This document shows positions 1 through 64,000 of a stretch of 64,000 nt of DNA, in pieces; positions within the stretch are counted from its first letter, which is position 1, and each line of letters opens with the position of its first letter. This DNA comes from Tubulanus polymorphus (Eukaryota; Nemertea; Palaeonemertea; Tubulaniformes; Tubulanidae), in contig NC_134029.1 of NCBI RefSeq assembly GCF_964204645.1, positions 20,788,450 through 20,852,449 of the forward strand. Reading direction: 5' to 3'. The notes under the pieces are model-generated. The model was given only the letters and a program-made list of their open reading frames with translations, did no database searches and was not told where the DNA came from. Position numbers and translations under genes: made by a program.

Positions 1-44
1 TTAAATAACAGATGTCAGTCCATACATACACGCAGGCAGTATAC

Positions 45-68
45 ATATATATATATATATATATATAT
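45..68. repeat. (AT)n microsatellite
   Basis: About 12 uninterrupted AT dinucleotides. Simple sequence, with no gene signal around it. Confidence 0.9.
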
Positions 69-838
69 GGATATACCATATATTATAACCAGGGGCTATA
101 TAGTTATTATTGACAGAGTTAATTGGACAGCTTACATCCAGTGTATTGAAGCATGCCTTATAATCTGTATTCTCTTCATTCATTTACAGCAGTTGTCTTG
201 AAGAAAAGTGTGCATTATATATTCGTGTAAATTTACCTACTAAAGTGGAAGTATTAAAAAGCCATAAATTTGATGAATATGAACTCACATTATGTATATA
301 CTGAGACCTATGACTCCAGTCAAGAACATTGGCTTTAACGACATAGGGATCATTCATTTATTATGTACGCATAAAATTTGAATTTTTCAACCCCCTCCCC
401 CTCTGTACGCAAAATCGGTCATTTTTTCATATACATTAAGCATTACAGTACGCAATTGCACTGACCCGTCCTCCCTACCCTAATGCGTACGTAATAAATT
501 AATGACTCCATAGCGCATATTTATTTTTGATGTACTCAATTTATCTGAATGGATGAAAAAGTTAGTTTCCGCGGGTGGCGGTCAAACAACTCGATTGAGA
601 ATCTCTCATTCATGTTGAACTGCATGCACATATAGTCAAACATACATTGAGGTCAGGAGTTGACTCTTTGGTCAAAAACTGCTGTTACCTCTAATAAATA
701 TTATAGTGCATTAACATGAACATAAACGTTTCATTTCCGTATACAGTATACAGCTGTCGAAGTCAACATGTTTCATTTAGTATTTTTGGTTCATCAGTTG
801 AGTTTTCGTGTTGGTCCAACGCCTTAGTTGAATCTCCT

Positions 839-999
839 GGGCCTGGTTTCATAGACTGAGTATCAAAGTTATCCCTAGGGGTAAATCCACAATCCAGGGG
901 ACAACCACCTTAGAAATAATGTGAAACAATGGTTATAACTGACAAATTTCAAAATGTTCCCAGGGACTATTTTTCTTCCACAATTATGAAACCCAGCCC
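839..999. mobile_element. Fold-back (MITE-like) element, GGTTTCATA family
   Basis: The left end reads GGGCCTGGTTTCATA, and the right end (985-999) is nearly its reverse complement, TATGAAACCCAGCCC. The 161-bp interior is noncoding. Similar ends built on CAGTTTTAT plus a GACTGG/GTACTGG box recur at 25957-26301 and 57890-57985, so this is probably a non-autonomous DNA element family. No clear target duplication is visible. Confidence 0.5.
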
Positions 1000-2225
1000 A
1001 GATGCTTGAACCGAACAGCCAAACAATGATTATTGAGAGCTTATTACCAACAAGAACTGAAGAAGCTTTCCTTCCTTTCCTCTGCTTCAAGACAACAACC
1101 TAGAACGCAACCAAACGAATACAAAGATCGACTTTGTTTTTACAAGATTACTCTTTTATTTATCACAAGACTTTTAAGATAATTGAATTCCAATAGAAAC
1201 TTTCCATGAAAACTTCCACCACATGTTATGTAATGTCGAAAAAAATTCACAGTTCTGGCGTAATGGAATTTCTAAACTCAAAAGAAGAAAGAACACACTG
1301 TAGAGTAGTCAGATAATGTAGTATAAATTGAATGGAAGATCAAGGGAACTAGAATACGCATTATGGTCGTCACACAGATTTCGCCTCGACTGGTTATTTA
1401 GAGGGTAAGCATTTTTAAGCTATTATATATAATATGATAAATCATCTATGCTTCGCCGATTCTCAAAACGCGCTTGTCACAAAATACCAGTCGCGTACGA
1501 TCGTTTTCAGGGAAATCGCAAAATTGAAAAAAAAAAAACGATCACTTTTTTGGCTTAAATTAAACGAGCATGCAAGTATGTGATATGCGAAATCATAAAT
1601 TACCGAATATTATAAAATAATATATGTATTTCTTAAATGAATAGAAGAAACTACCCCGATGCAAGACACGAACGACACAATGAACAACTGGTTTCAACGC
1701 AACCATAAGAGATCTTTTTAAACAACACAAGTTACACGTGTTAATATTATACCCCTCCCTTCCTAAATACACTGTCGAACATCGTCTTAAAGCTATATAC
1801 GTTTCGCGAGCATTCTATTCATCTCGGACGCGATAATACTGAACGCTACGTTTTTTATTAATGCAAAAAGCTCTCGAGAAATCACAGTTTCGTAAATAGA
1901 CAGAGAGGTTGAAAATAAGAGTGTGCTTCCTAGTACAGAAGACTCAACTGTCCGAACACAATTTCAGATGGATACGCTACATTTTTGCCCAAAGCCCTCG
2001 CCATACTTAATAGTTAACAGTTTATACATGCATGATTCAGAAAAATATGTTTTAAAACATATTTACATAGAATCAAAACAACTGTGACAGATTTTTCGCC
2101 ACAACGTCGTCAATATGCGCCTAACGGCTCTAGTCTTAATCCCAAAACGAATGTTGTATTTGAATTTCATCTTATCGACGCATTTGACTAAACGGAAATC
2201 GAAAACAAGTCTTGATTGCACGCTA

Positions 2226-2272
2226 CAATAATAATAATAATAATAATCCGAAAATATTAATAATAATAATAA
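2226..2272. repeat. (AAT)n microsatellite, interrupted
   Basis: Two blocks of AAT/TAA trinucleotides separated by about 10 bases (CCGAAAATAT). Confidence 0.85.
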
Positions 2273-3109
2273 TTATGATATTTCTATCAAAAATAGTGAA
2301 CAAAAAATACACTGAAACAGATCTTTAACTACGTGTGAAACATTGAGGTGGTATCACGCGATGGTTTACACCATTACCTATAGGCATACGTCTTACTTAC
2401 TTCAAGGTCGTAAATGGGTACGTTTCGAAATTTTAAAAAAATATCAACAAACGACAAATCTTTCAATGAGAAAATCACAACAACTACGGTTTTACTAACT
2501 ACATCACGAAAACACGGCCAGCCATATATAAATATGACGAATATTATTATCATTACATGTAAGAACAGTAAAACAGTTTCATAGATGAAGATTGTATGAA
2601 TTTCGAATTTTTAACACGTATCAGCTTCGTAAAATATACAGGATTATCCCTGGTAAATAAAACTCTCAATGATTCAACTGACTACCGCACTACGATAATG
2701 CCCTGACTTGTTTTTTTTTGTTTTTCTATTTCAGGCGTGTGTTTTGAAAATAGATTTTTTTTCACGTGAGAGCGACATAAAGAGGGACGGATGGCTTTAG
2801 AATTCAGAGTGTTCGTTCATTTACCGGGGAGAATACCTGAATAGTATCAACAACAACACACACACTATAAATCTACGTACGCGATACATTTTTTACGATA
2901 CAATTTCAATAATTAAATACATGCTTTAATATAATAATGAATATTATCTTGATTTCGCTCCCTGCTTTAATTGCGACGGCCATGCATCCTAATGATTTAA
3001 TAACAAACTCTCTCGGGTAATATTGAATGTAACTTGAGTTGCAAAGACTGAACGAATGTCGACGAGACCACCGTCTTTTTTTTCGGATCTGCGGTCGTTG
3101 AGCTGGGGT

Positions 3110-6633
<3,524 letters not shown>

Positions 6634-7104
6634 TTCGATGATTTTCTACAGGTCCCGTTCTTCAGATGCGGCGCTTGAATAAAGTGGCTGGTGTGAGGTC
6701 CCGTGCGCTAACCGTAAATAAAATCGAAATCCATTACTAGGTACGACGCATGGAAACACGAATATGTTTGTTCAGCGCTATCTTGCCACAAATCCCGTAA
6801 AATTCATTGAAATATATTGGATTAAACGTTATTCAATATTGACCAACACGAATCAGTAGATTGTGAATTGAGAATTATTCTGGAATTTTTCGTTAAACAA
6901 TAACGGAACGACGAACGCTGTTTTAGTTCAATTCACATGATATAAAATCTAAATCTGATTAATTACAAAATAGATTAATTTGAGATTACTACAATTACTC
7001 GATATTAAGTACCTATACTTAATCATGTAACATATTCGAGCGGTTTAAATACTTTTGGATTGCGCAATACACGCGGTCACGAATCGTGCACTGATCGGTC
7101 TCCA
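6634..7104. promoter_or_regulatory. Shared divergent promoter region of REEP5 and MRPL34
   Basis: Only 471 bases separate the two start codons of these head-to-head genes, so both 5' UTRs and core promoters must lie here unless an upstream exon exists. The first 80 bases beside REEP5 and the last 60 beside MRPL34 are less AT-rich than the centre. No convincing TATA box stands at a fixed distance from either start. The role is inferred from geometry. Confidence 0.55.
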
Positions 7105-7644
7105 ATGGCGTTCGTTTACGCCAGGATGAATTTTTCACGTATTTTACCTCATTTTCTGGGCTTTGGGGGCACCCGCAGTTCTGTATGTCAACTCGGACGA
7201 GCTGTTTTACAAAAAAGGTAAACTGAAATTTTTATTTATTGATTAAAACTATATATTTCATCTACGAAAATGTCTTTATTTTGTTAAGAATACATGGTCA
7301 AGTTAAACTACAAATTTATTTTATTGTTTTTGACAGGCATAACTGAACTTGTAATTTCTCTTTTCAGAGTCGTCGCGCAGCCTGGATTCCTTCAGTCGGT
7401 GTGTCGGAATTTTTCTGCCATCGGAAATAATACGACTGCAGAGAATTGTGTAACTACGAACGACAATATTCAAAACCCGCTATTACAGTTTACGAGGACT
7501 AGAGTCGCAAAATATAACTTTTACCGACCGAGCGCGATTAAACGTATGAGAAAACACGGAAAGGAGACTCGATTACGTAAAATCGGAGGACTTAAAGTAT
7601 TATGGAGGCGGTATCTAAAGGGAAGACATGTTTGGCACGCTTGA
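7105..7644 (+). CDS. MRPL34: Mitochondrial ribosomal protein bL34m
   Basis: Two exons (7105-7217 and 7368-7644) join in phase to give 129 residues. The intron runs from GTAAAC to TTTTCAG. The C-terminal 44 residues are the bL34 fold: KYNFYRPSAIKRMRKHGKE, then GGLKVLWRRYLKGRH. This is the basic helix-loop-helix found in all bacterial and mitochondrial L34 proteins, and it binds 23S/16S-type rRNA in the large subunit. The first roughly 50 residues are Arg/Ser/hydrophobic with few acidic residues, as expected for a mitochondrial targeting sequence (MAFVYARMNFSRILPHF...). Human MRPL34 is 92 residues, so the linker here is longer. A poly(A) signal variant ATTAAA follows at about 7773. Confidence 0.9.
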
Positions 7645-8761
7645 ACTGATACTCTGGCGTGTTGAACGAACTGATACCTTTCAATTTGTACTGTGTTTGT
7701 AATTAATTGCATGTATGAGCGCTAGACGATTTACTGTAGAAAGAAATGCTTAACTTCTGTTCCTGATGAAGTATTAAAGTTGTCATTATCTTATTTAAAA
7801 TGAGTTGCTTGTTTGATAGTTTTATTCCTGTTGGATTATTCTGGTCAACTATCTATCTATATCATGATATTTTGTGGTTGCATAGTCCCTTAGAGTATTT
7901 TTTGCTGTTGAAGTAGGCCTTTATCAGTAACATTGAGATTTTATCATCACCAACAACTGATGGGTGTAAGAATGATCTTATGCTTGTCCGGCCACCTGGG
8001 AATTTTGGAAACGTTGAACTTTTTTATGAATACTACCTTATTAGATTCCAATATTTTCTAAATAAAATCATTTTCTTCATTTCAAAATATTCTGAATATC
8101 GCCTACCTATGGAATTCCTCAAGGGCCATACGACTTTAGAGTTACGATTTAGGAATTACGTTTTAAGAATTACACGCTTCAGTCCCGGAGTTATTTTAGA
8201 TATATTATAGGCCAGTGTGTGATAGTTTTCTGAAGGGCCGACCTACCCAGTCAGCGTTAGGATCCCGATTCTATTGTCCCTGCTGTTTTCTGTCACTCAA
8301 CTTGTCAATGACTCCAGACCTAAGGATCCATCACACATCATTGGAGCCGCTTTCCTTTGAACCCTGGCTAGTTTTAAATGACCCCAAGTCCGGGTGGAGT
8401 AAAGACATCCATAAGACATAGTAGAATCAGTTCTTATTTGTAAAACTTTCGAAATCCAACTTATCTACCATCTCCGGCCACATAATCAATTATTATCTAG
8501 GGGTATCAACGCGATCTCTACTAGATTTTGGTAAACGTCACTGTGTCACACTGCTTTCTTCGTCCTCTTCTATCCCCCCCCCCCCCATTACATAATTTGT
8601 ATTCATCCTGAACTGTTCATATTTTGTGGTCTCTACAGTATCGGTACCCCTGGTTGTTTTCATTTGTCACTTGTTCTGTTAACATTTATTCGGACACATT
8701 GCTTTTGTTTATGTCCTGTCAGTTTATTTGCTACGTAACTTCCGTTTTCTGGTCATTCCAC

Positions 8762-8795
8762 CTGATGATGGCTGTTAGTCAACAGTCAAAACATT
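8762..8795 (+). other. Decayed hammerhead-ribozyme-like motif
   Basis: The CTGATGA box (8762-8768) is followed by a hairpin whose arms CTGTT/AACAG enclose AGTC, and then by AAAAC where a functional hammerhead would have GAAAC. This order is that of the catalytic core carried by Penelope-like elements and retrozymes. The changed G and lack of a clear stem III or cleavage triplet suggest a dead remnant. The surrounding 300 bases contain no reverse transcriptase. Confidence 0.3.
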
Positions 8796-8927
8796 GTGGT
8801 TGGTTTCGTTTTAATAGATTATTTCATATAAAATTCGAATCGTGCGGTCAACATCTGTCAACGGGCAAAGTCGTATACAGATTAGCTTTTTACAGTACCT
8901 ACAACACCATTGGGACCCCTGGGTGAA

Positions 8928-8968
8928 ACCTACGAGCAATTATCTAAGTTAGACAATTGCTCGTAGGT
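8928..8968. repeat. Perfect 14-bp inverted repeat (41-bp hairpin)
   Basis: The arm ACCTACGAGCAATT at 8928-8941 is exactly reverse-complemented at 8955-8968 with a 13-base loop. A second hairpin with the same arm occurs at 49002-49053, 40 kb away. Confidence 0.85.
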
Positions 8969-9779
8969 GAAACTGATTGGACAACAGCAATGCCCGCCGC
9001 CCAGTTTCATAAAAAGGTTTAACACAAATCGATTTAATTTCTTCACTAATTCAGTTTATGTTAAATCGATTTTGGCCTTTATCCAGGAGTTGCAATATTA
9101 AACTTAACAAATTTCAAAATCAATCATATTTATTCTCATACAACAATCATACAAAATGCCAGGATTGCTCGAGGAATTATAATGTAAGCTCCTCAAACAC
9201 GTGGACTTTCAAAAACAATTAGTCCAACCACCATAGGCGTATAAACTATAAACGAGAGTTTATAGGCCCATGGTCCAAACATAAGACTCTAAAACAAAAA
9301 AGTCTATGGCCCAACCATGGACTCAATTGCCCATGGCCCCCGCACTTAAACAAGAGATTACCCTGGCCAAATACTCTGGAAAGCGTAGGATTAAGTAATC
9401 AATCTGATTTACATTTTTACATCATTTTATTTCACATATCAAATTATTAACTTTTAGCTTATTTTCTCAAATTTTAATAGTAATTTTATTTCTATTAAAA
9501 ATGTACTATGTATGAAATTGTACAAACTTTACCATGTAAGGTATTTATCAGTCTTTATATATGATACATTTCCAATACAGCTGATTTATACAATTTGCAT
9601 CCATAGGAAAATAACAAAAATACACAAAGAATTGTAAACTTTGATCCATAAAACACCGAAAATTTGACTAGTCTGAAAGTCGTAAGATTATGAATTTGAC
9701 AATTCATGAGGTCAATATAACCGACACTTTGTTATATTTCATGAAATATGAACCTATCATGTCAACTTTTCAAATGACA

Positions 9780-10745
9780 TCTCAATTATCAAGAAAAAGC
9801 TGAACTTTTTTCGATTAGGGCCTTAATAAATCAGTGTTTTATGAACGATTGATATAATTATACCTAAATGACAGGTATTTATGTACTCGAGGAAGTGCCT
9901 CAGTCATTTACAAAAGCATGACCTGTATTTCAAAAAAAGTCTCCAATATAAAATATAAAAACATTAAAACCAAGATAACAATACAAGATAACTAGAGTTT
10001 TGCCACCTTTGCTCAGACATGATCAAATTGGTTATTTTCTCACATGTTACATTTAATACAAAGTATTTTGGAGGTATCCTCTTATATGCAATCAACAAGA
10101 TAAAATTGTTCACCTGTCAATTTGAATACAGCTGGCACAATCTACTCATTAACACTTCATATATCCTCATTTATCAGGAGACTGCTCCTCTATTTTCCAT
10201 AAGGACCTTAATAAAAAATAGTATTTTATGAACCACTGATCGAAAAGCACCACAGTGAAAAAGTTGCCCACTCTATGTAAGGGATGAATGTGTCACAATC
10301 GCACTGCTCATGTAGGACAGGTTGATTTTTGAGAGTCAAGTGATAATACATATATGCTTGCCCCAAGTCAAGTGGCATTTATTCCTTAGATCAAACCCAG
10401 CAAACTATTATAAAGGTTTTTCCTTGTGACAATTCAAGATAAATCGAGTATCTACAAAACAAATATGGTTTAACTGACAAAGCTACAGTAAATACATGTA
10501 TCTTAATTATTGATCGTAGATATAAATACAACTCTATATAAAGATCAGAAATTCTTCTTGTCCAGATATTACAGGCCCCACACAGATGCGGTTAAACCCC
10601 GATAATCAAAACAAAGCTAGGACAATTGACCAATTAGCATTGTATCCTAAAGTTATCAAGAAACTGCTGCTATTTTCTACAGGTCCTCAATTAAATCAGT
10701 ATTTCATGAACCACTGAAAAGCACCAAAGTGAAATTGTTGCTATA
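9780..10745. repeat. Three diverged direct repeats
   Basis: Units near 9795-9850, 10175-10250 and 10660-10735 each hold a CTG(A/C)TC..ATTTTC-like stretch, a (G/A)GGxCCTTAATAAA-like stretch and then TATTTTATGAACCACTGA or close variants; the last two also share GAAAAGCACCA. Spacing is 380-480 bases. They look like an old duplicated noncoding unit. No coding potential is visible. Confidence 0.5.
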
Positions 10746-11266
10746 AAACTTAACAACTGAAATGTTTCAACATGAATGATGAAAATGTACATCGTTTTAT
10801 TCACACAACAATAATATCTCAAGCGAGGAATCATCATGCAAGTTCCTAATTTACAAACATGCAAACTGCGTTACAATAACAGTCTCCAACATAAAAGCAT
10901 TAAAACTAGAGATGAGAAACTCTGATTCACTCTGGAAATGTTAGTATCAATTAATCAGTCTTAATTTCATTTTCATTAACATTACTTTCACTAGAAAACT
11001 AGAAATATGCCAACTTTGCCCCGACTTAAAGATTACCTAACACCTTGACATTACATACTAAGTATTCTGACGTTTTTTCTTCCAGCTTTGAAAAGATCAA
11101 CGTAATTATACAATTGGTAACTAATCAATAATATCAATAACTTTAAGTTTATAGCTGTTTAACATTCTTTAAGAAGTATTTACCAGAATTTAGACAGTGT
11201 AACAATCAACAGTCACAGCAGTGATTGAGCGCGGCTAGTTGAAAGGAGGGTCGATCTTTCATCACA

Positions 11267-11384
11267 GTTATTCAAAGCATTCTATCATATCCGTTTTTTT
11301 TTAAGTGTGTTCGGTTTAGTTAAGGTTTATGGTTATTTGTTTTGTTCATTACAATAACTGAGTTGATAGAATGCTTTGAATAAC
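11267..11384. repeat. 21-bp perfect inverted repeat with 76-base spacer
   Basis: The arms at 11267-11287 and 11364-11384 are exact reverse complements (core TTCAAAGCATTCTATCA). A weaker match continues outward through a GATCTTT-like block. The spacer is T-rich. This is a probable fold-back element remnant. Confidence 0.7.
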
Positions 11385-12445
11385 AACAGAAAAGATCTCG
11401 GATTTTCGCTATACTTAGGGAAGGTTGTTCGATAAATGAAGAACCTCGTTGATAAATAATTGAAAAAATGCCTTTTCATGTAAATAGAATATTAATTTAT
11501 TGTTTGTTTGTATTGTTGTTTATTCTATTTATTATTTATTGGTTTTTTTTATTTTTTAGAATTAATCTATGTACTTGTATTTTGAATTATGTATTATTTA
11601 TACTCCTCTATTTACAACTGCAGGCATTTTTTCACTGTAAGTTCTGGGCCCATTTTAAAAAAGCACTACTAATTCACTGCCGCTTCTTAATAATCATTAT
11701 ACACCCGATTTGAAGCTAAGTGATTATTCACGAGAGCCATCTCGCGATATGGATTTACCCATTACAATAAAAGAAGTTCAAACAGCTATAAACAATGTTA
11801 AAACGTTCAAAATTAGTCCTAGCTATAACTTTAGCTTTACCTCTCAAATGTAAATAATGGTCTCCTTTTAGATAAAGCTTTCGCTTTCAAATACGTAGCA
11901 TCGAACAGATTGATGGAGGCTCAAAGTTAAAACTCCATGTGAAAATCGACATATATGATTCATTTCTCAAATTGGTTACACGGGTCTTCGAAAATATCAA
12001 CCTAACCTAACTCGACCTATCTATCAACCAAAGATCGAAGACCAATATCGTGAATTAATGGAGCTTAGCTTTTATTAGACTCTAAGAAGGATATTTCTGT
12101 CACATTGCAAAACACATAACACATCTTTTTACAAACTCATTATAAAATAGTTTTCTCTATATTGAAATATTCAAACGTAGAGTTCCTTTCTCAGGCCGAA
12201 GGAACCTAATTATCTAACTAATTATCTAACTATTTTCAATATTCGACTCAACAACTATTTTCATACTCCATTCCACGCAATCAGGTATACTTTTAAAACT
12301 ATGTTACCTATCAGACTGGTCTGAAAAAGGGTGATATTAGTAAAAATATCAATACTTTACTACAGAGGTCTTTGCCGCTGCTAGATCTCAGTGCTAGATC
12401 TCAGAGATAAACCATTGTCTTTGTTGCTTCGGTGTTTATCCTGAA

Positions 12446-12691
12446 TCAGATTTTATAAGATAATCCATTGTCTTTGCTGCGCGAATCAGTGTTTATAAGA
12501 TACACCATCATCTCTGCTGCTCCTGATGTTTTATCGAAATCAACCACCGATTGTAGAAGATTCCATCGTTGAGTGATTAATCCGTCGCTGGCTCCTAAAC
12601 TTCTCATCTGGACTTCTGCAGTTTTCATCAGCAAATGGGTCAATGGGTATTTGTCTACTTGTGTCATCTTCAGGCCATTATTTCCGGGATG
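12446..12691 (-). CDS. Hypothetical terminal exon, unrecognised product
   Basis: A pyrimidine-rich splice acceptor (CTTTGTTTCAG) on the minus strand opens a frame of about 81 codons to a stop at 12446. The peptide (VKLHPGNNGLKMTQVDKYPL, continuing with LLMKTAEVQMRSLGASDG) has protein-like composition and is unlike the T/A-rich shadows around it. I recognise no family. Its last 20 codons come from a short imperfect tandem duplication of ATAANCCATTGTCTTTG-type units on the plus strand (12405-12520), which argues for recent or non-functional sequence. No upstream coding exon in phase could be found: a plausible exon at 13142-13218 has a good donor, but every frame through the next block hits a stop. 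It may be a noncoding RNA exon or a relic. Confidence 0.25.
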   Translation of the reverse strand, partial: HPGNNGLKMTQVDKYPLTHLLMKTAEVQMRSLGASDGLITQRWNLLQSVVDFDKTSGAAEMMVYLINTDSRSKDNGLSYKI

Positions 12692-13435
12692 TAGTTTGAC
12701 TGAAACAAAGTGAAGAAAGCAAAACATTTTAGACAGATTTATCATAACTTACATGTCATTTCAAATTACAAGCCACCGTGTTTTTCACTTAGTTAATATG
12801 GTTATTTCCAAAATCAGAATTTATTACTCCAAGGTGTAAGACTAGTAAAGATAAAAGTTCTAAGATCAGCCATGTGGACAGGTAAATAGATTTCGTTGAT
12901 AATCACTTATCAAATGATATTCATATGAGGCCTGAAATTTCTATATACCGGTAATTTCCATCTAATGAGTTTGATTCTTCTGTGGGTTGTTCAAATCCGT
13001 AGATTTCAGATAAGTAGTTGATTTTAAGCCGGTCTCTTTCTCATAGTTGAAACTTAGCTGCAATGAGTAAATAAATATATCCTGTAATCATGACATTTAG
13101 AAATCATCGTAATAACTCCATGTATATCAAGTTACCTTTTATGATTGCTGGTTTCATCATCGACGAGGATCTCCTAAGTCGGTTGGTTTCTGTGCACTGT
13201 TCTCTAATCGGCAGATTTTTTATGAGTTGTTGACCTCAAAATCTCGTTTGACTTTTCGAGATGGTGTCCCTTACAAACCTACCACACCTGCCGGGAGCGA
13301 AACGGCGGTTTTTTTCAAAATCGGAAATTGAAGTACAGATATAGTTGCGTAATCGGCGGTCGTTTTTACAGATCTTTTTTTTTTAAGTCCAAGAACATAA
13401 TTGGTAATTTGGTTCCGGTTCATTCAAACAATCTT

Positions 13436-15717
13436 TTATTCTGCCTAATTCTGATTTTGGAAATAACTATATTACAAGGTTGAAGATAATTTTACAATAT
13501 TTGGTCTTTTTTTATGTAACTAGTCCGAAAGTTTACAATGTTTAATAATTTTGTCTAACTTTAATTTTTTTGGTCGTTTTCACCGTTTAAAGTCGAAGCA
13601 CATATTAAGTGACTGATTGGGGTTAACTTTTTTCCTGCCTAATTTAATACATCAAGATTTTGGAAATAACTATATTTTACGATATTTGGTCTTGTTTTCA
13701 TGGAACTAGTCCGAAAGTTTACAAGGTTGAATAATTTTATCTATTTTTTTCTGCCTAATTGTATACATCGAGATTTTGGAAATAACTATATTTTACAATA
13801 TTTGGTCTTTTTTTCATGTAACTAGTCCGAAAGTTTACAAGGTTGAATAATTTTATCTATTTTTTTTCTGCCTAATTTAATACATCAAGATTTTGGAGAT
13901 AACTATATTTTACAATATTTGGTCTTTTTTTCATGTAACTAGTCCGAAAGTTTACAAGGTTGAATAATTTTATCTATTTTTTCTGCCTAATTGTATACAT
14001 CGAGATTTTGGAAATAACTATATTTTACAATATTTGGTCCTTTTTTCCATGTAACTAGTCCGAACGTTTACAAGGTTGAATAATTTTATTTTTTTCTGCC
14101 TAATTGTATACATCGAGATTTTGGAAATAACTATATTTTACAATATTTGGTCTTTTTTTCATGTAACTAGTCCGAAAGCTTACAAGGTTGAATAATCTTA
14201 TCTATTTTTTTCTGTCTAATTGTATGCATCGAGATTTGGGAAATAACTATATTTTACAATATTTGGTCTTTTTTTCATGTAACTACTCCAAAAGTTTACA
14301 AGGTTGAATAATTTAATCTATTTTTTTTTCTGCCTAATTTAATACATCAAGATTTTGGAAATAACTATATTTTACAATATTTGGTCTTTTTTTCATGTAA
14401 CTAGTCCGAAAGTTTACAAGGTTGAATAATTTTATCTATTTTTTTCTGCCTAATTTAATACATCGAGATTTTGGAAATAACTATATTTTACAATATTTGG
14501 TCTTTTTTTTCATGTAACTAGTCCGAAAGTTTACAAGGTTGAATAATTTTATCTATTTTTTTCTGCCTAATTGTATACATCGAGATTTTGGAAAATAACT
14601 ATATTTTACAATATTTGGTCTTTTTTTCATGTAATTAGTCCGAAAGTTTACAAGGTTGAATAATTTTATCTATTTTTTTCTGCCTAATTGTATACATCGA
14701 GATTTTGGAAATAACTATATTTTACAATATTTGGTCTTTTTTTCATGTAACTAGTCCGAAAGTTTACAAGGTTGAATAATTTTATCTATTTTTTTCTGCC
14801 TAATTTAATACATCGAGATTTTGGAAATAACTATATTTTACAATATTTGGTCTTTTTTTCATGTAACTAGTCCGAAAGTTTACAAGGTTGAATAATTTTA
14901 TCTATTTTTTTCTGCCTAATTGTATACATCGAGATTTTGGAAATAACTATATTTTACAATATTTGGTCTTTTTTTCATGTAACTACTCCGAAAGTTTACA
15001 AGGTTGAATAATTTTATCTATTTTTTTCTGCCTAATTTAATACATCGAGATTTTGGAAATAACTATATTTTACAATATTTGGTCTTTTTTTCATGTAACT
15101 AGTCCGAAAGTTTACAAGGTTGAATCATTTTATCTATTTTTTTGCTGCCTAATTTAATACATCAAGATTTTGGAAATAACTATATTTTACAATATTTGGT
15201 CTTTTTTCATGTAACTAGTCCGAAAGTTTACAAGGTTGAATAATTTTATCAATTTTTTTTTCTGCCTAATTTAATACATCGAGATTTTGGAAATAACTAT
15301 ATTTTACAATATTTGGTCTTTTTTCATGTAACTAGTCCGAAAGTTTACAAGGTTGAATAATTTTATCTATTTTTTTGCTGCCTAATTTAATACATCGAGA
15401 TTTTGGAAATAACTATATTTTACAATATTTGGTCTTTTTTTCATGTAACTAGTCCGAAAGTTTACAAGGTTGAATAATTTTATCTATTTTTTTCTGCCTA
15501 ATTGTATACATCGAGATTTTGGAAATAACTATATTTTACAATATTTGGTCTTTTTTTCCATGTAACTAGTCCGAAAGTTTACAAGGTTGAATAATTTTAT
15601 CTATTTTTTTTCTGCCTAATTTAATACATCGAGATTTGGGAAATAACTATATTTTACAATATTTGGTCTTTTTTCATGTAACTAGTCCGAAAGTTTACAA
15701 GGTGGGAGAATATTGTC
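13436..15717. repeat. Satellite array, about 19 monomers of 113-117 bp
   Basis: Head-to-tail monomers each contain CTGCCTAATT, TACATC(A/G)AGATTTTGG, AAATAACTATATTTTACAAT, ATTTGGTC, a T run, CATGTAACTAGTCCGAAAG and TTTACAAGGTTGAATAATTT. Monomer starts fall near 13751, 13868, 13983, 14096, 14211, 14330, 14446, 14562, 14679, 14796, 14912, 15028, 15145, 15263, 15378, 15494 and 15612, preceded by two more divergent copies. Two subtypes (TTGTATAC versus TTTAATAC after CTGCCTAA) are interspersed. Differences are mostly T-run length and point changes, so homogenisation is recent. Confidence 0.95.
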
Positions 15718-15719
15718 TA

Positions 15720-16780
15720 ATTTTACTTTTTTGTCATTTTCACCGTCTAATTTTTAAAAGTTTATTGTAGTTTTTCTCGAGTATGTCTGAAATCAAAGTA
15801 CATAATTGGGAAATTCGATTCCGGTTCATTCAAACTATCTTCCAATCAGTCTGAAACGGCAAGCAGAAGAAAAGAGCAGAACCTTTTGAGCAGAAAATCC
15901 TTTCAAATATCAATGATCATAATCATCATGTCAATTCATATATAAGATCAGCAATGTGGATCGATATGTAGATTTTAATAATAGTCTTACCGGTAAATGA
16001 TATCTATGAAATTGAACTCATATAGTAATTCATCTATATTCTAAATATCTAAGCAATGGTTGATTATTATAGTTTAACAACAATTCAAATAAAGCATCTA
16101 TAGTCATCTCTAGGAATACCAGAGTTACAACAAATTTAGTAATCCATAATCAATCTTATCAAATCGTTTTTGAACTGTTTTCTCTTCTATCTTCTTGAAA
16201 TTCTTGATGTGTCTTTTATTGAAACCCAGGCCCATCATACAGTGCAAACCTGCTAGTAATATTGGCATATATATATTTCGATTGTCAGCTAAACCATGTT
16301 GGTATTATCAAATTTACTTCATCGTCAGTTAATAAACTTAAGGGATGTTTTCTACCCACAGATGGCGACATCTGTACCCAGTGAATGGTATTCTAATCCA
16401 TTTCATTAATTCTAAATATTGCTCCTAAATTATACAATGATTTTGTAATTATGATAATATAACTAACTGAAGAGTGAGTGCGCTGCCAGCATTGAGCACA
16501 CTGATCCTATAAGTAACATGGTCCTACAGATTTAAGAAACCTCGAATCATTCCCACAACTCGACAAATCCAGAATTCTGCAAAGCCTTAAAGATTCAATA
16601 AATCCCACGCACAAGAGACAGAGTTAAAACATACCCAGTATTCTTTATATATCAATCAATATCAATATTAAATAATACAGTTGTCTTATCAACCCCTATG
16701 GTTTAGATTTGAGCACTTTTACCTTATATGAAGATGCTGAATTAGATACCTAATCAATTAGTTAATTGATAATGTCCTAG
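15720..16780. other. Noncoding AT-rich DNA after the satellite
   Basis: The first 120 bases repeat the left flank of the satellite (ACATAATTGG followed by TTCCGGTTCATTCAAAC). The rest shows no ORF, RNA gene or clear repeat that I can support. Confidence 0.5.
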
Positions 16781-16784
16781 CTAT

Positions 16785-18125
16785 AATTGAAATTGTCTCG
16801 GACAATATTTTATATGGGGCTTGAAATTTCTACACGAGAAGAATTTCAGATCCGGTACGAATTTGAATTAATCACTATTTGAACTGCTAATTTTGCATCA
16901 GAGCTTTTGATACCTAGCTAAACTAACCCAGAATCCCCCAAAACCTAACTGATTCAACAGATCCCAAACACACACATGTGGCCCAGTTAGACGCAGATGA
17001 CATTGTGCGATACAGTTGTCTCATCCACTGTGCAATTTTGAATAAGTTTCACTTATATTCATTACATTGAATTAATTTTAATTAAATTCTAGGTATCTAA
17101 GCGAACCATTAATTAGTAATCATACTAGCTATATTTTAGTTGTCAGTTGAACAATATTTATATGGAGCCTGAAAATCTACATGAGTAGAATTTCAGATGT
17201 GGTGAATTAGTCACTATTTGAATTCATCAGAAATTAAAGATAAAAAAGCATATTTTTAGTTGTAAATTAGAAATTCCCTTAGCCGAATGGCTATATAATC
17301 TTTATTTCCCTTATATAGTACACTGTGTATAAGGACCAAAAGACCTTGTTATGACAGGACCTCCCTGGTGCGGTGCGAGTCATAATGCTAGAAAATAGTT
17401 TGAAGGAGGGGAGTTAGTAAAAGAGAGCTATTAGCAAGAGGAATAAGACCTAAGTTTAGGATATCCTGTCAGAATAAGGCTTTCAATCTGACATACACAG
17501 TGAAATTGAAATATTCCCCTTCCAAATCCAGGAATGTATTTGTGCACAGATTCGATCGGAAGTAAATCTGCGTTAAATGATTTTGGCAATATGTATCAAA
17601 ACTAACACAGCTGTATGAAGACACCATAGGTTCACTTAGATACAGATAAATAAATGTGCCTCAATCTTTATAAATTTATCAATATATTATTTGTAAAGAA
17701 AAATCTATTAACCGACGATAAAGTTTAATTGATATATCTTTAGGTAAAGCCGGCCTAAATGTATATGGGGCCTTGAAATATCTACACCAAAAGAATGTCT
17801 AATCAAACATTACAAGATATTGAATGATTGCTAATTAGTAAATTGTCCTATCTATATCTTGATTGTCAGTTAAACAATAGTCATATGAGGCCTGAAATAT
17901 CTACGGTACATTCGAATAATTTCAAATGTCACATAAGATATTGAATTTACCTTAATTGTACGTACTTGCAAAATCTTTTAATCAATAACTGACCAATCTA
18001 CATTTTAATTATCAGACCAAAGAATATTTAAGGGACCTCACTCAATCATTTCGTCTAATATTGTAAATATTCAAGCAATCATTGCCCTAGCTATATTTCA
18101 ATTTACTTTTAACAATATACCGGCC
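16785..18125. repeat. Degenerate interspersed repeat family
   Basis: At least four copies of a block reading roughly TATATGRGGCCTGAAATWTCTAC, followed by an AGAATTTCA-like stretch, lie near 16805, 17160, 17760 and 17880. Each is preceded 20-40 bases upstream by TTGTCAGTTRAACAATA or similar; a weaker copy of that upstream part is near 18095. A further copy is at 12920 on the other side of the satellite. Spacing is irregular (120-600 bases), so these are old diverged copies and not a clean tandem array. Confidence 0.55.
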
Positions 18126-18241
18126 ATAGAGCTTCAATAAAGTAGTGCGGGGATGGTGAGCTTGAAATGAGTAAAAGAACGATATTCTGTAGTTACACAA
18201 TCCTTTCTGTATCATACATCGTAATTTACATGTGTATCAAC

Positions 18242-18332
18242 TTAACTTTTAATATTGCTGAGTTCAGTGTTCTTCTTTCGCCATCTTCTTCTTTGTAGTC
18301 GCCTTCAACATCTTCTTCTTCATCTTGGGAGA
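18242..18332 (-). other. Possible orphan exon: acidic/lysine-rich short frame
   Basis: A clean minus-strand acceptor (TTTTTCTCATTTCAG) precedes a purine-rich stretch. It reads either as VSQDEEEDVEGDYKEEDGER or, shifted, as a Lys/Met-rich basic tail ending at a stop. Neither frame links to another exon that I can find, and GAA/AAG-rich simple sequence can give such frames by chance. Confidence 0.2.
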
Positions 18333-18389
18333 CCTGAAATGAGAAAAAAAGAGAAGAGCGATGAAAACCTGGTACGGAACAAAACTAAT

Positions 18390-18625
18390 GTCTGAAAGCT
18401 TTTCAGCTCTCCGTCGCCGGTCACATGCCGAGAACACCAGACAAAGAGCCAGCCAGGAATATACTGCCCTCTACACGCCCTCACACAGAACACGAAAACC
18501 AGGATGACGACGCCTTACTTTCACCATTTACCGACAGGGTGTGCCAGGTGACGTCAGTAACTGACAAACCTATCAAATTGCCCAAGCCAAAAATAGGGCA
18601 GCGCAACTGGATTGCCCGCACTAGC
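18390..18625 (+). mobile_element. Non-LTR retrotransposon 3' coding fragment, copy A
   Basis: The frame reads LSVAGHMPRTPDKEPARN, then LPSTRPHTEHENQDDD. It matches copy B (inverted, at 18945-19170) over about 65 residues. The RRL-F/V-AGH-x-x-R signature resembles the basic tail that follows the reverse-transcriptase domain in RTE/CR1-like non-LTR elements. No RT catalytic box is present, so this is a dead 3' fragment. The family assignment is inference. Confidence 0.5.
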
Positions 18626-18935
18626 ACTCAAAGGAAGACAAGACTTAATCCATGCCCGAAGCAACCCACAGGGAATCAATGAATACTAACACTCAAAGGA
18701 AGACAGGGAAATTAATCCCTGCCCGAAGCAATCCCTTAAAAGGAATCAATGAATGCTAGCACGCAAGCGATCCTGCAGTGAATCAATGAATCCTAGCACG
18801 CAAAGGAAGACAGGGAAATTAATCCCTGCCCGAAGCAATCCCTTAAAAGGAATCAATGAATGCTAGAACGCAAAGGAAGACAAGACCAAATCTTTGCCCG
18901 AAGCAATTCCTGAAAAGGAATCAATGAATACTAGT
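18590..18935. repeat. Short tandem repeats between the inverted retrotransposon fragments
   Basis: About four units carry the elements AAAGGAAGACA, GGGAAATTAATCCCTGCCCG, AAGCAATCCCTTAAAAGGAA and TCAATGAATGCTAGCACGC, with period near 60-80 bases and one shortened unit around 18755-18785. Neighbouring units differ by few changes. They lie exactly between two inverted RT-tail fragments and may be the 3' UTR repeat of that element. Confidence 0.75.
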
Positions 18936-18941
18936 CCAGCG

Positions 18942-19457
18942 TTACCACTCCACTTTTAACCCGTGCAATCCGACTGACTTGCCCGTCATTGACGTCACCA
19001 AGCACACTCTGTTGATACGTGGGTAGAGTGAGGCCTCGTCATCCTGGTTTTTGTGTTCCGTATGAGGGCGTGTAGAGGGCAGCCATTTCCTGACCAATTC
19101 TTTGTCTGACATCCTCGACACGTGACCGGCGAAGGAGAGCCGACGCTTTCGGACATTAGTTTTGTTCCAGCAAATGTTGAAATTCGACAAAGAAATCGGC
19201 CCTGAAAAATAGAACGAATTAGACCCTGAAAAATAGAACGGATTAATTAACACGAAACAGTACAGGACAGCACAGAGACGAACAGTAACACATAAAACAT
19301 AAAGACGTCGTTCCTCAGGAAGCAGGAACAGGAGCGCAGCGAAGATCGCCAGGAGAATCCACGGAAGCATGTCTGCACAGTGTGAGAAAGCGGAGGTGAA
19401 TAAATTCCTATGCTTACACACTGTGGTCAGCCGGTGACGTATTCCAATTGTGATCAA
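18942..19457 (-). mobile_element. Non-LTR retrotransposon 3' fragment, copy B (171-codon open frame)
   Basis: The last roughly 65 codons (RKRRLSFAGHVSRMSDKELV, then LPSTRPHTEHKNQDDE) are homologous to copy A in inverted orientation. The motif RRLSFAGH is typical of the region after reverse transcriptase in RTE/CR1-like elements. The N-terminal 90 codons are hydrophobic and contain a short internal duplication (FYFSGSN/FYFSGPI) from a 23-bp direct repeat of the ACCCTGAAAAATAGAACG type. They are probably noncoding sequence read through. No RT active-site motif is present. Confidence 0.5.
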
Positions 19458-19459
19458 TA

Positions 19460-20700
19460 GCGCGTGTGAAAACTCTGAAAAACCGCAATTGTGTCTCTTT
19501 ATTGTCGAATGGAGTTATCGAAGGTTCAACTGCCGGGTTGAATACGCGCCAGTAGCCAGCTGAACAATCGTGGAACTTAAATAAGGCCATAAAAATAAAT
19601 TACTCGATTCCCAACAGCTCCCTCTCCTAATTTAGCCGCCAACCGGTTTTTTCCTTAAACTTTAGAATAATTTATTGAAATCGAAGAATAAAAACGTTAA
19701 CATTTATTGGATGTCGAAAACCTCTGGCTTTAAATCTCATAAATGCATAGCTTCCCCGAAGTGGTGACATGAATAATTCAAATTCCAAGTTCAAGGCTAA
19801 ACAAAAGTGAAACTTTGTTTCTTCGCAACGGCTGGGTCATTGTTGTTAGATATAATGAAATTTGTACCGGTAATCAGTTCCTGCTGGGTCTTTTTTTTAT
19901 AAGGTTATATTGTAAAATTGATCACGATTTTAAAAACAGTAGGCCAACAGGCCCGTCTGTCAATAGAGGGGAGACATATAGCACCGATCCTCTGAAATTC
20001 TGCCAAAAACTTCTTTACCATTCATAATCTGAAAAAAAGATTTTTCTTTAATTTTTGGAGTAAACTGTAGTTAGTTACCTAATCGTTGGTGGTAAGCTTT
20101 TTATAATCGGATTGGCTTATACCAACAATATGTGGTTTGTGAAAATATCCGATTGTGAAACTAAACCACAGACAGGTTACTGACTAATTAACATATTAGA
20201 GTAAACTGGTAAATGTAAGTAAGTCGTAACGTATTGAAGTCGTAATTCGTAAAACGTAACTCATAATTCGTAACTCGTATGGCCCTTGAGGAATTCCATC
20301 CCTACCGATTGGAAAGTAGGTCTAAAAAGGATAAGAGGAGCCCGTAAAAATTAATCTAATTTGTGAATATTGTGGGGTTCGAACTTGTTGATCATTTTTT
20401 CGTGAACCCGGAAATCAAATGATTTCTTCACTTGAAAACAGATAAAAAGGCAAAATCACAGATAATTCTATAAATAGAATCTATTTTAGATGTAAAATGA
20501 AATGGGTTTCTTTTTGAATTTCCTTTTTCTAATATGCAATGTGGTCCAAAGCCACAATCTCTGCCGATATTTGTCGAAATGTGTGCATGGAATGTATCAA
20601 ATCAATACAAATCAATGGAACTGGTTTTATTGCAATATATTATGATTGTGAACTATTCTATTTCTATTTAGTGACGCTGTACGAAATAAGCGAAAACAGC
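19460..20700. other. Intergenic DNA upstream of SPG21
   Basis: No supported gene. It contains short internal repeats of the form TCGTAAYTCGTAA/CGTAACTCATAA near 20220-20280. The SPG21 promoter must lie in the last few hundred bases; no TATA box stands out. Confidence 0.5.
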
Positions 20701-20707
20701 TCGTAGA

Positions 20708-23414
20708 ATGGGTGAAATGAAGCGTTCACGTGATTACTTGAGTTTCAGAGAGTCTGTACCTCAGAAAAAAGTATGTTAGTTAAATAGTAAATAGGATAGA
20801 AATCCTACTCTATTAGCGGAGCTCACCTGACCTACAACTCAGAGTTGATTTAATTCATTTTCTAACCACTCTCTTCAATGATATTCCACCAATTTTTGTG
20901 GTGAAGATTTAATTGTTCAATAGCCAAGGCTAAGTGACATTGGCTAGCCAATAGGCCAATAGGTCTGAATACCAGACGTTAGAGTTCCCTCGAACAACGT
21001 TTGTGGAACGGCGGCTAGGTACTAGACTAGCCCTAGTCTTAATGTTTTACCATCTCTCAAATGAAATGTTTGTGTAACTTATATATTTTTGTGTAGATGA
21101 TGCTTTATTCTATTTATTTTTAAGTTATGCATTGACGATGACTCTGGTAAGGAATGGGTATTATACGATTCAGGACCGAAGAATGTACGGTGTCCTTTGA
21201 TATGTCTTCCTCCGGTCAGTGGTACTGCAGACGTATTCTTCAAACAAATGATCGCATTATCAGCTGTAGGATGCCGCGTTATTGCTGTAAGTCTTTTCTC
21301 ATATTAGAATTTAGAGGGAAATTCAAGGGAGATTCAAGCCAAATCAGATATAGTATACATTCATGTTGCCTTTCCATATTGTAACCCTTACTTCACCCAT
21401 TAATACCACTATAATCGACTTGTAGATATAGACCCTGACAGGGCTGGATCCAGAAATTTGGAAGGCATGGTCCAGTACGAAAGAAAACTAAGGCATTACT
21501 TGCATTAAGCCATGTCAAAGGCCACAAGCAGGGTCCCACCCTCGGCGTTAAGATATCTTAGAGAAATACATCCTTGAGGATGAAAATTCCTAGGATGAGT
21601 ATCAAATTTGCCGGTTTTAAGTAGGACAACCTCAATGGGAAGGCAGAGGTCCATACTTCCAAGACCGCCCTCTAAATCCACATCTGCCTGATCTCATGTG
21701 GGAACAATTTCTGGATATTTCATTTGTGAGCGAACAGTGTAATATCTTAAGTTTTTTCTTGGACTATTTTTGTAGGTCGAGTATCCTGTATATTGGTCAA
21801 TTGGAGAGTGGTGCGAAGGATTTCGCAAGTTATTGGATTATTTGCATCTCGACAAGGTGAGATAGAATGAATGAAACCTAAAAATGTTCGATACCAGAAT
21901 AATCATAAACAATGTACCGGTATATTTTCAATTTCAATTATATTTCAGGTGCATGTTTTTGGTGCATCTTTAGGAGGATTTTTAGCTCAGAAATTTGCGC
22001 AATATACATGCAAGTCGCCGCGAGTTCATTCGTTATTGTTGTGCAACTCATTCGTAGATACATCCGTATTTCAGCAGTCAACGACTGCTCACAGGTAAGT
22101 TAGGCAAAAAGCCTTTCTCTTAGTAGAGTGTGGTAACCCCACAAGTTTGATTGACTTTTTTTCGCTTACTGGCATCACTTGACTCGGTCAGGGCACGAAA
22201 CCCTGATTAGCCTGAGTGCGAAGGTACATGCACAGGTTGGCTGTGCCAATCAGATTGTCTGTTGTTTAATCGCTGAAGCAAAATTCATGAAAAACTATGA
22301 ATAGAATAATCTGGACTAGAATAAAATGACCAAATGATGACAACATCTAAGCGTCTGCTCACTCGGGTCATGGTTTCATGCAGTCTTGATGCCATCAGGT
22401 TCGAATCCCTGCTGAAAGAGCTTATTCTGATGCAGAAAGCGCAGTATTTTATTGTCTAAGCAGAAAATTTTGATTCTATTAACAGCTTCTGGTTGATGCC
22501 AGCGTTACTTTTGAAGAAGATGGTGATGGGAAATTTTGATACTGGCATCGTCGATAAAGACATCGCGGACTCAATTGATTTCATGGTGGATAAGGTAAAT
22601 AAACACTTACGCAAGAGTCTGATTTCAGTGGGTTGTTGGTTATGAATATCGTATCAGTTTTCCAGTACTTGAGTTAAGCTTCATATGCTATGTTCTTTTT
22701 CTATAGCTGGACAGCATGTCACAACAAGAACTCGCATCAAGGCTCACTTTAAACTGTTTGAATTCATATGTCGAACCGCAAAAAATAAGCAATGTCCCCG
22801 TCACATTGATGGATGTAAGTTGAAATGAAATTTTGGCTAGTGCAGTCTTCTTTGGAAGATATTCAAAATTTCTATCTAGTCTGATTTTGAGTAAGACGTT
22901 TACAGGGTGGCCACTTACGTGGAAAGCTTGGAAAAGTCAGGGCATTTTCTTTTCTTTAAAAAAGTCGGAATAATCAGAACATTTTGTAAAAAGGCTAAAA
23001 ATCAAGGAAAATTCAAGGAAATTAATGTTGAGATTGTTAGATGGCATATAAAATCAAACAATCAAACAAGGGAAACATGTCAGCAAATCAAATAAAAGTG
23101 GCAACCCTGTCTAAGGAAATAGTCCGGGAAAATTTGGGGGAACAGCAAATCAAAAAATGGCCGACCTGGTTTACTATGGAAATATTTGATGGATTTATTA
23201 TCGTCTGTTGTAGGTATATGATGAGAGTGCACTTTCACAGCTGGTTAGAGAAGAAACTTATAAATGTTATCCCGATGCCAAACGTGCGCATATGAAATCG
23301 GGCGGCAACTTTCCGTATTTGAGTCGCGCCGATGAAGTCAACTTGTACATACAAATTCACCTACGACCATTTGCGGAAACTAAATACAGCGCTATGGATC
23401 AGATATCCGATTAG
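20708..23414 (+). CDS. SPG21: Maspardin (SPG21/ACP33), alpha/beta-hydrolase-fold protein
   Basis: Seven exons (20708-20770, 21125-21286, 21776-21856, 21949-22094, 22486-22594, 22707-22814, 23214-23414) join in phase to 289 residues. Vertebrate maspardin is 308 and shares long identical stretches: [81 protein letters not shown] and [20 protein letters not shown]. The nucleophile-elbow serine is at residue 109 in GASLG. Family members have the hydrolase fold, but a complete catalytic triad is doubtful. Known members bind CD4 and act on endosomal/trans-Golgi membranes; human loss causes Mast syndrome (SPG21). The start codon is chosen because [18 protein letters not shown] aligns with the family N-terminus. 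The C-terminus is about 20 residues shorter than in vertebrates. Intron 2 holds a probable hAT-like element and intron 6 a TIR element. Confidence 0.96.
21438..21694. mobile_element. Possible non-autonomous hAT-like element in SPG21 intron 2
   Basis: The ends read CAGGGCTGGATCCAGAAATT and, inverted, CAGGCAGATGTGGATTTAGA, giving imperfect terminal inverted repeats with CAGG tips. The interior is noncoding and about 257 bp. No confident target duplication is visible. Confidence 0.4.
22903..23109. mobile_element. TIR element, CAGGGTGGCCAC family, copy 1 (SPG21 intron 6)
   Basis: The 5' end is CAGGGTGGCCACTTA and the 3' end is AAAAGTGGCAACCCTG, near-perfect inverted repeats 207 bp apart. The interior (AAAAAGGCTAAAAATCAAGG, then TTAGATGGCATATAAAATCA) resembles the copy at 58587. 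A related copy of equal size is at 33697. Non-autonomous DNA transposon by structure. Confidence 0.65.
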
Positions 23415-24327
23415 AATTTAAGTCCCATCTCTACTGAACTCGAGAGATCTTATGTATGCATGTATTTGAATGTAAAACATCTTTAGCGCTCAATAGATGT
23501 ATTTATCGATGATAAAATCTATTTTTCCAACTGGAGACTAATTTTGTATACATGTAGATTAAAATTGAACGATATATCTCGAAATAATGCATTCAAGAGG
23601 CAAGCAACTTTTGTCGAGATCAAAGTAAAACCATCTACTAAGGAGTTATTCACGATGAGCCAATTTTGACTACGGTACTTTGAGAGTTCAATAGAATTAG
23701 CTGATTGTGACTCGGCCCTCATCTTCTGCGGAACTTGATTATTATAAATCGTAAATGTTTTAATTGCATGTAACCTGTTGAATATTGAAAGCATTATTGT
23801 TCGTGGTATACTGCTTTTGCATGCCCAGATCTGGATTTAGTTATCGCTGGTGTTAATGCATGAACTGAAAAATTTGTCGAAGGAACAGTTTCATTGGTCA
23901 GTTTTGTTGAAATTTTTCTGTGTAGCGAACATAAATGTACGATTTGAAAATCACTTATCTAGAAGTTTACCTCAGTACGGTAATTTCTTTCAATTCAACA
24001 AAAGAGCTTACTGGCGCTCTAATCAGGTGAATGAAAATTAAAATTGAAAAAATAGTTCCTTTAGTCATTTAACAAAAGTAAAGATACCAATACATGTATA
24101 TGCAGGCTCGTATATGCATTGAGCATTTAGGTTACTATTTGAGTTTTCCTAAATGTATAATTTTTGTTCACAATACATATTTGTGCATTTTGTATAGAAG
24201 CCAAGTTTGCTCGAAATGAACATGTAATGTTCGTGCCTATTACATAAAAATCATTGATTGGTGCTAAAAAGGAAACTTGTGATAGAATCGTGTATATTTA
24301 TATTGTATATTAAATGGAAATTGATTG

Positions 24328-24337
24328 AATAAATAAA
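24328..24337 (+). promoter_or_regulatory. Overlapping poly(A) signals, probable end of SPG21 transcript
   Basis: GAATAAATAAATGG contains two overlapping AATAAA hexamers on the plus strand, about 915 bases after the SPG21 stop. No nearer strong signal was seen. The 3' UTR would then be about 0.9 kb. Confidence 0.45.
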
Positions 24338-24339
24338 TG

Positions 24340-24768
24340 GTTAAATAATGAAAAGCTATGTTGTTTTCACGAATGATTTAAGAAATATAGGCTAGAAAAA
24401 GTCTCGATATACTCCATGTCAAAATGATAGTCACATGTCTCCATGGTGGTGGGGGGACATCTTATTTTAGTCAGTATGTGCTGTCTGCCATCCTCTCGAG
24501 ACCTTAGTCTGTAATTCTTGATGGATTTCCCTGAAACTTGCTCTGTGGATTGAGACACCGGCTATTGAAAATAATACCGGTACTCCCAAATCAGTGATTC
24601 ATAAACCAGATATGTTGACAACTATCTATAATTTATTAAAATCAGGATCAACAAAATTAAAAATACAGACAAAATACACATTTTGTGTATATAATATGAA
24701 TAAGTAAATAATTGGTTTCTGGACGGATGTTTTGCGGATGGTTTTTAAGTATCACAGTCATATTTGAT
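24340..24768. other. Spacer between convergent SPG21 and TTC6-like genes
   Basis: No gene. The segment 24400-24560 is unusually balanced in base composition and has the look of a dispersed repeat (TTGATGGATTTCCCTGAAAC, CTCGAGACC), but no second copy exists in this window. Confidence 0.4.
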
Positions 24769-27700
24769 TCAGGTTAAATCACCCTTCATTTGATTCAATT
24801 TAAGAGCTCTCATACGAGCTTTAATCTTCAACGCTTTGCGATAATCCTTGATGGCGATTTCTTTCAGTCCTTGTTTCCCTCTGACATCTGCTCTACGCAT
24901 GTAAACGACTGGATCGTCTGGCTGGATTGAAAGGGCTGAAACAAAAGGGGCAGTTTTTAACCAGATTTTTCATCAGGTATAATAAAGTTCACCTCAATTA
25001 TGAAGATGGCAAGGGGGTAAAGGTGAATTTAATGATAAATGACCTACAGTTATTTCTCATGAAAAAGCGCCATAAACGTAAACCCCTTTGAGCCTTACGT
25101 GAGGGCCTTGTGCATGGGTCTAAACCTCTGAGCCTTACATGAGGGGCATGTGCATAGGTCTAAACCTCTGAGCCTTACATGAGGGGCATGTGCATAGGTC
25201 TAAACCTCTTTGAGCCTTACATGAGGGGCATGTGCATGAGCTAAACCTCTGAGCCTTACATGAGGGCATGTGCATAGGTCTAAACCTCTGAGCCTTACAT
25301 GAGGGGCATGTGCATAGGTCTAAACCTCTTTGAGCCTTACATGAGGGGCATGTGCATAGGTCTAAACCTCTTTGAGCCTTACATGAGGGGCATGTGCATG
25401 AGCTAAACCTCTGAGCCTTACATGAGGGCATGTGCATAGGTCTAAACCTCTTTGAGCCTTACATGAGGGGCATGTGCATAGGTCTAAACCTCTTTGAGCC
25501 TTACATGAGGGGCATGTGCATAGGTCTAAACCTCTTTGAGCCTTACATGAGGGGCATGTGCATAGGTCTTAACCTCTTTGAGCCTTACATGAGGGGCATG
25601 TGCATGGGTCTAAACCTCATTGAGCCTAACATGAGGGGCATGTGCATAGGTCTAAACCTCATTGAGCCTTACCTTTTGTGAAATCTTGTTCAGCTTTGTC
25701 GTACTGTTGAAGTGAAGAATAAAGGTTTCCACGGTTGAGATACACGTGTGAAGACATCGGCATCAGTTGTACCGCGCAGATGAAATCCTTCATAGCACCT
25801 TCATAATCCCGAAGGAATGTTCGAGTAATCGCTCTGTTCAAGAACGCGCCTTCATCTTTAGGATTAAACTGCAGTGCTTTATTGTAGTAACGCTCTGCCT
25901 ACAATTAAAAAGGACGAAGATTGAAAAATTGACGATTACTTTGTCAAAAAGTACCAGGGGCCAGTTTTATGTACTGGTATCAAATTTAACCTAGGATTTA
26001 CTTAATTCATTTCCAATAAATAATTAATAACAAAAACTTAATATCATTCAAAGCTCTATAAAAAATATGAATTTTTTTTAACAGAAAACAGCGACTACCG
26101 GTAATCATAAAACTCTTTGAATAAAAATATTTTTTAGAATGAGGTGCCGAGACAGAAAATGATCGAGAACCATAGAACTCTGTTCGATAATGCGGTTCAA
26201 TAAGACGAATTTCAGATGATTGTCTTGTAACCCTAGCCAAATATCGAATCAACTGAGTTCACCCCCATAGTTTAGTTAATACCAGTCTACAAAACCGAGC
26301 CTTCCTTGTCGCTGATTTTTTCTCCTGATCCTTTACCTGTTTAAACTGTCTCATATGGAAATAGATATTGGCGGCGTTGAAGTAAGCGAGTGAATAAGTA
26401 GGATCTATCGTTATAGCTCGTTGGTAATCTCTCATCGCGTTCACCGGATCTTCCGTAAACTGATAAATAACGCCTCGATTCGTATAGATCTCCGCGGTTC
26501 CCAACACGGCTAACGAAGCGTTGATATCCTGCAGCGCTGCGAACGTATCTCTCATTTGCAAATTGATAACTGCTCGTCCTTCGAAAGCTGGCTGATATTC
26601 TACAATGCAAAAAATGTATATCGCAAATGTACGATGAATCACTGCTTGCTTTGGATCTTGCAGAAACAACTCATTTTCTCCAAGGCAACTGAATTCCCTT
26701 GGCAGCCGGAGTAACAATGCATTGTCATCACAATTTTCAATACATTCTGTCTGGGGTATGCAATAACCTGAGGCAAGGGGTTCCATTGCAATGAGTCTAC
26801 AGCATACCTAGCTATCTCCGGAGTTTAGGAAATTCACAGTCTGACTAGAATGGCATCTTAAAAATTATCTTTTCACAGGGTTACACCAGTATCGGTGTGG
26901 TGTTTCTCACGGATTCTTACTTACTTGGATTTATATTTATAGCAATAGTGAATTGGGTCCACGCTTGCATAAATTGACCGGTCATCTCTAAACTGTAGGC
27001 GAGGTTCACTCGCGCCGGTAGATACAGAGGATCGAGCTTTATACACCGTTCATAATCATGCCTGAAATACATCACACAATGTTCAATCCATTCCCGGGAA
27101 AATTCGTCGTCATTGTTTTCGTCGGTTTACGGTGAAGATTTCTATAGCCTACCTTGCACATGCGACTCCAGTGCGAGTACCAAAATCAAGGAATGCGTTT
27201 CCACGTCCCATGTAGGCATCGAGGAAGAACTGTTCCAACTCGATAGCTTTCGTGAAAGCACGAATCGCTTCTTCCAATCGTCCAAGTCTGAATGAAAACC
27301 GTAGCAAAATACTTAATAATCGTATCATTTGCTAATTGATAAGATGTGTCGCTGTTTCACCAATATTTCTTACTTGTGATAGCAAAGTCCGAGAGTGTGG
27401 TAGAGATGTACATCTTTCGGCTGCAGTTTGCAGGCGTAATCAAAATCGTACAGAGCATTGTTGTAATCTCCGTTTTCGAAGTACAATAAACCACGATTTA
27501 TCAGCACCTACGTATGTACAAAATCACAAATCACAACCGTTGCAAAATAAAGACTTGAACTAAAGAAGGAGATTTGAGTAGATTGAGAAGAAAGAGGCGA
27601 ATTTACCCTAAGTATCATGTCACTATCTAACAGTAGGACGATACCATAATCAACTAACGCCTGTAAGTATAAGGAAAACCGGTCTAGAAAACTTGCATGT

Positions 27701-30700
27701 ACAGTGAAAGCTATTATTTCAAACATGCTTCATTCGTACCTTTCCATAGTCTTTGCTATCGTGGTAGCACACCGCCCGATTGAAATATGCCATAGCGCAT
27801 GAACTGTCCAGATTTGTAGCCATGGTTAAATCTTGGATCGCGAGCTCATACGCTTTTATGTGATATTTCAACGCACCTCTGAAATAGAAATAGAATTCCG
27901 TATGAAGGGTTATCAGTTTTCAAATAATTTTCAAGCATTTCTTTGAGTTGTTATTTGTACCTGTAAAGATAGGCTCTGACACTTTTTCGCTGCATGCGAA
28001 TTGCTTCATTGCAATTCAATATAGCTTTTGAATACTGTCCTTTCATTCCGTAATATGCGGCTCGACTGAGATAAGCCTAGAAATAGACGCCATATCACAG
28101 AAGAATATAAGTATTGGCTTAATTTCAAGATTTCAATCCTGAAAATTTCTTGCCTTATTGTACCTGGAAAATTGTTGGATCAATGGCCAAGGCTCGGTTG
28201 AAGTCTTGAATTCCTTTCGATTGTTTCAATTTCATTTTCATGAGTCCCCTTTGATAATACGCCTGAAAAATTACGATTTCAATGATAAATTTTTCTTCAA
28301 AATCATCAGCGACAATCATCATGTAAAAGACTTCAAATCACTTACATTAGCATATTTAGGATTAACTTTAAGAGCGTTGTTAAAAGCGTCCAACGCTTCG
28401 AAATGATTTTTCATTTCGCAATAACACTTTCCGATCAGGAAGTACGCTTCCGCCGCTTCTTTCGGCCATGGGATTCGTTCCGTCCACGGTTTCAGTACGG
28501 ACAACGCCTGCTGGAAACTGTTCACCGCGTCGTTGAATCGCTTGTCTTTCATTTCCGTTTTACCGAGAAGGAAATAGTGAGGAGCGATCGGTTTTTGTCT
28601 GGCAGCGAATTGCAGCGCTTCGATCGCTTTGTCGTACTGCTTCAGGAACGACAACACGACGGCCTGTTGCGTCGGACTCTGTCCGAGACCGACGTTCAAC
28701 TCGGCGGCGTGCTGTACGCAGAACGCCGCCAAATCCAGATTGCCGAGTTTCAAAACGAGATACCCGCGATACATATAATAATCGGGAACGTCCGGACGCA
28801 GATGGATCGCTCGCGTGAAATCTAACAACGCGTTCTTAACGTCGTGTACGCGAGTATAAGCTTCAGCTCGGCAGACGTACGCGCGTACGTACGTCGGGTC
28901 GACTTTAATCGCCGCCGTGAAACGTTTCACCGCTCGGTGATAACTCTCCAACTGATAATATATCAAACCGAGGTTGACGTGCGCGCACGCGATGTCTTTA
29001 TTCAGTTTGAGAACGGCTTCGAAGTCGGGTATCGCGTCTTCCCATCGGCCCATCTCGTTATACAGTATTCCGCGGTGTAGATACGCTAACAGGTTATCTT
29101 CGCTGTCATCGATCAGAATCGAAATACTCAAATCGAGCAGCGCCCGTTTCGGGTGACTTGTTCTCAGCAGACAACCGCGGTGGTAGAACGCGAGGCTGTT
29201 ATCCGGGTTCAGGTGAATAGCTTTAGACAGATCGCTGACCGCCGAATTCCACTGTTTGACTTTCGCGTAGGCTAAACCTCGGTATGTGCGGCCTTCGGCG
29301 CTATCGGGTGAAATGTTGAGGAGATCGGTGAAGCTCGAAATACAAGCTGCCCAATTTCTGCAATAAAAACGTTTAGCATCAACCAGTATGCATATTAATT
29401 GACAGATTAATTGACAAGAGGTCAGTTGCTCAAAAGTCAGTTAGAGTTAACCGGTGGATAGTTGAGAATTGAAAGTGATGGTATTTTGAACCAGCCTTTT
29501 TAGCAACATGGCCAAGATCTGTAAAACTCAACGGAGAGTGATTAAACCTACCGATTGTCGAAGTGATATTTAGCATGTTTCAGCAAAGCATCTGTACGGG
29601 TTGGCATCAATTTATGACATCTGTTATAATCTTCTAGAGCTAGCAACATTTCTCCTCGCTGAAAATCGATGAAAAATATTTACCACAAGCGGAAATAGCG
29701 CAACCTAAACAGTTTTTCGAGAATTTTTATTCTGAAAGATTTTACCTGTTCATACATCTCGGCACGTTTAAAGTAAGCCTCATGATCGGTAGGATTTAAT
29801 TTGATAGCTTGTGTATAGTTGATGATAGCCATTGTCATATCATTCGAACGCCGGAATATTTCAGCTCTACAAAACACCATGCCACACTTTAAAACGATAA
29901 TTTATCTAAAGAAATATATCAGGCAAAGATCAGGTCTAGTAGTTTACTGTACCTCGATCTATACGCTCCTGCGTGACTCTTGTTCTGTTTGATAAGGAAG
30001 TTCAAGTCCTCCAGCGCCGGTGTGATTTTATCGTATAGTAAAAATAACAAATGTCTGTGCCAATAAGCATCCAATAACATCGGCTCCAGCTCAATAGCTC
30101 TGAAAAGATTTTATTACGGCATTCAACATCTGAATAAAGATATGAAGAAATCTGAGACTGTTTTAAAATCCCGCGTTCAACTATACTTCGACTAGTTCAA
30201 CTAATTAACTACATTCATAAATTACTGTAGTAGACTTACAGATCTAAATCATTTTGAGCCTGTTTGAGAAATCCGAGCTGAAAGGATATGAAAAGGAACC
30301 ATTATTAATATGAATAAGTTTTTGTAATTTCCGTGCTTTTCGATGTTCGATATAGAGTCATGTGTGGAATTACATACTTTGCGCAGTATAGCACCTCGTC
30401 GACATAAATCAAACGGGCGTGAACTATCTGAGCTTTCGATCACAGCAGTCAATTTCTCAACTTCTTCACTTAGCATCTAAAAAAAGTATGAATAACAATG
30501 TCAAAACTTTTTAATTGATGATGTTGAAAGCTGCATGTTTTCTCTGCATAACCATCAACTCAAGTCGAAAGGGATGCAAAAACTCACTTGAATGATTTCC
30601 TGACTGTCGACTCCTTCCACTAACGGTTCTATTTCGTCGATTAAACTAATATCATATCGCGCCGATACCGTTCTACAGATTAATCAGAAAACAATGGCAG

Positions 30701-33700
30701 AAAATTCGGTAAGCAAATATCGGAAATACGCGTAATGATCAGTCATGAGTTTAATGAAGTTTTGTAAAACATAACAACAGTTTACTAAACAGTTGAATAA
30801 AACACTCTAATCCGTGTAAACAATAAAATTCTTTATGATAAGATCCCGAAACGTTGTGGCTTCATTTTGATAAACTGTTTATCGTATAAAATTTTAATGA
30901 GGGACTTCTTCATTTGATAATGTACCGCTACATACTGTTCATTATTTTTATCCGTAGATTTCTTGGCTGCATCTTCTGCCAACGTAGCGGCGAACTGCTG
31001 GCCGGCGTCCGCGACTTCATCATCGCTCTCCGACTCCGGAGGGAAAACTTCATCGAACCATTCGTTCCAGATATCCCGAACCCATTCTCGTTCGTTCTCA
31101 CTCGAACTGACGAAGAAAAAAGATTTCGCTTTTGTGAACGTTATCTCAGGCCGTTATAATTGATTAATGATTGAAATATTGATTCGTTCATTCTCACCTG
31201 GTAATGCCCCCTTTTTCCTCGACGAAACCTTCAAAATCTAGATTTGTTACACTATTTCTTCTTCGCGAGCGTACGTGGCTAAAAACAAAAGGAGTTGTTA
31301 TTCTCCAAACATTTATCACATGCGTTAAACAATATATTCATTGAAAACTTACAATGGCACTCTTAGTTGTCTCTCAACAACATGTTTTACATTTTCCAAA
31401 GATTTAGATCTTTCGAGTCTATTCGGTTCTTGTTCGATAAACTTTTCGATAGCTTCTATTCGTGCCATATCAATTTGTTTTTTCTTCTTTTTCCTAAAAG
31501 TATATTAGATACGCCTGATTAGCGTTGGAGCAATGCATACTCAGGTCATAAAGATTAACCTTTCCGGATTCGAACTCACGGTTTTGGAATTATCACGTAA
31601 GCGCGACCAGCTTCGACGGCCAATTCTGCAGCAGTCTTTTTTAAATCTGTAACAATAACGTAAAAAATACATAAAGATGTTTGATAATATGTATACACAA
31701 TCAAGAGTTTAAATCTAAGCTAAATTTCAATAGATTTACATAAAGTTATCTAATTTCTGAACCCATATAGTTTTGCAGTATTTACCTCTTGTAAACAAAC
31801 TCTTAAAAGGTGATTCATACGTAGTTTCAATACTTTCAGTAGCCGTATTCGTCATCTGAGTTGAGTCCTGAAAGCAGGTGTAAGTCAATTAAATACCCCT
31901 CGGTGTTTTTCACATTAAACTTAAACTCAATATATAGTAATGTTTACCATTGATGCATCTTCGGTTTCTTCTTCATTTTCATCTTGCGCCTGATTTTCCT
32001 CTTCAGCCTTCCGTTCTTCGGCTACTTTCTGAATGAGCTCGCGTTGTTTGTCGAGCTGAAAATTTCATGAAAATTATTTCATCATTCTTATCATCATCGT
32101 CATCATCATCAGAGCCAAAGGTTATGAAAAGAAGGTACAAGTACAACATCTCTATGCTGAAAACTGGTTCGTATAGGCCTACCTCTGTAACTGCTACTGC
32201 AAAATCTTGTTGTATTACTAGTACATCCTCTTCAGGCTGAATATTTGGTAGAGATTTAGCACGTCTGCAAGAGAGAACGACATTACACGATAATTCTGCC
32301 ACGCTTTCGATCTTGTTTTTATTTCATTGAAATACCTGATTGGTTTGATGAACGGAATTGAAACAGTAGTTTCCGTTCGTGCTGTTGCCGTGTCACTTTC
32401 TTCGACCGTCGACGTCGTTTGAACGGCGGTTGCTTCGACAAACCATTTCCTCATTTCGGCGAACGACATTCGAGGCGCGGTAGACACTTGAATATCGGTT
32501 GCAGCTTCACTTACAGAAGAGCCTTTAATCAAAAAATTCTTTATCGTCAAAGTAGAAAACTAAAATGCAGTGCAAACATTCATCTAATGGGAAAAAGCTC
32601 AGTTATTCATGTTACAAAAAAGGAACTATAAGTATTTGAAACCCCATATCCATATCAGCCAAATTTTTTAATTCTGCCAAAAATTCAAGTTGAGTCTTTT
32701 TACTTCTACCAAGATTTCAAGACAAGTCTTTATGAATCCTTTTGTTTCTACTCAATACAAAACTTACCGAAGGTTTGTTCAGATTTCTGCGCTGTTTTCA
32801 CTGTAGATATCGACCGGGCAGTCGTCGGATAAGTTAGAGTTGATTCTTCTTCGCTTTTCTGTTGGTCGGATTTCAGATTTTCGAGCTTCATAATCATCAG
32901 GTTCGTCAGATCTTCGCAGGAATGATACGTACGCGTAAGAATCCTAAGTAAAATAGTTTTGAGCAATGTTTAAATTGTCTCGAGCTGAAATCCTGCACCC
33001 AATTCCGCAGTAGTAAATTACAACAGGACTCTAGTTTCAACTGAAAAAACCAATATCCATTATTTTTCTAACCTGTTTACTATTGTTGCGTCTCTCGAAG
33101 TCATCTGAGGGGCTTCGTAAAATTCATCGTCTGTCAAACTTTCATCGGATTCATCGGCGTCAATGTCCGTAAGTCTCCTACTCGGACGCATCGAGCTCTG
33201 ATAAGCCGGGAATAAGTGCATCTTTACCCTAGCCGGAGCGACGTCCAATTTAGCTGGAGCCGGAGTCCAGTAAAACCTCGATTCATCATTTTTCAATTTC
33301 ACCTGCATTCCTTCGATCGTCAATTCATCAGTCTGAAAAGGAAAATAAACTTAAGCTTCACAAGCGTCCATATTTTATAGATTTAAATAAAAAGAGACTG
33401 ATAAAATACTTGACTTACTTGAATCAATTCTTCTGCAGTTGATTTCAATTCGTCGTAACTGTATCGATCTTGTTTACCCAATAACTCAGCTTCGTTGAGG
33501 ATCCAAGCTGCTGCCTGCGACAGTCTACGATTGCGTTCATCTTCACTTTCACTCGGAACCGCATGTACGGCCGTTTCATCTTCAATCATCACCTCTGGAC
33601 CCATGAAATCCTCCGCCTTTTCATGAAAGATCATTATGAATAAAAGCCACAGGTTAAGGCCTGCCGGGCATTAGCCATATATAAAATCAAAGAAATCAGG

Positions 33701-36687
33701 GTGACCACTTTTGTATGACTTGTTTTTCTTCTGACTTTTCCCGGCTATTCCCTGACATGCTCATTGCTTTGACTCGATCTACTAAGAATCCAATCAGTTG
33801 ACTCGGTCAAATACATGTATGTAAAACATAGATGAAAACTGATTTTATGCGAGATCTGGCAATCTCAACAAATTTCCCTGATTTCCAGATAAGTGGCCAC
33901 CCTGAAAATGAAGGCATCTTACCCTTTTATTAAAGGCCTGTACAGTTTCGTATTTAGCCTGCGTAATATGCTTCCTCATAACTCCTTGTAGCTCTTTCGG
34001 CAGCTGATACTCGGAGGAGACCGAACAGAAATGATGAAAACTGGTGAAATCTCGCCCAGTTTCTTCCACCGGTATTTTACTCGACTCTTCTGCTGATGCG
34101 TCTTCTTCATCTATGCTGTCGAGCTTCGGCGGTTCTTGGCGTTGATGGAGAACTTGTTTTTCACCAGCGATGCTCACTAGATCTTCATGCGTAACGTCAA
34201 CTGGTAATTCAAAATCTCTTAAAATCTGAAACGGGAATTGGAAAAAATGAAAGTTGTGCCTTTTTACTGCATCATATCCAGCAGTTTGTAGCATTAACCT
34301 GCTCCATTTCCGATCTTTTTCTGAGCATTTCTTCCTCTTCCGCTTGCTGGATTCTGAGTTCTTCGGCTTTCTTCTCGGTCTCTTGCTGTTCAACTTCTTT
34401 CCTTATTTCAGCAAAGGTCTTTGCCAAAGCATCTTCTGAAGCTTGTGTCTCCTGCTCAGCAGCTTCATCTTCTTAAACGATATGAATTTTATAAACCGTA
34501 ATGATCGAGGTAGAAATACATTTGAAAATACAATCATTTTTCTACATTTATTACATTACCCTCTTCAGGTGTTTTCGCTTGTTCAATCTCTATTTCTGTT
34601 TCCTCATCTTGTTCATCCTGTTGCTGTTCACTTGTCAAACCTTCCTCAGTATGTTTATCAGAAGATTCTGAAAACAAGTATATGTATATGTATACAATAT
34701 GGTATATGTATACATATTCTTGTTTTTCCTAAGAATTCAAGTTGCAAAACTGATATCGGTGAACATACCATCGTATGGTGTAGATGGAGCTCGAGTCATC
34801 ACTCTGTCCATTATCTCTTTAATTTTACGATCCGACTCCGACATGCTAGAACGCAAATTCATAAAACAATTTCACCGCCGAACGTAAGAAGAACAAGAGA
34901 ACATTAATGGTAGCGAAGAGAAATCATCATCTTTCTTACACGTGTGTATCTTGCGTTTTCAACGACGAAATAATATCATCGACGGATCTGCCCTCGGATT
35001 TCAGAGCGGGAACGGGCTCTGATTTCGTCGATTGTTTCTCTTTCGAGGATCCTTTACCTGTTCCAAGAGATTTATAATTTAATGAAATTACGTACATCAA
35101 GTGATACATCGGTTTTTTCCAGTTATCTTCGATACCTTTTGCGCCATCTCTTCCCGACTGACTACTGATGGAATGTTTCTTAGAACTGTGACTTCTTTTA
35201 CCACTAGTGAGAGCTTTAGCTTCTTCGAGAAGTTCTTTACTGGATTTGACCTACAAATCAGTTACCCAATCATTCAAACTATCCATGAGCCAATAAATAA
35301 GAATAGCGTCTGTATTAAAGGTTTTACTTACTGAACTGCCACTTGAGACATAACTCTTTTGGTCATCTGGTTTTTTATCTTCAACATTTTGGTCTAACTT
35401 TGCTAAATCGACCTCTGAAATTCCTACTTTTGATCTCTTCGCTACAAATACAAGATATTGAATTTTCCATACATATTCAAAATGAACCATTTCAAGGAAT
35501 TCGGAGAAATGCTTTGACATACCTGTGCTTTTTCGAGTGAATCCTGAAATTGGTCTTGATGGAGGTTTTTGTCTTTCGGCTACTGGTACGGCAGCAATTG
35601 TCCCCGCCTGTGGTAGAATAGCTGGCTTACTCGGTATTGTGGCCAAATCTAACTTTGGACTCGATGACATCGGGGTCAAATATGCTAAAGTTGAATTAGC
35701 CTGAGAATGCAAGAAAATAAGGCAAATAAGAAGTGCCGAGATCAATAAATTCAAAATCCAAATCCCGACTGATCGTCACGAATTAAATTACCTTGTTGAT
35801 TTCTCCAATTGCTATATCGTCTTTTGAAATCGCCGACTGGCCTTGCATAAAGACTTTTAAATCATCTATCTTAGTGCTAAGATGAATAAAATGAATATAC
35901 ACACGATGAATGAGTGAATATCTGCTAAAAGCTTGGACTCTGAAACAAATCATGTAACAGAAAACGCTCAAAGACCATGAAAGAGATAAACAAAAATTAC
36001 CTGCTTCTTGATGGATGGACTCCTACCGATGTAACTTTTGGCTTTTTTAGCTCTAAAAAGCATAATTGCAGTTTTAAATATGGTAGGCCAACTATTTCAA
36101 ATCTTACAAACGCGATATCTTTACCTTCAATGGTCGTTTGATCTTTATTCAAATTAGGATAGGATTTTTTAAGTTCATCCGTTCCGGGTAATTTAGCGTC
36201 AGGCCCCTTTTCAAGTGGATTATAAGCGTCAGGTTTAACTTGTACATTATGAGGCTACACAAAATAGAAACGATAAAAAATTAGATCGAAGACTTTACGA
36301 CCAATGATAACTCGAAAACAGCTGTACCTACTTTAGGCGGAAATGGAATTATTGGGTCACGCTTTCGTTTCTTAATTTTCTTGGGAGTTTTGAATTCTTC
36401 TCTGATTTTGCTGAAAATATTTGATAGGAACGATTTAATAGGAAAACTTTTGAAAAAATATTCACGTCCACCACCACTGAACCCTAAGTTACTTACTTGG
36501 TCACATTGTCGGTTGTTGCGGCATTTTTCTTTTTTTCTTTGAGGGCAAGTTGAATTTCACCGATGGTTTTTCGTGCGACATTATCCAGTTCCTTTTTGAG
36601 TATCTGACTTTCTCTATCATTAACATTCAGGCGGAATGGTTTACTGACAAACTCACGTCTATCAAATGGTGACAGACCTCCCTCCAT
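24769..36687 (-). CDS. TTC6: Large TPR-repeat protein, TTC6-like (about 41 exons, about 2,100 residues)
   Basis: Exons chain in phase on the minus strand from an ATG at 36687 to a TGA at 24769. The N-terminal half (about 25 exons, 36687 to 30588) is charged and disordered, with conserved-looking islands FYWTPAPAKLDVAPARVKMH and EWVRDIWNEWFDEVFPP. The C-terminal half (from 30476) is some two dozen tandem tetratricopeptide repeats with the usual W/L-G-Y-A-F-A-P spacing, for example AHVNLGLIYYQLESYHRAVK and AYLSRAAYYGMKGQYSKAIL. Exon 29355-28346 alone encodes about 337 residues. Last exons are 26599-26337, 25898-25673 and 24935-24769. The TPR register and the SRAAYYGMKG/ILNCNEAI block recall TTC6, a poorly studied protein with cilium-linked expression; another large TPR protein is possible. 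TPR arrays bind partner peptides. The ATG sits just after an acceptor at 36699, so an upstream noncoding exon is likely. Confidence 0.8.
25088..25670. repeat. 41-42 bp minisatellite abutting a TTC6 5' splice site
   Basis: About 14 head-to-tail units, read on the plus strand as TGAGCCTTACATGAGGGGCA then TGTGCATAGGTCTAAACCTC with an optional TT. The array ends at the true donor of exon 25673-25898: read on the minus strand, the donor GTAAGGCTC is also the start of the unit, and nearly all units carry CATGTAAGGCTC. Two subtypes (GCATAGGTCTAAACC and the shorter GCATGAGCTAAACC) alternate in a block pattern. Confidence 0.95.
25957..26301. mobile_element. Fold-back element in TTC6 intron, CCAGTTTTAT family
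   Basis: The left end GGGGCCAGTTTTATGTACTG and the right end, read inverted as GGCTCGGTTTTGTAGACTGG, both continue into TATYAA-type sequence. They form imperfect terminal inverted repeats of about 24 bases. The interior of 300 bases has no exon. Related ends are found at 839-999 and 57890-57985. Confidence 0.55.
33697..33904. mobile_element. TIR element, CAGGGTGGCCAC family, copy 2 (TTC6 intron)
   Basis: It begins CAGGGTGACCACTT and ends AAGTGGCCACCCTG, 208 bp in total, the same size and ends as the copy at 22903. It sits about 20 bases inside the intron from the donor of exon 33924-34228, so it inserted close to a splice site without destroying it. Confidence 0.7.
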
Positions 36688-38342
36688 TGTAAAAGCAACC
36701 TGTAACAATCGAATTTGGCTTAAAATGACTGAATGTTGTCGAATGGACAATGATCCAATAGTTTTAGTATCTATAGCTGTTGGGGCGTTCGTTTGTGTTC
36801 CCATAACTGGACCGTAACGTCTGGTATTCCAACTATCAACAGACTAACTGTTAACAGAATTGCTGGGATATTGAAAGGATCTAAGCTACACCCCCAAACT
36901 CCAACTACGAGCTCCAATGTAATAATGCTAATTGAAAATTTAAGTCAGAAAAACTTTTATTCAGTTACGAAGTGGATGGGGATAGGATTAGGGTAAGGTG
37001 AGGTACTAGGTAGTTAAAATATTGGGTTGGTTTTCAGCGAGCCCAGTGGTCTGAAGTGGGAAGACGCTGCGCTAGTAATTTACTGGCCCGGTCCACACTT
37101 TCCTCAAATTTTCTGAGTCACGCACCTGTGTGCACATGCGCGGCGTAAATCAGCGACGATGTACGGTAAAATAATGGAAATAAACACACTGCCGTATACA
37201 GTAAAATATCCACCGCGTTTTAGTTAGGCCTTCCTTTTCTGCTTTTTTATTCAATTTTGACAATTATTGAGGAATTTTGACTCTTTTCGAGGCTTATATT
37301 TCGACAAAAGTTACAGACAATAGTCAATGGGACCGGCTTGATTTCGAGCACTCTTTTATTTACCGATAAAAGGTGGTTTACACGGGTTAATCCAGAGTTT
37401 TCGCCGTACTCAGTGTTATTTTTCTAGTCAGACATGGGCGCCGCCATACTTGGTAACGTATAAACAGTAGTGCCGAACGGGAGAGCCATCTACGACACTG
37501 GAGCCAGTCACCTGTAAGAGTTCAACGAAGACAATCTAACTGGCGCTCCAGAATCGGGTGATCAAAAAGTGGCTCATTCAACAACTCGGGATTGATTGGA
37601 TTTTCGGTTAAGGTTAGCGGGTTAGAGGAAAGACTGAAGGTCGTAGACGAGTTGTAATTTAAGTGTCACCTGTGGCATGTGGCAGTAGTAATTGATAGCG
37701 TTATTAATTAGTACAATTAGCTTGGGCAAGCAATCATAGTATTTTGAAAGGCAGTAATTAAAAGGGTTTTTGATGTTTTCTAATGTTTGTACTCTTTGCC
37801 AAAATTCGTTCAGTTTGATAGAGTAGAGAACAATTAATTAGGCCAGGATTGGCATTTCATTTATGACATGTGACCAAAATGTGAATCGTAAATAATTAGT
37901 AAATTAGCCTGTAAACTCTGACGTGGAGTATTGTTTAAACCCATTGTATACAAAATTTAACAGATTAAAAGCAAGTTTTATTTATCAAAGATTAGAAAAC
38001 TCAACGTAATTGAACTCTCACTAGTCTAGATAGATTGAGAGTTTGAAACGTTGTGTATCTTAATTCTTGATAGGTCTAAATAAAATTTGCTTTTAATCTT
38101 TTTAATTTTGTATACTAAGGTATTGTGGGTTTCAAACTTAAACATGATAGGGAAATTTACTTATGATATTTGTCCTAATGTAATGATTGACGTACATTAG
38201 GGGCCTAATGCTTTGTGAAACCGTGAATCCATCATTGTCTATTGTCGCAACGCTATAACCAGTCAGCAGTCAGGTATATATCTTCCTAGGTGCAGCTTGT
38301 TTATCTTCTTTCTGACATTGCTTATGATTGCAGTTTTTGGTA
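36688..38342. promoter_or_regulatory. Divergent intergenic region between TTC6-like gene and SRBD1
   Basis: Both coding starts are preceded directly by splice acceptors (36699 on the minus strand; 38332-38333 on the plus strand). Each gene therefore probably has an untranslated or short first exon inside this 1.65 kb. It also holds a fold-back element at 37933-38137. No specific core-promoter motif can be supported. Confidence 0.4.
37933..38137. mobile_element. Long imperfect fold-back element upstream of SRBD1
   Basis: Arms of about 80-90 bases pair almost end to end. Left blocks GTTTAAACCCA, GTATACAAAATT and GATTAAAAGCAAGTTTTATT are met inverted on the right by TGGGTTTCAAAC, AATTTTGTATAC and AATAAAATTTGCTTTTAATC. 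The centre (CTCTCACTAGTCTAGATAGA) is itself nearly palindromic. Noncoding; MITE-like. Confidence 0.7.
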
Positions 38343-41300
38343 ATGGACACATTCGGAGAAGAAAAGCTTGATGTCGAACCGGACTGGAAATGCGAAGAAC
38401 TCATCGCTGATAAATGTCATCTCGAATTATGGGCCGTCAAAAATGTAATGAAGTTACTCGACGCCGATAACACTGTTCCATTCATCGCTCGATATCGTAA
38501 AGAAATGACTAATAATATGGAAGCCGAAACTATTCGAGAGGTTGAGAGCTCGTATGAAGAACTGAAGTAAGAAAATGAGATGATTGACGATAATAATATC
38601 GCTTTAAAGCAATGGAATCATTAACATTAATGAGCAAAATCCACAGTTGATGATTTAAGAATTTATTCTGACATTTCTGAAGTTTTGAATAAACTTCATC
38701 GGAGAAACCAAAAACAGTTTTGATTTTCCTTTCTCTGATAATGAAGTTTAATAAAAACTTTGAAACTGCCAGAAAAAATTCTTAAATTATCAACGTTGGG
38801 TTTCGTTCATTAACTCAGAAATACCGAGATTAACATCATTCTACCAGTCGGAATTATCAACACTTGTTTATGACATGAGTCAACATTGTTTACAATCTAC
38901 TGTTGCCAGTATGTTTTTGAATTAATTGATAATGACGATTAGCTCGTATTTACTTACTGCAGGAATGTTAAGAAAAAAATAGCGACTGTTATGACCAGCA
39001 TAAAGAAATTGGAGAAGTTGGATAGAACAATAGCGAGCATTTTGAAAAACTGTCAAACAGTTCGGGAAGTTGAAGAAGTGGTCAGTATTAAAGAAATGAA
39101 TATCATTTACCAATAAAAAGCCTAGGTTAATCAGGGTATCCACAACTCCTTTATTTCTTAAAAACCTCTGAATGGAAAATGCTTTAAAACCTGAAACCTG
39201 AAACTCCTTTAAAACTCATTCAATTTTTGTAAAAAGGCAATTGGAAATGTTAATAGCTGTACAGCGGACTCTGCCCAAATTGGTGCAGATTTATTCTCTA
39301 ACCAATTAGGCAGTCACCAAATTATAAAACAAGTTAGAGTAGGTATAGAATTGAAATGTGCTTAACAACCCACCCAAAAAATATTTTACCAAGATAAACA
39401 GTCCCGATTTAGGAGGAGTCTACTGTAATTGGGATATAAGAGTGGTTCAGACACTCCTCAAAATTTGAAATTTTCTGTTTTGAAACTTATATCAAGGAAT
39501 GACTAATCTGTAGGATCCCTGTTGATAAGTATCTTGATGATTTAATTTCAGTACGCTCCGTATAAACCAGGTTCTAAACGTTCATTAGCCGAACGTGCCC
39601 GTGAACTAGGTTTAGAAGATGTAGCGATGAATGTTCTTCGAAATCCACAAAGACAAGTAGATTTTTGCAAGTTTCTTCGAACCGGAACAAAAGGTTTGAT
39701 TTTTTAATCTAAAATGCAGTGACATCTGCATCAATGGATGAAAATTATAGATTTTGATTATGTATTCGCTTTAAAGATAATCCCTGTCAGATTTTATTGT
39801 CTGAATTTAGGTTAAGATAATTTAGATGGCATTCCCTTAATACGTTCAATATTTGTCGATAAATTTTGCGTTCAGGGCTTTCAACGATTGCTGAAATAAA
39901 ATCTGGGGTTCAGCACGTAATAGCGGATATCATCGCTAAGGATAAAGATATAATGAATGGATTACGAAAGTTGTAAGTTTGATAACCGTAACCTGTCATT
40001 TGTACTCAATAACTGTATAAAAAAAAGTAGCTCATTTTTTGTTGTACTGTTGGCCTAGTTTTGCTCATGCGAGTGTATCTTATTTCTGTTTAATGAAGAT
40101 TCGATAGCTCCTTTGTTCGGATTGAGTCTCATGAGTCTAAAACTGTAAAGAAAGGTGCATCGGAAGAGACAGCAAAAAGACCAGCGGCCAAAACGAAGTC
40201 TAAGACGGCCGTTCCGTCGAAAGAGACTATTCCGGAAGAAACTGCTGCAAAGTATCAGCAGTATTTTGACTTCAGCTGTAACCTCAAGCAAATCAAACCA
40301 CATCAGGTACCGGTATACGCTGTCGAAATCAGACTACTTGTAGTCTACCCTCAATATGAGGATTTAACTACAAAAATATGTTTAACTGACATTTCAGATA
40401 TAATACCTCTACCCGTCTTCAGGGATTGATTTGAAGAGAAAATGTTTTGATAAATCTCAGCAGATGGGTAGAAGCGTTATACCAGTTTTAAACCATCATA
40501 TCATGGGTCTTTTATAAATATTGTACAATTTGTTCATTCCTAAGGATTTGATGTATAGTAACTTAAACTTGCTTTATTTAGGTTTTGGCGCTAAATCGAG
40601 GTGAAAATAAGAAGGTATTGACAGTCAAAATCAACATTCCTCGACAAATCAAGGATGAGCTGTCGAACTTGGTCAAACGCAAATGGCATCACGTCGATAG
40701 AAATAGCATCGTTAGAGACAGCGTCGAAGATGCCTATAAGAGAATTATTGAACCGAGTTTGATTCGACATTCGAGGTAAGGTGGTGAACTGAACTGTGAA
40801 ACGATGTCAGTTTCAAGTCAGACAATGGATCTATTTGAATTATTTTTTGTAGAGCCGAATTGACGAAAGAAGCAGATAAAGCTTCGATCGATGTTTTCAC
40901 GAAAAATCTCTCGCGTCTGTTATCAATGCCGCCCGTACGAGGAAAAGTTGTCATGGGTCTTGATCCTGGATTCAAACACGGCTGCAAATTAGCTGTCACC
41001 TCTCCTTCGGGTATGAATGGTTTCTTAGCAGGTGCAAAAATCTACTAAAAATTTCTCATAATTTTCAAGTTGTATTGTATTTGATATTATGTAGGTCAGG
41101 TTCTGCACACTGAAATCGCCTACATTCATTCCACTAATAACAGATACGAACTAGATAAGATCATCAGTATTGTACAGAAACACCGGTTGGATTTTTCATT
41201 TATTCTCTTTACTTCATATTCTCCACGATATTTCTTTCCAATTCATTATGTGAAAACAGTAGCTTTGTTCTATTTTCAACAGGGTTCAAGTTATCGCGAT

Positions 41301-43624
41301 AGGTAATGGTACCGCTTGTCGTGAATCGGAAAACTGTATCTCGGATATGATTAACAAGAATGCATTTTACCCTTTAGATGTAGTGTACTGGTAAGCAAAT
41401 CTGACTTACGATATTACGTTTTATACAAGGTTTCATATTATCCATCAATGGATTACACGTTTGATATTGTAGTATTGTTAGCGAGAGTGGTGCATCAATA
41501 TACAGCGCTTCAGATGTTGCCAAAGAAGAATTACCCGATTTAGATATCAGTTACCGTGGAGCAGGTCTGCACGAATGATACCTTACAGAACCGTAACATT
41601 TTCTATATTCTGTAATATCATGAATCGATAATTTATTCAATTTTAGTGTCGATCAGTCGTAGACTGCAGGATCCTTTAGCAGAATTAGTCAAAATAGACC
41701 CAAAACATCTCGGTATCGGAATGTACCAGGTATTTGCGTTCAGAGTTTTTGACAAAGTATACAAGATTAGATGTACACATTGTGAAGTAATATATATGAA
41801 TCACGTTATTCTGTAGCACGATGTTCCTGAAAATAAGTTAAAATTAGCGCTCGGTAACACGATAGAAGACATCGTCAGTTTTGTCGGAGCTGATTTGAAT
41901 CTATCTTCGCAATATCTACTCAGGTAAATGAATTCATCGTATGTATCTATCTAAAGCCCGGCTACCTTTTCAGAAATTTGATACTTATCGATCTAGCAGT
42001 TCATTTTCTATTAGAAAATGTTTCTTCGAGTCCAAGTAGAAGAACGGTGATGAAGTTGTGTCAAATGTCCGAGTAGGTCCACAGAAGCGCACCCAGAGAG
42101 GAGTTTGGGGGTTTAAACCCCTTTTCTGACCAAGTGCTATTTTGAAAGTCACAGGGGAATAATTCCACTCGACATTGATCTATGTATAAAACAGTAAAAT
42201 GCACTAAAATTGCATAAGAATGTACCCAAATTTCAAAATTTTCTCGGGTAAAATCTCCCTTTCAGCATGGATCCGCCCTGGTCCACTCCATTATGATACC
42301 AGCATTAGTCTAGTGTATCTTATGTGTGTTCTACGGTTTTTCGGTCCTAGAGTAAACTAACATTTACTGTATTTCATTCAATCCACTTCAGACACATTGC
42401 CGGAATTGGACCGACTCTAGCCAAGCGAATTGTCGAACATCGCGAAAACATGGGCTTATTCGTCAACAGAGAACAACTGCGCAACGTCAAAGGCCTCGGG
42501 CCAAAAACGTTCAAACAATGCGCCGGATTTGTAAGAATTCTACCGCAATCGAGTCATCACGGCAACAATCACGATGAAGTTCATAGCGCTACGCTGGGTA
42601 GAAAACGTAGAATAGCAACCGACGATGGACCGAGATCGAAGAAGTCTAAGTTAGACGAGCTCATGAACAGAAATCCTTTAGATATGACTATTATTCATCC
42701 AGAGTCGTATGGATTGACACGAAAGTAAGTACGTTAACAAAACTTCACTTGAAATAGACTATTTTATGCGCATAATTTTTCTTACCAGGTATGTTCTTTA
42801 TTTTTTAAGGCTTTTAGATGAAATACCAGTAAGTTTGGATGAGATCGGGAATGCTCAGTTTACATCACAAATTCAAAGATTTATTGCCTTCAATAGTAAA
42901 TATAATTTCTTATCAACATGCATCGATTTTCACAGCGCTGATCTGGATTTAAAAATCGCAATATATTTATTTCTTTAGGTATGGAGAGCTTAGCCAAGAA
43001 ACACAATGTTGGAGAGCCAACAGTTTGTACAATATTGAATGCTCTGAAACATCCTATTGATTATGATCTTAGAGAAGGTACTAAAATTCTTTTAGGTTCA
43101 GTCTAGATTACCTGACTATTAGAGTTTAAGTGAAAATAACTATTTCCAGCTCACTTGGGACTTTTTAAGTCCCAGCAAGCTATTGCGTCTGCACTTTTCA
43201 TCTGTCCGTTGGTTAGTCCATCCGTAGATGGAATCAAGTTATTTTGGGAAGTTTTGAAAGACGCAGTAATGGATTGTCTTAAAATTTGGTTTACACATAA
43301 ATCTACTCAAAATGGGACCACAAATGCTTATTCAGGTGGTATTAATCTCTTTCAGAATTCGAGAAACCTTTGTTTAAGAAATCAGCTATGAGCATAGATG
43401 ATTTGAAGGTGAATTTGACGGTAACCGGTCGCGTTTCGAATGTAACTCATTTCGGCGCATTCGTCGATATCGGCGTCGGTATGGACGGTCTCATTCACAA
43501 CAGTCAAATGAAAGGACAGAAAATCCAACTGGGAGATCGAGTAGATGTCGTAATCTTAAGTGTTGACAAACAGCGAAAACGTATCGGCTTAAAGATCGAC
43601 AGAAATCGACCAAAAAATCGGTAG
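38343..43624 (+). CDS. SRBD1: S1 RNA-binding domain-containing protein 1 (Tex-like)
   Basis: Sixteen exons join in phase to 802 residues: 38343-38566, 38963-39080, 39552-39693, 39876-39972, 40099-40306, 40582-40775, 40853-41010, 41095-41185, 41283-41390, 41473-41564, 41647-41729, 41817-41923, 42392-42724, 42810-42895, 42979-43077 and 43356-43624. Domain order is that of bacterial Tex. An N-terminal helical region ([10 protein letters not shown]) comes first, then a YqgF/RuvX RNase-H fold from about residue 360 ([17 protein letters not shown]). Next are helix-hairpin-helix repeats at about 541-592 ([30 protein letters not shown]) and a C-terminal S1 domain at about 727-795 ([20 protein letters not shown]). 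A basic disordered insert (GRKRR, RSKKSK) after the HhH could be a nuclear signal. The vertebrate protein is about 995 residues; an acceptor directly before the ATG allows an upstream exon. Its function in animals is not well defined; the fold predicts nucleic-acid binding. Confidence 0.94.
38625..38813. mobile_element. Fold-back element in SRBD1 intron 1
   Basis: Two arms of about 90 bases are imperfect reverse complements of each other. TTGATGATTTAAGAATTTAT, GTTTTGAATAAACTTCAT and GGAGAAACCAAAAAC on the left are matched inverted on the right. It fills most of the 396-bp intron and has no coding content. Confidence 0.7.
43140..43345. repeat. Probable dispersed repeat fragment in the last SRBD1 intron
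   Basis: The block GCTCACTTGGGACTTTTTAA followed by GTCCCAGCAAGC, with the CTGTCCGTTGGTTAGTCCAT stretch, has higher complexity than the intron around it and an ORF of 78 codons with no domain. It has the look of an inserted repeat, but no second copy is in this window. The exon at 43356 starts 10 bases later. Confidence 0.3.
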
Positions 43625-44174
43625 AAACCGAATCTGCAGTATCTGTGCAATCCATTATGCATACTACTTAGTATTAATTGTTATGAATCCTGGATTTCAG
43701 GGTATGATGTATTCACGTTTGCATTTCTTTGTTATCTTCCTCGTCTTTCAAAGAGAATTAAAATGTTTTTTTTAGTTTAATTCATGTTTACACTTCTAAG
43801 TAAAATCCTGCGGCAGAAAAACACTGACCTCACGAAGCTGTATCCACGCGATATAATCCTCATTAGATAGAGATGGAAAATACTATCGGTAAGATTTCTT
43901 AGAAAAATTCTTTATTTTACAATAGTTTAGTATTCCATAAACGCAATATGCAGATTCCGTATAAAAACGAACCTGCATTGACACAATAGTACGAGATACG
44001 ATACATGTAACATGATTCGTGAATAATGAGCTCTAATTATTTACACAGATACAAATCTTATTTCCCGAGCTCTTTATTTACGGTAATATCATTTATCACA
44101 AGATTTCCTTACACTACTTACAAAGTCAATCGATAATTTGGGATGTTATATTTTGAACGACCGACTGATAGGAT
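43625..44174. other. Shared 3' region of convergent SRBD1 and CCNK
   Basis: The stop codons of the two genes are 550 bases apart, so both 3' UTRs lie here. AT-rich, no further gene. CCNK 3' UTR sequence on the minus strand near 43900-44170 and SRBD1 3' UTR from 43625 may nearly meet. Confidence 0.5.
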
Positions 44175-47100
44175 TTATCGTCTCGGTGGTGGATGACGGC
44201 CAGACATTCGAGGAGGCGGACCTCCGGATTGGGGTGCCGGTGGTTTATAACCCTGCTGCCCCTGATAACCGCCGCGACCGCCGCTGTATTGATTTTGATA
44301 TTGTCCGTACGGCTGAGGATTATTTCCGTATTGTTGGAACGGAGGTGGCGGCTGATTAGGAACGTGTTGACCTCTATTAGTTGGATATCCTCCGCCCGGT
44401 TGTGAATTCGGAGGAGGTGGATAAGGCTGTTGGTTGCCGGGGAAGCTAGGTCGCGGTCCACCGGGGTATTGTTGCGGTGGTTGTTGATTCGATGGCGGCG
44501 GATATGACTGACCGACCGGGTACGGTTGCTGATTACCGGAGAATGGTACAGCTTGATGATGATTGGGTGGTGGCGGTTTGTAATTAGGCGGCGGTTGACT
44601 AGACGGGTAAGCGGGATTTTTTCCAGCATTCGGAGGGGGCGGTGCCGGATACTGTTGTTGAGATCCGGTCGGATATTGACCAGTTTGTTGCTGATATCCA
44701 GGCGGATAGTTATAATGCCCTTGTGTCTGCGCCGGATATTGAGACTGTTGTTGAGGATATTGGTATCCGGCTTGCTGCGTGTATCCAGGTGGTGGATATC
44801 CCTGCTGTTGAGTGTATCCGGGCTGCGCGGTACTAGTCGGCTGGAAACCAGCTGCCGGTTGACTGTATTGTTGAACAGGCGCGGGTTGCTGTCCGGTAAA
44901 TGCGCTAGTAGGAGGAACAGCTGGGGGAGGCTGCTGCTTATTGGAACTGATTAACGTCTGAATAGATTGAGCACCTTCCGTCGACATGAACGAGTTCGAA
45001 TACATCTGAGTTGAAATGTAAGGATTTTGCGAGGAAAAAGTCTCTGGTTTCTTCAGTTGATAACCGGTAACGTCTAAACCAGGCTGAGTTGAAGGCGGTA
45101 GTGGTGGCTGAACTACATGCGGTAGAGGTGCTGGCATCGGAGGCAACTTCTTTTCTGTAAAAGCAGATAACACAATCGGGTTATCAATATTATCAATACT
45201 GATTGTTTTGCGCGTGCATATTTTTTTATATCGAAGCAAAAAGAGAAATTTGTGCAGGTAAAACGTATTGAAGCAGAGCAATTGCGAAATTCCTCTAAGT
45301 ACCGGTACATATAGCAGTGCCTTAATAAATAAGCAAATACAAACAACTATACATGATCTACAATACACTAACGTAACGTGGAAAGCCTGAAACCGAGCAA
45401 TGAGGTAAAAATCTAATCTAACCCATCCTCGCTTGCCAGGGTTTGATTGCCTCTCACATCAACGCAAACTCTGGCCGCAGTTCCTTCATTGGTCTATTAC
45501 ACCGCCCAAGAAATCACGGCGGACTGGTTGCCACTCAGTGGCTACCAGTCTATATATATCTAGCCCATCAGATGCATTGCATTGATAAAGCGAATTGACT
45601 GGCTTAATACAGAGTCTGGTGGCCACTGAGCAGCAACCTGTCGGCCAAAGTAATCATTGGCAAGGGTCTGCGGCCAAGGTTTGTGCTGGTGTGAGCTTTG
45701 GCGGGAGGCAATCAAACCCTGGCAAGCAAGGATGAATGTAACCATGCATATACACCATATCACACCCATAACATTCTTTTCAATACAATACAAAGAGTAC
45801 ATTCGTATAGAAGTAAATTAATTAATAGAAGCCTAATGAGATACACAATAGAATAGTCGAGATAGAACTCAAATGTGGGTAGGGAAAAATCAAAGCTACA
45901 ACATAGACACATATAATTAATACCTGCTGGAGGGGGAGGTGGTTGACTCGGAGGCTCTGGTTTAGGGACCTTTGCAGGAGGAGGACCTGTTATAGAAGTT
46001 AATGAAATTAAAGAATTCTGACTTTCAACGAAGGATGGGGAAAAGGTGATGCCTATTCCTATTAGATACGATCAAATACCATTTAATCATCTAAGTTTAA
46101 ACGTGCTAACGTAGCTGAACATACCTGGTTCTTGAGGGGTGGCAGGACGAGATTGTTTTGTTCCATTCTGCGAGTGTGAATCGTCGGGTAACGGAGGACC
46201 GGGGTAGTGCTGCTGTTGTGGAACGGGAGCGATAGGCGGCGATACCGTACGAGGCTTAGACGCCGGCGCGTCGCTCGTGTATAGATCTAATACTTGATGG
46301 CAGACATCTAGAAATATCAAAGACAAACTCATCAAATTGCTATCTTCTAATTTTTTTGGCAGTGGAATTACTAAGCAAATAAATGTACCTTCTAAGAGTT
46401 CTTTACTGGAATCTGGCACGAAGCACTCCCACCATTTCTCACCGGGCTTTTTACCGGACCAATCAGTTATTTCGAACTTCGATAATCGACTGGCCAAATA
46501 CAACAACGAAACTCCGATAATATCCGGTTCCCATTGTAGACTCAGCATCGTACACATACTGAAATATATCAAAGAAAACAAAATATGAACAGATAATGAT
46601 GTGGTATGGGCGGGAATCAGTATACATAATTTTTAAGAGTTTTTACCTGTCGTTGATAAATGTCCAAGCCATCTGAATCATACTATTAACCTTTTCCTTG
46701 TCTCCTATAAGCAAGGACACACGCATTCTTTAAATACTGAATATTCATATGAAGTGAGTCTTTTTTTCTTAGGTGAAGAGCAAGCAGAGAAAATAGCGAT
46801 TCACAAACCTTTGATGAATTTGGCATATTTCACGAGGTAGTGATATGGGTGACTGACTTGCAAGTCGAATTTGATAGTTTGAAGTAAAATTCTCTCCAAA
46901 GTCATCACTTCTTCCTAAAAGCACAATCAAAAATATGTTCCTTCGAAATATGAATAAACCAACAATTTCCAAATAAATAATTCGAAAAATTCCCTTAGTG
47001 AGATAAAATCACTTTTTGAAGGAAAAGGGAACTGTCGATATACATATGTCCTAACAAATGATTCTTGGAAAGTTCGAAATTCTGCACACATTTGTTATAT

Positions 47101-48199
47101 TCTAAAAAGATAATCATTTACCTTTGGGTCGTTTCCGAAGACAGCAAACTGTTCCCGAGTCAGCATTGAGCTGGCTGTCCTAATGATATCTTTACATTTC
47201 TTGGGAGTTTCTTCAACTTTGCCGGCCAAAAATAGACAGCAAGCTCCGGTTACCTACAAATACAAAGTAACCTGTAATGCACTGGGTCCAGTTCCACAGT
47301 TCCGAGTTGAGATTCAACTCTTGATGAACTAACTTTAACTCAGAGTTAACTAACAACTGTGGAACTGGGTCCTGATGTGTACTATACGAACATGATCTCA
47401 ATGAGAATGGTTGGGTATTCCAAACTAGAGTTAAGCCTAAGAGCTTATATCTAATACTTACGTATCTGTGGAAATTTTTGAAGGAATGGAACATGTAAAA
47501 CCTATGGAAATAGACGACTCCGGTGCTACAAGCATCGTACCTCCTGAGACATTCAGTTAAAGAAGTAAAATACTTATTTCATATCAAATGACATAAATTT
47601 TGCAATGTAGATAATTTCTAAGACCTTACAGATCAAACTTAAGCCTAGCGCACATCGACACTGCGATTGGAGACAACTAGTTGCAAGGCAGTTTTCGGCG
47701 CATGAGAGGAACTGGCTGGATACGATCAGTTGCTTGAACGTGTCGATGTGAGCGAGCTTGCGATTGGTAAACGTCGATCTATCTCCAGTTCAAGCCAGTT
47801 GCCCATGTTCTACTTTTGAGCAACTGGTTGTACTCAATCGCAGTCATATCCGTCGATGTGCGCGCTCTGGATCTCGACGATCGACACGCGCCATGCAGTT
47901 GCTGCAACTGACCGGTTGTATAGATTTCGATGTGCGCGGGGTAATCGTTCGGTAGCAACTAGTTGTCTCCAATCACAGTGTCGATGTGCGCTAGGCTTTA
48001 GAGGAACAACGATTAGAAAAGATTATTAGATATTTGGTTCTTCGCCTTTTGGAAAAGGATACAGCCCGAGTTTTGTTCCGCAGTCGATGATAAATCTTGC
48101 TCCCTCTTTGCGATACCTGGCCTCAGTTTCTGGGTCGATATTATCTTTATACGAAGGTGTATAACGCAGATCTTTCTTCTCGTAATACCAACACGGCAT
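44175..48199 (-). CDS. CCNK: Cyclin K
   Basis: Nine exons join in phase to 636 residues: 48199-48063, 47543-47462, 47253-47122, 46914-46809, 46704-46647, 46558-46389, 46307-46125, 45986-45924 and 45154-44175. Residues 1-235 are the tandem cyclin fold, very close to vertebrate cyclin [29 protein letters not shown]-type helix, [46 protein letters not shown] and [20 protein letters not shown]. Cyclin K activates CDK12 and CDK13, which phosphorylate the RNA polymerase II C-terminal domain and support long-gene and DNA-repair-gene transcription. The tail (residues about 240-636) is Pro/Gln/Tyr/Gly-rich with GYTQQ-GYPPP-type units and ends in an RGG-like, Arg-rich stretch. It is longer than the human tail (580-residue protein). 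The start MPCWYYEKK lacks the roughly 20-residue vertebrate N-terminus. An acceptor at about 48240 implies a 5' UTR exon. Confidence 0.96.
45424..45734. mobile_element. Long fold-back element in CCNK intron 8
   Basis: The left end CATCCTCGCTTGCCAGGGTT and the right end, inverted CATCCTTGCTTGCCAGGGTT, differ at one base. Similarity continues for about 130 bases on each arm (TGATTGCCTC, then TGGCCGCAG and GGTTGC-CTCAGTGGC). The whole 311-bp element is close to one large palindrome with an AT-rich centre. Noncoding, MITE/foldback class. The flanks ATCTAACC and AATGTAACC are similar but not adjacent enough to call a target duplication. Confidence 0.8.
47284..47372. repeat. Short inverted-repeat element in CCNK intron 2
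   Basis: GGGTCCAGTTCCACAGTT at 47284-47301 pairs with AACTGTGGAACTGGGTCC at 47355-47372; only one base pair is unmatched. The inner parts (GAGTTGAG...CTCAGAGTTAAC) are also partly complementary, so the 89 bases form an almost continuous hairpin. Confidence 0.8.
47642..47997. mobile_element. PIF/Harbinger-type MITE in CCNK intron 1
   Basis: Terminal inverted repeats of about 42 bases (AGCCTAGCGCACATCGACAC at the left, GTGTCGATGTGCGCTAGGCT at the right, exactly complementary) enclose 356 bp. The element is flanked on both sides by TTA, at 47639-47641 and 47998-48000. A 3-bp TTA/TAA duplication is the signature of PIF/Harbinger transposition. The interior has further TCGATGTGCGCG subrepeats and no ORF of note. 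It is GC-richer than the intron and little decayed, so insertion is probably recent. Confidence 0.85.
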
Positions 48200-48483
48200 C
48201 TTCGACCTTGTTAAGAGAATTTGCTCGCTCACCGCTATCTGAAGAATCGAAAAATAATGTTGACATTCATTAACAATCAAGATGTTAAAAGTGTTAGTGA
48301 TATTGGTCGGTTGATACTGGATCCGTATAATCATTGCAATTAAACTAAGCGAATAGAGCAAAGACTACCGGCAACACGGAAGTGAACAGTAATTCCCTTC
48401 CATGAAGCTTTAACGGAGCAACATCCGAAAAGTGATGATAGCTATGAATATAATATATATTAGTCATCAATATTTACCTAGAA

Positions 48484-48855
48484 ATGATCTTCTTTTCGAT
48501 AAAACAAAGCGTCAAATGTAGTTATGTTGGAGTAATTTCTTCATTCAGGATTTGGTCGCACTATGTATCAACAGAAACCGATGTTACGCAAAATGTATAC
48601 CGGCAGAAACCGATATGCAGTTTTTTCCTAGGTATGAATATACCAGAAGACAAGACTGGATTTTTGGGTGTTTTCCGATCCGTTGCTGATAGTCGAGAAA
48701 CCAAAAACGTTTTAGAATCTAATCACAGATCGAAATCGACTTACAAAAATTGCATTGTTTTATTCAAATACGGCCGGGAGGTAAGGAAAGCTGATTTTAG
48801 TACGGAATTCTCTACGAGCCGGTTCGAAATCGATCGTCTGGATATTCACGCTTGA
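48484..48855 (+). CDS. Small hypothetical protein, 123 residues, next to CCNK promoter
   Basis: One open frame starts about 280 bases from the CCNK start, in divergent orientation. It encodes MIFFSIKQSVKCSYVGVISS, then a basic/polar part, then GFLGVFRSVADSRETKN and YGREVRKADFSTEF. It has no domain I recognise. The N-terminus has basic and hydrophobic residues with few acids and could be a mitochondrial presequence. A 124-codon open frame is rather long for this AT-rich DNA but not decisive, and no poly(A) signal follows within 250 bases. It could equally be part of the CCNK 5' region. Confidence 0.35.
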   Translation: MIFFSIKQSVKCSYVGVISSFRIWSHYVSTETDVTQNVYRQKPICSFFLGMNIPEDKTGFLGVFRSVADSRETKNVLESNHRSKSTYKNCIVLFKYGREVRKADFSTEFSTSRFEIDRLDIHA

Positions 48856-49001
48856 TGGCTTTTTCAGTGTGCTCAAACTTTCCCAACCTTCAACCTGAAT
48901 CAAGATAGCCACTGCAAAAAGAAACCGCAGTCGTTCATTTGGCCGTAAAAAGCAGTGCCGACTCTGGCTCTGATAGCAAAAGTCTGGATGGGGTTCTACC
49001 C

Positions 49002-49053
49002 ACCTACGAGCAATTATGTGATAATGCAGATAATTAAGATAATTGCTCGTAGT
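49002..49053. repeat. Second copy of the CTACGAGCAATTAT hairpin
   Basis: ACCTACGAGCAATTA at 49002-49016 pairs with AATTGCTCGTAGT at 49041-49053 around an AT-rich 24-base loop. The arm is the same as in the hairpin at 8928-8968. Confidence 0.8.
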
Positions 49054-49106
49054 ACCCACGAAGACCAGTGAAAAAAAAACTACGTGGGTGCATCAGAAAA
49101 GTAACT

Positions 49107-49112
49107 TTATTT
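49107..49112 (-). promoter_or_regulatory. Poly(A) signal, probable end of the 365-residue gene
   Basis: AATAAA on the minus strand about 320 bases past the stop codon at 49432, a normal 3' UTR length. Confidence 0.45.
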
Positions 49113-49431
49113 CCTCTGTCAATAGAGGATAATTAGATAACAATATTTACAGGACACATGACATGTTGTAACAGACATGGACATTTTCGCATGAACGCAG
49201 TCAGCTTTGCGGTATTGCAACTGCTCTGATGCAATCCAAACCCTAATTGGGTTCATAAGTCTATCTTATTTGGACCCATTGAATACCAAATAAGTTTCAC
49301 TCCAACAAAAGGCAAACAAAATGTTGAACGGCAGATATTTGGGAATCATTTTAAACAAGTATATGTGATTAACTATGTATTAAACACGGCAATTGAATAT
49401 AATCATTTAAATTCTCATTAGAAATGAGTGA

Positions 49432-50529
49432 TCACAATAAAGTTTCATTAATCTGAACTTGTGGCAGCGGTGTTTTGATTGTTCGGCCATTCTCTGGAAT
49501 CAGCTGCAACCTGCCGGTGCGCGGTCGATCACCCGAACCGGTATCGACCGAACGACGCTTCTCCAGACGATAGTCTATCGACCTTCGATCAAAACGATCG
49601 CCGCCGGCTCGGCCGGGGTTGAAAGTCAAATCGATTCGAGAACTCGCACGCGAAGGTGTTAGAAACAAATCGGCCCCGGTACCGGATCGCGATCTAGTCG
49701 ACAATCTGCTACTAGACCTGTTAAACAGACGACTGCGATTAATATCGGGGAATTCAATCAAAGAGGCGAGATCGTCCTCCTGCTCAGCCCACAGCGAACT
49801 AGAGGCATCGTAGCCGTCTAACTGGAAAAACTGAAGACCCATCACCAGGTCTCTGATATCGCTACTGTCCGGGCGTGTCGGGTGTCTCATCCATTCGGGA
49901 TCAGATCTTTTTCTGAATAAATCTACAGCTACTGACCATCGGAACATGTACCGAATTTTCTCTTGCGGGAAAAGCGATTGTCGCCCAGATGAGTCGCCAC
50001 CTAAACTATCCGAAAGCGGTGTCGCTTTACCCGTCCATTTTGCATCCCTCGGAGTTTTCCCGCCTTTCACTAACTCCGGTAATTTAGTCCCGTTCTTGAT
50101 CTTTTCTTTACCTTTCTTTTGTTGGCCCTTCGCGGCCGTGTCTTTTTTCGATTTTTGTTTCGGCACGTTTTTCTTCTTTTTCTGGTCTTTCATTTTCCTC
50201 GATTTCTGCGTAGGGATCCTAACGCTGCGATTCGATTGAGCGATGCTTCGCGTCGAAAAGCGAGATCGATTCGATACGCGACTGATTCCGGACACCACCG
50301 AAGTACGTTTTCTCGAGAAACGTTTGATCAGATTGCGAAAGTCGTTGGAATATTCGGTTTCGTCGTCGGAAGATTCTTCCTCCGGTGGACCTTCCACCCA
50401 TTCGCGTATATCGGCGATATTTTTCAAGAAGTCGGTGTGTAGAGTTTTGCGAAATGAAGAACTGTCTAGACTTTTCGACAGCTTCGCATCGCAGACAATG
50501 CTGTTTCGCAGATGCGGTAGCTTGAACAT
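49432..50529 (-). CDS. Uncharacterised basic Ser/Arg/Lys-rich protein, 365 residues
   Basis: A single uninterrupted frame with G+C well above the flanks. The ATG at 50529 lies 35 bases after a good acceptor (TATTTTTTTCAG), so an upstream 5' UTR exon is likely. The protein has an N-terminal region with an acidic block (FLKNIADIREWVEGPPEEES), then a long Lys/Arg-rich stretch (KDQKKKKNVPKQKSKKDTAA) that could be a nuclear or nucleolar signal. Next is a short ordered-looking centre (EKIRYMFRWSVAVDLFRKRS and DIRDLVMGLQFFQLDGYDAS), and finally an Arg/Ser/Asp-rich tail (SRLSTRSRSGTGADLFLTPS). No signal peptide or membrane segment is seen. I recognise no family; a lineage-specific or fast-evolving protein is possible. 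Coding status rests on the length of the frame, base composition and splice context. Confidence 0.75.
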   Translation of the reverse strand: MFKLPHLRNSIVCDAKLSKSLDSSSFRKTLHTDFLKNIADIREWVEGPPEEESSDDETEYSNDFRNLIKRFSRKRTSVVSGISRVSNRSRFSTRSIAQSNRSVRIPTQKSRKMKDQKKKKNVPKQKSKKDTAAKGQQKKGKEKIKNGTKLPELVKGGKTPRDAKWTGKATPLSDSLGGDSSGRQSLFPQEKIRYMFRWSVAVDLFRKRSDPEWMRHPTRPDSSDIRDLVMGLQFFQLDGYDASSSLWAEQEDDLASLIEFPDINRSRLFNRSSSRLSTRSRSGTGADLFLTPSRASSRIDLTFNPGRAGGDRFDRRSIDYRLEKRRSVDTGSGDRPRTGRLQLIPENGRTIKTPLPQVQINETLL

Positions 50530-50564
50530 TGTTCCGAGTGTTTACCGAAGCGATTCTTCAGCTG

Positions 50565-50790
50565 AAAAAAATAAAAGATCGAATTAGCGGTATTTTTTAA
50601 AACCAAGGTATAATCTCATTAATTGACCCTTGGTTCTTCGACTGAAAAATTGAAAATCGAATTATCAGTATTTTTTAAAACCAAGGTATAATCCTATTAA
50701 TTGACCTTTGGTTCTTCGACTGAAAAATTGAAAATCAGTATTTTCAAAAATTAAGCATAATCCCATTAATTGACCTTTCACATATATACA
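50565..50790. repeat. Three tandem units of about 75-78 bp beside a splice acceptor
   Basis: Units share CGAATTA, CAGTATTTTTTAAAACCAAG, GTATAAT, CATTAATTGACC and TTGGTTCTTCGACTGAAAAA. The first unit contains the exon edge and acceptor of the 365-residue gene (TTCAGCTGAAAAA), so the splice site itself is part of the repeat. The third unit is truncated and diverged. Confidence 0.8.
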
Positions 50791-50794
50791 AACA

Positions 50795-53700
50795 AAGAAG
50801 CAACTTTAATAGTTCTCTCAAATAAAATCACCAGTGCAAAACGACCAAATTAAAGCTCACACGAATAGAGAAAGGATTAGTTTGCAATTTGTTGTTGATC
50901 CGGATACAGAATATATCAATTAAATCCACTTACAAATAAGCAAATCACGTATACATTTACATTTCCCATTTTTAACTGCTCTTGCCTTGTACGCTCTTAC
51001 ATCGAACTCGAATTGACGAAAATGAAAAGGGTTTCTTATATTCTACATATAATAACCGCACTTCACGTGAAGCCATTTTGATAGTAATTTAACTGAAATT
51101 TCTACATTAGTGTGTTGTACGAAACCGTAGCGTGACAGATTATGTACATTGAGAAGGAAACGTCGAAACAGAAGTTTTCGATCAGCATGCGCAGCTGTGT
51201 GCAGGGCATATCGCAAATAGATTGTTTTAGACCGTGTCACACCATCGTAATGACTACTTATAACTATACAAATTAATAACCGATCGCGAATGCTTCGACC
51301 GGGACCCTCCACGTCTTAAGGTCTCACCCTCCACTTCTTAAGGTATCCTTTTTGATTACTTGGATCCGCCTCCTAGAATTCTGCAGAAATCATTATACTG
51401 AAACAAAATTAACTTTATGTTTAGTACCCCTTCGCGTTCTCATCATAATTTCCCAATGAAAAAAAATTGGATTTGTCCGTCTTGTTTTTCTAGTAACTTG
51501 TAAAAGTTATGTTCATCGTGATTATGTTTTCGTGATTTGCAAAAATGTTATTTTTTTCATTTTCTCCCATCATTTGAATCAAATTCATCACAATTTTCAC
51601 TCCTTTTTAAAATCTATTTTGATTTTTTACCTTCACCCTCCCATTTTTTTCTTGAAAAATCCGCACTCCAAGTAATTAAAAAAGGCCTGAGTAAGATGGT
51701 AGGGCATGCTCCTTCCAGATTCACACAAATGACCCAGTTACCATCAATCTTGTCATCGTGTCAGACACCTCTTTTTCGTAGCATCTCTGACAAATAAATC
51801 ACCACACCCTATTTAAGGACTTTCAAAGCATATTCATCTCGCATTGAGACGTACCGATGCGATCTTTGCGATGATACATTTCAACCGATGAACAGAGCGT
51901 GAAAAATGTCTAAGAAAAATCACGAACAGCCAAGTATAAGACTTTTTCTACGATTTCTGTAGAACCTATAGATTATATCGAATTTTTCAACATTTTCTAT
52001 TAGATGTCTGGAACGCGAATACGCCCTACTTAAATACACCAACGTGGTGTCAAAATAAACGTGCATGTACTAAACTATGTCTATGTATATAGTGCGATAC
52101 TTAAAAGTTTAATAATCAAAATTCATTACATTTATAAAACATCGTTTGGGATGTTACGAACACTGGCTACCGCTTTTTTGAACTAACGACCTAGAAACAA
52201 ATTCCTGCTAAAGATATTTCCTACCTTCATTATCAGTGCTAAAATTCGACAACTATTCTAACTATTCGTCAAAATCGTCTATTGCGTTTAACGCCTTTTC
52301 GGATCGAATCTCATTAAGAGCGCACCGTACGTATAGATGAGTTATACCGATCAGCGCGCTCGAGACGAACTGAGACACTCGATCCGAAAAACAATCAATC
52401 AACAGACCGCCGTGCTACTGCATAGCTAATTAATTTTATTGCGATCTCCGAAGACCGACACACAATATATACGGATACGATTTCTTCATTTATACGTGCC
52501 ATTAAAATGTCCTCAATCATATATAAATGTATATAGAGAGAGAGACATTTGTTTCCATTTCGAACATAATTTCCACGTCTGCGAGCTCGACCAGCTCGTT
52601 TATTTTACAAGTTTATTCTAATGAAATTATTTATTCGAAAATTTCTTCTCTCGTTATATAGACACATGTACTTCGCTGCGTACAATAGCTCGTTAGTTTC
52701 TATCGTGTCTGTATGTTAGATAATCAATGGGAACTTTTGTAGGTCTTAAAATTCGCTGACAAACATTTCGAAGAATATCGACGTTTAATTCATCATAAAA
52801 TTGACAAAGTTTTCGCCAAAGCGTCTGTGAAGATGATTAATTTTGTGAATTTTAGGAAATTAGATAATCGCATTGCATTTATATCTAGATTTGAATATAT
52901 AGCCTGCTGGATGACAGTTTGGGGTAAGGTTTTAGAATTCATTAACAAACGAAATTCTCACTGACGGCGCCTCATCCGCAGTTGTATGAATAGCAGACGG
53001 TGAACTGATGATTTCGCTTTTGTTTTGATGAATTTAATTTCATGGTTCGTAATGCATTTTTCATGTCACACACAGAAGTGTTAGCAGTAATACGAGCCCT
53101 TCGCGTATGTAATGAATTTGTTAGAATAATGCGGCCTCGGATATAAACGCGTGCGAAATAAACAGACCCGCGTAGAATTAGGTATCCGAAGCGAAAAACT
53201 TTTTTGAAGGGGCATTTATTTTGATACCGGGATGTCATATCCATTCTCAGACAATAGATATTGAAAAACTTGGCGGACACGTGATAATGTATGCACATTT
53301 ATCTTTACCCCTCCTGTATTTTTTCTGCTTAAAACAAACGAACAGCCACGACAGATCGCGACAAAAAAAAATGTAGCAACATTATTTCTAACGTTTCTCA
53401 TCCATATAGACTTGATAATTTCGTAAAAATGGGTTTGAAATGTCATAATTCTATCATTTAATTAATGGAAATATATTGTTTAACCGAAAAAGCTATGTTT
53501 AAAATCAGAGCCAGTATATCTGTATCGTTATTTACCTGAAATTTTCTCGTAGTAGCTTCGCGTCAACCGCGTCGACCGGGTCTCAGCATCCGAGTCTATA
53601 TAAAACTCAGTGCGCTGTTACTAAATTCTTTCATACTGTTATCGATGTTGGCTTATCAAACCATGGTCTCTATGGCAGAAATAATAATTATTTCATGGTT

Positions 53701-54395
53701 TTATGAATTTCTCTAACTTAACGGATCACGAAATTTCCGGCGGCGCCCGCGGTGTATATTCATTAACGGTTTGACGTTAACTGCTCGTATGGCGCGTAAT
53801 ACACGCATGGCAGGTAGTCGGTGAAATATTTGACCCGGGTGAAGATTACTGGATCTGATTTTGTTTTTAGATATATATCTATTCAGAGCACTGTCTACAA
53901 ATAAAGGAAGAAAGACGAGTAAAACACGCGTGGTTAAATAGAACCTGTTTTTGATAAAGTGGGCAAATGGGTCGCGAATTCAAGAAAAAGACAGGTTCTA
54001 CACTAACGAATCATTTCGCCATTTCATAATCACACTTTAATCTACCTCGAAATTATGATCGATGTTTGTACGGCCAATATCCATTCAAATAGGACGCCTC
54101 TATTAGCCAGGCATGTTCATACTAGGAAAAAAATGTTCACGCTTCGGAAAAATCTGCGTCCGGTTTTTAATGTTTACCAAACCTGTATACAGATATTAGT
54201 GACAACCAGGAAGTGCTGCCACTAAAGTCAAATTCAATGAAAATTTATTCATGTTGTTCCTAGTTAAAAATTCACATCTTGGAATCACGCAAGATTTTGT
54301 CGCTAATTTGCCGGTATCTTAAAGGGAATAGGTGCACACATATATTCGGTATTTTCAAAGAAAATTCTACATGCAAAAAAGTTCAGTCTAAAGAG
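50795..54395. other. Noncoding region upstream of ADCY9
   Basis: AT-rich with no recognisable exon; ORFs of 60-110 codons lack domains. It contains the upstream part of the 365-residue gene (any 5' UTR exon and promoter). Palindromic or CpG-containing short stretches at 52300-52400 and 53570-53800 could be regulatory, but I can name no site. Confidence 0.5.
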
Positions 54396-54399
54396 TTAA

Positions 54400-54606
54400 A
54401 CTTGACGGGAGTTTGTATATCGTCTGAACAGCGCGCGTCACGTCGCTCGCTCGCTGCGCTACCGGTAGGCGACAGGTCGTATAATCGTGCGCCAGTACTG
54501 CCTGACGTTCCAGGTACTGTTAATCAGGATCGGTCAGCGCCAGAGTGCACACAGTCGCTATGTCAACTCTACGGTTTAGTCAGTTTTTACACTTCAGCCA
54601 TTGATT
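54400..54606 (+). promoter_or_regulatory. Probable ADCY9 promoter/first noncoding exon
   Basis: A local CpG-rich patch (ACAGCGCGCGTCACGTCGCT, with TCGCTCGCTGCGC) stands out from the AT-rich surroundings and ends at a possible donor GATTG/GTAGGA at 54605-54611. The coding exon has an acceptor TTTTTTTGCAG at about 54890, so a 5' UTR exon must lie upstream and this is the best candidate. Confidence 0.4.
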
Positions 54607-54955
54607 GGTAGGAATAATTTTGATGTCATGTTCTTTCCTCAAATAATAGATTCTGGGTAAGTTGCTAAGTGAATATGTTGTTTATCAAATTTCCTTGTGG
54701 TGGGTGGCAACTCACTACATTCTACATAACCCTTAATTGCTATTTACGGAAGCCAATAAATTTCTCAAAGAATTTTTGTAATGAATAAAAACTAATCAGC
54801 CTTAATTACCAATGACTCATTATGAAAACCGTTGGATTTTTCAAAAATTTCTCTATTACCTACAAATCTATTTTTCGCTTTTTTTTGCAGAAGAGTGTTG
54901 TAATTGTTGTATAGAAGCTGTCTTTGAGTAAGGACTTTGAAAAGAGCGATCGAAA

Positions 54956-56453
54956 ATGGGTGAAGAGGACGGTGCTGTAGTCGGTGTAAGATACACGAAC
55001 AACGGCGGAGATTCGGAAAATCTACAAGTCGAAACGAAATCTCCCGCTAAAAATCGTTTGAAAGGTTCGGCAGTCGGTGACAGCAGCAATATGGACGCCG
55101 CTCAGATTCCCGTTTCGAAGCGCCATCAAATCACGCTGTTCGAACGAGCAGCCGGAAGCTGGTGGAACCCGAAGTTCGATTCTCGCGTTCTCGAAAAGCA
55201 GCACCTGCTCAGCATATTCCCGCAAACGCGACGACGATTTCAATACGCCATGTTTTACATCATCGCGTCGTGCGCCGCTTGGGGCTTGTATTTCGCCCTG
55301 TGTGGCTCGGAAGCGAATTGGTTACTGTTCACGATCGCGTCCGCCGTTATGCTCGCCGTTTCCGTTGTCTTACTCCTCGTCACGTACACGAAATACTACC
55401 GCAAGTTTTATTTGATCGTGTCGATTATGATATCGTTGTTATTGTGCGCCGTATTGTTGGGTTCATTCCATTCTAAAGATCCCGATATTTCGGGTGTCGG
55501 CTCGTTCACGGGGTCGATCGCCCTGATCATAATGATGTACACGGTGATTCCGATGCCGTTGTTTTTGTCGGTTCTCATCGGCGGTTGTTATTCGGTCGGG
55601 TTCGAGGTACTGTCGATTTTTACTCACGGTATGAACGAATCGCAGCTGATCGTCGGGCGTATTCTGATGCACATCTGCATTCACATCATCGGCATACACA
55701 TATTCATCAATTTACAAGCGCGACAACGCAGCACGTTCTGGAAAGTCGGGCAGTCGGTGATGGCACGGCGCGATCTGCTCGTCGAGAAAAAACTCAAAGA
55801 CAAAATGATCTACTCGTTGATGCCGCCGTCGGTCGCGAAGGACGTCATCGAGAAAGCTCGCGGCGACAACGACGAGTCGATCCTGCCGAAGCGTCTGCGC
55901 AATCGCAAGAAAGGCTCGAAGGAGAAAGCGCAGATACGCTTCCGTCCGTTCACGATGTCCAGCATGAACGAGGTGAGCATCCTGTTCGCCGATATCGTCG
56001 GCTTCACGAAAATGAGCTCGAACAAAACGGCCGAACATCTGGTCGGTTTGTTGAACGATTTGTTTGGACGGTTCGACAAGTTGTGCACGGCCAGCGGCTG
56101 CGAGAAGATCAGCACGCTCGGCGATTGCTACTACTGCGTGTCGGGCTGCCCGGAACCGCGACCGGACCACGCCAAGTGCTGCGTCGAAATGGGCCGCGGG
56201 ATGATCGAGGCGATTAAACAGTTCGACGAGGACAACAAGGAGGAGGTGAACATGCGCGTCGGCGTGCACACCGGCACGGTGTTGTGCGGCATCGTCGGCA
56301 CGCGGCGTTTCAAGTTCGACGTCTTCTCGAACGACGTGACGTTCGCGAATCTGATGGAGTCGACCGGACGACCCGGTCGCGTACACGTATCCGAACTCAG
56401 CCTCGAATACTTGGACGATGAATACGAACTCGAAGAAGGCGAACCGGTCGATG
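54956..56453 (+). CDS. ADCY9: Adenylate cyclase type 9, first coding exon (partial gene)
   Basis: The exon encodes 499 residues plus one base and ends at the donor G/GTGAGTAC; the rest of the gene lies beyond the window. After a variable N-terminus comes the AC9-type motif ITLFERAAGSWWNPKFDS and FPQTRRRFQYAMFYI. Six membrane helices follow between about residues 98 and 253, then the C1a catalytic domain: VSILFADIVGFTKMSSNKTA, LLNDLFGRFDKLC, KISTLGDCYYCVSGCPEPRP, NMRVGVHTGTVLCGIVGTRR and FKFDVFSNDVTFANLMESTG. Both metal-binding aspartates (FADIVGF and LGDCYYC) are present. AC9 makes cAMP at the plasma membrane downstream of Gs and, in mammals, is largely forskolin-insensitive. The match to AC9 is closer than to other isoforms (LFERASSRWWDPKFDS-type block). 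The exon is GC-rich and unusually long, carrying the whole first membrane domain and C1a without an intron. Confidence 0.95.
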
Positions 56454-56562
56454 GTGAGTACACGTACTGCATGCACTAATTAACAAATAGTAATTGGTCG
56501 CGCGGCAATAACATCGATTTATACGCCGATAATTGAATAATGAATTATTCATTTTATATACA

Positions 56563-56808
56563 GGACCGGATCCGAGGGGAGGGTGCGGGGGCGCGCACCC
56601 CTTAAAGTGTCAAGTTGCCTGAAAATTTACGAAAAGATGAAAAATATTAAATTGACACCGAAAAAATTTTTAAATCATTCTCAACGGAAATGAGTTATTA
56701 TTCTGTGATGAGCTTTCTTTCCTGTGAATCTTATATCTTTTAATCAATATGGTATGCCCTATTTTCGGGGTGCACCCCTCCCTCTCAGACTTTAGATCGG
56801 CCCCTGAC
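56563..56808. mobile_element. Probable hAT-like non-autonomous element
   Basis: The left end GGACCGGATCCGAGGGGAGG continues to GCGCACCCCTT; the right end inverted is CAGGGGCCGATCTAAAGTCT, continuing to GAGGGAGGGGTGCACCCC. The imperfect inverted repeats enclose AT-rich noncoding sequence, about 246 bp. Type inferred from the CAGGGGCCGAT-like tips, common to hAT MITEs. Confidence 0.5.
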
Positions 56809-57889
56809 GTAAATCGATGCTTAGTTTTATATGCCCTAGGTGTTCTGTATGTTGTCTACATTTCGTTGACATTTCACTAGTCAATCTCGCTGTATACACC
56901 TAGGCCTAGTCGATTCGGTTCAGTAAACATGAATGGCAATTTCAATTTTCACAGTTCTGCGCTGTGAAAAGCTCAGCAAGGTGCATGGGCGACCGGTAAA
57001 CTAAGCAGTACTATTATCTACTACGAGCTACAAGCTGGCCATATTGTGTATAAATAAATATATACAAGAGGCGATAAATGAAATTATTCATGATCAGTTT
57101 ATGATAATATTGCGTTATTTCGAGCGTGGTAAAAAATTTTTCGTCATAAAATCTACACTCCGTAAATATGAATAATGGATTTCCTCTCGAAATAGCCTGA
57201 GCGCCAAGCGACGCGGTTTGTAGGTAGCGTACTAATTGGGTTATTGTTACAGTTTGTCAAATCATGATGTTCAGTTACAATCTATCAAGGGCGCGATTTG
57301 CTGAAAAAACGCTGTTTTTCCAGTACGAAAAAAGTGCTTTCACTAAAACTTTACTCGCGATTATTTGAGAATATTTAGAATGATTAGTCGCGTTATGCTA
57401 CGTATAATGTTGTATTTACGTAACGAATGAATGTGTGATCTCGGGGGCGACTAATGGAGTGGATCGTAATGTTCGACGTCGACGCGATACAAATTGACGG
57501 CGGTTTAGTTTACCGCGTTACGTATAGAAATATTGAATCATCTATCGGCGGTAATTATCGATCGGTATCATCGTTTTGTTCGTTCGTTTCCGCGTACAAA
57601 TATCGCCCGGTTAAAGGTGTGTCGGTGCCCCCCCACTGTGGTGTTGACAAACACCGCGCGCTTTCATTCGCGACTCTCGATCGCCGCCTGCAGTCGTATC
57701 TCCTGGGTGCCCACTGGCCTGGAAAACCTAGAAAACTCAAGGAATCGGAACAATTCGGAAAAAATCAGTGAAATGTCAGGGAATTTGATAAATTTTACCA
57801 AAAACCTCTAAAGCTCAGATATAAATCTAGAAAAAAATGTTAGTGAAAACTCGGGGTAGGCCTACAATTTGACCAATTTTACTGAAAAA

Positions 57890-57985
57890 CCAGTTTTATG
57901 GACTGGTATTACCTTTAACCCGTGGGGTTAATTCAATTCATTTTCAATTGAATTAGCCAGTAATGCCAGTCTATAAAACTGCGCT
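57890..57985. mobile_element. Fold-back element, CCAGTTTTAT family, third copy
   Basis: CCAGTTTTATGGACTGGTAT and the inverse-complement CAGTTTTATAGACTGGCATT flank a palindromic centre (AATTCAATTCATTTTCAATT and GAATTAGCC). The whole element can fold as one hairpin. Confidence 0.65.
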
Positions 57986-58136
57986 CTGGAAATCGTGGAA
58001 TTTGGATAAGGTTATCTGCCACATGTTACTTTATCAATATAAATCACTGAAAAATGAATGAATTGTAACATTTTAAACCTAGAAATTTCTCTGATTCCCT
58101 CGGGGAATTTTGTGGAAAAAGTCAGGGATAACTCGG

Positions 58137-58150
58137 GGGGGGGGGGGGGA
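58137..58150. repeat. Poly(G) run
   Basis: About 14 consecutive G residues. Confidence 0.9.
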
Positions 58151-58586
58151 TTGTGTAATTTGTAGTAAGTAGATTTGCAAATTGGCACCCCAATTTATGT
58201 TAGGAATACAAATCGTAAACATAAGCCTTTATTTAAACGACGGTATTTCTTTGAATAGAAATACCGTTAATGATACCGCGAAAGCCATTAAATTTACAGG
58301 TTATCATGAAATGAACTTCGCGCTGGTGCATTAGTTAATTCACATGTATTAAAAGGAATGCCCTGAACAAATATGCCCATATTAAAGTGTTGTTTTCGTA
58401 TTTGGCCCGATAGTTAGCTTATTTTTAAATTTGTTTTCCAATTCTATGGTCTCCAGTTGAAATTAAAGATTTCAATCTACTGTTCTATGTACACGCAGCG
58501 AGTTGAGCATGTATGACTCGTTGCATATTTATGCGTTAACCAGTCATTTGTTGATAATTCAAATCGTCATCGAATCAATATGAAAT

Positions 58587-58834
58587 CAGGGTTGCCTCGT
58601 ACCCCCGGAAATCGGGGAAAAGTCGGGGCATTTTTTATTTTCGAAGAATAGTCGGGGATGTTTGTTTAGAAAAAGGCTAGAAATAAGGGAAATTCGATTG
58701 TTAGATCGCGCGTAAAATCAAACAGTTTCTGTCTATGTATCGCGTATTTGACTGATCGGATTCTTAGCAGATGAAGTCAGGGAAAACAACGTGCGTGTCA
58801 GGGAAAAAGCAAGTCAGATAAAAGTGGCCATCCT
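58587..58834. mobile_element. TIR element, CAGGGTGGCCAC family, copy 3 (ADCY9 intron)
   Basis: It begins CAGGGTTGCCTCG and ends AAAGTGGCCATCCTG, 248 bp. It shares the internal blocks AAAAAGGCTAGAAAT and TTAGAT..GC..AAAATCAAACA with the copy at 22903. Ends are more diverged than in the other two. Confidence 0.6.
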
Positions 58835-59710
58835 GAAAATGCTGATTGATGAAACGAATTTCCCAGATTTCCCGATTGCCTTCCTTTTAAAGGCTAAAAT
58901 CAAACTCCTCGAAAAACTGGTTCGTTGCTGTTTGTTTTACGGTTGTTGTTGCCATCGTTGTCGCGTCGCAAAACTCATCGATGGATTGATGTCTGGTCGA
59001 TGTAACCCGCCGGCGAGGATTAAAAGACTGCGATGAGTTATCGAAGGATATATTAATTGGCGTTAGCTCCGGGCGACTGCTGCAATACATCGCCCGGTTC
59101 ATTCGCATTAAATTTCTAACGAAGCTACCGCTATATATTAATCGCTTAAATGCGACGTTCCTTCAACAAAGTATTGTTTACGTTTCGCCCATCTAAAAAT
59201 ACACCGATTATGGAAAGTAATGATGTATCGGTTTATTGATTGGTTACTTAGATCAAAGTTTGTCATCGTAGTCCCGCTTTATTCTTAGATCTAGCAGGTT
59301 ATGTGTTCCTGTTGTACATATTTATCTTTTTTTAAGGCCTGTCTAAGGCAGGACTTAAAAGAGAAGTATATCGGTTTTCGGGACTTTTAAATCGGTGATA
59401 ATCTTGATGAAAACTGTAAAATCCCACAATACTAAAAGAAAATATGAGCCCGAAAGGTTTGCTTGAGTTGTTGTTTACGTGTTGTTTATGATTTATTTTC
59501 AACCTTATGACTATAGTGCTAAAAGTCATCTCCAGGCGTAAGGCCTCCCTATAGGACAATATTCCCGATGACTATTGGGATAAGGTCAAAAAGTTTATAA
59601 TAAACTATAGCTGAAAGATTAACTGTAGTTTGAGGAAACCTTTCGGAGTGTTAATCGTTTCATATTTTAGAATTTTACATGGGTGGCTTGTGCGACAATA
59701 GATTCATCCG

Positions 59711-59726
59711 CCCCCCCCCCCCCCCC
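59711..59726. repeat. Poly(C) run
   Basis: About 16 consecutive C residues, then GGAG. Confidence 0.9.
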
Positions 59727-60322
59727 GGAGTGGCGTGAAAAGTTTAGGCGTGGCACTGAGGAGTGGGTTGTGAAGGCGAATTTAGCTCGACAAGCGATTA
59801 TTAAAGAGAATTGATGTATTGTGGTTAATGATTAATGTAGATAGGCGCGATAATGAGGATCTCGGTCAGTCGACTGACTGCGAGTTCACACTCGTCAATA
59901 TCGGCATGCGAGTTGTTAATCAGTAGCGTAGCCCGTCAAATGTTTTTTGAGGATTCCCCAGTCGTGGATCTGTCACTAATCTTATTTGTTGTAGATGACA
60001 TTGCCAACTTCCTCCCTTACGACGGAGACTGTTGCTATGGTAACTATAGTAGAAAACACGTGAATATTACGCCGAATGGACGAGGGCTCGTCTTCCGACG
60101 ACGTACACGGCTCCCTCACTCGAAGCCCCGATAGTCGAAAAATTTGCGATAAGTTCGACAGGGTTTTCAAATCGAGGAGAATATTAGCTTTAATTATTCA
60201 GCGTCATCAGCTCTTAACACGATGAAAATCGCTATTCACGATGAATGTATCCTTCGTTTTCATTAACCGAGATTTCCTATAGTTTCGGATATTATGCGGC
60301 TACCCGGGACACGGGGTGCGTC

Positions 60323-60381
60323 GTGCGAGCCCGCAGGTGTTCGTGTCCGTCGGCGCGAGCCCGCAGGTGTTCGTGTCCGTC
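60323..60381. repeat. 27-bp direct duplication
   Basis: GCGAGCCCGCAGGTGTTCGT plus GTCCGTC occurs twice, the copies starting at about 60325 and 60354. GC-rich island inside the ADCY9 intron; the short ORFs across it are by-products of the duplication. Confidence 0.85.
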
Positions 60382-61510
60382 CGCGATTACGAATTAGCGC
60401 GCCGGTCAAAAAGGCACGGCGACCTTTCCGTCGTTCGGTCTCTCGTCGTACGGGAGACAAACAAAGCTTAGCGATTTTCTTTCTCAGAAACCGGTGACAT
60501 TTAGAAATTTCTCCCGTGTTGTCGGCGTCGGTTTATGTAGTAATGAAACTGATATATCGTATGATACAGTGGTGAACATGGCCGTTGCTGGTGTATGATT
60601 AACCGACTGTTGACATTACGCGGAGTTTTAGTTTGCAAGACTATCCGTATATGACAACATTTTCATGTCATCTGGTATTTGGTATTCGTCATCTGGTATT
60701 TGCGAGTACAAGTTTCTGATGGCATTAAGATGGTATACCTAAACTGACTCTTATGCTTAGTTAAGTTAATTCAGGGAGGTGCGCACTTCGAAAACATCGT
60801 GGAAGTTTCGATCGACTTTTTAGAACTGCCAACTGTTCTTGTATTTCAGTATTTTGTTACTATTTTATAACAAGAGATACCGATTTGCGTTGCGAGAATG
60901 CTACAGAAACGCGAAACATGTTACTGAAGGTCTTACTGTTGAACATTTTCTTTCAGATTTCTGAAGTCTTATACTATAATGATAATTTTATTTTTCATTC
61001 GACTTCATTTCAAAATAAGGTTATTTTCACAATTTCGGAATAATGAGATGTTAAATGAGGGATCCCGCACGAGCCTTTAGGGCTGTACTTACAAGCAATC
61101 CGCAAGGCGCTGAACCCAAGTGCAAAGTGCATACTTGTTACTGATAGCACTTTGGCAGATTTTGGCAGCCCGTGATTTCTTTTTTTAATGCCGATTAAGA
61201 ATAAATGATTCCCAGCTCTAAGAGCTCAAATCATCAAAATACTCTCATAATCAGAATAAGAACATTTTCGATCAAACTTCTTATTTTCGGTGTCAAATTG
61301 TGGTGAAAACTTCCGCCTGAGATGCCGACGTGCATTTCTCACTGGTTTCCGGAAAAAACGAAAATACAGTTTTTGAGAATCAATTCTGTTTCGTTCTCTC
61401 ATCGCTGACGTATTACGACATTAAGATACTCGCGAGTGCGATTTGATGAACTAATTTAGTCTCAGGAGTGAACGCTGATGCCGGTTTCGAGTGTTCTTAT
61501 TCTTCTCTTC

Positions 61511-61963
61511 TCAGTCTCCCACGACGCCTTTAATGCCACCTTTGTACGGCCACTTAAGTATCCAAAACTCGTTTAAAGTCTTATTATCTCCGTCGTCTCT
61601 CGTCGTTCGTATTTCCATGGCGACGACTACGGCGCCGTTAATTTCGCGCGAAATTCGTTCGCAGATTGAAAAAACAAAATTCGCTTTTTTCAATCGGTCA
61701 CGGTGTTTACCGTAGAAACCGCGGTTTTTCGAAATTAACTTATGGTCATCTGTTTCTGATGATGTATACCGCGTGTGCGAGCGCGTGCGGATAGAAGCTT
61801 TTGAGCTGATTGCAGCGCGATGTTGTCTCGCTGCCGGCATGTTTATTGTCACATGTTTAGCGCGTTTATCGCTTTGTGCCGAGAATAAAGAATCTAACCC
61901 TCCAGACATCGTCGTCGTCGTCGAATCAGCCGTGTCTGTGCTTTCCGTAGCCAATTTTGACAT
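61511..61963 (-). CDS. Weak hypothetical ORF, 150 codons, antisense in ADCY9 intron
   Basis: An open frame starts MSKLATESTDTADSTTTTMS and continues with KRAKHVTINMPAARQHRAAI and TRSHTRYTSSETDDH. The first 75 codons are Ser/Thr/Arg-rich and sit in GC-richer DNA, and a possible donor (CATAA/GTTAAT) follows. It could be the first exon of an antisense gene or a chance frame. No family recognised, no second exon found. Confidence 0.25.
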   Translation of the reverse strand: MSKLATESTDTADSTTTTMSGGLDSLFSAQSDKRAKHVTINMPAARQHRAAISSKASIRTRSHTRYTSSETDDHKLISKNRGFYGKHRDRLKKANFVFSICERISREINGAVVVAMEIRTTRDDGDNKTLNEFWILKWPYKGGIKGVVGD

Positions 61964-62825
61964 TGCAATGACGTCTAGGGATGTATGCGTTTGTTTCGCG
62001 CCGTATAGCAGGTGCTGTTACGGCCATCTTTATTTCCATCCTCAATCATGTCTTGTCCGCGGTGCGATGGCTCAATTTGTCCGCACGAACGAGCCACTAT
62101 GACATTTGCGATGAACGCAGTCCCTTTTCTCCATTCGCCAGTTCGTCAAGTTACTGATATACCTCCACTAATTACCGGTACATGCCCGATATATTTTTTT
62201 TACATGTATTCGTGTATTACCTTTTAACGAGAAAAGATAATGTGTTCGTCATTTGTCATGTCGATATCACCGGTTAGCTCGGTAGCTTGTCACGCGTGCG
62301 TTTGGTCGATTTTAAGTCGTTATAATTGATGTTGCGTGTAGACGCATACGGGGAAACTTGAAACTTAACCGTGTATGTTTGATTGGTCTACTGTTCCGAG
62401 TTTCGTGTTACCAAAGCTCTTTAGGTACTCGGCTTAATTGGCTCTGTGGGTTATTTCCAGCCAGGCAGGAAAGACGGAAACTCGGGCAGGCTTATGGACC
62501 CAAATTCATCGGGGTAATTAGTGGAATCTAATTAGGCCCCGCTGATGAGGAATCACCTAATCGAAATGTCAGCGCTCTCCATATACAGGCCTGCAGCGTG
62601 GAGAATATGGCACGGATCAGGCTCTAGCCTAATTTGGCCCGTGCCTAATTAGAGAGCTCGTTCACATGTAAACCACTCACTCCATACTAAGCAATGCTTA
62701 AACAAAGCAAACATAAGGCATTTTTATAATTAATTTTTAGCACTGTCTTCATTGTTATATTATTTTATATTTTTTGTAAGTCCTTTTGAGCTTGTATTTT
62801 ACATGTAAATAGCACTAAATCTGGT

Positions 62826-62877
62826 AATAATAATAATAGTTATAATAATAATAATAATAATAATAATTGATAATAAG
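62826..62877. repeat. (AAT/TAA)n microsatellite
   Basis: Two blocks of TAATAA trinucleotides interrupted by GTTA, about 50 bases. Confidence 0.9.
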
Positions 62878-64000
62878 TTAGATAAAAGTTATTTTCAAAG
62901 TTAGTTGCAATTCAGATGCAATCATTTGTCCCGTGCTAAAATTTAGCTCAAGCCTGGTCCAACGTTAATGGTTGGGCAAATTTGGCCGCCTAAACAGGCG
63001 CGTGCCCATTTGGCACCTGTGTGTACAGTTGTTCCGGGCCAAATACGTTGATCACGGCTAAAGAAACGCACCCACAAATGCATGTGCACGTACTGTCTAG
63101 TAGAAAATGGATGATAGCCAGCGGTAGAATAGATACAAAATGACATGAATGATTTATTTTTTCGTCCATATTCGCACTTGTTACAGCACAGCGTTCCCTG
63201 CGAGGAATTCGGAAAGCTCGATGCGCTCGAGATGATTCAGTAATCAGGGGAATGAATTGCGTCCGTCCACGCGAGCACTTCGGGCAGTCTCGCGTCGTCG
63301 TCGTGTAAAAATTTCTGACTTCGAAATGTTTACCATTTGAAAAAAATTCGCCGCTTTACCAAGATACATAAATAACCAACCTCAGTCTTCTACTCAGAAT
63401 ATAGATACCAAATCTCGATCAAAAATTTCCATCTTCGATCTGCGCTTTCTCGAGTACGAAAATGTCCGTCATATTTCCCTTTTTTTGTCGTGGGAATTCT
63501 TTCTAGCGATATCTCGTGCGGCCGACGGTTGACATTTAAACGAGCGAACGAACGTTTTTGCGCCGAGCGGTGGGAACGCCGTCAGTTGTCGGAATAATCG
63601 CGAACGATTGTTCTTCATTATTATTGATTCGCGGTGTAATCATCGCATCGCGGCGCGGTTCATCCGTCTTTTCAAGTGAAAATCCGCGGTTGAATAAAAG
63701 AGCGTGCGACGCGACGACGAAGTACTAAAGAGCCCGACGATCCCGTATCGCGAAAAAAAAAAACGAGACTTTTCATGGATTATTCATTCAGCAACATTTA
63801 TACATTCATCGGCTTCCATTCGAAAATTCAACAGTGTACTTCTTTTTGTAAATATAAGATCTGTTGGAACTTCTTGACTTATATACTTTAGGCACTGATG
63901 GCAATGTACTGAATGATGGTGTATGCCGATAATGGGGTACGGGCAACACCAGATGGCGCTAAGAAAAAACCGGTTTATTCTTAGTGAAAATCATTTCACT

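Follow-up and report, generated by a model that had tools for sequence, protein, structure and literature searches.

How is the correct 5' splice site chosen when the intron behind it is largely a tandem repeat, and unit after unit of that repeat opens with the same nine nucleotides as the intron itself? The question arises from a minus-strand TTC6-like gene of the nemertean Tubulanus polymorphus, contained in a window of 64,000 nucleotides (NC_134029.1, positions 20,788,450 to 20,852,449). The name "TTC6" was given by an initial annotation, and its basis here is TPR content only. In a gene model built from sequence alone, with intron positions set from reading frame and TPR continuity, 17 consecutive exons running from 30672 to 24769 are joined through GT-AG introns into one open frame. 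This chain of 1,025 codons is closed by a stop, passes through the junction bordered by the repeat and encodes a long TPR-built protein, with three TPR_1 stretches within its final 141 residues. The penultimate exon (25673-25898, 226 nt) ends in ...CACAAAAG; read up to the junction at 25673, it is ...TTTCACAAAAG followed by GTAAGGCTC of the intron. The junction itself falls within a TPR, and the last TPR is encoded in the last coding exon (24769-24935), which supplies about 55 residues and the stop. The open-frame exon chain thus lends strong support to the predicted donor of exon 25673-25898. A paralogous gene carrying the same intron was considered and rejected, the only matches being to the exons of the TTC6-like gene itself. 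Further upstream in the gene, a 78-nt segment (35058-35135) has GT-AG ends yet is open in frame, and could be either an intron or retained coding sequence, since the frame is kept by both reading and splicing; omitting its uncertain donor altered the donor scores given below only little.

The last intron (24936-25672) measures 737 nt, and 594 nt of these belong to a minus-strand 42-bp minisatellite that Tandem Repeats Finder (TRF) placed at 25079-25672 (period 42, 14.5 copies, 92% matches). The array reported by the initial annotation at 25088-25680 is therefore real, although both of its ends were off by about 8 bases. Its upstream (minus-strand 5') edge at 25672 is exactly intron position +1, the junction reading AAG|GTAAGGCTC with positions +1 to +9 at 25664-25672, which confirms that the repeat adjoins a well-supported donor. 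As had also been claimed, the decoys match the true donor from +1 to +9: the array holds 13 further copies of GTAAGGCTC, 12 of them after CAT and one after CAC, together with one GTTAGGCTC after CAT. The CAC-preceded copy (25090-25098) is the last in the array and lies nearest the acceptor; splicing from it would shorten the intron to 163 nt. Of the 14 full units, eight measure 42 bp and the others 39-41 bp. The units are 86-100% like the consensus and a multi-unit block of 162 bp recurs, which is the usual picture of array growth. The unit occupies a single locus in the 268-Mb genome; an origin from a dispersed repeat or transposon was rejected, as no other copy of the unit occurs there. A second large tandem array is present in the window at 13628-15724 (116 bp x 18, 94% matches).

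We compared the strength of the true site and the decoys with a position table built from 39 curated donors of the TTC6-like gene; for scoring, the true site was left out and the remaining 38 were used. The true site then reached 9.9 bits, above 89% of those 38 donors. The common decoy CAT|GTAAGG scored 7.8 bits, above 66% of the real donors of the gene, and the weaker variants CAC|GTAAGG and CAT|GTTAGG scored 6.7 and 4.2 bits. Sites scoring at least as high as CAT|GTAAGG number 12 in the 594-bp array, whereas elsewhere in the 12.3-kb gene region two such sites occur apart from the donors. Pairing with the U1 5' end AUACUUACCUG separated the two classes further, at -10.0 kcal/mol for the true site and -4.9, -5.1 and -3.1 kcal/mol for CAT|GTAAGG, CAC|GTAAGG and CAT|GTTAGG, respectively, these being simple duplex values without the U1 proteins. 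The duplex at the true site is stronger than at 37 of the 39 donors, and it exceeds that of the decoys because G at -1, and with it an unbroken 7-bp duplex, is found at the true site only. T at -1 does occur in real donors of the gene (4/39), each time followed by GTAAGT or GTAAGA. The same genome encodes the standard U1 5' end ATACTTACCTG in its U1 genes; at least 17 U1 snRNA genes exceed the Rfam cut-off (L010-L017, on contigs C3 and C10), 13 of them spread across 0.7-3.4 Mb of C10.

By these measures the decoys would be credible donor sites that are clearly weaker than the true site, and the true site is predicted to win over them. The proposal that the exonic bases discriminate is borne out by the difference between about -10 and -5 kcal/mol. 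The exon edge need not be the sole discriminator, since exon and intron length also differ for every decoy. The 13 weak decoys could jointly attract more use than any single one of them. We also asked whether the decoys are conserved among units. Variable cells were rarer in the decoy 9-mer than in the rest of the unit (1/126 vs 30/462, p = 0.007), and the difference faded to p = 0.14 and 0.23 when only substitutions or only variable columns were counted. Evidence for purifying selection on the 9-mer is therefore ambiguous, being significant only when indel columns are counted as independent.

The consequences of decoy use are largely set by the reading frame. Read-through past the true donor meets an in-frame TGA at 25659-25661, the immediate stop that had been pointed out before, and all 14 decoys lie behind it. 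It had also been remarked that most units are 42 bp, a multiple of 3; this is right for unit length, but only six of the 14 decoys would add a multiple of 3. For 13 of the 14 (25589 downward), the stop would lie 70-560 nt before the new junction. The usual 50-nt rule for nonsense-mediated decay (NMD) was established for mammals, and its hold in Tubulanus polymorphus is an assumption. Because of these distances, most decoy transcripts would be more likely to enter NMD than to yield a protein short of 55 residues. The expected loss of about 55 C-terminal residues thus correctly describes what the last exon encodes, including the last TPR, and probably not the product.

We consider it likely that this is an ordinary intronic minisatellite whose edge falls on a donor, and whose decoys are used rarely if at all. 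A locus-specific minisatellite would have grown in the last intron of the TTC6-like gene, its upstream edge meeting the donor. The U1 snRNP would have a much higher affinity for the true site than for the decoys, owing to the -1G and the unbroken duplex, and the true site would additionally bound an ordinary 226-nt exon; for both reasons decoy use should be low. The few decoy transcripts would run into the stop immediately, and NMD would degrade most of them. The array itself is probably neutral. Without the array the last intron would measure about 143 nt, inside the range of 79-194 nt that covers 13 of the 15 measured upstream introns (the other two are 325 and 438 nt), so that an ordinary intron appears to have been enlarged by the array.

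The words "seeded on" and "capture", used of this repeat at first, describe histories, and an abutment of this kind can also arise by chance. A sample of about 195 kb contained 11 tandem arrays with at least five copies, which extrapolates to about 15,000 arrays per genome; with 150,000 donors assumed, roughly eight exact abutments would be expected by chance, a figure that is an order of magnitude only because the donor number is assumed. No special seeding is then needed, although it may have occurred. No other array at a donor-like site was found in the 195 kb, itself a small sample. Arrays with a 31-bp unit turn up repeatedly in the sample, on several contigs (L031:1511-8274, with more than 200 copies, L038 and L039).

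The main challenge to low decoy use comes from intron length. In short introns, the sites closest to each other across the intron preferentially pair (PMC9225289), and the decoys near the acceptor would leave introns of 163, 203 or 243 nt, the first two close to the usual size in this gene, compared with 737 nt for the true donor. Distance and donor strength therefore oppose each other at the last intron. Intron definition might favor these decoys and yield NMD-prone transcripts in substantial amounts, the more so the longer the array. Against this, the decoys lack the -1G and by the duplex estimate pair with U1 about 5 kcal/mol more weakly, two neighboring introns, 325 and 438 nt long, are removed in the gene model as well, and selection against heavy mis-splicing would be expected. 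We regard this outcome as unlikely. A stronger form of the idea, in which the array acts as a natural length-variable switch, intron definition pitting acceptor-near decoys against a strong distal donor and repeat number setting the NMD-bound share, appears very improbable. The opposition of strength and distance nevertheless makes the locus a useful test, as the two can be compared within one intron of a gene whose introns are short.

RNA structure might instead mask the decoys on top of their weak sequence. Each decoy can place positions -3 to +2 in a 5-bp stem, ACAUG-CCCCU-CAUGU, that the true site does not have; the 15-mer hairpin has a folding energy of -1.8 kcal/mol, and under three settings most decoys had a lower local unpaired probability over -3 to +6 than the true site. 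These unpaired values are all low, however, at the core positions some decoys are at least as open as the true site, and the whole array folds no better than shuffled sequences (z = -0.74), leaving a masking role highly doubtful. Least probable of all is that the decoys help, the 13 U1-like sites strengthening definition of exon 25673-25898 through repeated downstream U1 binding without being cleaved, as downstream U1 binding can enhance the use of PAH exon 11 (PMC5933811), since the true donor as it stands ranks near the top of the gene's donors and does not obviously need help. PAH intron 11 likewise has a U1-like site downstream of the donor, but it is a single splicing-enhancing site rather than a repeat array (PMC5933811).

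Our preferred reading, an ordinary minisatellite with rarely used decoys, has a close precedent, and the arrangement is not as unusual as first thought. In intron 18 of human ABCA7, a 25-bp VNTR flanks the exon and its first GT is the canonical exon 18 donor, with later units starting alike; the donor of the next unit is used in about 2% of transcripts (PMC5954066). Decoy use there leads to a premature stop and NMD, as is predicted here, and the reference array is 592 bp long, compared with 594 bp at the TTC6-like locus. Among people the ABCA7 array varies between 12 and more than 400 copies, with measured transcripts and a disease link (Acta Neuropathol. 2018, PMC5954066). In contrast to that C-rich 25-bp unit, the unit described here is 42 bp long and is known from the sequence of one assembly. 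Minisatellite units of human IFI6 (G1P3, 6-16) also act as donors, downstream units giving further mRNA species (Turri, Cuin and Porter 1995, NAR 23:1854, as cited in PMC4526556 and PMC2572611). On those citing accounts downstream-unit use is documented in IFI6, whereas at the TTC6-like locus any transcript of that kind would immediately reach a stop. The miR-137 VNTR was set aside as a parallel, its novel donors lying outside the repeat. The TTC6-like locus is thus another case of a known layout, now in a gene unrelated to ABCA7 and in the genome of a different animal, and its general surprise value is modest; what it offers is a set of 13 almost identical competitors that are distinguished from the true donor chiefly by position -1. 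Elsewhere in the window, a plus-strand open reading frame of 512 amino acids (54941-56479) has adenylate cyclase 9 structures as matches for its cyclase domain (E about 1e-100).
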